The notes beneath the pieces are model-generated. The model saw only the letters and a list, made by a program, of their open reading frames with translations. It did not search any database and was not told the DNA's origin. The translations under genes and the position numbers were made by a program. This document shows, in pieces, positions 1 to 64,000 of a stretch of 64,000 nucleotides of DNA. Source of the DNA: Apophysomyces variabilis. Taxonomy: Eukaryota; Mucoromycota; Mucoromycetes; Mucorales; Mucoraceae. Within the stretch, counting starts at the first letter, position 1. Each line of letters starts with the position of its first letter. The stretch is taken from NCBI GenBank assembly GCA_002749535.1, contig MZZL01000409.1, positions 3,054,160 to 3,118,159 on the forward strand. Direction: 5' to 3'.

Positions 1-589
1 CTTGCAAAAAGGCTTTTTTGATACTCACGCCCTTCCCCGATATTTTTCCATCCCCCCTCAATTTTTATCAGATTGATCTAGCCCGGGCGGACACAATTAT
101 TATTTTTGCGCTCATTTGAACCACTGAATAAACCCAAGAAACTAGATAGTGCTAGGTTGAAACTCGATGTCAATCACTTGGCTCGAAAAAGAAAGTAATC
201 CACAAACCTCTATAAGACGCATCCAGAGTCTGTAAGCTAGAATAATGACATATCTAATGCTCTTAACAACCGATCCCCATAGGAAATCGACTTCTTAATA
301 TCAGAACTTGAGATGCATTGCGAGTTGTCAGGATGTCCTACTTGCAAAAAGATCAATAAAGGGTACTTTATGTATTCTTGCACCTTTACTGCAGTGAATA
401 TGATCTGGGTGGGCGTTTCAACCATTATTCCGTTTATCTAGCAGAAAAAACGCCAATGAAAAGCATGTCGCCCACTTGTTTATTTTTCTTCACATGTCGT
501 TTTCGTTCTTTTCCCGCCATTTTCTGTGAGCATGAAATAATTTTTGATTTAAGATAGACATTGAGGTATTATTGATGGGAACAGTACAC
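1..589. other. gene-poor left edge
   Basis: AT-rich sequence with stops in all frames. A 62-codon minus-strand open stretch (237-425) has no motif I recognise. Nothing annotatable seen. Confidence 0.5.
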
Positions 590-1330
590 CGAGTTATAAA
601 CTATATCCAAAATGTGTAATATTTATGTAACGTTCCATGCAAATCCATTGTACAATGAAATGGAAATGGCATAAACTATGTAAACTTTGTTCGGATGCAC
701 CCGAAGATGCTGCAACTTTTACGTACTCTATTCGAAGACATACCAAGATAGGTTTTTCCCGGGTGTGATGCAGATGAACTTTTAAACCATATGAGATAAG
801 AAGACTGCAGAAGACTTTAGCAGACAATAGGTATTCTACAAAAATTAAGAAAACATGATAGCCCCAACTGCACGACGTCGAACAAGAGCCAGCCAAACCG
901 AGACTATGGTTGAACCACCCAGGGTCTCGCAGACGAATCAGCCGACGAGAAGAGGAAAGACCAGAATCGCCCCGAGCTCCTTTAAGGCGATCTGAGAGGC
1001 AGCAAGCAAAAAGGCAGAAAAGGATCCACGAGTCAAGTGGATAGGGCTTTTACGCCCGGTATTTAGTAAGTGTCATTGAATATTATTGTTACTTTTCTTC
1101 TATTACTCACCAACTGAAATTTATATATGCATCTTGCATTCACTTGGCGGGGAGATGGGTATGGCGTCGTCAGTTTTATGACAGGTATGTAAAAGTGGTC
1201 AAATCGAACTCTTATACCACGACAATTAATATGATTTGTTAACGTCAAGCCCAGTTTCCAAAATGCGCCAAGTGAATTTGCTGGATACGACTTTATTTTT
1301 TGGAAATAAAGTACTGAAAATGACTAATTG
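590..1330 (+). repeat. dispersed repeat, copy 1 (broken coding sequence)
   Basis: This stretch resembles 28600-29530 over most of its length, on the same strand. The 5' half can be read as a peptide with an H-K-L-C-K-L-C motif followed by an R-R-H-T-K-I-G patch; copy 2 gives H-I-K-V-C-C-R-C and R-Y-R-S-K-I-G at the same spacing. The middle encodes an Arg-rich tail sharing a V-E-P-P-R core with copy 2. The non-coding 3' part is also alike, so this is a duplicated element and not just a shared domain. It contains a perfect 11-bp inverted pair, TTCACTTGGCG at 1139-1149 and its complement at 1266-1276. In-frame stops break copy 1. The family is unknown to me; a zinc-binding TE protein is a guess. 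Confidence 0.6.
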
Positions 1331-2661
1331 GACTAAATCCATTATTTTCCTTTAATCAGGAATGCATCAATGCTGTAACAAAGATTAACAGGTACATCGT
1401 TGTGTTCTATCTTTTTTTTTGTCTTATCCACTATCAGAATGTTGCCGCTGTCATATTTCCAAGTATTAACTGGAACTATGGATCTGCAGGGCTCGTGTCA
1501 CCATGGCGAACCTGTTCATCAGCGCAAACTCCGGTCTTGAAGTGGTGCCCATAGGCCAATAAGGACCAGTCACAGTGACTGGTTAAATTTATTTTATTCT
1601 TTCCCCGACAAACGGTTAAAAGGGCGACTTCTCCCAACTCGAAAAATTTTTTCTTCTCCCATGATCTTCTGTGTTTATGATTCTTGAATGAAAAGGTAAG
1701 CAATCGGTTTCTTTAATTCAATTCTTTGGTTTTTTGGGTAAAATGATGCACAACTTTTTGGACCCGAATGTATAACATTTCCGATGTTCACATTCTTCTT
1801 TCATGTGTGGGGTATCCTTGGTGAACAATCTCTGAGACTATCCAGTACAATTTATTACGCGTTTAATGACACGTTCATACATGATACTGATTATTGAAAT
1901 TGTAGGTTTGTTCTAGGTTTCTTACATATTGATTTCTACAAGAGGTTATAGCAATAAAAGAAGTACTAAAACAAACGTTGTCTGTTGCTTTGATGTTATG
2001 AGCAATTGGATGTATTCTTACTAAGTACGGTTGATAAATTTGTGAGTTACAGGGAAGGCCTGTATAACAATTTAAAGTTTGTGAAATCAACAGTAATCAT
2101 GACTAAGAGGAAGCAAAACCAGCGGGTCTTTTATATGGTGATGCTTTATAATATATAGCGATGAAGACTGGTCTGTTGATAGATATCTCTTGCTATGGAT
2201 CAAATAAGGACAAGGGTCGTCGTATTGAGTCAAAAGAATATGGAAAGGAAAAGAAGTAAGACGAAGTTAGACGCAGATGATCTCTTGTCGAATCGGTAAC
2301 GTCTCGGTAGCTTAACCCAATTCAAGTTGACGATAGATGGTATTAATGACACCAAGGAGATTCAGGGTGAAAAGGTTTTTTTCTCATCTGGGTAAACTTG
2401 TAGTAATCTCTAATTTTTGATATGAACGAGGCACAGAACATCAAGAAATAAACCATGTCAAGTTCACCCTTTCCTTTTCCTTCTTCACTATTATTCATCG
2501 TGCCTCAGAGATATAACGATAAATATCGACAGTGTATCTGCAGAAAAATTCAGTTACTGCTGTAGAGCAGTGCTTATGCTTAGTAGGTTATTGCCTTTAC
2601 ACGGGCAGAAGTGGAACCGGGGTTGTTTGAGCAGCAAGTTGTTGTGCATGCTTGTCACTGC
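1331..2661. other. intergenic, no recognised gene
   Basis: AT-rich sequence with only short open stretches (for example 1476-1703 and 1875-2090 on the minus strand), none with recognisable motifs or splice structure. Confidence 0.5.
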
Positions 2662-4320
2662 TTAAGTATTGAGAGCGAACAAATGGATTGGAGTTCCGTC
2701 CGCTGACACAGCCATGGATATGCCTTTGAGTGCAATGTTCTTCGATGCATTGGCAGCCCAGGTCATCGTGCTACAACCGTTGACGATGCTGACACAGTTG
2801 GGGTTCACGCACCAAACAGCTTCATTACACTTCTTGACCTTGCCGTCCTTCCCTCCGTATCTACATAACTGTAGAGGCTTGAGACACCAGTGGTAGGTCT
2901 AGCTAGTGTTCTACTCGTTCACAATAACTATGAAGCCGTTTCATTGTTGTACTTCACGCAACCGTTTGAGTCCCTTACGAACATCTCCTCGAATATGAGA
3001 ATTATTGGGCTGCCAATAGCCGTAAAACTGAACATCTATTTGAGAAGTCATATCTGGTGGGAGGTGGATACGTTCGGCATCAGCATACTTGTGGTATACG
3101 TTCTGGATAAACATCTTTCTAGTACGCTTTTTGGATTCAATTCTCCTGTTTGTCGTATCCACAGCTACAATGGATACTTGCCATTTCCGTTTGTGTCTAA
3201 ATAGGGAAGATGGAGTTTAACTACGGACTTACACAACACAGGGTCAAGCAATCCTAAATCAGTTCTTTTATACAATGAACAATGCCGAACTTCTATTATC
3301 CGCTACGGAGAAGACTTTCCATTACAAGAAGGCAATTACAAATCACTTAGTACAGAGAACAGTCCAGAATCACAGTGCTGTTCATCTAGACCCACAGACA
3401 TTTTTGCATAAAAGAATAATGTTTTTATTCGAATAAACATCATCCTACATTGAGTCTCGCGTATATTGCTTGTCTCTTTCCAATATCAGATAAAACATTA
3501 CACTGTTCTCGGCTTCGGCTCCCTCTTTTTCAGCATTCTTGGCCCGTTCTCTTCGCAGACGATGTCTGCTCGAGCATGAGTGATGGTTGACAGCTGATGC
3601 TCGGAAACTCCAGGTACGGTACAAATCTTGCTGTAGCTCGGTCGTTGTGCTGCTGGTAAACTCCAGTATCCGCTGTATCATCAATGCGGAAGCTGTACTT
3701 GTTGATGCACCACTGTTCCGAATAACGGAATCAACGCCGCAGACACGATGGAATTCTTTTCATATAGCCACTTGTTGTTCACTGATCATTAATATTCTAC
3801 CCGTGTGAACAGCATCCGCGACGTCTTTTGGACTTATAGTACGTTTGATCACTGGGGGATTGGACCCAGCATACGAACAATGGCAACTAGTATACAGATA
3901 CTGCGAGCACTGGTTTCCTTAATTGTCATTGCAGTCTGACCACTGGTAGTAGCTGCTGTATCTTCTTCATCGTCAGCATCATTGACGAAGTCATCCTCTG
4001 CTTGATCAAGCCTAAAAACCTCTTACTCATCGTCAGTTTCTTGACTTTTAGTTTTTTCTTCGTTCGAGTTCTTGTGGCCTTCCTCTCAATCTTTTTAAGA
4101 TGGAATTATCAGCAATGTTGCGTTGAATAGCTTCAATCACATTATCGGGACGAAATTCAAGTATGATCTCTTGAGTTCCTTGATCCAGTAGGATCGATTA
4201 CACCATCTTTATACACTAGATCTGGCATCTCGTCGCCGTTCTCAGTGATCTTTCTTTTCGTCGGCCGTTTTTCTTCACGACCTGCATATATCTGGACCAT
4301 GTGACATGCTGCTAGGTTCT
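2662..4320 (-). pseudogene. decayed Fanzor/TnpB-like RNA-guided nuclease gene (locus A)
   Basis: From about 3200 down to 2662 one minus-strand frame reads through the C-terminal half of a TnpB/Fanzor-like protein. It has a Lys/Arg-rich R-K-M-F-I-Q segment, a G-D-V-R-K-G-L-K-R patch, the V-N-E..N-T-S motif that usually carries a RuvC glutamate and precedes the zinc ribbon, a Cys-rich ribbon (C-R-Y-G-G ... C-V-N-P-N-C), and a final S-T-M-x-x-x-x-N-A-S-K-N-I block matching the RuvC-III N-R-D-x-N-A-S-K-N-I signature. Three stops interrupt the frame (one TGA, two TAG) and the RuvC-III aspartate and arginine are replaced (T-W-A-A), so the copy should be inactive. Between 3250 and 4320 only Lys/Glu-rich fragments with many stops remain; assigning these to the same gene is inference. 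The Fanzor assignment rests on motif order, not on a search. Confidence 0.62.
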
Positions 4321-4475
4321 CATGGGCAGCGCAGATGGTTTTTTGGTCGTTTTTGGTTCAGCAAAAATAGCCAGAAATCTGGTTGTTTTTGGCGAAAAGA
4401 CCAAATCCAACCAAAATCTAACCGGAAACTACCTGACTACCGGGTATTTTGGTTAAAATGATCAAAAAATGACCA

Positions 4476-4504
4476 GAATACACACCAAATTACTTGGTGT
4501 ATTC
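4476..4504. repeat. short hairpin-forming inverted repeat
   Basis: GAATACAC and GTGTATTC flank a short AT-rich centre that itself pairs partly (ACCAA/TTGGT). It sits in a stretch (4335-4480) rich in TTTTGGT/ACCAAAA motifs, possibly the remnant of a foldback element. Confidence 0.45.
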
Positions 4505-4798
4505 GTTTTGATTAATATATGCATTATTAAAAAATTGCAAACATTATTCTGAAGAATAAGCTGACTGTGAGAGGTTTATTCTTCATCGGAAGAAACAATA
4601 GACACTATCTCAAAAATTAGTTATTGCTTTCTATAGTACATATATGATCATTACTACCTCCCGAGTTTTTAGAGCGTCTAGGCTCTTTGGTACGTCGCAG
4701 TTTGTGTCTGGGAGTGCCCTACAAATAGAAATGTCAATACATGATACATACATAGTGGCAACCTACTACTCACCGCTTGTCTCTTGTTTGGCTTTTCA

Positions 4799-4843
4799 GC
4801 CACGCTTGCCCCACGCTTGCCCCACGCTTGCCCCACGCTTGCC
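4799..4843. repeat. 12-bp minisatellite
   Basis: The unit CACGCTTGCCCC is repeated almost four times head to tail. It is much more GC-rich than its surroundings and free of substitutions, suggesting recent expansion. Confidence 0.85.
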
Positions 4844-4889
4844 GTTGCCTCCGGTAACACGTTTCGCCTCGCTATTGAGTATGTCAGTC

Positions 4890-5650
4890 ATATTTAGCCA
4901 GGAAAAAAGCAGAAAAATCATTACCGGCGCCTGGGCTGTTGAGCTCTGTTGTGCCAGTGTTCGCTCACTAAATGCTTAGCAAGCCAGTCATCAACGCAGC
5001 AGTCAAACGGAGGGCCAAGGTCAACGCCAGCCTTGACGACGGCCTGAAACAATGCTGCCTTGTCAGATCCGGGGAGATCGCTCCAGTTTGGAAGTAGAAC
5101 ACCCGTATCTTCGAACGACTTGGCAACCTTGTCACAACTCCATTTGACTCAGCGGTTAATTCTGAGCCGTACATCGTCCACAGTTACCAGAGGCTCGTCG
5201 TGGTCAAGAGAGGTCTCGCAATCGCGATTGGTCTCAAGTTCCGAGAGCTTGTCAGTTTGAAGGTACGTGCGGATGAAGGCAACGATATCTTCAGCAAGAA
5301 TTACACATGCCTTGCCTCCATCCGTGAGCTTTTCGACCAGTAAATCCTTTCGATGATTAGGCTGGCGACGCGTTTCCTCTCTTGTTGCACCATTTTCCAC
5401 CAAGGCCTTGACATGCTTCAGCTGCTCCAACATCAAGATCTGCACTTTCTTCAACTCCTGGATCTCATTGCAAACTAGATGCGCATAAATATGTGGTATG
5501 TGCGCTCATAGATCGAGGCGCGTTTGAAATCCAATTCGGGGAAATCATCCGTTGCAAAATGTTCATGAAGAGCTTCGAATGGAAGGCCTGCGTTTCCGGG
5601 AACAGGCAGCAATTTTTTCGTCTAACAACACACCGATAAGAAGCCGCCTA
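4890..5650 (-). pseudogene. broken coding region, unknown protein
   Basis: Protein-like minus-strand sequence runs from about 5640 to about 4890. It begins with an acidic/aromatic stretch (F-P-E-L-D-F-K-R), changes frame near 5480, continues with a helical Lys/Glu-rich stretch (L-K-H-V-K-A-L-V-E) and ends with a Trp/Cys-containing segment (W-S-C-D-K-V-A-K, then D-D-W-L-A-K-H). A TGA near 5155 interrupts the frame with coding-like sequence continuing beyond it. Composition and position suggest a mobile-element-derived protein, but I do not recognise the family. The frame change at 5480 could be an unrecognised intron. Confidence 0.4.
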
Positions 5651-7669
5651 AGTGTAGAACTGTGTCGGAGGTCTGAAGGGCCTCATATCTGAGAGCTTGT
5701 GAGACTTTGTTCTTCCGGTCGCTTACGTTTGCGATATTTCAATCTAGCAGAATCACCTAGTCTGCATTCAAAAGTGAGTCATAAAGCGCTTGGTTATTTT
5801 ACCAGAGTGTGGTTTTCCTTTAATATCATTGGTACTATTATCACGAAAGATCTTTTCTGACGCTGACTCATTGAAGCAACCATCATTAATTTTGCTCTCT
5901 TCCTCGGAAATGTCTTTCTGCCTGTGCTTCTTTCTTCTTCCGTATCATTGCCTTGATCGGCGGCATACACAAGATCATCCAAAGATGGGTGCTACTGCTA
6001 CCTACGCCATCCTGGTCCAAATTTATCTCCATGCGTTGCTACTTTCTTGCGTAAGCGACTCTTGCCTTTAGTCTACTCATAGGAAATAAAATTAATCGAG
6101 GAAGAAATGCAACTGCTCGTCAGAACTGAAAGCGGACAGTGCAATTAAGTGTTCTTTGGCTAATATATTAAGGCTTACTACAAGGGTGGACGCTTAATCT
6201 GATAAGTGAGCAGATCACTGTATTCCCCTTTACAACTAACCTCCGCTAACGGTTCGCGAACTTCGGTCCACAAAGTTTAAAAGTATAGTTGAATTCTGCA
6301 AGTTGTTAAGTATCTTTGCGACTCCACCTGTCCTGCGTCATATTTGGTAAGCCCTATCTACGTTACCTAGCAACGGTAACAATGATGGGTAATGACAAAA
6401 ATAAAGGTACAAATTGAACGGCGCATTCATCTTTTTAACGTGCCAGTTGTCCAATAACTCATTGCCTGCAAGCGACCTTTGGAAAAACAAATGCTCGTGT
6501 GCACGCGTTATCGATATGGTAGCATCATTATTCGGTATAGCAGCGGAGGGAGCATAATGACCGGAGCAGAAATTGGACAATGACAGCCGCTGCAGTTTCT
6601 TCCGTTTTCGGTTCTCGATCCAAAACTCCTGGTTAAATTCTGATCAAAGTGCAAGTGATGGAACCCTTTCTACCAGGACTGATTGGCTACAACTTACAAA
6701 TGATATTTACATGCAACTGCAGTGCCATGTTTGAAATTGTTTTGGCTGGACAAAGTATACTCAACTGTCTTGTAGCACTCAGCAATAGAAGCAGACTAGC
6801 CATAAGCAAGCCATGTAGAGAACGACATAAGCTGGAAGCAAACAAAGAGCACATAATATATCTTACCAGAAAAACGAACATAAATATCGTACCGGTCATC
6901 AAAGAATTGAAGTCAAGTTTTTTTACTAAAATTCTTCTCGAGCCGTTTCCTTCTATAGCTCATCATTAGGTTTGCTTGGGTTCCCTTACGCTCTTGTTTA
7001 GAGAAGGATTGACTAGCGGCGGTTCTTTTATGCACGGTGGTCTGGTTCCGGCCTAATTCGTGATGCCTGGCTAAAATTGTTTTTTACCTGGCTCAAGTTT
7101 ATGTCTGACTAATTCTATCAAAAATGGGCCAACTATGTTTTTCCACTGTATGTATTAACTTTGGTTATAAAATAGGGTTCGGCTGGAGTGAATTCCGTTC
7201 AAGTGATAAGACGTTCGCACCTGTGTTTTTTGAAATATACGTAACTTTGGTATCGTTTTGCACTCAGTACGACCCGCAGCATTATTTTAAGGCTATGCTG
7301 TTGTTCGCACCAACAATGTCGAGACATAATGATCTCCTTAGCTTCGGATATCGCGTCAATTGCACCCTTTTTCCAATGCCGCTTCTCGTGCTACTGTACC
7401 ATGAAGTGTGTTTTGTTCCTTTACATCTCGTTGACAGGCAAAAGAACTCAAACAGTCCTCTTGATAGCTTATAAATTATTGGAAGCGAGGAATGTGCAAA
7501 GGGGTCTGAACACCAGGATTCTACAATAAACATATTACCATGAATGGCCAGAAGAAGTAAAACTTTTCCCGTTCGGCTTAAGTAGTGACACAAGATTCAG
7601 AATCAGCCAAAGTTTTCGGGACAACAAAAAGTTTGGCATGTGGATCGATAAGGTTGTTTCTATCTTTCT
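5651..7669. other. intergenic, no recognised gene
   Basis: Two kilobases upstream of the FUSC-type transporter with only short, motif-free open stretches in all frames. The last few hundred bases presumably hold the transporter promoter; no TATA box or operator was identified with confidence. Confidence 0.5.
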
Positions 7670-10600
7670 ATGACAAACGAATTGAAACAATTGCAAGAAA
7701 AGATACCATCTTCAGACCCTAACCCAATTACAACGACAAACGTTGCTCGGCTAAATGAGTTATTCCATGATCCCGTGGAGAATCGGACTACCAATGTGCA
7801 AGAAGACAGAAAAGGGTACAATTTCAGTTCCATGTCGAGACGTTTGAAGAATATGATCTAAAGTAGTATGCACTATTGATCTTATGTTTATCATGGTAGA
7901 TACTTTGATCTGACGCTTGGAGCAGATTCTGACAATCCAAAACCCCAAGGATCTTTTGTACGACCCCGAAACACTGAAAATCCTTTGTCAAGCGAAGTTG
8001 ACAAAGCATGGATACCATCGCGAAATGAGATGGTCCATTCTGATTCTGAGACATGGAATGCCTCACAACACTTTCATTCCAGTGATACTACGGCAAATGA
8101 AGTTTGTTCATCGAGAAAGGAAAAGGTTCTGGCTTTCCTTCAACGCCGTCTTGAAGCTCGGGTTGTCCGTCGCATACTAAAGTGCACCCTAGCATATTTT
8201 ATTTCCACCCTATTTAGCGTAATCCATCCAGTTGCAGATGCTCTAGGTCAAGCACCCTATATAACAACTAGTGGCACGCTTTTCAATCATCCAGGCAGGA
8301 CAGTTGGTTCAATGCTCGATGCCACTTTGACCGCGTCATTGGGTGGGGCGCTTTCAATCGTGTACGGTATGGCCGGTCTTGCATCATCTTCAGCTTACAA
8401 CGCACAAAATCCTGATAAGCCATATGTGGGAGCAGTTATCAATCTTGTATTCTTACTTGTTGGCGTTTTTGCGTGTCAGATGATTCGACAAATCTACACT
8501 AACTTCTTCTGCTTCGCAGTTATCTTCATGGTCGTTGAACTATTTGCCATGACGAGGGAAACGTATCATATTGATGTGTCTTTAAACCTACCAGCTGAGT
8601 TTGGGGTTCCATTTCTCATCGGCACCCTCATCTCGCTCCTGGTAAATCTGTTCGTCTGGCCTGAAACGGCCGTGGATGGTCTTGGACGAGCGCTCAAAAG
8701 TACCTTGACCAGCAGTAAAGATATGTTGCATTTAATTACGCAACAGTTTTTTCTGGACCCTCACACTGTAATGTTGCCCGTGGAAAAGATCGACAAAGCC
8801 GCAGCAGATATGCGTGCAGGAATGATGAAGGTTAAGACAGCCTACAAAGAAGCCAAGTATGAGATCTCATATACATACCTCCGCCCGAAGGAAACTATCA
8901 GCATACGGGATGGGCTGGATCGCATTACAAGACATCTAAATATTTTGGGAGGCAGCTTGAAAACCGAGCGGATACTTGTGTCGCAACGAGAAAATAAGGA
9001 TGAGCATAACGAATCAGATGACAACGAAGAAAATATGGCCCTGTGCGATACAGCTTTGCGTGCAGCGGAGGAGTTTATGGAGACAGGGAAATACAGGCCT
9101 CGGCAACAGTCAACGCGCACCAGGCCAGCGTCAAGACGTGCTTCTACCGAAGACGTCACAGAACAAAACCAGAGAACTTTCACATCCATGCGTTCAGCAC
9201 GTAATAGTCCTTCGACTTCTCAACCAGCTTCTAGAAGGCAGTCGACGGATGAGGATCGTATTGAACAAAATCAAAACACTATTACGTCTCTAAGGTCGCT
9301 ATTTTCCCGAAAACTCAATATACCCAAACCAAAGCTTCCGGAACGAGATAACAAACGAATACAGCAAGGTGACCGCGACCTTTTGCTTCTATGTCTAGAC
9401 AGTACGCGGGACCCTTTGATGAAGCTATCTATAGAATGTGCCAATGTGTTAAACTGTATATCCGTCGATGTCATGGATATAATGGACGTGGATGACGAGG
9501 ATCAGCAGCCACAAACTACTTGGACATCTTATCTGCTCCATCTGATGCAGCTCACAAGAAAATCCACTAAATCAGGCCAGAATCGACCGAGCTGTTGTTG
9601 CGCACAGAGAATCAGAAAAGCGATTATCCGGTTCGATCAGGAACAGGAAGAAAGGATGACGATGTTGTATAGCCTGAACTTGCAAAAAATGGGCGGACGA
9701 GGTTTGGACCTTGCCATTCGAGAGGAGTTGTTTCTTGTTTTTTTCTTTATTTTTTCCTTGCGTGAGGTAGCCAACGAACTGCAAACTATGGCCACAGAAA
9801 TGGACCGTATTAAAGGACTGCTTCACAACAACAAATGGAAGAAGCACGTATATTTACCACCGGTCTTCTCGCAAAAATGGTGGTATAAATGGGCTCACTC
9901 AAACAATCACCAAATGGTTCGCGATAAAGGCGGATACTCTTACGGTAAGTTACATATTTATACTCTTTACGCAATATTGAGCCTTTGTGCTAATACCTGC
10001 TTTGTTTTTCTGAATTTCTCCCTAGGTGCTTTACATCCATATATACCGGAAGAAAGGAGAGGAAATATAGAGACGGAGTATGAGCTAACGCGCATTCAGA
10101 CGTCAGCAACAAACAGACAACGAGCCAATTCACTTAGTTTAACACAAATATCCTCTCAGAGCAGCGCATATGCACCCACTTTAAGGCGAAAGGCAACAAA
10201 ACCAGACGATGGTTTAGAGGAAAAGGACGTCGAGGAACAGAAACATTTAAAACCTCCGTTCATATTACGTGCACGATATCGGCTATGGGAAACTTTGCAA
10301 CGGTTTACAACCTATGAGATTCGCTTTGCATTAAAAACAGCGCTAGCAGTAGGCATACTGACCGTGCCTGCTTATATACCCGAATCCTACACATGGTTTA
10401 ACGATGCACGTGGCCAATGGGCAGGATTGACAATTATAACTATAATGAACCCTACCAGCGGAGGGACTTTGCAGGCCGGTGTTTGGAGACTTACTGGTAC
10501 TATAGTTGGCGGTTTTTGGGGTTGGGCAGCACTAGAAGCAGATGGAAGTAGCCCTTATGTGCTTTGTACTTTTGCAGTTATAATTGGTAAGCAGCAGCCT

Positions 10601-11652
10601 TATAGCATTACTTTCTCTAATGGACATAACTTAGCCATACCTACTTTCTATATTCATTTTGCCACTTCATACAACAAAGTCGGAATTATTACCCTTGTAT
10701 CCTATATGATTATTGCACTTAATAGATATGCCAAACCTGTGCCAAATGAAAGCATAGCCGCTACTGTCTGGTATGTGTGTACATGAGGAAGGTAACTGTA
10801 TTTTAACAGGAGTATAGGAAAAGAACAGGAACCCTTGTTGTGGGCATTATCTTTGCTGCAGTTCTCAACTGGTGAGATCATTCGTCGGAGCGACTTAAAC
10901 TTAGTTCTTGCTATTAGGATGCTATGGCCATTCGTTGCTCGTGATGCTGTGCGAAAGTCAATATCTGGTGTACTAGACGACCTTGGTGATCATTTCACAC
11001 TTCTGATGGGGTCATTTTTATATCACGATAAGAAGCTACCTCCTACTGAATCTGATATCAAACAAAGCATGAAGGCAGAGAAGAAGATCCAGAAGGCTAT
11101 CAACGCATGCTCAGTTCTTCTTGAACTAACCGATCATGAACCAAGGTTGAAGGGTCCTTTTCCTAAGGAGTTTTACAGAGATATGATTGCTTCTTTGGGA
11201 AATCTTCTCGATCGGTTGATAAGTATACGCCTTGCCCTTCTCAAGATGCCTGTTGTGGTGAAAGAGGAATTAATGCACCATGACCAAAATATTTATCGTC
11301 GTGATTTGGTATGTGGCTTCTAGGTTTGTTTAGTTTATGCTAATAACGAACTTCAAAGGTGGCTTCTCTACTTTTGCATTTTCATACGCTTTCTACCTCG
11401 TTAAAGTCCAAGTCCCCTTTACCGATTTACATGCCTTCTGCACGGATAGCACGTATTCGTCTGCTTCGCCATCGTCTCGAGGAACGAACTACTGGACACC
11501 TTCTTAAATACAATAATATGGCCTGGTTTGCTATGGCAAGTTCTACTGAAGAAATTATTGAAGAATTAGAGCACCTCACGGATTTGATTCGCTTTATCGT
11601 CGGAAACAATAAGTTTGCAGAGCGAATGAAAAGAATGGATCCGCTATGGTGA
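7670..11652 (+). CDS. FUSC/ArAE-type multi-pass membrane transporter
   Basis: Seven-exon model: 7670-7841, 7926-9944, 10026-10586, 10635-10770, 10818-10871, 10918-11308, 11359-11652. The summed CDS is 3627 nt, divisible by three, giving 1208 aa. The architecture fits the fungal aromatic-acid-exporter/fusaric-acid-resistance superfamily: a cytosolic N-terminus, a first hydrophobic block (about residues 137-300), a long polar middle with Ser/Arg-rich stretches, then a second membrane block (about 830-980) with the family-typical W-A-G-L-T-I-I motif and a Gly-rich G-T-I-V-G-G helix, followed by a helical cytosolic tail. Members are thought to export aromatic or organic acids across the plasma membrane; the substrate cannot be read from sequence. 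The first exon and its intron (7842-7925) are the least certain part; the 7926 exon is open from 7880 without an in-frame ATG near its start. Introns 9945-10025 (81 nt) and 10587-10634 (48 nt) are multiples of three without stops. Confidence 0.85.
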
Positions 11653-11771
11653 TACAAAAGAAAGGATTACATACTCCGCGATTGCACAAAAAGGGCCTGC
11701 ATTTTTTTCTTTTTACCTTTCTTCCGAGCAAACATGCCAATATCACACCTCCTACTTTTCTTTACTATATA

Positions 11772-14700
11772 ATGACAACCAACAAAATAAAGCCTGTATC
11801 ACGTTTTGAATATGACGACGTATCCACGTTGACCACGTTTAATTTCTACGAGTCTAAACCGGAGGTTGATCAGGAAGGTGTTCTGTCAAAGTTCCTGTCG
11901 AAATTTAAAACTGCCGTGTCGGGACCACCTGTTAGTCCACCAGATGGCAATACATCTTGTGATGCCCATTCATTTGCAGACTCTTTCGGATTGTCCGAGA
12001 AGCAGCTAACTGAAACTGACCAGGGCGCGATGAACACTGAGGTATCGAAGCAACAAGACATGGCGACGGCTGACAGTAGTTCCAAATCAGAACTCCATTC
12101 AACCGCGCCTAGTCCTCCAGAGCCTGCAGAAGTGCCAGCAGTACAAAGCAAAGAAGATGCCTTAATGATACGGCCGTCAGCAGACTCACGGCGGTCAGTA
12201 GAGTTTGCCTTGGACACTCTGCCGTTGACGAAAACACCTTCTTGCGATAGTGACACACAATCGGTCATGACCACATTTTCGGTTTCAAACTCAAATTCTC
12301 TCAGTCGGATCATAGGCAGGCTTCGAGGAGAAACACCCAACAAAGAGTTTTGGATGCCAGACGCACAATGCAAAGAATGTTTTGAGTGCGGATCTCATTT
12401 TAGTCTTTTTCGAAGGAAGCATCACTGTCGAATATGTGGTAAATATGCTAGATCCAGTTATATAACTTCAGTGGTCCTAAAACTGTGTACGTTTGCTAGG
12501 TCAGATTTTTTGTTCGAAATGTGCATGGCATATTATCCAAGGCGCACGAGTCAGTCAAGGAGGCCAGCTTCGAGTCTGCAATTATTGCTATTCCAAATTA
12601 GAAGCGCAAGAACAAGAAGATAGACAATCTATACATGATGCATATTTGTATTCCGGAAACAGAAATTCGATCGATTTGGATGTTGTTGTTGCCTTATCAC
12701 CTGTTCAATCCGACCAGAAGCAGCTCTCGGCAGCACCGAAAATGCAGATACCAACAGCCCCTTTGAAAAATAATCTAAACGAATATGGTGGCGAGAATTC
12801 GACCACTGTAGCACTGGAAATACCTACTGGCAATCTATTACCATATACTGTTCCGACTAATCCATCATCATCGCCTTCTACGCCTATTGTCGCAAACAAT
12901 GAACCTGACACAAGCTTTAAGAAGCTACTGATGGCAACAAATACGTTATTAAGACCAAGATCTAGAACAAATACAATGACTTCATTGGGGATTGACACAA
13001 CATTACCTGCGGTGGATGGCAAGCAAATGGGCTCTCCGATGCCGTTCCGGCGAAACTCTCTTACGAATAATCTTTTTGCTGACGGAGGCGGTGGAACAGT
13101 CCTTCCTCCCAACGAATACGGTTCAGGTTCAGATAACGAGGATGACGATCTACGAAAATGGGACAAAAGTCCACGAAATCTTCTCAACTTTCTCGATGGA
13201 AATCACTACACATTGGATGATACAATAACTGGGACAAGTAGTCCTACTGTTGGAAAGGGCGATAGCGATGACGATGTGTTTGACCAAAGGATACGAATAA
13301 AGAGAGCGGATGAACTTCGTAGCAGAGAAAGGGCTAGTGGAGCTCGAAGGCGATTGAGCTTTACAGGCGGAACAGTTCGACCAATTAGAACAAGAACACA
13401 GAGTCTGATGCGCAATGCACCTATCACGACTTGCACCGTAAGCGAAGGTGGGCAAGAAGGAGCCTTGTCAACATATGCAACTACAGAATCGACAAATATC
13501 ACGAATAATGCAATAGGCGGAAATGGCTCTGGCTTGCAACCGCCAAATTATGGGACACGGCATTTACGATCGTCTTCTGCACCTATCAGCATTGAACTCA
13601 GTGCCGCATCGCTGGATCATATGCGAAAATTGTTGAAGCACATGCTTAATGAAATTCAGGGCATTATTGACGACAACTACCAGGAATGGGAGGACATCTT
13701 ACTAAATCTGCTATTAAAAGTGTCTGATAACGTACTTCCGGATATTCGCGGAGGAGATGAAATTGATATTCGGCACTACGTGAAGATCAAAAAAATCGCT
13801 GGCGGTCGACCAAAAGACAGCCTTTATGTAAAAGGTGTTGTATGCTCCAAGAATGTTGCTCATAAGCGAATGGTACGGATGATCCACAATCCGCAGATCT
13901 TGATTTTATTGTTTCCTTTGGAATGGTCTCGCGATTTTTCGCGAGGAGAGCAGCAGTTTCAGTCGATAAAACCTGTTCTTGCCCAAGAAAAGGACTATTT
14001 GGAGAAATTGGTGAATCGAATTGTAGCTCTCAAGCCCTCTATAGTTCTCGTCAGCTCTAATGTTTCAAGATTGGCATTAGACTTTTTGTTGAAGGCAAAC
14101 ATTGTTGTGGTTTACAATGTCAAACTTAGTGTGTTGGATGCCGTGGCTAGGTGTACCGGTGCGAGCATCATCTCTTCTTTTCTTCAACTAAACAAAGATG
14201 GCCTCACGCTCGGTCATTGTGGATCGTTTGAAGTCAAGACATTGATGCATGAGTTAATACCAAACCGACGAAAGACTTTCCTCATGTTTCAAGACTGTCC
14301 ACCAAACCTAGGAGCCACTATTATCCTGCGTGGGGGAAAGACAGAAGTATTACGGGAAATTAAGCGTGTCCTCGACTTTATGGTATTTGTGGTCCACAAT
14401 TTGAAACTCGAATCGTTTTTGCTGAAGGATTTTGCGAAAATAAGGAATGCAATGCATCCGTCAAATATGTTTGGCGACGATAGCGATCAGTCGTCTTCAA
14501 TCGTGGGTAAGATGGACGATAGTGATAGTGGAAAGTCAATGGAAGAAGTGAAGACTTTATGTTCCAACCAAGAAGATGACGACCCATGCTTGAAGCATGT
14601 TAATGAAATGATTGACAGGTATAAAAATGTCACACTGTCTGCCTCTCCTATGGTGAAGCCTGCTCCTCCCTATCTCTTACTGCGGTTAAGAGAAACGGAA

Positions 14701-17700
14701 AGGCAATTGGTAGCAGTGATTAGAAAACTCTTGCCTGATCCTGAATCGCCAAACGGAGAGAAGCTTCGATCGCCCTCAATCCCACCATCTATTAGTGGCA
14801 TGCACGCTTACTTTCGCGCCTTTGACCAGTATTTACCGAATAATCCTGATTATGATCAGTTGCTAGAAGAACATCACCAGCGGTGGCGTGCGCTCGAGGC
14901 ATGTATAGGAGATAGTACCGAGACTTTATCACCATTATATCACCAGCAATTGGTTGTGTTATACAGTAGTGTGTGCGGCAAAACAGGCGTTCCTTGTCAA
15001 GGGCCAGAACTACGACTATTCGAGTACTATAGACCGGATTCAGACCTTACATTGGGACAATACATTGAAGATACCGTAGCGGACGCAGATATTTCTTGCT
15101 CTTCTAGCATGTGTGAGAGAAGTTTGCATGAACACTACCGAACCTACGCGCATTGCAACGCAAAGATTAATGTAGCTATTCGGCCGCACCAGTTTAACGA
15201 ACCAATTATGATGAGCAGCATTCACACGTGGAGTCAATGTAAATTATGCACAGTATCTACCACTGCTGCCGTTGCGATGAGTGAAAACAGTTGGAAATAT
15301 TCATTCGGGAAGTTTTTGGAGCTTCTCTTCTATCAGTCAAATCCGTCTTTACGACCTGATGTGTGCCCACACGACTTCTACCGAGACCATGTTCACTATT
15401 TCGGGTTCAAGCACCTGGCCATCAGCTTTGAACATGAGAAAATTGAACCAATGGAAGTACACGTCCCTCCAATGCATCTCTACGTGAATCCTAAAAGCCA
15501 GATTTCCGCTAAAGAGGCTGCACTTGAATCAACTCGTGCAAAAATTGTTAAGTTTTATGAATCTGTTGTGGAACGTAACAAGAATTTTACCTTTGATATT
15601 GTACATCCTTCTATGGTGGAGCCATGCAAGGAATGCTTGCAAGAAATGTCCAGACGAGCTACCGAAGAAAAGAAGCAGATGTTACAGTCATTGCAATCGG
15701 TTTATGCGACCACCTTACCTACAGATACATTGAGCTTGAACGCTGTACGGATCGAGTTGCAGACTCATGTTGTTCAATGGGATCTCAGATACGCTGAATT
15801 CGTGCGTCAATACGTCAGACCAGAGCGCGAATTACGCAGATTAACTACGAATCATTTCAAGAAGATGTTGACGGTGGAGTCTACGACAGCGATGCCAGTA
15901 TCCAGCTTAGATCTGCGGACAAAGCGTGCAACCGAGGCAGCTGATCTTCCTTTACTAGATGTTGGGTTAGATGATTATGGTTCCTCTTTTGGGAGTCAAT
16001 CAGAAGTATCACAAACTATAGAAGACGTGCCGAACTTGCATTTAAAAACCATGCCAGCTTTGGGAGAGTCACCAACGTCCAAATCGCCATGGTTGGAAGG
16101 AAATGCACGTATTAACGAACTATTGCAGACCATGAATGACTATAAAACGACTGCATCTGCACAAGAGCCTTCAAAATCAGCGATTGGCAAGATGGAAGAG
16201 ACCGTGTCAGAACTGCTCGATCCAAGTGTGGCTAGACGGCTATCGTTAGAATTAATGAAAGACAACATGTCTTGGCAAGATAATGAACGACCTGATACAA
16301 AAGGCAAAGCGCCAATCGGTCTTGAACGATCATCAGTTCTAAGTCAACATGCTTCTGTCCTTCCGTTACTTTCGTCCAATGCATGCAAACGCTTAGCCGG
16401 TCTTTTGCCAGATACCAGTGTAACAAAATCAAGGAGCTCTCCGCTTCTAGGTTCTAGTTTGATTCTATCAACATCTGCGCCGGAACCATCGCGATCCACA
16501 ACAAAAAAGCAAACCCATAATTCGAGTGATTTGGGCTATCACAGAGAACCAGATACCTCACCGGCACTATCGCGTCCTGAGGGCAAGAAGGAGCTTCCTC
16601 TGAGAGGATATCGTTATGGATACAGAGGTTCGACAGAACGTGGGAACGCAATGCAGTTTCGGCCAAGGCCACGACCTATGGCTTCTGGCAATGATTCAAA
16701 GCGTGGGGAAAAGAAACCTGAAGCTAGTGCAACCGTAACTGTTGCTCCATCTCCCGGAGTCCCTGCACCGAGAAACATAAAGTATTCAAAGAATGTTGCA
16801 GTAACCGCTAAATCGCGCGGTACTCGTCAACGACTTCCCAGCAAATCTACTATTGAAGTCTTTAAGACAATTAGAGAAATTGTCCACGAAGAATCTGATG
16901 ACGAGTTTCAGGCGACCGATGTTGATGAACACACCGATATCGAGGATGACGACGAAAGTTGGCCAGCTGTCAGTCGCACATTTTCATTGACACGAACAGA
17001 CGAATACGATGAAGCTCTAGGGCGCGATTTCATGCCTAGCTTACACCACCTCCCTCGGTTTAATCAAATGATTACAACGAGTCTGCCGCATCTGAATTTT
17101 GATCAAGACGACAAGTTACAGGATACTAAAGCCGAGCATCACCATACCATTTCAGATTTTCGACTTTTACGAGGTGTCAACGCATCTCCGGTAGATGTAC
17201 CTAAACCAAATTCTATGATCAGTCTAGGTAGGACAAAATGTTAGATCCGCTACGTAATTGCTAATTGGATCATTTATAGACAGTTTAGAACTTTCGACCA
17301 GTGGATCAGAAAGAAATTCGATTATTCGGGCAATTACGAATATGTTGACTGAAAAAGGATTAGCGAATCTTCCACCTTTGGAATATCCTCTGTGCGTAGA
17401 AAAGAGAACTATGCTCGTGATGATTCTGACTTTGATGTTGATAACATAGGACCGCTTTGGAGCATATCGTCCCAGGGGACACCATCGTTGTTGGTGAAGA
17501 CGAACCAAGCACTATCATCGCTTACTCTCTCAGCTGTAATGATTATCTTGACAAACTAAAAGCAATTCGCGAAAGCTATGCAGATAATACGGCAGATGAA
17601 ATCAGTATATCAGAGGAAAGTATCAAGACGATCGTGGCAGAAGTGGGAGAAACGCCTATCGGTTCGGGAATGTTTATCGAAAGAACTTTACGTAGTAAAT

Positions 17701-18963
17701 CTGGAAGCCATATGAAGTATTGTGAGTCAGATTTATGGTACTCAACGCTAAGGAACTCACGGACAAGCCAGATTTTACGGATGGCACTACAAAATTCTTC
17801 TGCAAAATCTTCTTTGTTGAACAATTTGATGCATTACGTCGGAACTGTGGCTGTGAAGATACCTTTATTGCATCGTTAGCAAGCTGCTGTAAATGGGATT
17901 CGTCTGGTGGGAAGTCTGGTTCCGTCTTCCTTAAAACAAAAGGTAAAGTATTTGGAAACTAGGACCATTTCTTATTTTCAACTTCTACCGAAGATGATCG
18001 GTTTTTGATTAAGCAAATATCAAAATATGAAATGGATGCATTTCTTCGATTTGCCCCTTCGTACTTTCAATACATGTCGGAAGCATTTTTTCATGAGGTA
18101 AGCTATCGGGACGACAGTAATTGCTACTAATGAGGAACGGACAGTTACCAACCGTTTTGTGCAAAATATTTGGTTTGTATCGTATTGGGTTTAAGAATAC
18201 AACCTCAGGGCGGTCAATGCGAATGGATATTCTTGTTATGGAGAACCTTTTCTATCAGCGAGTTATCAAGAAGGTTAGTGATGACATCCCAATATCTATA
18301 TCTCTCTGTATTTCATTCTCATGTTTTCGTTGCTCATTCGGTTCTACTAGATATTCGATTTGAAGGGATCTATGAGAAATAGACATGTTCAGGAGACGGG
18401 AAAAGAGAACGAGGTTCTTTTAGATGAGAACATGGTGGAATGTAATACTCGGTCTTGTTTCTCAACCCAACTTACCATTCGTTTGTATTAGTGATGTATC
18501 AATCGCCTTACTTTCTACGATCTCACTCTAAGGAAATGCTCCGTGGATCGCTCCACAACGACACTCTGTTTCTTTCCCGCCTTGATGTGATGGATTATTC
18601 GCTACTCGTCGGTGTCGACGAAGAAAAGCAAGAGTTGGTTGTTGGTATTGTGGGTAAGTTACCTATATATATTGCGAGCAAGACCAAATCCATTTTGTTT
18701 GTTTAGATTTTATTCGTACCTTTACGTGGGACAAAAAGCTGGAAAGTTGGGTCAAAGAATCTGGCATCTTAGGGGGTGGAGGCAAGGAACCAACAATCAT
18801 TTCTCCAAGGCAGTATCGCATCCGTTTTAGAGAGGCAATGGATCGCTATTTCCTAATGGTACCTGACTTTTGGACAAACATGCACATGCGTATTCAGCAA
18901 CCCTATTCTTTACAACATCACTACGCTGTACCAGATAATGAATCCACTCAAGATACCCGTTGA
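11772..18963 (+). CDS. FAB1: 1-phosphatidylinositol-3-phosphate 5-kinase (Fab1/PIKfyve)
   Basis: Makes PtdIns(3,5)P2 from PtdIns3P on endosome and vacuole membranes and so controls vacuole size and retrograde traffic. Ten exons: 11772-12438, 12500-17227, 17280-17391, 17450-17721, 17772-17942, 17994-18097, 18145-18273, 18351-18441, 18492-18653, 18707-18963. These sum to 6693 nt (2230 aa) in frame. In order: a FYVE finger at about 195-250 with the R-K-H-H-C-R-I-C-G core split by intron 1; a disordered Ser/Asp-rich region; a TCP1/CCT-like domain at about 600-870 (G-H-C-G-S-F-E, then L-R-G-G); a Cys-rich region near 1150; and the PIPK domain from about 1835 to the end, with the G-G-K-S-G-S glycine-rich loop, I-F-D-L-K-G-S and the M-D-Y-S-L-L-V-G catalytic motif. 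All catalytic landmarks are intact and the length matches the family. The start is the first ATG in frame with the FYVE exon. No DEP domain is seen, as in other fungi. Confidence 0.96.
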
Positions 18964-19387
18964 TTCACATAATTGTTTTCATTTCAACGTTTATTCCTGC
19001 ACCAAAAAAACACTTGATTCCTCAAATAAAAGCCGAGCAATTCATGTTTTTTAGGCGACCTTGTAAATCGTCTTTACGTTAGTCGCAAATAACCTTGGAT
19101 GTTACATAACGTGATCGCAACATGAGAAGATTTGCATAAGCACAAAATTAAAGGTCAAGACTGAGCCTTCTGTGCAATTAGGAATTCAGATTGTATTCAA
19201 GTGACGATCCGTATCGAATGTTGTACAGGCCAATATAGATATTCCCTTGCGCTTTCTCTCACTAATCTCGTCGGAAAATTGGTTCATAAAATGAAGGGGT
19301 GCTGGACAGCAATAGCATGTCCTTTATCAGTTTAATGGGGGAAGGGAAAATGATCTTATATTTTTTTTTTTTGATATGATTACTACT
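18964..19387. other. convergent intergenic spacer
   Basis: About 420 bp between the stop of FAB1 (+) and the stop of CSE1 (-). AT-rich, with a T run near 19363-19372; presumably holds both 3' UTRs and poly(A) sites. No gene seen. Confidence 0.6.
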
Positions 19388-22300
19388 TTACAGCTGATCC
19401 AACGGAATGCCGGCACTTGCGAAATACTTGGGTAAAAACTCGTTTGCACCGGCTACCTGGACTAGCAAGGATTTCGCCTAGCACATTATGAGCGTGACGT
19501 ATATCAGACACTGGTCTACTTACAATAGCACGCTTTTCTGGGGACATAGCTGCAAGCTGTTGTGCTAAATAGATATGACATGGTGGTAAAGAAGCTGTGG
19601 GGTCCTCTCTGGCTGGAGCTGACGTAGTGAGCTTAGAGAAAGTAGTTTGATATCCACCTTCCTCTACGTCAAATGTGTACAATTCGTCGGGGCCATCGTC
19701 CGTGGCAGCTGGAGGCAATTCCAACTGGGCAAGCAAAGCTGTGAAAACTTTAGGCCATACTTGGCTGGCATACGGTTCTTGTAGCATAAGATCGCTTTGC
19801 GTAAGAAGACGAACAATACCGACGCCACATGTCTTGTAATCGATTGGGTCACGCAGAGCATTTAGATCTGGGGCAATGAAAATCGTTACGATCTGTCCGA
19901 AAAGGCTACTTTCATGTCAGCTCCTCTTTTTGCGTGAGCACAGCAACATTACCCTTGCTGTAGGTTGTCAAAAACACGGATCAAAGCATCGGGTCCGCCC
20001 AGTGCATCTAACGAGAAGTATAGACACACCCAGAGAGAGAAATTTCGCGTAAATCGATCAAACACTATATTGGCCCCCTTCTTCTTGGTTTGCAGACGTT
20101 TAAGGATGGAGCCAACCAACGCTGGAAGATAGTTTGTCAACACCTGTCTGTATACATTCAAACCATGTTAAAGCTTGAGTCGGATAAAGGATATTTAGTA
20201 CTTACGGTGGCACATGCTTAATAACATCGTTCAGCAAGAGCAATGCGTAATGATCGTGATGCCGAGAGTTAACCAGTTTCTGTTGGAAGATACCAAGGAT
20301 AGGTTCAAGCTTGTTGCGGCTCAAGATCGTATTCACTCCTCTTGATAAATATGCCTGTAACAAACGTACTAACGCAGGTATGTTTCCTGGTAAAAGGTAA
20401 TATTATTGATCGCTCGGGGAATAGCAGCCTTAGCCTACCTTGTTCCCATAGTACAGGGTTCAGAAGTGGTTCCAACAAGTCAATATATGCTTGCGACAAG
20501 TCCTGACCAGTGTGCTGTTCTAAAAGTTGAGCCAGCAGTTGGAATACATAGGGTGTAAATTCTACGAAAGATCCCGCTTAATCCGTGTAACTCGAGCTTA
20601 GTGAACTCCACCCATACCTTGAACATCTTGAGAAAGTATGGTTTGGAAAGGTCCAAAGAGCATCTTCTCAAACTCATCCACAGCAGCGGTTGATATCGGA
20701 CAGATAAATCTAGTCGGAACGGTAAATAACTTGATCAGTAAGCTTAGGAAAGATGTACCGAATAAGGGCGCCGATGCTTTCAAAGATGTAGTGGTTAAAC
20801 TTAGGGTTACTTGGGTTTCTGCTAACCACAGCCAAAATGCTTGTGAGCTTGCCCATAACGACGTTGACATAAGGGACCATGTCTTGTCGACTAGTGATAA
20901 TGACACGCATTACCGCTATAGATTAGACGTTAATAGAGGTTATACATCATATATGACAAACCTTTCATTAAATAATCATTCTCCGAGAGTTTCTCGGGTG
21001 TTTGTCCCAGTTCGATAAGTCGAAATAGTTCCGATAATAGAGTTTCTGCATACGGCTTGATATCTGCAGACGTAAACCTAACAATAAATATGTCAATACT
21101 TGTTAAACATCATCTGAAGACTACTTACAGCATAGTCCTTCCTTGACGGATAAACAGAATCCTTTCAATAGCAATAGCTGCATAGGTGTGTACAACATAA
21201 TCATTTGACTGCAAGTGTTTAACTAGCAGTGGGAATACAGTTAAAAGCTGCTCCTTGGTAAGCTATTATCAGAAAGTAAGTATCAAACGTTCCTCAATAG
21301 ATAGGATGCTCTTACCTGGTTTCTAAACGTGTAGAGGTATTTGATTGCATCAACTTTAAGAATCGGAGAACCCGCATTTACATCGCTTTGCAGATCCGAA
21401 AGAATATTGTTGGTGAAAAACTCGACGATGTTCACTAATGCATTAACTTTCGTAGCACCAGCCTTTGCATTAACTTAAGTCAGACTTTCAGACTTCAAGA
21501 AAGATCTACTCTATAAGTATACTCACTTGTGCTGTAGTGGAACGAGCAGCAATGGCAACAAGCAAGAATATAGCAGTGTTCTTGTCTTTCCAGTTATCTT
21601 GGGGATTCTTATTGTATTTCTGCCGAGTGATAATAGTTAGTTACAACATGTAGTTCAGGAACACGTACCTCCAGATAGTGAGATATGTACTGAGACATGA
21701 TCGCAGTAACTTGGGGTTCGAAACGTTCCATCAATCCACGAATGAAATCGGCGGCAGCACGTCGGCGTGTGTCAGTATCTAACGCAGTCTGTGAGCGGGA
21801 ATCCCTTTGCAAAACCAAGGAATTTTGAACATATACCTGATCCTTCCAAATCTCTATGTATATATTCAATCGGATTATCCTCGAATAGCTCTTCGTCAGC
21901 AGCTGGCTACTAGTTAATAAATATTCACAAAAACGATTAGAAAGACTTACTGCGCATTGCAATGTTAGGCAAGGCGATTTTTTCACACATATTCTTCAAT
22001 GACTCCTCCGAAGAGAAAAGGTACGCGTATTTTTCCAACTTCACGATGCAAGTAAGCACTGATAATGCTTTGCAGACCATCTAGTCATTGCGTACTAAAT
22101 ATTTCGCTAATAACACTGTAGTCAGAAACTTACCGTATCATATTTGGCTTCATGGCCGGAACTGGCCAACAGGTCAAATACGATGGGAACAAATGTAGGT
22201 AACTGAGGGAAATCTTCCTCATATCTTTGTGTGTAAAGTTCAATAATTTCACAAATGCCAGTCTTAATCTTTTCGAGAGGCCCAGCCTCATCTTCGTCCT

Positions 22301-23403
22301 AACGTCCCTGATTGGTGCAATGTAAATTATCGAACTAATACGTACCTGACTTTCCAGTAAGGTGTTGCCGTATACTAAATATTTCTGAAACCATCCGGAA
22401 AATGTAGCCAGGTTATCTTCGAAGAATTCAGGCAAATCCTGACAATTTAGATCGTAATAGATCTTGATAAGATGGATCAAGGATAGTGACAAAATATTCA
22501 ACGCAGGTTCGTTGGTGAGATTGTCGGTGATCAGTTTATCCGTGATCTTAAAGTTGCTTATCAGTATATCGTGAACAATGGCACTGTCGTACCTCGAACA
22601 ACTGCATGTACGGCTGGCAGAAGTTGTCCAGAACGTACTTGATATTGCTAAATAGCGTATCCGTTCTGAACTGGGATCTCCATCTAATTCAAAAGAAATC
22701 CATTAGTTGTCGCGTATCATGCATTGTCAGGTGCGTGCCTTTTAAAGATCGAATGGGCTGTGTGAAGAATGCCGTTGTTGGTTCTGTAATCGGTTGGACT
22801 GAGTTTGCTGACAAGTTCCTGCAAAAGCCTTAATAAACATGGAAACGGATAGCACTTAGCATACCGGCAGCAGGTTTTCCCAGTTTTCAGGGAAATCTTC
22901 TTCAGCGATGATGCTTAACGCGTCACTGATCTGCAATTGCAATTTTTCTGGAACGCTAATCATGAGCTCGACAATCTGGGCTTTGATTGCCATTCGATCT
23001 TGTAACGCGATTTTGTTAGTGTCTTCCGTATCCTTGATATTGATCGCGATTAGTTTCTATGTCTGAGGCGTAAAAGACCTTACGGGCACCCAGTGGCGTC
23101 TAATGTAATTCTTGAAAAACAGGGCTCCAGCGAAACGCAGAGTTTGATCGATATTCTCATCGCTAATTAGTTTTAGCAGCAATATAGGAAAGCCTTGCTG
23201 TACTTCTACTGCAGACAGCTGTTGTTCAGCTAATGAAACAAGAAGATTACGGTATGTGAGATCGCGAGAAAGAAAACGCAAATTGCGCGGCCAATTAGGC
23301 AAAGCAAATGTAAAAAGTACGTACCCTGTTTCTGAGTTGCAGGGTTGAATGTCTGTTGCAAGTATTCCTGCAACGCCCTATAGTTCTGGTCGTTGATTTC
23401 CAT
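19388..23403 (-). CDS. CSE1: exportin-2, importin-alpha re-exporter (Cse1/CAS)
   Basis: A HEAT-repeat karyopherin that returns importin-alpha to the cytoplasm with RanGTP. The start at 23403 gives a short first exon (23325-23403), then a 95-nt intron, then the importin-beta N-terminal domain with A-E-Q-Q-L and [11 protein letters not shown], a hallmark of Cse1. Numerous small introns (about 45-95 nt) divide the rest; I did not derive every junction, so the length (roughly 960-1040 aa) is an estimate. The last intron is 19478-19523; splicing it changes frame so that the protein ends in a plausible D-Q-L tail with a TAA at 19388-19390, whereas reading through gives an unlikely basic tail ending at 19383. 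It is convergent with FAB1. No disabling change was seen. Confidence 0.92.
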
Positions 23404-24053
23404 TCGCTTTGGAAGAGCAGTGTTTTGCGTGGAATTGAAGTCACTGCCTCTTTGGCCGCAGCTTCACTATATTTGCGGAGTTAGACCACAACTGGTAAAC
23501 TCGCAGTTTGAAAAAAGGAATCAAGCGTCCTGGGGGCCGAGGAAGTACGTTTAAAATTTGTTGGTTTTATTTAACGTCTCTATTTGAACACAGCGTCTGT
23601 GACAGACATATTTGCTCGAGACCGCTCAAAATGAAAAAGGTGGAATAAAAACCCTGCGGATGAGGCAGGGAAAAGGTCGAAGAAGTGAGGCAAAAGGAAT
23701 ATGAAGGAATAAAGAAAAACATATATTGAAATAGAAAGGAAACGAAAAAAGGAAAAAAGAGGGAAGAAGAGGGAGTCAGCTTTGATGTGCCTAGCCTGGT
23801 TGAGGAGAGAGGGTCGAGGAAGTACTGTTTATTGCATAACAATTTGCGTTGTTTAGAGAAATAGTTTGCCTCAACTGGAAATGATACAGATAAAGGGCTT
23901 GTGAGAACATTGCTTTCCCAGGATAATAATTTCTTACTTTCCCAAATGATATGCACAAGAAAAGGTTGGGCAAGGTGAAAAGACCAGTCGTTAGGAAAAT
24001 GTGAATTTAAAGTATTGAACTTACCGTTCGAGACATATAAATCTAAATCCTCG
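23404..24053. other. spacer between CSE1 start and Fanzor-like locus B
   Basis: This holds the CSE1 5' region and the sequence downstream of the Fanzor-like frame. A 193-codon minus-strand open stretch (23567-24148) is mainly a Phe/Ser-rich read of a pyrimidine-rich tract and is probably not a gene. In Fanzor and TnpB loci the guide-RNA scaffold lies at and beyond the 3' end of the nuclease frame, so about 23600-24100 is where one would be sought; no convincing fold was made out by eye. Confidence 0.45.
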
Positions 24054-26824
24054 TTACAAGGAAACCACATTCGTAGTGGCGATATCGTTTTTAGCTGGAC
24101 GGCAGAATTCCGTGGGGCGACCTTGTCCACGCCAAACCGAGTTTGCAATATAGAACATGTTTTTTGCCGAATTAATGTCCCGTTGCCATAGTGTACGGCA
24201 GTGTTTGCAAACTACTACACCATGGTGGGACACAGAATCGGATGTGGTGACTTTCTCCAGCCCTCTCTGAAGGCAGCTGTTGCACACCTGTAGATGAACC
24301 ATGAAGGTACATACGAAGCAAAAGACAACGAACCTGAGACGTGTAAAATTCATCGACTGTTGTTGCAATCAATTCCCCTCTCCTTTTTCTTCTCTTTAGC
24401 ATTTTTCAACAGGGATTGACTAACGCAGCACGCTTGCCCTTTCTTGAGGCACCAAACATTGCTGATCCGAATACAATTAATGGTATTTTTTTGCCTTCTT
24501 GAATACCTTTAGATGCCATTTTTTGTGCTTGGGTGCGGTTATTTTACGTTGATCTGATTCCAGATTCTTGTGATCTAGGTTAAAAAATTTCGTTAACATC
24601 ATTTATTTCAGTACTTTGCACTTAGTCACTGACCCCGATGGCTACTTCAGCTTGCTTTGTTCTAGCCGTTTCAGCGTCTTCTTCCTCCTCTTTCGTCTAT
24701 TCTTTCGAGTGTTTCTTCACCGCTGCTTGCAGTACTTTTTTCCACCGTTGACTAACACATTAACGACCTCTTCACGAGCACGCTCCATTCCTTGGTAATT
24801 ATGGAAACGCTTCTCAGCCATGCCGGGCCCGTAAAAAGCTGTAAACACTGAAAAATTCTGGGCGAAGCACTCCACGAACTGATGACGTTTCTCTGAAGAT
24901 GCTGTTTTACAACTTTCTAAACCGGTCTCAATATGAGTGATACCCGCCGCATCCTTCCGTTTTTCGAGTTGCTTCGCTCTCCGCGTAGAGTCAGTCATGG
25001 CATAATACTCTTTTGTCGACACACGGCGTACTTGATGCCTCTGTGAGCCACTACCGTCTGCAGCTGTGTATATTTGATTCAACCCCGGATCCACGGCCCA
25101 CGGTTCGAACCACTGCTCGACTTCATCAATGGTAAAATCCTCGATGTCAATTTCCGTTGCCGGCACCTTTTCCATTTGTTGTCTTGCGAACACTAGATTT
25201 ACTGCAAATCCATCAGAAAGAATTCTGCATGCGAAACGATGATTTCCATTCCCGGTAAAATCTCCCAAGCTGTACGTATATATTAACACAGAATGAGTGT
25301 TTGAAATTAAAGGTAACTATCGCTATATCCCATACCTATTAAATCCGAAATGAGTAAGATCAAGCGCTTCAAAAAATACTCGTGGGTATTCGCTCGGCTG
25401 TGTTGGTTCTCGAATGGATAACAGACTAGCCAAAAGTTTGGCGCTTATTGAAACAAAACGTCACTTGCAACTTGGTTTTGGTGAAATCGAGAAAAGATGA
25501 GGCAGAGTTGTATCACTAGAACTTTTTTCGGAAGCAGAAACGATCTTATGCTCTTCTTCATAGGAAGACAGGATGTATTTTAACGTTGGAATATACGCGC
25601 CAGGAGATGCCGATATGGCTTGCTGCGTTGCAGGCTTAGGCGTCAGTGCCTCTAAATCATCACAAATCTTATCGACAATAGCCACTAAAGGCAAATCCGG
25701 TTCAATCAGATTAGGCCATTGAGAGGATCCACCAGCGATGCGTTCGAAGGCATATTTCGATGCAATATTTTGTATCTCAGTTTTATACATACTCTATATA
25801 CGATGAAACTTAGTTCAGATATAGCAAAACACGATACATACCGGAAACGCTACTGACAGCTTATGTTCAACAAATGAACGCACCCGAGTTTCGAAATTTT
25901 CGACTATATTGTTTGAATAGCATGTGGCCAGCAATACGCAAGCTTCTGACAATACATCAGATGATCTTAGTTGTGTGTTGGGCGCTTGTTGCATCTGAGG
26001 GTGCTTGTCACGAAATTCTCTCCACGAGCTGCTAAGATCTGTTGGCATATTATCGTTTTAGTTGTCATTGACTTGTTGAGCACAAGTTGCGTGACCGAAT
26101 AGAAGAAATTTTGAGTGAAACAGATGGGTGGGGTTACTTGATGATCAAGTATATACTGGTTGACAAACAGTTGAGTTCTTGCAACCACCTCTCTCGTATA
26201 TTGTGAAAGCTCTTGAACTTTTCTTTTGAAGCTGATCTCGATGTGCTTCAACGACAACGGAATGTAGAGGTGCTTTTCGAGTGAATATTTCGAAACCTTT
26301 CCCGAGTTGATCTTCTAATATCTCCTCGGTCGACTTAGTGTGTCGCGGGCAACTCTTCGCTCGGGTACTTCTGTGTTCAGTGGGACCACATGCAGGACAT
26401 GGATTTGCTATAAAGGCCGTATTACTGGAACTTGCTTGCTTAGTCGCTCGACCCGTTTTCTTTGCTTTTTTGGGCGCCACACTCTGAACTTCTGGCTGGC
26501 GCGTCCGCTTAGTACCAGATATTGGGCATACTTTAAGCGTGATACACTATATAGCAATATGCATTGCAAACCTTTGACTTCTCTCATTGGACACAGTTTC
26601 GACTTCATGCTTTGATGCCCCCAGAGTCCACAAGAGTTACACTGGGACTGATTTGCTGAGATTGGTTGCTGTCAGTTAACTTTCTTTTATGAGGATGTAT
26701 ACGTACCTTTTTTTTTAACCTTTCCTCCTCTTGTAGCTGCTTCTGTAATTCCATATCAGCGGCTTTTTTTTTTCTTTTTCATCTGGATGTAGTCTTTGCC
26801 TGTCAAGGCGGTCAGAGACAACAT
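24054..26824 (-). pseudogene. decayed Fanzor-like RNA-guided nuclease gene with two zinc knuckles (locus B)
   Basis: Minus-strand, intron-containing gene related to TnpB/Fanzor. From the ATG at 26824: a Lys-rich start and helix; zinc knuckle 1 (26588-26645, C-N-S-C-G-x-x-G-H ending in L-C-P); knuckle 2 (26340-26399, C-P-A-C-G, then S-C-P-R-H); a helical region; RuvC-I near 25081-25102 (A-V-D-P-G-L-N); a basic segment; an I-P-L-I-V-F-G block; V-D-E-F-Y-T-S near 24335-24355; and a zinc ribbon plus RuvC-III at 24170-24285 (C-N-S-C, C-K-H-C, then W-Q-R-D-I-N-S-A-K-N-M). An intron at 24288-24333 joins T-S-Q to V-C-N-S-C. Breaks: a frame change near 26225 in an A-rich run, another near 26085, and stops at 25461-25463, 24717-24719 and 24406-24408, each with homologous-looking sequence continuing in the same frame. 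Key RuvC residues survive, so inactivation looks recent. The live family cuts DNA guided by an RNA; this copy should not make a full protein. Confidence 0.78.
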
Positions 26825-27335
26825 GAAAAAAGATCAGATAAGCGAACGCGTACAATACGCAAAATCATCCATGATGGATTTAACTGTAAAAGAAGAAATA
26901 ACAAGGAAGAAAAGATGATAACGCCAGGTGTACTAATATTAAGCCATTTCTTTTTTTTCTTGTAATGGCAACATTTATCTTACAGGACAGTGTAAACTAA
27001 CAGTCGCCCAAAGACAGGTTTCACATAAAATTAGTAGATTATCATTGACCTTACCCAAGGCTAAAGTCAGATAAGGAACGATTTGCCCATCGACATGTTC
27101 ATCATAGTTGTCTGTATAATACCGTGCCTTGCATTGAAAGTTATGGATCATCCTCATATACTATTTCATCCATCACTTTTGCTATAGTCCGTTACAATTT
27201 GTTGAATGTGCAATAGCAATGCTTCTATAAGCGTGCTTGCAAGCGACTCGCAACAGATTTTCGACGGGCAATTAAAGTTCGAATTCGCAAGAATAAACGC
27301 GGTGCATACCGGAATTACACTGACGAATAGTTAGC
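26825..27335. other. intergenic, upstream of Fanzor-like locus B
   Basis: AT-rich with A/T homopolymer runs (for example near 26950). Presumably the old promoter region of locus B; no gene recognised. Confidence 0.5.
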
Positions 27336-27620
27336 CATGTGTTCTTTTTAGTCGAGGCTGTAGACCGATCACTTAACACCATTATCCGAGGATTGTGGAT
27401 CCAGAGATTGTGTTACCATCTTTCCTTATTTTATTCGAGAAAAGAATAAAACCGTATGGTGCTAAAGGAATAACTGTATAATATGAAAGGAGAGAATGAG
27501 CGAAGAAAGAAAAGAAAGGAAAAAGAAAAAAGGGGGGGAGGGAAGGGACAATCTTTGGATCCACTATCCTCAGATAATGTTAAGTGATCGGTCTACAGCC
27601 TCGACTAAAAAAAACACATG
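27336..27620. mobile_element. MITE-like element with long terminal inverted repeats
   Basis: A 285-bp segment whose two ends are inverted copies of each other for about 65 bp: CATGTGTT then AGTCGAGGCTGTAGACCGAT at the left, matched by the complement at the right with a handful of mismatches. The centre is purine-rich and has no coding capacity. No clear target-site duplication is visible at the outer edges. Structure and size fit a non-autonomous foldback/MITE DNA element; the superfamily cannot be told from this copy. It lies about 0.5 kb upstream of Fanzor-like locus B, but no physical link is shown. Confidence 0.85.
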
Positions 27621-28599
27621 AATTATATTTCACGCTACTCGAATGAATTTTGCGTCCACTGGAGGATCAAGTTGATGTAAGTAAAATGTACTGCTGGCAT
27701 AAATCACTCGCTAATGACGCATATTGTCTTATACTTTAGCGCAAACTTGGTTCTTCATCGACGCAAAATTTGTTTCAAAGTGGCGCAAAATATAATTCAA
27801 TAAACTGTGGAGCCTACTTTGTAAGAGAGGTACTTTCGTCAATGACTTGCTAACGAGGCCTAAAAACTGAATAAAATTATTGTATTGATTTTCTTCTACT
27901 TCTGTTTTTCACCAAAAGACTTAGCGGGTGTTGGAGGTCTGAGATATGGGGACGTCGAGGTTGATGGTTGAGTGGTTAGGCTGGGGAAGTAATGGCGCTA
28001 CTTAGGCAATAAGGCTACAAAGCAATGATATCGTAACATAGTAATAACGGAAAACATCGGATCCTCAGTTGTTGTCTTCTCGGGATTTACACGAGGCAGT
28101 GAAAGTATTTTATCAATCATGGTTTGCATAAAAACCGTCCTTCTTTTCCCATCACCTTAACTCCTTTAACCAGCAAATGTTCTCTCAAGAAAGAAAGACT
28201 ATCCCCACTTGCCGTTTAAGCGATATAACAATACCCTGATTGTCTATTGAGAAATTACCTCTTTATTTATGCGAGGGATGTGCGCACCTTGAGTCATTCT
28301 TAAGATAGCCTATATGACCTGGAAATAAACCATCTATGTGTCGAGCTAAATGGCGTTATATAGTATTACTCAAATTCATTTTTAGGGCTTGTTACCCCAT
28401 CACAAACCAAGCTAGGCGTACTTTTGAAAATAAATTGACAATATAATCCTAATCGGATGCGTGTAGAAAAGCCTTGTCTTGTCTATGCTTCTGATTTAGA
28501 CGGCATGAGTCAAAAGTCAAGAAGAAATGCTTTGGCTCCTATGGATAAAAGATGGTTAATGCTTTGTACCGGAAGATCAACCAAAGAAATCCTACTAAG
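27621..28599. other. intergenic, no recognised gene
   Basis: About 1 kb, AT-rich, with no open frame of note and no recognised structure. Confidence 0.5.
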
Positions 28600-29530
28600 G
28601 ATAGACAACATGCCGATGTATACAGTTGAGTTGATGACTGTCTCACATTAAGGTATGTTGCCGCTGTTCCAAAGAAGGTCAAGAGCGACATGTTGATTTT
28701 TTACGTCGGCTCCTGCGGTACCGGTCCAAGATAGGAGAGAGTACTGTGCGCAGTTCAGTGTGTCGACTGTGATCGTACGTCTCACCCACATGGTAATGCA
28801 GCAGTCAAGCAGGCTACTATTGAGCGATATGTGCTACAGTTTCAGCACCGTCCAGGTTGGTTTATGCATCCGACAAGGCGTCTGCAAACAGCTAGCAAAA
28901 AGAGGCAGAGAGAGTACTAGGTCTTTGACAAAACCTAGCGAAAAGGGGAGGAGTATACATGATGCTTCATAAGAGCGAGCTAATGCCTAGAGGGAGGACG
29001 AAAGTACTATGTCCCCGACGATGTCCTAGAGAAGATGAGACAACAGTAAAAACCCCAACTGGACGACGTCGAACAACAGTTAGCCAAATCAAGACTATTG
29101 TTGAGCCACCCAGGTCCCCAGGATGGATCAGACAACAAAAATCCGAAAGAGAAGAAGCGACCCGAGCTCCAGTAAGGCGATTTAAGACTGTTAGCAAAGA
29201 GGCTAAAAAGGATTCCACGAGTCGATTGAATAGGGCTTTTAAGCGTGATACTTGGTAAGAGTCATGGAACGATTATTTTTTTTTTTCCTATTGCTCACCA
29301 ATTGAAATTTATATATGGATCTTTGGTTCGCTTGGCGAGGAGTTGGGTATGGCACTGTCAGTTTTCTGCCACGTATACGAAATTTACTCAACTCAAACTC
29401 CTATAACAGCACAAGTAATATCATTTGTTAATATTAAGCTTAGTTTTCTAAATGTGCCAAGTGAATTCGCGAGAATACGACTTTTTTTTGGAAATATAAT
29501 ACTTTGGTATTTGAAACTCTTACTTAACGG
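28600..29530 (+). repeat. dispersed repeat, copy 2
   Basis: Partner of the stretch at 590-1330. The 5' part encodes H-I-K-V-C-C-R-C followed by a basic R-Y-R-S-K-I-G patch, ending at a stop near 28770. A 99-codon frame (28959-29258) encodes a strongly basic, Thr/Arg/Lys-rich tail with a T-I-V-E-P-P-R core. The 3' non-coding part keeps the inverted CTTGGCG / TGCCAAG pair (about 29327-29467), more degraded than in copy 1. The basic-tail frame is more intact here. Two copies 28 kb apart suggest a transposable or segmental family; the encoded protein is not recognised. Confidence 0.6.
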
Positions 29531-30018
29531 ATTAGTTCTGATCGTTTCTGGAAATTTTTTTTTCGTACATTGGTACCATAGAGGATAGATTTTTAGCGTC
29601 TTCACCAACCCATGCTCATCTTTTGCGGCATAAACCAAAAATAATATGAAAACAAATTTGAAGTTGATATGAAAACAGCACGATTCTTTGGTCCCGCTAG
29701 TCTTTGTTCGATTCTATGGGATCATATAATTGGTTACCTCGAAAAATAGGATAGACCATATCGTGGCCGAACATATTTTCACATAACAAGTTTCTTTGTT
29801 CCTCTTATTTCTAAGACAGCTTTTCAGAAAATCTCCCTCTCATAGTCTGCATAGGATGATGGTTAGATAGATTTCACTTTTTGTTTCCAACAGTCTGAGC
29901 AGAAATCTGTAGATCAACGCTTAGTCTTGCCCAAGGGACTGTATTTGACTCTGTTCACAAAGGAAACCCCGCAGCCAAAAAAAAGAAGAGGGTTCCTGAT
30001 CATTTCCCTTCCTTCTCA
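29531..30018. other. intergenic, upstream of CAC2
   Basis: About 490 bp, AT-rich, holding the presumed CAC2 promoter. No gene seen. Confidence 0.5.
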
Positions 30019-31938
30019 ATGATTGCCAAGGTTAGGTCCAGCAATGTATTGGTGTAGTTCCGTTCCTTACGCTGTCTTTACTAGACGTTAGAAATTAACT
30101 GGCACGACGGCCAAGCGGTGTATTCGATCGACTTCTCGCCCGATGGTCTACGATACGCTACAGCAGGTGCAGATTCTTCGATCAGAGTAATTATTCGAGT
30201 CGATAATTATCGCGTCATTGACGAGCAATGTTAGATCTGGAGTGTAAAGACACCTACTGAAACACAACCCACAACGAAGGGCAAAGCGAACACGAAGAAC
30301 CCAAATAGCTCCCCAGTCAATGTCGATTATCTTTCAGAATTGAAACGACATACAGCTCCTGTCAATGTCGTGCGATTCTCGCCAAACGGGGAATATCTCG
30401 CATCAGCTGGAGATGGTAAATCTCTTGTTTATGAAAAAAGCGTAGACTGACGAAACGAAAAGACACCAGCATTATCCTATGGAAATTATCCAACGTAAAA
30501 GAATCAACATTCGGGAAAGAATATGGTGACTTTGAGAAAGAAACCTGGTCAATGGTCCAAATGTTCTAGTAAGCGAGTTAGCATCCAGACTGATTCGATC
30601 TTACATGTAAATAGTGGACACAACAAAGAGATCTACGATTTATCGTGGTCTCCATGTGGCCAGTATTTCATCACTGGTTCCATTGACAATACAGCACGTG
30701 TGTGGAGCATCACAGAAAGTACGCCATTGCAACGGACTATGATGTAAAGCTTACCCAAGTAATCATAGGAAAATCCATCCACGTTTTCGCGGATCACACA
30801 CATTATGTTCAAGGTGTTGCATGGGATCCTTTGGGTCAATATGTAGCCACACAAAGCAGCGATAGGTATTGGTAGATTCGAATATAGCCTTTTAAATCAT
30901 TCTTGTTCAGGTCTGTAGCCGTGTACAAATGTCGACAGGGAGCAAATGGAGGTCTCCGCTTCGGATCCTTGCGCAAGCATCATAAACTCGACAAAAAGAG
31001 AATTTTTAATGCAACAAAACAATCAGCAGCAGCGCCCGATATGAGCGAGAGCGCAACAGGTTCATATCGAATGTACCACGACGAAAATCTAGTATCTTTT
31101 TTCCGCAGATTATCATTTAGCCCCGATGGAGCTTTGTTGATCACTCCTGCAGGGTTGTACAAGGACACTGACGAACCAGGAACTATGGAAGAGCAGGCGT
31201 CATCTGATCAGGAAGAATTTCGGAACTGCGCCTATGTTTATCCGCGAAACGCGTTGCTAAAGTAAGTTTAGGAGACCACGGCAGGAAGAGTCTGTTCTAT
31301 TCACACGTATGATAGGCATCCTATTGCGTACAGTAACGAGTACCCTAAACCGTCTATTGCGGTACGCTGGAGTCGAGTGCTATATAGAAAACAGGCTCAA
31401 GAAAAGTCCAGTTTATTTGTATTGCCTTATCGACTTGTGTACGTTATAGCAACACAAGATGCAATATATGTGTACGATACTCAGCAAGCACGTCCACTTT
31501 GCGTTATATCTGGAATGCATTATGCATCGATCACTGACGCCACATGGTAACAGCCTGACATATTCAGCAGCACTATAACTCATTTTTTGATTGTGCAGGT
31601 CTCCCGATGGCACAATACTTATGTTTTCGTCAGCAGATGGTTACTGCTCAGCAGTTGTGTTTGCAGAAGGGGAGCTAGGGGAAATTTACGAAAATGTTAC
31701 GGAGACAGTACCGGATGTTGAGATGTCGGAGGCTAGTGAAGCTCCACAGCCGAAACCAAAACCAGAGCAACCTAACATTACTTTGCCGGATATGTTGCTG
31801 GTTACATCGACTAAGAAGCGGATAAGTCCTCATACAGTTGCTGCAGATGACAATCTTTCTGTGACCCCAGTCACTTCGACAAACACCAAGAAGCGGCGGA
31901 TTACTCCGACCTTGATTAGTGCGCCTATACCCCGGTAA
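30019..31938 (+). CDS. CAC2: chromatin assembly factor 1 subunit B (p60/Cac2)
   Basis: WD40 subunit of CAF-1, which deposits histones H3-H4 on newly replicated DNA with PCNA. Nine exons: 30019-30030, 30085-30186, 30235-30415, 30463-30568, 30615-30718, 30769-30865, 30911-31261, 31316-31546, 31599-31938. These sum to 1524 nt (507 aa) in frame. The first coding exon is only four codons; splicing it gives M-I-A-K-T-L-E-I-N-W-H, the typical start of this family. Diagnostic segments include [34 protein letters not shown] and R-R-L-S-F-S-P-D-G. The C-terminus is Pro/Lys/Thr-rich with a K-K-R-R-I possible NLS. It is convergent with the CAP-Gly gene 137 bp downstream. Intact. Confidence 0.95.
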
Positions 31939-32075
31939 ACTGCTAAAGGAAAAGAAAAAAAAAGAGAGAATCCTTAAACATTTTATGCTGTACACGATAA
32001 ATGTTTTATAACCGGTTGTATATGTCATGTGAAAACTAAAAAAGGTGAAAGCGAAACAAGATGCTGCAAAGGAGG

Positions 32076-32800
32076 TTAGGAAGATGCGACCGCGACCAGC
32101 TCGTCTTTGGTTAAAAATACGCCACGATGTGGATCTGTATGGAAATAACGTTTGCCTTGGATGGAGCCATCGCAGTTCCCGACTATGGAATGCCTATTTA
32201 TGCATGACATATCTTTATTTAGATGCTGATTTTACCTCGGCTTTCTAATTCCACGCCGATCCATTCACCTTCGGCGAAGTCCACAGTGCCTATGAATCGT
32301 ACAACACCAAATGTCGGTAGTGGGCGCCTAATCAAACACACTTTGGATCCTTTCAAGGGTGGTTGTGATGTTGTTTGTCGCGTTATCCACTGCGCCCAGC
32401 GGGTGTTTTTCTGAGTGAGTTTTGGATCCGCTAGGGAGAGTCGTCGTAAAGCGTGTGGTTTCGGACGGGATGGTGCTGCAGGAAGGCTAAACGTTATACA
32501 ACTCTGCCGCCGTGTCGCTGCTGTGCTATGGATGGTCGTTGCCTGGGCTTCTTTCATGTCAGCACGTACTTGAGTTTCTAATGCTAACAATAAAGCCATG
32601 TCGTCTGCTTCAATCGATTTAAGTCGGTTTTCAAGTTCAGTGCGACTGGGAAATGGTGGTGTGCTTGCTGAAGTGGCTAGCACATCAGAAGCCTCGTACG
32701 CTTGAGAATCACGATAGTCGGCGCTCATAGTAGATCGCGTCCTTTTTACCCGTCGAAAGCTAGGAAAGCATTTTACATCATAACATTCAAATATCGCCAT
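32076..32800 (-). CDS. CAP-Gly domain protein
   Basis: Two exons, 32236-32800 and 32076-32182, sum to 672 nt (223 aa); the 53-nt intron is 32183-32235. The N-terminal two thirds is low-complexity with a helical Glu/Leu-rich stretch (about 55-85). The C-terminal CAP-Gly domain (about 150-215) starts at R-R-P-L-P-T-F-G and contains F-I-G-T-V-D-F-A-E-G-E-W-I-G-V-E-L, then G-N-C-D-G-S-I-Q-G-K-R-Y-F. CAP-Gly domains bind tubulin or EB1 C-termini, so microtubule association is expected. The usual G-K-N-D-G groove motif reads G-N-C-D-G here, which could weaken EEY/F-tail binding. An internal Met about 24 codons downstream is an alternative start. The specific orthologue is not identified. Confidence 0.85.
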
Positions 32801-33116
32801 GTGTCAAAAGAAAAGCAGGAAAAGAAGAAAAAGGAAGAGAGGTGATTGACCACATAAAACATGCAAATTCATATTTCAGCAGACCAGACACGAAAGCCGT
32901 CATCGTGGCATAGGTGCAAGCACGCACGTACGCACACGCATAAACAACTATACCTAACAATATATATCGCATAGATATACACAATGCACAACACGCGCAC
33001 AATCAAGACACGTGGTAAGAACTGGTTTCTATCGAAGAACGGGGCATTCATCTTGACCTTTAAATAATTCACCCAGACATTCTTGCCTCTTTCCTTGTTA
33101 CTTTTTTTTATTTTGA
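32801..33116. other. short intergenic spacer
   Basis: About 316 bp containing CA/GT-rich and ACGCAC-type simple sequence near 32915-33000. It separates the LSM2 3' end from the CAP-Gly gene promoter. No gene seen. Confidence 0.55.
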
Positions 33117-33581
33117 CTATGACATTAGCTTGTTGTGCTGAGATGGTTGTGCTGCCTCTCTTCTTGCAGCATCCTGAAGCAAAGCTGTATCGACAGCCTG
33201 GGAAGGTAGCTGGACGTAGCGAACGACAGAACCACGGATGAAACAGTTTTTGACCGTGATCTACAGCGTAAATTATGAGAAGTTGATTGCGGAAGGCATT
33301 ATAAAGGTGTCACCATATGTGGGTAACGTTCTTCATCTACGACGCTAATATCGTCCAATTTGATGTTCAAGAACTGATCCACGGATTTCAAGGTGCCGGT
33401 AATGGCCAAATCGTTCTTTAATTCCACGGTAACTTTCTGATCGACCAGCGTTTTAAAGAAAGAATAGAACAACTATAACATATCAAAAAGTGCAATTTAA
33501 CGTGTCAGTAATGAAAGGCTATAAAGAAATGAAAAAGAGCAATATGGCATCCGTCAGGAAACCAAGCCTCGTTTCTACCAT
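33117..33581 (-). CDS. LSM2: U6 snRNA-associated Sm-like protein LSm2
   Basis: Subunit of the LSm1-7 (mRNA decay) and LSm2-8 (U6 snRNP) heptameric rings. Three exons: 33579-33581 (the ATG alone), 33314-33472 and 33117-33260, together 306 nt (101 aa). The first intron (33473-33578, 106 nt) starts right after the start codon, and splicing yields M-L-F-Y-S-F-F-K. The Sm1 motif (V-E-L-K-N-D-L-A-I-T-G-T-L) with S-V-D-Q-F-L-N-I-K-L-D-D, and the Sm2 motif (N-C-F-I-R-G-S-V-V-R-Y-V) are complete and nearly invariant against known LSm2 proteins. The tail after L-L-Q-D-A-A-R is Gln/Asn-rich. Intact; the identification is unambiguous. Confidence 0.96.
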
Positions 33582-34187
33582 TGTAAAAAGTGTGTTCCTT
33601 TTTGCTAGTAAGGAAGTCGGCTTGGTGGGGGGAGAGCGCGCACTTAGGGATTCGAAGGCAAAAATGGCGGGGAATGATTTCATTTCTTTGTTCTTGTGAC
33701 TTGATATACCTTAGTCACCAGCAAAAAAATGTGTGTGGGCGATCAAGGGCTGCGGTTACAGGCGCCCCTTACTTCCATCACATGGAAAAAAAAAGTATGT
33801 CCAATGTTTCTCATTAATGATGATGAAGATAACGGTGAATAACGGTGTTTCCTTTACTATCATTCATGCGAAATCATTAACAGGATGGCAGTAATAATAA
33901 AACGGGGATGTTGGATCATTGAGAAACGGATAATGTGTGCTGGGTTGTCAGCGGATCCAGATTCCGGGTATGTTGTGTATGCGTGTGGCTAAAGTTTCTC
34001 AAATGATTGCTGCACGGAGAGGGTGACGCAAATTGGGGTTACTGAGTGACATTATGGCGACTGAGATGATAGAAATGAACAAAGTACAAGTGTCAGCCTT
34101 GTAATAGCTGTACAAAGACAGAGACAGACAGCGATATAGCATAGTCTCTATTAAGAGACGCAGACACATTGATTTCTCTTTTCTTCC

Positions 34188-34232
<45 letters not shown>

Positions 34233-34359
34233 ACATATCCTTCTATTTTCTTCTTTCACTATAATCGCTCACGCTCACTTCTACTGCTCTCGTTATTCTA
34301 TTCTTTCTTTCTTTTTTCATCCTTACTTTCTTTACGCTTTAATTGAAAATTTTCCGGTG
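33582..34359. other. divergent intergenic region between LSM2 and the HSF-type gene
   Basis: About 780 bp that should hold both promoters. The 5' region of the HSF-type gene is strongly pyrimidine-rich, with a CT microsatellite at about 34185-34232. No heat-shock element array was identified by eye. Confidence 0.55.
34185..34232 (+). repeat. CT-dinucleotide microsatellite
   Basis: Nearly uninterrupted TC/CT dinucleotides for about 48 bp, followed by a longer T/C-rich tract up to the ATG at 34360. Likely in the promoter or 5' UTR of the HSF-type gene. Confidence 0.9.
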
Positions 34360-35869
34360 ATGGAATATTCATCCTGTCTATATACTGATTCAGCCCACTT
34401 GACCTCGATGCGCGGACTTTCTTCTCCGCACCAGTCTTCCCGCAGCCCTCCTTCGTCCGACTACGATAGGCAAAAAGTCGTGGACGATGAATCCCTCCGT
34501 CTCCTCATCCATCCGTCACCCGATGCCTGGTCGCTGCATGCACCATACCCTACCCTGAATTCCCTTCGTGCCCCTGACCGAGAGTGCGTGGATTCAACCT
34601 ATACAGCTGAACGCGGCATTGCCGGTTTTGTCTCTAAACTTTACCAGTAACGTATCCAATGAAAATAATGTTTTCTTATCCCGCTTACAAACCCCTTGAT
34701 GATAGATGTCTTCAGGCACCACCGGAAGATGGCGTAAGATATGTCCGATGGTGTACGCAAGACGGAAAAGATATGTTCGTGATTGATTGCATTCCCAGTA
34801 AGTTTTTCTTTGTCAGCCATCTTTATACAACATAAACCTAATCGTTTTATTTCAATGGATTTCAGAGTTCACTGAAGTTGTTCTACCCCATCTTTTCAAG
34901 CATTGCAAGTTTGCATCGTTTGTGAGACAACTTAATGTACAGTTCTGCTTTATTTTGTGTTTTTTGCTTTGAAACTAAATCAATCTAATTAACTTGCAGA
35001 TCTATGGCTTTCAGAGAGATACCGATGCTCGCAAATCAAAGGATACAAAAGACAAAGAATCATGTCGCTGGTTTCATCCGTATTTCCGCCCCGGTGGTCA
35101 CAATCTTTTTCACCTTATACGGCGCAGGACACCACGATATTCCAGACGAAGAAGAGTCAAAGCCGAAGAAGATATGGAAACAGTTGTTCAAACTGAATCA
35201 GGCGACGAATCCGAGAATGATGATTTGATGAGTGAAAGCAGACGATCCTCCTCGGCCTCCTCTACAGCGGCTCCTCAGCTTGAAACTGTTGTAGAAGAAG
35301 CTCCTCTGAACAGCAAGGAGGCAACGACCCAGACACAACCTAGAGAAGACGAAGATATGCGCGAACAACAGGATCTGTGCATGCAGCTCTCTCAACTAAA
35401 GCAAGCTTGTCGGAAGATGCAGAAATTTTTCACGGAGCAACTGACAAGAGCCGACGTCGAAATTGAAGGTCAACGCCTCCGTATCGAGCAGTTAGAATCC
35501 ATGCTTCGGATGGCAAATGTCTACCCTCCTGCAGTGCAACACACCGTGTTGCGATCTGCTTCACGGATAAAGACAGAAGCTTCAGGGCCCTTTGTACCAC
35601 CTTCTCAACGAATTCAACCTACTTCGACCCCTCCTCCATTATCGGCGTCTTCAAACCATGTCAATTATGGCTTCTTGTTTTCCCAAGACAATCCTGCACC
35701 AGCAAATTGGATGCCATCTTACTGTCCACGACGTGGATCGACCCCGACAACGGCTTCCGCCACGGTGGCTGCGCCCCAGCTTACGGCCGTGTCTTCATCA
35801 GCATCCTTGGAAAGTGTACATCCCGATCTATCTCCTTTGGACCTAGCCTATGCTGGACTTCCGATGTGA
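34360..35869 (+). CDS. HSF-type (heat shock factor family) transcription factor
   Basis: Four exons, 34360-34646, 34706-34797, 34866-34936 and 35000-35869, total 1320 nt (439 aa). The winged-helix HSF DNA-binding domain spans about residues 89-193: G-F-V-S-K-L-Y-Q, V-R-W-C-T-Q-D-G, then L-P-H-L-F-K-H-C-K-F-A-S-F-V-R-Q-L-N and I-Y-G-F-Q-R, with all three internal introns falling inside this domain. An Arg-rich patch follows (nuclear localisation likely), then an acidic/Ser stretch and a coiled coil (about 265-320, heptad Leu/Met) consistent with a trimerisation HR-A/B region, then a Pro/Ser/Thr-rich tail. It could be HSF1 itself or an HSF paralogue (Sfl1-like); the sequence alone does not decide. 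The start is the first ATG after the pyrimidine-rich leader. Confidence 0.9.
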
Positions 35870-37811
35870 GAACATGGTCTCCGTTTGACTTTCCTCCAAC
35901 GCGTACTCTTTTCCCCTTGGACTGCTCTTGCTACTTATTAATGTACTGATTCCTTTTCTTTCCCTTTCTTGTGTATTTTTGTGATGACACTGTCCGCAAA
36001 ATAATATCGTAACTGACATTGTAAGAAGACTTTCAGTCTTGTATACTCTGTTAAACAAAAAAATCCTTACTTTTTATTCTTACTTGAGTTCATATCGCCG
36101 ACTAATTAATCAATTTTCATGGTATATGTGAAAAGGAAAGCCATTATGAATGAAAAGAACGACGACTAAAGAGCAATGTATCAGCCATCGAGACCTATTG
36201 CAGACCTTCCTAGAATATGGTCGAATGCATTGAGCATATTGGCTTTTTTTCCGAAGAAAGTGATACATGTGAAAGTGAGGCATATCAATTGACAATCTTC
36301 AAGTATGATGATGTAATATATCTCTTGACTAAACAAAAAGAAAGGGCTTAAGGCTCGAGTCTCAGCTTAAGGTTAAGCTTTTTGCTTGGTCTAAAATATA
36401 ATCATTGAAGGTTATATAGGGATCCTCAAATGGATAGCTTTTGGGAACATTTTACCAGGAAATGGCTCTACTGCGTAACAATCAGTTCTTCATTTATTCG
36501 AAAAAATAAAGCAGATAGGTGAACATAACAGTACAGACTACGCTCACCCGATAGTCGCATGTTCTGAAACAAGTACTGTATTCAATATCGCCTCCAGCGC
36601 TATTTTGATTGATTGATCGATAGATAGATGCAGGAAAAAAAAAGCATCATGGATCACAAGATGACCAGTCAAGTCAGCATCGTATACATTCCTGGGAAAT
36701 TGACAAGGTAACCTGGGGATTCGTCTATTCCCACGACAAACTTTAGGTTACCCGGTTCCTACCAAAGCCGAGAGCCATTGTACGATCCAGGTTATACAAT
36801 AGTATTTGCGGCGTAAACTCCAATTAGCCACTAGCGATAGGATAGCTACTGTTATCGACAAGGTGGTCGAAGTTCACATGATTTACTACTAAAAAAATGA
36901 TCTACAATAGGACAAGTGTTTATTAACGGAATCTGCCAGTGAGCATGGGTTGTACACATAGACGCACGCAGAGTGTTTCCAAAAGGAATCATATTAATTT
37001 CACAAAACGGTATGGATTTACTGCAATAAGATAACAGATATTCCTGATATGCTAGCATAAAACGACAAAAAATGACTGCACGTATTGGAACCACTGATGT
37101 CGTCTAATGCAATTGATAAGAACTCTGACACAAACTTACCATTACATCAACATCATGTCATTGGTCCTTCTGCATAGCTCTACCCCGCTAGCAATTCATT
37201 TTAAAAGAGTCATATATAATATTAGTGGGTTCATCTTGTCAAAGTAGTTAGGTACTCCAGTGTATGTTTGTTTTTGAAATAAAACAATGCAAAAAAAAAG
37301 CTACCTCGCTGACAATGGTGACGCAAATAACGAAAGAAGATAAAACATGAAGCCTCAGTGGCAAGGTTGACGATCTATGTTGAATACGAAATATGTTTCT
37401 ATCCATTACGCGATCCAGAGTTCTGACAGTTATGCGGTCATGAAATGCTTTTAAACAAGGACCAAAAAAAGGAAAGAGAGCATGGCTGTTGTGTTGTTCC
37501 ATGCCTTGCCATGAGGAAAGGCCAAAAAAAAATTCCGATGGCAGATGATCTCTTTGCTCGAGTTTTTTGCGTAGCGGAGCATTATCGGTGGATAACAGCA
37601 ATGTTTGTTATATGAATATGTTATTAAATAGCACGACATTTGAGGTGATGGCAGTCGAAGGAAAAGGATATCGCGTAAGTCTGTCACTATATTTCGTTGC
37701 GCTTACTTTTTACCGTTATTCAACCGCTTGGAACCAAAAAGAACAGAAAAAAAGAACGATCAGACGCCAGAAAGCACAACCACAACGTAAGAAAACGAAA
37801 AGCTGTCCACC
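35870..37811. other. long intergenic region upstream of the MedA-like gene
   Basis: 1.9 kb with no recognised gene; short open stretches have no motifs. The length suggests a large regulatory region or 5' UTR for the downstream regulator, as is common for developmental transcription factors. That is inference. Confidence 0.5.
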
Positions 37812-39828
37812 ATGATGGCAGATATGGAATCTCTCAATCAGCTATCCGCACTGGTGGATAAACCGCCAAATAATCCAGAAGATATCGGTTTGGGTACAGG
37901 ATTAGAACGTCTTTTACGTATGGAAGACAACGAAATTCACACCAATAGCTGTATAGACTACGAACACTTAATGGAAGAGAAAGTCTTACCAACTTGCCCA
38001 GTGGATGAAGGACGAAACACCATAAGAAGGCCTCAAGTGATCCATTGGGATCATGAAGGTGTGGAAGGACAACCGATGATGGTCCGATTAACCTGGACGG
38101 CTGACGGTGAAGTGCCATTGTTTAAGGTCTGTTTTGGTAATTTGACGATGGAGACAACACAACAACAGGATATACAGGGTGATGTCGTTTGGGTTAACCT
38201 GATGACCCGAGTCCCTCGACAACAACACGGCACAATGGGCCCCATGGTACCACTCGCCATTGCACAGAGTTATCGCCACAGTCCGGACCAAATAGTCGAT
38301 TCATGGCGATTTGGGACATTTACCTACCATGACATCTCGACAATGGTCCCAGTGAACCATGGTGAAGCATCAAATAATAATGCTGCTTGATATACTAAAA
38401 CATTTTCTGCATCCATAGAGCGGCCACGGAAAAGACCTGTGATGGAGGATGACATATATATGAACCAGAGACAAAAGAAATGTACGTATACTGGTGCACT
38501 ATGCTTGTTTTTTTTCTTTGGTTCTCACCTCTACTGTAGACGCCACAGATCAATCGGATTATTTGATGCAGTTGCTTGCTGCACCCTATCATGATCATCA
38601 ACAGGAAATGATCCCGTCTACATCTGCTCCGACAAACCAGACTCAGTTATGGTTGGCTCAGATGCACGAAGAACAACAACAACAGCAGCAGCAGCAGCAG
38701 CAGCATCACCATCAACCGCCACAAAGACCAGCGCACCAACAACAGTTTATGCAACCATCCCCGTACCCATTTATGCCGCAAAAGCCTCAGATAGGATTGA
38801 TCGATACAACCTATAGTACGTATCAGGAATACACGAGCGCCGTGTCGACGCCCATCACACCACATACGCCAGTCTACCCAAACCCGCCTGCATACGCCGC
38901 ATTGGAACAACGGCATAACCAACAACATCAGCAACAGCACTTATCCTCCCAGCATGTCATGCCGTACCAGCCACAACCCATGCAAAAGTACGGTGATTGG
39001 CCTCATCCTCATCAGCCTTCGTCCGTTCACCCTTTTGCAGGCGTACTGAACAAAGCGAATCTCAAGATCCTCGGCGACTTAATGACTATGACATACAATT
39101 GGACCCCCCAAGAATGGCAGTATGGTCGTCGTCTTGTTCGTTTCTGGAGACGCCAGATATCTGAAGACGAAACAAGTCAAGTGGAATGTAGCTTTGAACC
39201 AGTGGATCAACAAGAGTTCCAACACCAACGGATGTCATCCGCCGCGGCTGCCGCAGCTGCGGCCGCTGCTGCTGCTGTTGCGGCCGCCTCCACTAACACT
39301 GCAGCCAGTAGTTCCTCTTGTTCCTCGGCCGCTTCTTCCTCTGCCTCGCCGGCTTCATCGGCGTCCTTATCATCCCGCCGCCAGTCGCACAATGCCCATC
39401 ATTCGTCCTCATCCTTGGTCGTATCATGTATCTACTGGCGCGAACGAAACGAATTCTTCATTACATCAGTTGACTGTATATCACTTCTGGAAGGCTTGAT
39501 AGGCGTTCATTTTACTGTGGAAGAGAAAAACAGAATCCGACGCAACCTTGAGGGCTTCCGTCCGCTCACAGTTAGTAAATGCAAGGTGGATTGTGCCGAT
39601 TTCTTCAGGCTGATCATGGGTTTTCCGCACCCAAAACCACGCAATATTGAAAAAGACGTCAAGGTCTTCACCTGGAAAACCCTACCTCAGGCATTGAGGA
39701 AAATCATTCGCAAGTACACACCGAGCTACAGCAGCACAGCGAACATTATCAACTACCATCAGAACCTACAACATCCACCACCACCGCCGGCTGGACCACA
39801 CGATGTCATTACCAGTGATAGCTGGTAA
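37812..39828 (+). CDS. medA: Medusa (MedA)-like transcriptional regulator
   Basis: Three exons, 37812-38361, 38419-38481 and 38540-39828, give 1902 nt (633 aa). The 63-nt middle exon encodes an R-P-R-K-R-P basic patch (possible NLS). A Gln tract (about residue 247) and His/Gln-rich region follow. The C-terminal block (about 375-620) matches the conserved domain of fungal Medusa proteins: M-T-Y-N-W-T-P-Q-E-W, then V-S-C-I-Y-W-R-E-R-N-E-F-F-I-T-S-V-D, the near-invariant E-K-N-R-I-R-R-N-L-E-G-F-R-P-L-T-V-S-K and N-I-E-K-D-V-K-V-F. In filamentous fungi MedA controls sporulation and adherence genes; it is not proven to bind DNA directly. A poly-Ala/Ser expansion (about 437-490) sits inside the domain between its two conserved halves. 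The family call is from remembered motifs. Confidence 0.85.
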
Positions 39829-39881
39829 TAGCTTTAGTAATCTTAGTCAGATGACGAATATGCGAAAATAACTTAGTAACA

Positions 39882-39945
39882 ATAATAACAATAATAATAA
39901 TCATAATAATCATAATAATCATAATAATTATAATAATCATAATAT
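39882..39945. repeat. AAT/ATAATC microsatellite
   Basis: AAT trinucleotides grading into repeats of ATAATC just downstream of the MedA-like stop codon, probably in its 3' UTR. Confidence 0.85.
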
Positions 39946-40107
39946 GTGCTATACTACTCCATTCTACCGTTCGTCTTAAATAACCTCACAGTTGCCCAAG
40001 TTTTCTTTAGTACGACTTTGACAAGAAGAATACACGTATACATATAAACAAGTAAGTAAAAATATAATAGGAATCAAAACAAAAAAAAGTAGAAAGTCGT
40101 AGTCTCT

Positions 40108-43100
40108 TTAAGTAAAATTACTGAAATCTGTCTTTAAGTGAATGGTAGGTTGCTTGTTACTGTTATCTGTTCGATAAGTATCTCGTCGTTGTAGTTCCTG
40201 TTGTCGCTGTTGCTGCTGTTGTTGCTGACTCATGACACTGCGTCTAACGGCTGCTTCAAGTTTGACACGAATTTCATTGCATAATTGAGACATAGTGTCA
40301 CGGAAAAGTTCCGGCATCGATGTTGCCAAGGTTAGTATGTGGGTCATTGTCGTGCTGTGGATAGCGGTTGGTTCGTCTAGTTCGGAATCATCAAGCATAG
40401 CTGTTAGGGTAGAGAGAACAAGACTGAGCAGCGCAGTTCCTAAAATGCAATGTTAACGTTACAATCTCTGCTAGTGACATCCTCGCTTACGACGGGCTTC
40501 TGGTACGCTGTTTACCAAAGCTATCAGCGTCTGGATGTCTTCATTCAAAAAGACCGTGCTGTTGTCTTCCATAGACTCTTCTGAAAACTTGTATGCCAAT
40601 GCATGTGTAACAACATGCGGAATAGTTACATTAATCATGTATTGACCTAGGGCTACCAAAGCCTCCGAGTTCCCCTTTTCGGGTAACGCGATAAGGGTAC
40701 GCAAACATTGATGCGCTGTAATAGTCATCTAAAACCACGTTGATCTAAGAATGTCCAGTTCAAACTTGCTCTTACCTCTGGCTCCTTCGATGTTAAAGCT
40801 TGTTTGAGGGTGCCAACGAAGATGGTTCGCCCTTTGCCATCCCGTAAAGTCGCCTCGGGACAACCGGTCATAATTAAAACGGAAGCAAGCAATGCGTTTT
40901 TCTTTGTTGTAGTTTGTCCGTTGTCACTGTAACATACATTAGATGTCACCATTACAAACATTTATGCATAAACAACTTACGTGTCACCAAGTAAGGAATG
41001 CAGCATGGAACTGATGACGCGTGAAAGTGACACAATATCCTGCGACGACAATTCATCTTCAAATCGATGGAACATGGTTTTCAACGAAACTAGAACTCTT
41101 GAGACTGACGTCGTCCGATATCTTTCGCTCTTCAAGATTTCTGCATATATGTTCAATATCAGTTTTTGAGACAGCTTTAAGGATGAAAATGTTTTTACCA
41201 GAGAATATATAGAAACAAATAGCAAGCAAATCAACTTTGAAACTGGGAGGCGTGATCATTACTAACTTGCTTAACGTATCCAACGATGGCCCCAATAGAA
41301 ACCCAGCATTGTCCTCTGTGACATCTCTATTGACCGAACCTATATTCACAGTCAGAATTATCCTATGCTTTGCAAGGCATTGGCTGTCTTACGAGCTGAG
41401 GTCCGCTTATTAGATAAGGAAGGTATACTTTGCAAAAAAACATTGATCAACAGCCGCAAAAGATAGTACAGCTTTGCCGTAGATGGGAACACGGTAGGCT
41501 CCAGAGCACGATCGACGGCTTCAAGTGCTCTACATGTCATGCTCAGTATCTTTTTCAGAATCTTTGCCAACTATACTCACGTGTCACTCTCTAGATCGTC
41601 GCAGATATACTTTGAACCGTAGTTATCAATAAGACGCTGTACAATCTCAATAATGATTAATTGCACATGACGACCCTCTGTTTGGACTAAACGATCAAAA
41701 ACGTTCATCATTTCTAAAAACACGGCTTTTGGTAGAAACTGCTGCCCTGTTAATGTGGGTTGCATAAATGTCCTTAGCGCATTGAGACAAATCAGCATCA
41801 CAGGTGTATCGGATTTCCCGCTGCTGGAACTGGATATACGTGACAAACTTTCAATGCATAATCCAAATAAAACGTAAAATAGGTTCGATGGACGCGTGTC
41901 GTCCATTGCTGCATCGGGATTTTCGCGAAGTGCTTCAATCATTGATGGAGCTTGCGTCTCGATCAATGTTGCCACTGCTTCCATAATCTTTAGCCAAGAC
42001 CGTCTATAGTACTATGGACCAACATGAACTTCTTGTCACATTGCACGTTTGATTTATTTACGCTTACCGGCAAAACAACTTCTTTAGTAGCAGCAGAGTA
42101 CATGGCATCGATACCTCCGCTCGCAGACGCTTGGATCCCTTCATTGGAGCTAGAAAGCGCGACAATATCGGATTCTAACCGGATACGCGCATAGTCTTGA
42201 AGAGAACGAAGCCATAAAGGACTTAGAACGGAAAGGTTGGGTTGCAAGACTTGCTTAAGATAATCTTGCTTTTGACTAGCAACCTGTAATTCTGCCCATC
42301 CGTTTAAAACCGAGAGTTTGACCATGACAGAGGCATGTGGACTTAGATCTTTTACTTCGCCGACCCCTGTAAGTTTTGATTCATTTTTGCATCTATCAAG
42401 TGCTGAAGTCAAGAGCTTCAGAACTCTCCCTAGTTGATATAGATCTTTGACAATGCCACTGCCAACGTAGATTGCGCATACACGGACAGCAGCCGATACG
42501 ATCTCTGAAGAAGACTCTGGCCCAAAGGCCGGTGTCAAGGCGGCGCCAATCTGAGCTGCGTACTGCTCCAAAAGGAGCATTCCCTCCAAGTCAGCATCTT
42601 CAGTAGCAGCAAACCTCTATAGCAAATTATTTAGCTCCGAATAATGAAGGGTAAATGCCCTACTTCGATGACTGTTCTTAACAATGATATACCCGCTAAT
42701 CGTAGCTCGTTGACATGAGCGGTAGCTGCAGTAAAGGATAATCGGATCAAGTCTGGGACCCGGAACACTAGGTAATCACCAATACCGGCTTGTTGCCGCC
42801 GTTTTCTTGCTAATATAAGATCAAGATGTTCTTTGATACCGCTTGACGAAATCATGTCGATCGTATTTTGCAAGCATTGCAGGGCGAAGAGCTGTGTACG
42901 CCATCGTGGGGGAATCTCGACATTAACGGATAGCTTAGAACTTAATCCGTTCTCGTCAGCAACCGAGGTGGGTATATCCACATTTTCGTCGTCAGTGAAA
43001 CCATCATCTTCGTCGTCTTCGTTAAAACCATCGTCACTGTCTTCGCGCATATTATCGCCCGCTGTTGTCGATTTTGCCTGCGATATAGTTGCTCCACTAT

Positions 43101-46100
43101 TGCCCGTGAGAATGCGTTTCGTTATGTTAACCCACACGGATGGATCATTGACCGCTGTCTCTTTTAGCCAGCAACGTATAACATTTTTGACATCGGATAA
43201 ATTAGGATCTGTATCCAACATTTTGAATAGCTCGTTGTCAAGACCTGGTTGAGCTGCTTTAAATACCATTTCAGCGTCTCTTTGTACCAGCTGGTAAAGG
43301 CAGGTTACTGCCGCTGTCTTCAATGGAATATGTAGGCTGATGATCTGATTCTGTAGATAAGGCACAAGTTCTCGTGTATTGACGTGTTGAGGAGCAAACA
43401 TTAAAAAGTGTTGCGTGCAGCGAATCGCTTCAACGTTTACACGTTCATCCGGTTCCAGCTTCAGCTCTTCCACCATGTTAAGGCAAAGTTCCCTTATTTT
43501 CGAAGATGCTTGCAGCTCAGGGCCAAGCGTTCCAATCAGCTCGTAGATGATACGACCAAACTCTTGGTATGCAGTAAATCCAACATTCATTCCAGCATTC
43601 GACACTGCGACAGAACCACTCCCTGGCTCATGGGTATCACTTAAATATAGCTTCACCACCATCCCCAGGGTACTATTCACGTAGCTTGAAAACATCAAAC
43701 CAGCTGCACGCACAGTCATGACCATGGCCTCCAATGCCCAAGCGTGCACCACAGGGTGAGGATCGCTACTGAGAGATAATAATATCCCGACAATTGTTTT
43801 TAAATGCACCGCAGCTGCCATACCACCAACATGGCTGTAAATATAACCAATCGCAAGCGCACTACCAGCTCGTACATCTGGATCCCTGTTACTGACAACT
43901 AGGTCAACTAATTGCTGCATTTGTTGGGCCACAAAAGAACCGTCAGCAATGGCTGTCAGACATCCTATAGCCTCACTGGCTGCATTACGCAAATAAGGAT
44001 CGGGATGAACGACGCCTTCCATCAACACTTCCTGAGCTAATTGTATCGTGCGATCACTTGCGAAAGATCCTGTATCAGCTTGCTTTTTCTTGTTAGCTGG
44101 AGACATCATGTTTTTGAAAGCTCCTAATAATGCAACAACAACATTCACCAGAATTGCCGCCCTTTTTGGAGAATTCTTTTCTAGTTTGTTATCTTTGACA
44201 ATCTTTGCAATGTGCTCAAAGGTAGATTCTTGCACTGGTGGAGGTTGACTAGGAAACAAAGTTGCAAACAACTCGATGCTCGCATCGATGTAAGCTGTGG
44301 ATGGTGTCACTGGTTTGGGAATCTGAAGTTTCCCCTCGTCAAAGGCAAATGTCGTATAAGTATAGATGGAATCAAGTTCCACGGATCCAATAATAGGTCG
44401 CTCTAATAACTCCTCTATTTTCTCGAAACGATCCTTTGTAATCCACTCTTTCCCACGATTATTATCATCACGATGGTCATCACATTCCCTTGCTACATCA
44501 ATATGATAGCCTTGCATTTTGCTCGTTACGCCATATCCATGCCCATCTGTCGCACTCCATAAACTCACAAATTGTCCAGGCACTGTTGCAGTAACCTGCG
44601 CAGACGCGCCAGAGGAAGCAGATAGTTTTTCCGGTTCTGTAAAGACAGTAAGGGAGTTCCGTAGTAGGCTAGTCAGTGCCGATTCGTAAGTTGGTAGATG
44701 AGGCCGGATAGTGACAAAGCACTGAAATATACGCCGTCGAAGTCGATAGTATAGATCTGTTAGCTTCGCTTCATATGGATCGCATGGTGAAATCGTAGCT
44801 GACGAAAAGGTAGAAGGTGTTGTTGCTAGAAACGCGAGTGTGTTGTTAAGCAGAGCTGCAATGCGCTTGGCAATATCCAACGTCACTAATGACTGGCTAT
44901 TATGGACGAGGAAACTGAAGATCGATGTAATGGCATACTCTCTGGTATGGAATAAATAGGACCATTCTGCCTCAGATCGTATTGCATTTGCTTCTTTTCC
45001 TGTAGGCTTAGGAAGGGCGCTTTTCCATAGCAGTAGTAACTGTGGAAGATGCAACTTGACCAGGTTCGGACCCAAGCACATCACTGAACCTGTCAGTATC
45101 CATGCAACCTGTATCTGTATATTAGCGATTTTACTGTCCTTGTGAGTGTTTTTGAGAAGCTGATTGGCAAGGGACATAGCATGGGCACTCAGTTCGAAAG
45201 AAGTGTAAATTGGTCTCGCTGGAAAGACACTCATGATCGCTGCAGCAGTATGAGCGTAAGCAATCGCACGTCGATACAGTTTCTTCGTGGAACTGGGGTT
45301 TGCTAAATTCGCCAAATCTTTCTCCAGCAAATTCAGTGCCTTCGGGAGTAGATACGGCAGGTTGGCCGGTGCAGAATGGCAGATACAACGGATACACCAT
45401 GCAGCTGCCATTTGCACAGCAAAGCTTGGATGACCCAGCAACATAAATACTGGCTCAGCAACAACATCCTGGCAAGTATCATTAATTTTTGTGTGTTTTC
45501 ATCGGGTACCAAAAGCGTTACCTGAATTGCACTGGCAGCACCTTCTAATTCGCACACCAAAGCAGAAATAAGATGTGTAGCTGTGATTAATATATCTTTG
45601 TTGGGAGGGACTTGGTTCGGTAACAAAGCCGGCCAGCTTTTTATCCAGTCTGTTACCAACTGTTTAACTGCGGCCGCCTGACCTTGTTCGCTAAGTAACC
45701 GCTTTCCAATAATGTCATGAAGTAAAAAGAAGGCTTGCGCACGAGAAAATGCGCCTTCAGATGAAGATAAGGGTGTCTTTGTCCCGTCAAGGATTTCGTT
45801 GAAAACGTGTTTGACGATGATAGCATAGTTCGTTTCCACAAACTCGGTGCTCAATGACGCAAACAGTGTAGCATATGTTTCGATTAACCCAATCTTAAGC
45901 TCTCTTGAGGTCGTTGCACGATTATAACATGCTGATAGCATGCCAAACATTTCTTCGACTGTCATCAGCGTCGTCATTGTACGCGTATCAGACATATCTG
46001 TTGCAACGTTTTCTCCTCCGGTGAATGCCATTTTCACTGACGGTTTGTTTGGATCAGTTGTTGCAATATTCTGTGTAAAAGCTAACAGCGTAGCGCACAA

Positions 46101-47127
46101 AGATGATATCGCTCGTCGTACCGAGAAAGTCGAGTTTTCGAATGCTTTAAAGAACACTTGCAGAAGTGAATCAACATCATGTGATGTGAGGGGTTGTTTG
46201 GCATGTTGAATAACAGCTTGCATGCACTTTATAGACAGAAAATAAGCAATCGTTCTGACGTCGAAGTCCCATACCTGTGCTGAGGCGACCCTCATCACCA
46301 GAGCTTTGTCAACCAAGCCATGCTTCAACTGTTTCATCAAGTCTTTCAAAGTAACTTCAGTAGCAGCTTTTCCTGCACCTCTGAGCAACAAAGTGAATGC
46401 GTTCACCGCTTCCAAACGTAAAATAAGCGGAAGCTACGGCACGGATCAGAAAATGCTGCAAGAACAAACTGGGAGTAAAAAGGCCTACACTACTAGTCTT
46501 GATAATTTTAAGAAGAATATTTGCCGTCTCTCCAAACAATGAAAGGACCTATTAGTATTGTATTAATAATCTTTTGATGCTGCGCCTGCATTCAAATACG
46601 TCTTACCTTGTTCCCCACAGCACCCATGATTGCCCCTGTAGCCGACACAGCAGCTCTATCAACGCGCTTAGCATGAGAAAGACAAGATAAAGAATAACTA
46701 CATTCGTGTCTCTTTGTCAATGTTTTTGCTTGCAGAAATAAGGCTATGAAGCGCTGTAACGGTGTCGAACAAAGTGCGAGACTCTCCTCTGGTGTACAAT
46801 AGAACAAAGCATCTCCCAATGAGGAAACGTATAGGACGACGTGGTTTCGCTGTGCCGAGAGAAATTAGCTTTAGCAGTGTTTTTTCCAGTAATGGTTGGG
46901 AAGATTTCAGTGTCTCCTGCGATTGGAAGATAGTGTGGGTCGTCAACAAGGTTTAACTGTCAACGGCATTGACTTACTAGATCTATTACTTTGCACTCGC
47001 GCTCGACCTGAGCCATCCATTGCAGTAAGTACAATTCCTGTTTATCTACGCTTTCTGTTGACTGAAGCTTCTGTTCATCGAGAACAAAGACCTCGGGGAT
47101 TCGTGGAGGAGCTTTTGTTGAGCTCAT
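40108..47127 (-). CDS. LAA1: large HEAT-repeat protein, HEATR5/Laa1 family
   Basis: Start at 47127 (M-S-S-T-K-A-P-P), stop at 40108. Small introns split the ends, while the centre has one 937-codon open stretch (42631-45444); total length is estimated at about 2,000-2,100 aa, typical of the family. HEAT repeats run throughout. Diagnostic segments are A-A-A-W-C-I-R-C-I, A-W-I-L-T-G-S-V-M-C-L-G-P, H-L-P-Q-L-L-L-L-W-K and D-P-H-P-V-V-H-A-W-A-L-E-A. Laa1/HEATR5 proteins bind AP-1 and dynein-linked factors and act in clathrin-dependent traffic at the trans-Golgi and endosomes. An acidic insert (about 42970-43060: D-E-D-D-G-F-T-D-D) lies in the middle, and the extreme C-terminus has a short Gln run. 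Intact where examined; not every intron was placed. Confidence 0.88.
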
Positions 47128-47724
47128 GGTTTACCGCATAAGCTACGAGGCTTAACCTTCCCAACCAGGCTCAACGAAGTGCCATTGAATAAATTAAAAC
47201 ACCGACTTGCGATTATGTTTGTTGCACTGTTTATTGAATGGTTTATTCCGCTACCCTAAATAACTTTTGCCTCGAAGAAACGGTCAAATTTGCGTGCCAA
47301 AAAAAAACAATATAAATATGCGTTGTTAGTAGATCAGTAATTTGGAGAGTATATTTTACTTGCACGAACTTGATCCTCTAGTGGACGCAAAATTTATCCA
47401 AGCAAAATAAAATGCATTCATGGTTAGTAAATGGAAAGAAATGCTGCATACCTTTGTTACTTACCCCGAAGGGTATCCATGACATGCGTCAGGGCACACT
47501 CCGCACCTGCTTTGATGAGGATGGCAAAGGAAGAGCAACTGGCTGGTGGGCCAGGGTGAAAACGTACTGTAGAGTACTTGAAAGCAGAAGATAATGAATG
47601 ACACTGTGCATAAACAGACAACATTTGCTTTTCGCTTACCGAGTGGAATAAAGGGAACTTACTCCCACAAGCAAGGTGGTTCATAGCAGAGGTCATACAG
47701 GCTAAAACATACACAAGAGGGACA
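47128..47724. other. intergenic, upstream of HEATR5/Laa1
   Basis: No recognised gene. Short motif-free open stretches on both strands. It presumably contains the HEATR5/Laa1 promoter. Confidence 0.5.
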
Positions 47725-47796
47725 TCAGTCATCCTGTAATATAATTAATTCAAGTACATATCAGTCATCCTGTAATATAATTAATTCAAGTACATA
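47725..47796. repeat. perfect 36-bp tandem duplication
   Basis: Two identical adjacent 36-bp units, 47725-47760 and 47761-47796, each beginning TCAGTCATCC. No mismatch between copies, so this is a recent slippage or break-repair event, or an assembly artefact. Confidence 0.95.
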
Positions 47797-48230
47797 TCAG
47801 GGATGTTCTGTGGAGAACAGAATAAAAGAATCAAAAAGGTGCTGGCTCTTCGCTTTTATATTGTTCGGGTCACTGAAACCAAAAATGTCAGTCATTGATA
47901 GGAAAGGCGTTCAAGATGATGTATCACTCAAGACAGCCCTTTCTGAGTGAAAATAGCAATACGAGTAAGAAAACAATATCTTCATAGCAACTTGTAAGCA
48001 ATTAGGCCTGTCAGTATTCGGCACCATTTATTGTATTCTTAAACCGAAAAAGGGTTAATACCCGAATCCCGCTTTTATTCCTGATAATATTGCTAACTGT
48101 ATGATTATGAACATAATCTGAATGGAGTTGTACCTTTGATGGTCACAGAAGCTACTGTAAAGGTCATCAGCGTGAAATTCTGGAGTTAGAGGATTTTTTG
48201 TATTGAAGATGCAGTGGGTATCAGCAAAAA

Positions 48231-48960
48231 GTGCATGATGACATATCATCATTCCATAATGTCATGAATGCTTATAGGTTGGAAATTCGAGCTTTTTCTT
48301 TCTCTTTCTCTTTGCGAGCTGGTTACATCTGTTTTACTTTCCAATACTCGGAAAATCTGAAGTTCATCGCATGTGCTGTCGCTAGAATTATCTCATCACA
48401 ATGTGACCCAAAATTAAAAACGGTGGATCTGTGGAAGCAGTACACTGAAGAACACTTTGACGGCGACTTAATAGTAGTGCAGATGGAAAGTGCACAACAT
48501 GGGAGAAGAACAAAGAGAGAAAACCCTGAAGAACAAATACGGACTTGCATGGTGCCATTAAAATCCATCCTTCACACAGAGTTGGACGAAAACGTGAAAT
48601 AAGAGTTTGTTAAGACCGTTGCACTCGCAACAGAAATCGCGACTATGTCGCCCACTTGGCTGCAGTAGCGCAGACGACAATGCTCGAATTTGTTGCAGCT
48701 CCCCTAGAAGTTTCTTCTAAACGATCGAAAGAGTTCATCCAGCGCTATTCACGTATCCGATGTAATTCCGAAACAAAAGATACGCAACGTCGATCTGCTG
48801 CAACAAGACCGTATTACCTTAGTAAAGCCACTTCCTGCAGACATTAGCCAGTAGACTGAAGAAGCGAAATATGCTGAAAATGAACATTTTCGCGCCTTGT
48901 TTAGCTAACATCATGTAAAATTCGTGCATTCGCTGTATTTCCATAAGCTCAGAGTCCAAT
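48231..48960 (+). pseudogene. coding-like relic, unknown protein
   Basis: A 123-codon open stretch (48231-48602) has protein-like composition in its 3' half (A-R-I-I-S-S-Q-C-D-P-K, L-W-K-Q-Y-T-E-E-H-F-D-G-D). Coding-like sequence continues after the stop in another frame (about 48740-48890: V-I-P-K-Q-K-I-R-N-V-D, then T-E-E-A-K-Y-A-E-N). No start context, domain or family recognised. It could be a degraded mobile-element or lineage-specific gene, or the 3' exons of an unresolved gene. Confidence 0.3.
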
Positions 48961-51422
48961 CAGAGTAAACGCCATCCGCTCTGAGCTTGGTTATACGTCA
49001 ATAAGCTTTATGATTAGGCCAATATTTCAAATAGCTTTAGCAAGACACTCTAGTCCCACTTAAAACGATATACGAAGGTTTCGACAAACATGTGGAAAGA
49101 GCCAATGTATAATAGGGTCATGAACCGTTTGTTGTCCGTTCTTTTTCAAATAAACCTAAAAAAACGAGAAGAGAGTACCTAAAACAAAGAAGAAGGCCTA
49201 TCAAGGCAAAATAAGAGAGGATGTGCATAATCTAAAGGTTCATATAGGTCTATAGACCTGCTTAATGCTATTCAGCCATGGTGAAAGAAGTTAAGTATGT
49301 AGCAGCCGAAACCACAAGTACACCTTCTCAGTGCGTAAAAGCAGTGCACAATTATCCGAGTGTCCGTATATAGACATGAACGGCACGTATTTAACCGTAT
49401 AGCAGAGGCATGGATAAGTAATATAGATGCAACCAATCGACCAGCATAGGTGGTCTTACAGTGGATTGTACAAGCGCACTTGGAATCCCAGCGCATATGG
49501 GCTGGCACCCGCGTGCGTATCCTATCCGGGCAGCACAGAGTTGTCCATAATAAGTGAGCGGCAATACTACCCGATTTAAATGAATTCGGCCAAACAGATG
49601 AATGGTAAAAAAAAAAAGGAAATTTCCAGTTAATGAACTGCTTGCTTCAGCTACGCAATATTTGTCACTTACAGGCATCATAAACTCGCCTAAGATATTG
49701 TTGGCAGCTTGAGAATAATGATAGGCTCACTTTAAGATCTGGCAGAGAAAGGCTGGAAGGTCGAAAATAAATAATCATCTCCCGGCTTGGCATCATTTCC
49801 TATTCCAAATGAGTCAATGATGATTGCATCCAGAGAATTTTGATACTTATCGGTCTAAACATGGATATTGGAGTAGTCAAAACGTGGAAGCAATCAATGA
49901 GTCCTTTATGCCATTGATATCACGTACCCTCAGCAAGGAACGGAACATGCATAAATGTGATTCCATCAATGACAAAGGACGTACATGAAAAATTGGAAAG
50001 CCAGCAGCGGTCGTGTGCTGTAAAACAGCCGCATTGCCAATATGAAAGCATGAAATAATATTATCAATCAAACACTTACAGACAACATACCCCATCCAGG
50101 GTGAACGCACTTCTTTCGGAGACGCTGATGCTCAACAGGACGAGCCGTTGAGGGAAACACAGAAAGCCAAAAGAGGAAATCCAAAGAAGGAGGAGGACTT
50201 CCTTCAAACTTTACCGGCAGCACAACCATGTGACAGAGAGTTAATCTATGTACAAAAGTAGACGTGATTACTTGACTTGAGGAGAGGAAGATGTATAATT
50301 GAGGAAGAAAAATTCCCACACTCTTTATAAAGGACAACATGACCATGACTTCTTTATTCCACGACCATCCGTGTTGTCAATGCAAGAACAAAAAAGATAT
50401 GGATGTGAGAACAGTAATAGTAACTACAGCATATATGGTTGTTTCGTATCTGAATTCGCATTACCGCCATGGATTTACGGAACTCATACATGTCTTGTGC
50501 TTCAACAGTCCTCGCTCAACCTGTAAAGAAGAGCAAGTATGTAATAGCTCCTATTTAGCGGTATAATTTACTATGAATGCGGAAAAGGGTAAATACATCA
50601 AGAGGGTCTCTGATGGATAATCAAGTCGAAACTCGAGAGACGGAAAAGTAAAATCGTCATTATAGGTTTGAATGTAGGTACTGAATGCTTTCCAGCTTCA
50701 GCATCGGCAATAAGCTATCAACTTAAAGGTTGTGGTGTGATCATAGAAGAAGTAATTTTATTTAACTCTGCAGACAAAAAAGGGTGAAGATAGTATTATT
50801 AGGTATAGATCTATAATAATTTTCCGTGGTCGCATAATGGCAAGGTATGTGTATAGTCACTGATATCATGTTCATGCACATTAAGGTAGAAGAAGAGGAA
50901 TCTTCCGGACACATTTAACGTACGTACAAAACAGAAGAGGGTATATCAACTGAGGAAGAAATATCCTTAGGTTCTATATGAGAATGAATATTAACGTCCT
51001 ACTTGACATCTTCGACTTGGGGAAAAGTAATCCAAATGACAGGCGCTTAGTAAAATGCACGTCCCTGATTTTGGGGCATCATTCACTGGGTTCACCGGAA
51101 ACAATAGGCTGGTGAGCCGAGAATGAGTTATTCCATGCACTATGACAACAATGGGTATGGTAATAACATGATGTTTGCTATGGTAAACAAAAAATTGCTA
51201 GAGCAGAGGAAAACTAAACAATATTGTAACACATGCAATGCGGCAGGTTTGTAGTGTTAGAGTTGCCTTCTATAGTTTTTACCATTTGTTCTGCTTTGAA
51301 TGGATTTTATGAGGAGAAAAATAAAGTTAAAATTTACATTCTAAACAAAATGCTGAATAAATAAAAATAAGAGTAAAGTACAAGTAGTTCTCTCTCGCCA
51401 GGATCTGACAGTAAAGTTGAGG
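48961..51422. other. gene-poor region
   Basis: About 2.5 kb with short open stretches only (for example 50068-50346, minus) and no recognised motif. The far end holds the 3' UTR of the flippase gene. Confidence 0.45.
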
Positions 51423-54400
51423 TCACTTCGAGTCTCCCGTAGGTGCTAGAACCAGTTCAATTTCGCGAATAATATCGTTATCGTACGGATGATACTGATG
51501 CAAGTAATACTTAGTCACTACACGGGGAAGAAAGCTGGCCACGATTGTCAATATCAGACTAAGCCAATAGACACCAGGCGCAAATAACCGGGATTGCCCA
51601 GCGAATATAAAGGTATTGAACTGCGCATAGATGCATACAAAGGCGTAATATACCAAGATAGATAGACCTATGATGCCCAGCTGGATCCAGGTATAGCTAT
51701 AGAGTGAGAAGCTCACAAACAAGTTGGCAACAATAACAGTGATACTTGATACAATGGTTCCGATTTCATAAACACCGTTTGAATCATATCCGTGCGGATC
51801 CATTGCTCCACCCAATAGAATAAGCATATAGGGGAAGAAAAAGCAGACAGCTGATTGGTACAGGCCATCAAAGCAAGTGAGCCAGAACTGCCAGACCTTA
51901 AACTTGTCATTGCGAAGACCCATCCGGTAAAGTTGTGGATATTGCAATGATATCTTTGCTGATATATCCTGATCCCATATACCTAAACATGTGAAATGTA
52001 AGCAAAACAGAAAACGAACCGTATAAATAAACTCACCCAAGAATATGATAGGAAGCGAGGTGAAAATAAGATTGTAAAGAGTGATAAGAGCATAGTCGAA
52101 CATCATCGTTCCGTTAAACCTTTTTTTTTTCACAAATCGTTAATTATGTTAAGGAATGAGCATATGTAAACTTACTGGCAATAGATCTGATACCAGAAAA
52201 GCACCAATGTCCAGACAATGTTCTTGAAAAAGAAGCCCATAATCATTTGAGCCGTTCTCAAATAAGACCATCGACCGTGGACCAATAGCAATTTTTGAAG
52301 GAAGCGAAACTGAGCAATCGCATAATCAGAAGCCATCACAGCCTGCCGACCTTCTACACCAGAGATCCCAACGCCAACATTGGCAGCCTGTATCATTGAC
52401 ACGTCGTTGGCTCCATCTCCAATGGCTAATGTCATAACTTTAAGTCCTTTCTTGACAAGTAGCACTACTTGTGCCTTTTGTTTCGGACTAACACGACAAC
52501 AGATCACACTTGCACAGCGCATACCGAGCTCAAGTGTCATATGCTTGTTCTTTGGTTCAAGCGCATATTTCAAAGTTGTTCCATCAATAACCAAAGCACG
52601 CTTCTTGTCTTCGTTTGCAGTGGATTCTAGGGTTTGTTTTAATCCCGCAACTGTATCTTCCCGCGTATGAGCACGAAGAACCAAGAGCTCCATGTCATTG
52701 GTGATAAGATTGCATGTGTAGCCAATATTAATCGCTGTTTCCGTCTTGTCTCCGGTAAGAATCCACAGCTTGATACCGGATTGCGATAATTCCGCGATGG
52801 TCTCTGGTACCCCATCTTGCAAGCGGTCTTCAATAGCAGTGCCACCCATAAGAAGCATGTTGCATTCAATTTCCTCACATATCTCATCTAGCTTTTCCTC
52901 GCGACCGTATATACTTGAACTAGCTTCCTGGTAACGCTTATTCCATGGCTCGTACTCCTCGGGCGAAATAAACCGATACGCAAGACATAGAGTACGCAGA
53001 CCTATATTTCACTCATTAATCCTATATAAAAATCGCGCTGCGAAAAATACCTTCATTTGCAAACTCTTCCAAATGATCGCTGGTCAATCTCTTTAGCTCT
53101 TCTTGTGATTCTTGTAATGCAGTTTGTCCTCCAAAATCGGTGCAAAGTCGTTCGAATATGACTGAGTCAGCACCTTTACATAGCAACACGATCCTATCGC
53201 TGTCATGTGGTCTAACTATCACGCTCATTCGTTTGCGGGAAGAATTGAACTCTAACACATTTAGCAACTTGAATCTTCTCAATTCTCCCATAATTTCCAT
53301 CTCGAGATTGTTCGCTTTACGGCCTAGGAAAACAAATCCAAGATCGCGGGCGGTTGCTACCAGCGCTGCTTCGTCTGGAGATTGGGCCTTGTACTCAATG
53401 ATATTCTCATTGCTTTTGTCAGGTCGTTCAGCAATCACTGTATGGCACAAAGCGAGCGAAGAATAAAAGTGAGTCAATGCCGTTGCATGGCTGTCGTTAT
53501 GCTGAAGATCATCGAAGAATTTCGGGTCCACGAATGTTAGGTTCGAACCCACATATTCGCTCTTAAACAACCTTGATCGCTTTTCCAGCATTTGAACCTT
53601 TGCTTCCTCAAGTTCTTCGGCACCTACAATAACAGAGTCAGATAGCTGACCTGCTTTCTCGCTGTGTTCGCGGATCTTTGCGCCCAAAGTTGCCTCGGTT
53701 GTCCCAAGTCCATATGCTACGCCATTTATCGTACATTTGCGAAACTCCATTACATTTTGCGTGAGCGTTCCAGTTTTATCTGAAAAAATGTATTCTATTT
53801 GACCAAGATCATCTGAGATGTTCCACGTTCTTGGTATACAAGGCGTATCCGTCTTCTCGTAGTACATATCGACGTCAGCAAAGATGAAATATGCCTTTTG
53901 AAGTTCATTAGAGAAATCCTCGAAACATTTCTTCCAGTGAGCACTTACGGCAAACGTTTTCACAATCTCTACAGAGATGTAAAGCGAAATGGGAACAATA
54001 TTCTGATACAAAATTAGGGTAACCCTATCAGACTAGTATGAGGATGCGCCTTCTAAACTGCTATTTTAAATGCTTTTACATACCAAAACGTTAGAAAACC
54101 AGCGTAGGCTGCATTGGTTCCCTCGATTCCGAAATCGAAGTAACGCGTCGACGCTGATGCGTTAAATTGTACACTGGCCAATACCGAGCTCAAGATGCAT
54201 ATCACAGCAAGGATACAGAAATTGGCAATAACCTGATTGACCGGTTAGCAAATGGGGAGGTTTCAATCTGCTATAAACCTACATGGGGATTAGTCGCCTT
54301 GGCCATTTTGCTTCGTTTCGATGGAGTTTTCCCTGCGTTCAGCATAATCTTTGTATCATCACCCGTGTAGACCACTACACCAATAACCCATTTCGTGTTT

Positions 54401-55746
54401 CGCAGGACACATCCTCTGAGCAATAAGTTATTATATGTGATGGCTTCAGTTTTTTGATGTGACACAGTTGTCTCGTTATCCTCAGGATGTTCAATATCCC
54501 ATCGCAAGACGCCATTGAATTGATATATATTAGCATGAGGGGGCTCGCACTCAATGTAGAAACTTGCTCTTTCACAATCATGTACGGAACGCAGATCGCT
54601 TGTGGCGTTCAAACCTTGCCGAGCTTTAAGATTCGTTTCACCGTCCAAATTCTGCGTTTCGACATATGCAAGATTATCTGTCTCAGAGCTGGATAAAATC
54701 ACAATATCGGCCGGCACGTCATCTTCGTCACGGATCATGATGTAATCGCCCACCTTAATATCCTGCCATTGCATCTCTTCCCATGCAACCTTACAGGAAG
54801 GAGCAGGTGGATCGCCTGCAGGAAGCTCTGCGCATCGAGCTCCGGGAGGAAATATCGTGGATGGTCTGCGATCGCTATTGGTCGGCATACGGTACAGGAC
54901 AGAGTGGGGTACAGCGCCCGGTCGATAGGGTATCTTCTTTTTGGCGGGTTTAAATATGTTACTGAGTTCTGAGCGAAGGGTGTCTGAGCGTTGACGAACA
55001 GTGCACAAAAACTTTTTTGAACCAGCAACCGCAGGTGTCGTTATATCAGCATGGTGTGAGGATGGTGAAGGTTGAGGAGTAGGTGATGCAGTGCCGGCCA
55101 GGGGTGCTGTTTCGTCACCCTGATTCTTTCTACGCGGCTTGGGCTTTGTCTTTGATTGACGATAAACTTGTGTATAATGGTTTTCAACACCGGCAAGCAT
55201 ATAGATAAAGCCCAAGCAAACATTAATGAAATGAAATCTTCCTTTTCGCTGGCTAGGCATATTGACGTTAGACCAATGACTTAAAGTCAAGGTTTTGGCA
55301 TGGTTTACTCGCTGATCGCTTTGGTTTCTTTTCCAATCTTCGACACCATCCTTGATGGCCGTAATGAGAAGAATAGCGATCAAGGGCAGGGCCGAGACAG
55401 CAGGTTCTGTCACACCGAAAATGGGAATGCATTGAAGAATGACCAGGAAAAGAAAGTACAGGTTGGCGACATTACGGAATTGCTCAAACAAATTCTTTGG
55501 TATAAATGTAAGAGGCGTATATTTAGCTGTTCGTACTCGATTTGGCGGGTAATGTTCATGAAGCAATCGACCCTTATCATCGTACTCATGACTAGGTAAT
55601 TCCATATTAATGTAAATCTTCCGCCGTTGCTGCATGTACGACGATGTTGATTCCGTTCGTCGTAGCTCTCTCTGCTGCTTTTCATCTTCGAGAGACTCTT
55701 TCGCACGGCGCGAAAACAAGGCTTTGAACCATAATCGCTTGCTCAT
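51423..55746 (-). CDS. P4-type ATPase, aminophospholipid flippase (Dnf1/2-like)
   Basis: Moves phospholipids from the outer or luminal to the cytosolic leaflet at plasma membrane and trans-Golgi. Start ATG at 55746 (M-S-K-R-L-W-F), stop at 51423; about 1,300 aa over seven or so exons. In order: the N-terminal P4 signature (N-R-V-R-T-A-K-Y-T, F-I-P-K-N-L-F-E-Q-F-R-N-V-A-N-L-Y-F); the actuator D-G-E-T near 54640; the phosphorylation motif D-K-T-G-T-L-T near 53761-53785; the nucleotide domain (K-A-Q-S-P-D-E-A-A-L); the hinge G-D-G-A-N-D near 52410; and C-terminal membrane helices. A Pro/Lys-rich insert between the second membrane helix and the actuator (about 54800-55250) resembles the extended Dnf1/Dnf2 insert, favouring that subgroup. 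It probably needs a Cdc50-type partner. All catalytic residues are present. Confidence 0.94.
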
Positions 55747-56272
55747 ACCCAACCACGTGTCTTATACTACAAGGAAAACGACCAGATAAAGAACAGCATT
55801 AGGATTTATCGTTAGAACGGATAAACCTTGTTTGTTTTAAGTAAGTGATACGTACACACTGTATTAAACAAGATTACTTCACAGGCAATATATATAATAT
55901 ATAATATATATTCTCTGAGCAAAAGAAAGATCTCTGTTTTGAAAAGGCAAAAGAAAAATTCGGAGGCCTTTTGTTTCTTGACATGGTTTTGCTCCATTAG
56001 ACGCAAAAGCGGTGATTCAATTCATGACGTTGAGAACGATTATCACCAATGAATCACATTTCATGCGACAGACAAGACGCCTTGCTCTGCAATAGCATGG
56101 GAACAGATCTCCACAAATGCTGCAATATATTTATTGAATAGCTTGTAATAATAAAATTATCCCAGATGAATGACCATATTCAATGGTGGGTTTCAGGTAC
56201 ATATCCCATCTCTATTTGGTTACACAACGGCACACAGCACGGACCAAGTCGGAGAAGAATCTATTTGCTGTT
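55747..56272. other. intergenic between flippase and PRMT5 genes
   Basis: Both neighbours are on the minus strand, so this is the PRMT5 3' region plus the flippase promoter. An AT-dinucleotide-rich patch lies at about 55887-55912. No gene seen. Confidence 0.55.
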
Positions 56273-58691
56273 CTATAGTCCAACCCAATATGACCTTCCG
56301 CCCACGTTATGAATCGGCAATACTGTTAGATCGCTTCGCTTGTCTCCGGAAGAAACTGTAACAGCCCATTCGTACCATACTTTCTTACGATCCGTCTGCC
56401 TCCAGATATCAACAGTGATCAGAGAGCCTTTGGACACCTGAATTGGTGTCTTGATAGGGAAAAAGATCGGAAACCAGCTGAACATGCCAGGAGAATGGGT
56501 TTCTGGATGAATGGAGATCATCACATCTTTGTATAAAATAGATTCGAAATAACCGGCCAGACCATGCATGGTCATATCATGCTGGGCTTCAAATTCAACC
56601 TGCTGATACCGGACATTGTGCAAGTTGTTGATCGGATCACTATCCGGAGGAACGTCCGTTGTATTGGGATGCTCAAACACCCACAATGGTTTTGGACGGG
56701 CCAACTCGCATACTTGTTGGAACATGACAACGTACGGCGTTTCAAAATGCGTCAGGTCCTTATATGCTGCGACTTCATTGTAAAGCTTGGTGGATGCCAT
56801 GGGTGAAATGAAAGCTGTATATGATGCAGGTATAGAGATACCATCCGCTGAACTAACGTTAAGTCATAAAGCCCCCAAAAAAGTGAAACTTACATTTCAA
56901 GAACTTTTGCGCGCCATCAAGACATTCTGGTGAGAGTTCGTTGTCACCAAACGAACCCAATAATTCACTCACGAGAATATCACACTACACACACGTGTCA
57001 AGTAGCATACAGGACAGATATCATGCTTACCTTCCGTGACGGTCTCCATTTACGCATATCTGCAAAGACCAATGTCACTTTATCTTGCCATACATCGGCC
57101 TTCGCGTTTTGTAACCTAATCAGAATGTTACAATCCAGGATTTGGCCACCGAACCGACGTCTTACGTTACAAATGCGTTTGGGTTCTTCTCGATAGCATA
57201 AATATGTACTTTTCGTTCTGCTTTCTCTGAAGCACGTAAACAGCAGTTCACCAAAGGGCCTCTACCAGCTCCGACAACCATGATAACTCTGTCATTGTGC
57301 ATTCGCTTAATCAGCCTCCAATCATTCTCAAAGATGACTAAAAGCTTACGTCTCGTAGTCAGATCCGTATTCCACGCGATCTAAAAGTGCATGATATACT
57401 GCCTAAAGACCAGGAAGTTTATGAAAATCCTAATCCATCTGTATCAGCTTACATTTTCGTACTGCTGATATTTGATCGGGTCCTTCTCAAACGTCTCGTA
57501 CGTTTGATTATCCAGATTATCCATTAAAGGTTGCAACGGCGCTTGAAGGTAATCCTGATATCCAACCGCAAATCGTTCGACATCATCTAATTCAGGTAAA
57601 CTTCTATTTAAAAAGCGGATATATTCCTGATAAGATGACGGGGTTGCTGCTGGGTGAAGTTGGACCGTAGGCATTGTCACTATCACGTTGGGTCGCAACT
57701 AACACAACATAAGTGAACCACTCTTTTCGATTCGACAGTGACCACTAACCTTGTGCATAAGAGCTTTTACAAATGCTTGATGTCTTTTGCTTAATACAGG
57801 GAATCCTTTTGCATTACTGACGAAAGTTTCAGCAGGAATGATAACGGCTTTGATAGGCTCCGACAGCCACATATCGAGTAGCTTATCATCGGATGGCAGA
57901 GCAGCAGTCAATTCAAGAGCTGGATCGAAATAATCAAAACGATGCCTAAAAGTATTGACCAACTTTCTACAAACTAACCAACATGAATCTTCGGGTTATG
58001 GTCTGTCAAGGCACGGAATCGGTTCCATTGATGCCATGGCAGGTTGCCGTCAATATCATCGTTGTCTGTCAACGGCAGGCGAATCCACATCTGTGCCTCC
58101 CTTTTCGTTATTCCAATTACCGCTAATATAGAAAGAGTTACCTGAGTGTAAGACATGGACATAACAGCGGCACCAACTGCTCTTGCTGTGTTGGAAAGCG
58201 AACCTTTAGGCAAAACGGGTAGTATCACAGATAGAAGACCCAAATGGCATGCCCAAGCTAATTCTTGTTTTAAAGCCTATGACATTAGTTTAAGACCTGA
58301 TAGCATGCTTCCGTACCAGTTCGGAATTTACGCGGTGTAATTCATTGGTTGTATCCAGTCGGTACCAGTCAGACAGGATACCAACAACAGCATCGGCCCA
58401 GTCTGCCACTACGTCAGTCAATCGGTCTCTATTTCCATGGTCTAGCCTACCAGCTGACTTGAGGACTAAATCCTCTCGTTCAAAATGGGGACTGTCCCTC
58501 CATTCCTCCAATGTCTCGTTCTTGATCCCGTCTTCACCGAGAACGCGTCCAAATCGTGGTTGTGCGATTGGAGTCGCCACAAAATCGTGTCCAGCTTCAG
58601 TGGCTTCGTGAATGAAGGTACTGACATTATCATAGTGATCGTTGGTTAATAATCCGACAGGACAGACACGAAGCGAATCCATTTCGTCCAT
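56273..58691 (-). CDS. PRMT5: type II protein arginine methyltransferase (PRMT5/Skb1/Hsl7)
   Basis: Makes symmetric dimethylarginine on spliceosomal Sm proteins, histones and cell-cycle regulators. Start ATG at 58691 (M-D-E-M-D-S-L-R-V), stop at 56273; several short introns, about 650 aa. The TIM-barrel N-terminal domain carries H-D-F-V-A-T-P-I and A-W-A-C-H-L-G. The Rossmann part has the SAM-binding G-A-G-R-G-P (about 57270) with A-I-E-K-N-P, and the double-E loop [15 protein letters not shown] (about 56935-56990). The beta-barrel end includes H-T-M-type and W-F-P-I-F-F-P-I segments. The PRMT5-specific Phe (G-S-F-G-D) that sets symmetric methylation is in the expected context. Its start lies 172 bp from the eL24 stop, same strand. 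Confidence 0.94.
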
Positions 58692-58863
58692 GGCCAGCAA
58701 AAGGGAATAAGGGAAGCAAAGAGCAACTCTAGTATTTTTCCTTGTATAATTTTTTTTGATGCTCTTTGGAGCGGAGCTTCTCAAAGATAGAAAAACTGGA
58801 TAAGATTCAAAGAAAAAAAAAGAGAAAATCATAGTTTTTATTTAACAAGAAGGAAGGTCTTTT

Positions 58864-59592
58864 TTAACGCGAAGTGGCGGCAGCCTTGGGAGCAAAGCCC
58901 TTGGCTTGTTGCTTGCTAATCTTAGCAGCACCTTGGGGAGCCTATGTATTCCAATATTAGCCAACATAATCCCTGCCTCAATAAATCACGCATAATGTAT
59001 CCGACTTACAGCAGCCTTCTTAGCAGCCTGAGCAGCTTTCTTGGCTTCCTTGCTCTTAGCAATAGCAGCCTGACGAGCAGCAGCACGAGCCTCGGGTTTC
59101 TGGCTACGCTTGGCACGAATGGCATCCCACGAGGCACCAACAACAGCACGGTCGTGCTTGACGGTACGGCGAGTGCGCTTCTTAGCAATTTCCTCAGTGA
59201 TACCTTTCTTGTTCAAGCGACGGTAGATCACAGTCCACTTGATCTTGCGAGGGTTCAACTTCTGAAGGAAGTAGGATTCGGCCTTGCCGTTGATGAAGCG
59301 GAATGTCTATCGATGACACGTTCAATCGTCTCGTTCTTCGTCCATCGTATCATTACACCCAACAACAATGAAAACACTTACTCTACAATAATGTCAGAAT
59401 TACTATATCCTGCTCGGTATCTACCATTGGAACGTACCTGCTATCGATACGGACATAGGTCTTACCCTTACCAGGGTAGATCTTGTAGCCAGAGAAGGAG
59501 CAAATCTCAAGCCTGTAAGAAAGTCATATTGTTAATCTTTGTCGTTCAATGGATGGCTTCGTTCTGTAGATGGATCGATAGGTTTACTTCAT
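58864..59592 (-). CDS. RPL24: 60S ribosomal protein eL24, with a one-nucleotide exon
   Basis: Large-subunit ribosomal protein at the subunit interface. Model: exon 1 59588-59592 (ATGAA), exon 2 59438-59512, exon 3 59382 (one nucleotide, A on the sense strand), exon 4 59010-59306, exon 5 58864-58941; total 456 nt, 151 aa, exactly in frame. Product: [16 protein letters not shown] at the start, V-R-I-D-S-R-T-F-R-F across the tiny exon, then N-P-R-K-I-K-W-T and K-K-R-T-R-R, all classical eL24 motifs, with an Ala/Lys-rich tail. Without the single A, exon 2 (phase 2) joins exon 4 out of frame. Introns: 59513-59587 (75 nt), 59383-59437 (55 nt, branch-like CTGAC before TTGTAG), 59307-59381 (75 nt), 58942-59009 (68 nt). 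No snoRNA boxes recognised in the introns. Confidence 0.93.
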
Positions 59593-62311
59593 CGTGCAAT
59601 CAGAAAAAGGACCGGACTACATCCATCAACGATACCAAATTAATGGCGAAGGGCGACTGACATTCAATTCGGTCATCTCGAGGTGCGGTTTGTTCCGGGC
59701 TATTTGTCTTATTTTACACTCCGACATATTTTGAATTTGGGCATCAATTTGTTCCAGAGGTTTAAGGAGCTAAGCAAAAAGGTGTGTTACAATGTGTCAT
59801 AATCATGCTTTATTTATTGAAGCATATAAATAAAAAAATCCTCCAAGCTATATTCCTTTTGTTATCTTTCAGATGCACACAGTCAATTTCTTTTGTGAGT
59901 TTTGGCTATCAGAACTTTCGGTATCAGGACGGGTGTAAAACATTTTCACTTCTCAGCCGTAGTATCATGTTTCGTGCCTATCCCAACACTGGTTGCCTCC
60001 ATTCAAAGCTTTAGTATGGTACAAGTCTTTGTTGTAGAAAAAATTGATGTGGTGACCTTGGTGCTCTCAGCAATTTGATGAACCGGCTTGAAATAAGAAA
60101 TTTTTCTATAGTGTTGGCGGTAAGGCTTCAATGAGCGTGTTTGTTTTACTTGTTCGAATGTAAAAAACAACCCATTTTCAATGACTCTTTTGCTGCTTGC
60201 GGATTGAATACTGCGGGCTGAGAACTTTTTTCGTATCGGTCCCTGCTACTTCTACACTGCATTTGTCTATATTTGTCATGGTCATTCAGCTGATTGATTG
60301 AATTTTGGGTGCTGTGCTCTTGATATATATATATCTGCCATATCAGAAGAGTGACACGGAGAATAACCTGATAGTTGACTTGATACTATGGACCTCCAGT
60401 ATTTTAAGCTTAGTGAAGGTGGCTAGGCGAGCTTTCAAGTACTTCATACAGTATGCGTTGAGTATAGTGACCAGAATGTCCAGTTGCTCCAATGAATCAC
60501 CGAATGGCTTTCAAAACGCGTATGCTGGGCGCTGAAAAGAACACACTCTTCTCTAGAAGCGAGGATGATTTCAGCGAGCATATCATTACCGTCATAATAG
60601 GATATCAGACCGAGGCTTATGTCATGAGGAATAGTTTTGCAGCGGAATTCTTGAAATCACTGAAGGACACTTTGAACGGGGTGAGGTAAAAGACCATGGA
60701 ATGATTTGACGTCGCCAAATGGTTGACTGAAGAGCGTGTGTTGGGCATGCCGACTGTGCTTATTATAATAAGACAAAGGAGGGGATCATCAGGCGTAAGA
60801 GCCATAAACTGTTTGCTACTGGTTTTCTGAAGCATCGGAGACTTTTTTGTCCACAGCCTAGTGTAACTAAAAATTGTCAAATCATGCAGGGAAGTGCGAA
60901 GGATGGACTTTCAAGCATGGATCGGATTTCACTTTCGTTCTTCCTTCTTTGCCTTGCAGAGGAAAAAGACTTGTACAGTGCCCCCGGCTAATGACAATGG
61001 CTTGGTTAGAGCCCGCTAATCAAAAATAGGCGAGGGTTGACATTAGCGGTGGTGTTGTAACAACACAGTATCAGTGGTAATAGAACTAACGGATCCACTA
61101 CTTATTGTTAGCGGAGATGCAGATTTGTATGAGGGCTTAATAATTGCAGCAGAACAAAGAAGTTGAAAATACCATGAAACCTTCCCTTATGCTATTGATT
61201 ATTACTCCTTGAATACCGTCGCTTTTAGATTTGTGTACAAAAGTTAAGACCGTTTATCATTTGCTAAAGGCTCAGTTGGTATGACTTTATGCAGCAATGC
61301 ACATTTCGTACATATCCTCAGGACTAATCTTTAGCTAGGGTGAATGAAACATCCACCCTGATCAGACTTTTCTAGGCTTTCAACGGCTGCAAATGCCGTA
61401 AAGACAAAGAATGTCTTCCTGATACATGTTCATCGACTTTTTTCTGATGGAAACAGTCGCTATGTTTTCTAGCCGCGTCCGATTAGCACCAACCTTGGAT
61501 TTGTAGCCTTGCGCATGGTCAGCAGCGCATTATACTAACATCTTGGGTATCCCCTTACTAGCTATAACAAACAATTGAAGGCTTGTTTAGAAATGCTGAT
61601 AGCTGAAGGGTTCCAAGTTATTGCTCTTTTAATCCAAAAACTTTTATGCAGTGTTCATTCTTTCAAATCTTATTAATCAGTGCAACGCTCTTCGTCAACG
61701 CACCTTTCAAAGAACGGTCATATTTTGCTTAAACATATCAATTTCATCAACAATGATTAGAAAAGTCGATAGAATCCAAGCTTTGCTCTTTTACATGATT
61801 TACTTCATCTTTCAGTTTCCGCAACGTCATAATGGAATTTCGATTTCTGAGAGTGCTAATTTTCCTTTCCTTTTCTTTCAATGTTATATACCCTTATCGA
61901 ATTGTTGCTCAGTTAACAAGTAATATTGGCATAATAAGGCTACTGAAAATTCTTTCTTAACGCGATACAATCTTATTTAGTAGGAGTACTTTGCTGATAT
62001 ACGCAAGATGCCAACCAATGCTGGCTCCCCTTTCTTGTATGCTTTTCCAAATATCCGATCCAATTTGCTTACCTTTTGCCGAAGAATATATTATTTATAC
62101 ATGCTTTTTGATAACAGTATTGATCTTTGTTCTTCACATTCTTTCATGAATATATAGCGTTTTGGGAAAGATAAACGGTCAACTGAAGTAGTTTTTCCTG
62201 ATCGGTAACATCTGTTTTTATGCAAAGCAGTAGTATAATAAGTATTTGTATGCTTTTTTTCAGCCATTTAATTAACATACAGTGACAAATTAGTCACAAT
62301 AATTCAGCAGG
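59593..62311. other. gene-poor region between eL24 and RhoGAP genes
   Basis: About 2.7 kb between divergently transcribed genes. A stretch at about 60305-60980 on the plus strand reads as protein-like fragments in shifting frames (for example 60492-60689, and later K-T-K-E-G-I-I-R-R-K), which could be a mobile-element relic, but no family is recognised. The rest is AT-rich with no gene seen. Confidence 0.45.
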
Positions 62312-64000
62312 ATGAGCTTCTGTCATTTTGCGGAAGGCAGTACACGGCGACTTTATTGTTCTCTCGGTATCTCTGATATCAACCGGCTAAACTATTTACC
62401 TTTGTGGGGAATTGATTTTCGTTTAGCGCCAGGCTTTGCTGCTCCAGCCTTTCCCATGGAGCAGCCATCGTGTTTAGACAATCCTCAATTCAAGACCATT
62501 TCAGCTTTGAATATTATATATGAAGCAGGTAATTAGCAGAAAAAGGTCGCAATCTAGTACTGATCCCTTGATTCAGGTGTTGATAAGGAAAGTAGAGCTG
62601 TTTTGGTCCTCAGTGCATGCAATCTCCCTGACCCAGAGGTGGCAGACTACGATCTGTTATTGTCGTAAGTACTGGTGTGGGAATATGCAAATGTACCTGT
62701 GGGTTGTTGGTGGAACAGTTTTCTTCTTGTGGTCCCTGAAATCCATAATCTTATTAAACCTCCGTGAACCTTAGTTACCTCCTAGCCAGACTGTATGTAT
62801 CTTGGAAGTTTAACAAGTCAAGATACTGAACGGATTCTGCAGAGATGAGTTTGTTGAAAATGACTATGTGCTAGTATTTTTTGCATCTCCAGCATCTTAT
62901 CGTCCGCCTTGGATGTGGCTATTGCAGGCATATCGGCAGTTAGACCGCAGGTACCGAGGGAACCATTTGCATGGCAGGATAAAGATGATATCTAACGTTG
63001 GATAGATACAAAAAAAATCTGAAGGCTCTCTATGTCATACATCTTTCGATGACCTATCGCCTAATCTTTGAGCTTGCCAATCGCATAATCAGCCCGAAAT
63101 TTGCTAGCAAATTGCATTATTTGTCGGGTCTGGAGGATCTAGACCAGATAATTAGTCTTGCGCAATTGAATATCCCCCAACCTGTTGTCGACTATGAATT
63201 GCAATCATCATCAAACAAGCCCATGCGTAGGGCATCTCAAGCTGCTACATACAAAGCTCCAAATCCAATATCCTTATCACTCGTTTTTGGGAGAAAACTA
63301 AAAGATCTTGCCGCAGTCGATAAATTTCGATCGGATAGCACGCAAAACATCTATGTTCCTGCCGTTGTTCGACAACTAGTAGAACATTTACGTCAGGAAG
63401 GTAATGTGTGATGACGGTTTTCTCCTACATTTAGTACATTACTTAACTGGAAACGTAAAAACACAAGGTATGGATCAAGTTGGTATTTTTCGGAAATCTC
63501 CAAGCAGCACAGAGCTGCAGATGGTCAAGGCACAATTTGACCAAGGTGAGGAGAAGTGTCTCGACATCTTAGAAGGATGCGAAAATCTGACATACATTTA
63601 GGTCTGGAAATCGATTTGTCAAAGCACGATGTCAACGTCTCTGCGTCGCTCCTTAAAGTCTTCTTACGCGATCTCCCTGAACCTTTGATTACCACAGAGC
63701 TCGTTAAAGAGGTGGGCGACTTGTCAGGTAACGCCGGAATCTATCATTGTTCTATTTCATGCGCCGATCTAATCGGATACGATAAATGCATCTCTGTTTC
63801 TCCAGGAACAACGTCGTATTCGGACGAACTAGTTGATCGTGTCCGGTCAAAACTTGAAGGCAGCCATGAGCCTCTTCGTATTGGACTACTCTGTTACCTT
63901 TTTGACTTTCTTGGGGAAGTTGCTGAACATTCAAAAGTTAATCTGATGACTGTACAAAATCTAGCCATTGTATTTTCTCCTAATCTTATCCGTGATGCAA
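62312..64000 (+). CDS. CRAL-TRIO/Sec14-like plus RhoGAP protein (ARHGAP1/Ecm25-like), 3' end beyond window
   Basis: A GTPase-activating protein for Rho/Cdc42-type GTPases with a lipid-binding-like front half. From the ATG at 62312 an N-terminal leader leads into a BCH/CRAL-TRIO-like region (A-V-L-V-L-S-A-C-N-L-P-D, D-Y-V-L-V-F-F-A-S-P, A-L-Y-V-I-H-L-S). The RhoGAP domain follows: V-P-A-V-V-R-Q-L, the arginine finger in V-G-I-F-R-K-S-P, L-L-K-V-F-L-R-D-L-P-E-P-L-I and N-L-A-I-V-F-S-P-N-L. Supported introns: 62951-63005, 63401-63467, 63546-63601 and 63728-63805, and one at about 62529-62576. The junction between about 62666 and 62825 does not keep frame with any simple GT..AG pair I tried, so a short exon, an unusual splice site or a sequence error may be present. 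The gene is cut by the window edge. Confidence 0.85.

What the first reader, a model, noticed from the sequence alone, without database searches (positions are those of the whole stretch)
59307..59437. Predicted one-nucleotide exon in the ribosomal protein eL24 gene
Seen: exon 2 ends AGC-AG at a GTACGT donor, and the next conserved exon starts ACA-TTC right after ATAG. Direct joining shifts the frame in an otherwise perfect eL24. Between them lies TTGTAG-A-GTAAGT: a consensus acceptor, one A, then a consensus donor. Using it gives AGC AGA ACA TTC (S-R-T-F), which restores the expected eL24 sequence and makes the CDS 456 nt. One-nucleotide exons are extremely rare (a plant APC11 case is known). 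A mutation losing this splicing would disable an essential ribosomal protein, so selection on recognising a one-base exon would be strong. It may instead be two-step removal of one intron using a nested site.
Basis: partly seen in the sequence, partly recalled or inferred. Interest (0 to 1): 0.88.

Follow-up and report, generated by a model that had tools for sequence, protein, structure and literature searches.

The report
One-nucleotide exon in ribosomal protein gene
A fungal gene for the ribosomal protein eL24 appears to carry a coding piece only one letter long, and the same one-letter piece sits in all three copies of the gene in this genome, which would explain why public gene predictions for this protein are so often broken in this group of fungi.

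Summary
The window's eL24 gene (minus strand) joins into a 456-nt CDS only if a single A at 59382 is used as an exon between two canonical introns of 55 and 75 nt. Two more eL24 genes in the genome (L009, L010) have the same layout at the same codon, YAG-A-GTRNGT, although dS between copies is 0.65-0.81 and the introns barely align. Listing one- and two-step GT-AG splicing paths around the site gives exactly one mRNA per gene that encodes the intact protein, and it contains an A there. The internal acceptor has a CTRAY branch-point motif 11-18 nt upstream in 3 of 3 copies. RLP24, the paralogue, has one phase-0 intron where the downstream intron lies, so the upstream intron looks like the extra one. 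Among retrieved public proteins, 48 of 67 Mucorales/Umbelopsis eL24 models are broken at this junction, against 3 of 83 other named records, so the feature is probably group-wide. No RNA reads could be examined. It is a new member of a known kind: one-nucleotide exons are published for plant APC11 and VPS55 and Fusarium CYP621A.

The parts
59588..59592 (-). eL24 coding exon 1 (ATGAA, 5 nt)
   Evidence: same 5-nt start exon in L009 and L010
59513..59587 (-). intron 1, GTAAAC...TTACAG, 75 nt
59438..59512 (-). eL24 coding exon 2 (75 nt), ends in phase 2 ...AGC AG
59383..59437 (-). intron a, GTACGT...TTGTAG, 55 nt
   Evidence: counterparts of 59 nt (L009) and 66 nt (L010)
59393..59397 (-). putative branch point CTGAC of intron a, A 11 nt before its 3' end
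   Evidence: CTAAC and CTAAT at 12 and 18 nt in L009 and L010
59382..59382 (-). one-nucleotide exon A, third base of the Arg-27 codon AG-A
   Evidence: same A at the same codon in L009 and L010
59307..59381 (-). intron b, GTAAGT...CGATAG, 75 nt; phase 0, same site as the intron of RLP24
59010..59306 (-). eL24 coding exon 4 (297 nt), starts ACA TTC (T28 F29)
   Evidence: PF01246 match at the corresponding genome place
58942..59009 (-). last intron, GTAAGT...ACATAG, 68 nt
58864..58941 (-). eL24 last coding exon with stop

Best explanation
The eL24 gene carries a constitutive one-nucleotide coding exon (A, third base of Arg-27) between two short, canonical U2-type introns. Each intron has its own donor, branch-point region and acceptor. 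The two introns are most likely removed one after the other by intron definition, because a one-base exon cannot hold splicing factors of both neighbouring introns at once. If intron a goes first, the exon becomes ...AGCAGA|GTAAGT with a normal donor; if intron b goes first, the acceptor is ...TTGTAG|AACATTC. Both orders give the same mRNA. Intron b is the older one, shared in position and phase with RLP24; intron a was added one base upstream, cutting off the last base of the codon. Shown: sequence, frame, uniqueness of the solution, retention in three paralogues, the RLP24 intron. Inferred: use in RNA, order of removal, evolutionary history, presence in the rest of Mucorales and Umbelopsis.
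For: Three eL24 paralogues carry exon lengths 5-75-1-297-(78/78/75) and intact eL24 proteins with the A, frameshifts without it. 4-fold sites differ at 17-23 of 59; dN is at most 0.0034; of 12 intron pairs the lowest shuffle counts are 8 and 11 of 200, so the introns barely align while the motif is kept. One- and two-step GT-AG enumeration (1209, 1127 and 46348 paths): one distinct mRNA per gene gives the exact protein. Single introns of GT-AG, GC-AG or AT-AC type (390, 428 and 1120 pairs): none gives the exact protein in any copy; of the 10 in-frame ones at offsets shared by all three, the least damaging GT-AG one loses VRIDSR through a poor donor, GTCCGT/GTCCGC/GTTCGC. CTRAY lies 11-18 nt before the internal acceptor in 3 of 3, against 12.5% of shuffled tails. 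The three A. ossiformis models retrieved, matching the three paralogues, break at this site in three different ways. 48 of 67 Mucorales/Umbelopsis models are broken there, but only 4 of 67 fail at a control position inside exon 4.
Against: No transcript evidence was available. Intron b of the window and of L009 lacks a perfect CTRAY (best TGAAC and CTAAA). The donor of intron a in L010 is weak (GTAATG). 19 of 67 Mucorales/Umbelopsis models are intact and I could not see how they were built. For other species only protein models, no DNA, could be examined. L010 has two further, weaker one-nucleotide placements that give the same mRNA. Three named records outside the group also fail the junction test.
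Confidence: 0.93

Rival explanations
1. A single intron with a displaced donor is used, as the public models imply: donor 17 nt upstream (protein loses VRIDSR), or a donor 4 or 13 nt downstream (protein gains Y or YVPM).
For: Such forms are in public records, e.g. P0003 (YTFRF) and P0001 (DSRYVPMTFRF) of A. ossiformis. The -17 donor gives an open frame in all three paralogues.
Against: The -17 donor lacks a purine at +3 (GTCCGT, GTCCGC, GTTCGC) and deletes a segment that is present without gap in 80 of 83 other named records. The 17 nt concerned differ between paralogues only at synonymous sites. The +4 donor is absent in L010 and the +13 route is not open in L009 or L010. The three A. ossiformis models use three different routes.
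Confidence: 0.04
2. [quoted passage not shown]
For: Layout of two adjoining introns; [D1,2] stwintrons are known in other fungi (PMC12403724, abstract start only). The reading GTACGT...TAGAG followed by A|GTAAGT can be written down.
Against: That reading gives ...AGCA|ACATTC, out of frame. Enumeration that includes donors and acceptors created by a first splice found no exact product other than the one with the one-nucleotide exon.
Confidence: 0.02
3. The site is a splicing-controlled switch: inclusion of the A gives eL24, skipping gives a frameshift with an early stop, so the exon tunes eL24 supply.
For: Skipping gives a stop as the 17th codon after Arg-27 in all three copies. Retention in all three paralogues.
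Against: No direct evidence of skipping. Any missing small exon whose length is not a multiple of three causes a frameshift, so this follows without regulation.
Confidence: 0.1
4. Sequencing error or decayed gene copies.
For: Direct joining shifts the frame by one base.
Against: Three loci have the same layout with open frames and dN near 0. An A. ossiformis record translates the same intron bases (P0001).
Confidence: 0.01

Closest known systems
Single-nucleotide exon of APC11, Arabidopsis and land plants (PMC4674806, part 1 of 3 read; PMC8831610, passages)
   Same: One A between two canonical introns; needed for frame of a conserved protein; missed in annotation. In APC11 shown by cDNA and reporter mutants.
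   Different: Plant gene; the fused intron stretch is longer (422 nt); different protein. Here no RNA proof.
1-nt microexon of VPS55, land plants (PMC8831610, passages)
   Same: Conserved over land plants with GTRAGT donor; missing in the reference annotations of the plant species studied there.
   Different: Some species also make a form without the exon through intron retention, and one clade of duplicates does not have it. Here all three duplicates keep it.
One-nucleotide exon of CYP621A, Fusarium (PMC12940212, parts 1 and 2 of 3 read)
   Same: Fungal nuclear gene; found through frame mismatch at a conserved motif; supported there by SRA reads.
   Different: Base is G, middle base of a glycine codon, P450 of one ascomycete genus. 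Here base A, third position, ribosomal protein, early-diverging fungi, three paralogues.
[quoted passage not shown]
   Same: A single A left between two introns inserted at neighbouring sites one base apart, in a fungus.
   Different: Group II introns of the mitochondrial rnl gene, not spliceosomal, not protein-coding.
[D1,2] stwintrons of Hypoxylaceae/Xylariaceae (PMC9024468, PMC12403724, listing with abstract starts)
   Same: Two neighbouring introns needing two consecutive splicing steps.
   Different: There the internal intron splits the donor of the outer intron. Here the downstream donor is whole and one exonic base remains.

Membership tests
Single-nucleotide exon (APC11/VPS55/CYP621A kind) | one base directly between an AG acceptor and a GT donor | tested here: met
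   TTGTAG-A-GTAAGT; also GCATAG-A-GTAAGT (L009) and CTATAG-A-GTACGT (L010)
Single-nucleotide exon (APC11/VPS55/CYP621A kind) | the base is required for the frame of a conserved protein and no other canonical path restores it | tested here: met
   one product in each of three paralogues among 1209, 1127 and 46348 paths; no single intron gives the exact protein
Single-nucleotide exon (APC11/VPS55/CYP621A kind) | conserved at DNA level in homologues of the same genome | tested here: met
   3 of 3 eL24 paralogues in this genome
Single-nucleotide exon (APC11/VPS55/CYP621A kind) | conserved in other species | tested here: inconclusive
   other species seen only as protein models, 48 of 67 Mucorales/Umbelopsis models broken at the site, 19 intact; no DNA found
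Single-nucleotide exon (APC11/VPS55/CYP621A kind) | the base is present in mature mRNA between both neighbouring exons | not testable with these tools
   no RNA reads or cDNA of the species held
[D1,2] stwintron | internal intron splits the external donor between G and T, and the product is in frame | tested here: not met
   donor GTAAGT/GTACGT is whole; that reading is out of frame and absent among the exact products
Recursive splicing at a zero-length exon | AG directly followed by GT (AG|GT) at the ratchet point | tested here: not met
   one base lies between AG and GT in 3 of 3 copies
Ribosomal protein eL24 (PF01246) | full-length similarity to eL24 rather than RLP24 | tested here: met
   PF01246 over cut-off; PDB eL24 chain E 1.4e-48 over query residues 1-151; L011 is the separate RLP24

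The most novel reading that the evidence does not exclude
The one-nucleotide exon of eL24 is as old as Mucorales plus Umbelopsidales, or older, and has been kept in paralogue after paralogue since. It would then be one of the oldest and most widely distributed one-base exons known outside plants, sitting in a presumably highly expressed gene of many genomes and misread in most of their public models. The same broken signature in Thamnocephalis and Saitozyma models leaves open a still older fungal origin.
Probability: 0.65. Interest if true: 0.78.

Novelty: new member of a known kind. Interest (0 to 1): 0.66.

Why it matters
In my searches no one-nucleotide exon in a ribosomal protein gene or in early-diverging fungi was listed, so this would be the first of both. 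Because it occurs in three duplicates of a presumably highly expressed gene, existing RNA-seq could settle it quickly. It offers a natural system for asking how a spliceosome handles an exon too small to hold any factor, and in what order. It also points to a systematic annotation error: 48 of 67 retrieved Mucorales/Umbelopsis eL24 models are damaged at this one codon, with deletions, inserts or exon 2 read in the wrong frame. The RLP24 comparison suggests a simple origin, gain of a second intron one base upstream of an old one, which relatives can test.

Tried and rejected
So for other species I have only protein models.

Other YAGNGTRNGT places in the window (721-, 23319-, 25787-, 37258+, 46931+) were looked at in three frames. 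By eye none showed a frame gap that calls for a one-base exon; 23319 and 25787 look like ordinary splice sites next to coding sequence. This was not tested further.

Rejected: sequencing error, pseudogene, GC-AG or AT-AC single introns, [D1,2] stwintron, displaced single donors. In L010 an AT-AC pair gives a same-length protein with T28 changed to Y; it is not shared by the other two copies.

Limits of the protein count: clade labels were assigned by me from genus names (recalled taxonomy); the 'other named' set holds mostly fungi and one record named after a fern (P0167). Records are 90% clusters and only the best 120 per search (of 602, 304 and 1235 hits) were listed. 'Intact' means a gapless match above score thresholds that I set, not an exact motif. 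The third search used a query (P0027) that itself has the deletion, which favours similar deletions. With one search hits alone the counts are 44 of 63 against 0 of 49 other named and 0 of 8 unnamed. Fisher values (5.7e-20; 2.5e-16) ignore kinship between species. The first regex count gave 48 of 67 against 2 of 71 other named; those two (P0148, P0084) pass the score test. Of the 3 other-named failures, P0168 and P0169 show the deletion and P0171 lacks one residue. Of the 2 unnamed failures, P0156 does not reach the site and P0159 seems to be an ORF reading into an intron.

Literature searches. None listed a one-nucleotide exon in a ribosomal protein gene or in Mucorales; (ribosomal protein L24 + microexon) and one search returned 0 papers; one search listed 15 of 653. 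One search found no microexon wording in PMC5639578. One search showed the fungal mitochondrial case; in PMC8208691 the searched terms occur only in its reference list. One search (is RPL24 dispensable) gave nothing that I read. Only openly licensed PMC papers are held.

Full report
What is there. On the minus strand of 58864-59592 lies a gene for ribosomal protein eL24 (PF01246 over its cut-off at this place; PDB L24-A chain E 1.4e-48 over query residues 1-151). Exon 2 ends in ...GATAGCAG at 59438 and the next conserved coding block starts ACATTC at 59306. Both borders have canonical GT/AG signals, yet direct joining shifts the frame. At 59382 a single A lies between TTGTAG and GTAAGT. Using it as an exon gives a 456-nt CDS and a 151-aa eL24; omitting it gives a stop as the 17th codon after Arg-27.

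Three copies. The genome has two further eL24 genes, L009 and L010, and one RLP24 gene, L011. Both eL24 copies have the same exon layout (5, 75, 1, 297 and 78 or 75 nt) and the same one-base exon: GCATAG-A-GTAAGT and CTATAG-A-GTACGT. The copies are old: 17 to 23 of 59 fourfold sites differ, dS is 0.65-0.81, dN is at most 0.0034, and their introns barely align (lowest shuffle counts 8 and 11 of 200 among 12 pairs). What is kept in the noncoding stretch is the pair of splice signals around the A. In shuffled versions of the three stretches the motif with room for two introns appears in 0.8%, 0.26% and 2.15% of trials. Since the copies share ancestry this measures retention, not three independent origins. 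The bare motif is common in the window at chance level (6 against 5.4 expected).

Uniqueness. I listed GT-AG single introns and two-step paths, including second introns whose sites are created by the first splice (introns of 40 nt or more, from 24 nt before the end of exon 2 to 24 nt into the next block). In 1209, 1127 and 46348 paths for the window, L009 and L010, exactly one mRNA per gene encodes the exact eL24, and it holds the A. In the window and L009 only one placement exists; in L010 there are three, of which one has consensus sites like those of the other copies. Among single introns of GT-AG, GC-AG or AT-AC type over a wider stretch (390, 428 and 1120 pairs) none gives the exact protein. 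Ten in-frame options have offsets shared by all three copies: four GT-AG ones that all use a poor donor 17 nt inside exon 2, and six AT-AC ones that each cut at least 11 nt off exon 2 and 36 nt off exon 4. The least damaging GT-AG one deletes VRIDSR.

Signals. Intron a has CTGAC, CTAAC and CTAAT with the A 11, 12 and 18 nt before its acceptor in the three copies; 12.5% of shuffled tails reach that score. Intron b has CTAAT in L010 but only TGAAC and CTAAA in the window and L009. Intron a donors are GTACGT, GTATGT and GTAATG; intron b donors are GTAAGT, GTAAGT and GTACGT.

Position relative to RLP24. The RLP24 gene has a 52-nt intron at the homologous place in phase 0, GCAAAG|GTGTGT...TCATAG|ACTTTC. 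That matches the downstream border of intron b. The economical history is that intron b is the old intron and intron a was inserted one base upstream. This is inference; outgroup DNA is needed.

Other species. No fungal DNA outside this genome could be reached. Public protein models were compared instead. Of 175 proteins from three searches, 67 carry names of Mucorales or Umbelopsis. At this junction 48 of 67 are not intact, against 3 of 83 other named records and 2 of 25 unnamed. All 6 Umbelopsis models retrieved are broken; 16 of 16 Mortierella relatives are intact. A control position inside exon 4 is intact in 63 of 67 Mucorales/Umbelopsis models. Using only one search hits, the counts are 44 of 63 against 0 of 49 other named. 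The breakages are of the kinds I would expect from gene finders that meet no in-frame path: loss of the end of exon 2 (GKTY-TFRF), exon 2 in the wrong frame (RFAPSPATRS-), or inserts. Of 12 inserts picked out, 6 begin R-V-[RSC], which is what AG|A followed by a donor GTNNGN reads; the window's own copies would read R-V-S, R-V-S and R-V-R. This could also come from a phase-0 donor without the microexon, so it is supportive only. Of the other 6, 2 begin R-Y, 3 begin S and 1 is RR. The three A. ossiformis models retrieved match the three genes here (window copy identical apart from the insert; over the exon 4-5 part L009 123 of 123 and L010 122 of 122) and each is broken differently. 19 of 67 models are intact, so correct models exist, but how they were built could not be seen.

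Mechanism. Best reading: two short introns, each complete, removed one after the other by intron definition; the base is left between them. The order is undecided; both orders leave normal sites. Skipping the base would give a frameshift and early stop, so selection should hold the sites in place. Essentiality of eL24 in this fungus is not shown, and with three copies loss of one may be tolerated.

Known relatives. One-nucleotide exons are published for APC11 (PMC4674806, part 1 of 3 read), APC11 and VPS55 across land plants (PMC8831610, passages), and CYP621A in Fusarium, presented there as the first in a fungal gene (PMC12940212, parts 1 and 2 of 3 read). A fungal mitochondrial rnl gene has a single A between two group II introns at neighbouring sites (PMC12308204, passages). 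The eL24 case is not a [D1,2] stwintron and not a zero-length recursive site. My searches listed no report in a ribosomal protein gene or in Mucorales.

Verdict. Observation confirmed; interpretation supported without RNA evidence; new member of a known kind, with a good chance of being a group-wide, old feature that public models have largely missed.

Noticed in passing
protein records P0168 (Thamnocephalis sphaerospora) and P0169 (Saitozyma podzolica): eL24 models outside Mucorales with the same loss of the end of exon 2 (GKTYSFRL, GKTYTFRF); the same splicing problem may exist in other fungal lines. Found with a query that favours this form.
   Followed up: no
L011 1537-1588, minus strand: RLP24 gene has a phase-0 intron exactly where intron b of eL24 lies.
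   Followed up: partly
window 59588-59592 and counterparts in L009 and L010: First coding exon of eL24 is only 5 nt (ATGAA) in all three copies; public models often miss the proper start too (31 of 67 Mucorales/Umbelopsis models lack MK[LTIV]E[IL]).
   Followed up: partly
protein record P0007 (Rhizopus microsporus): Counted as intact, but reads DSRYFKF where several relatives read DSRTFKF or DSRTFRF, so it may be a disguised wrong splice model.
   Followed up: no
protein records P0118 and P0122 (Lichtheimia): Inserts RVSIW and SVLNPFRLYCR could be the two flanks of the same one-base exon read through from either side (LNP fits a CTAAC branch point, YCR fits TGCAG-A).
   Followed up: partly
window 58944-59660, plus strand: A 238-aa open frame runs antisense through most of the eL24 gene; probably only a by-product of its codon use.
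   Followed up: no
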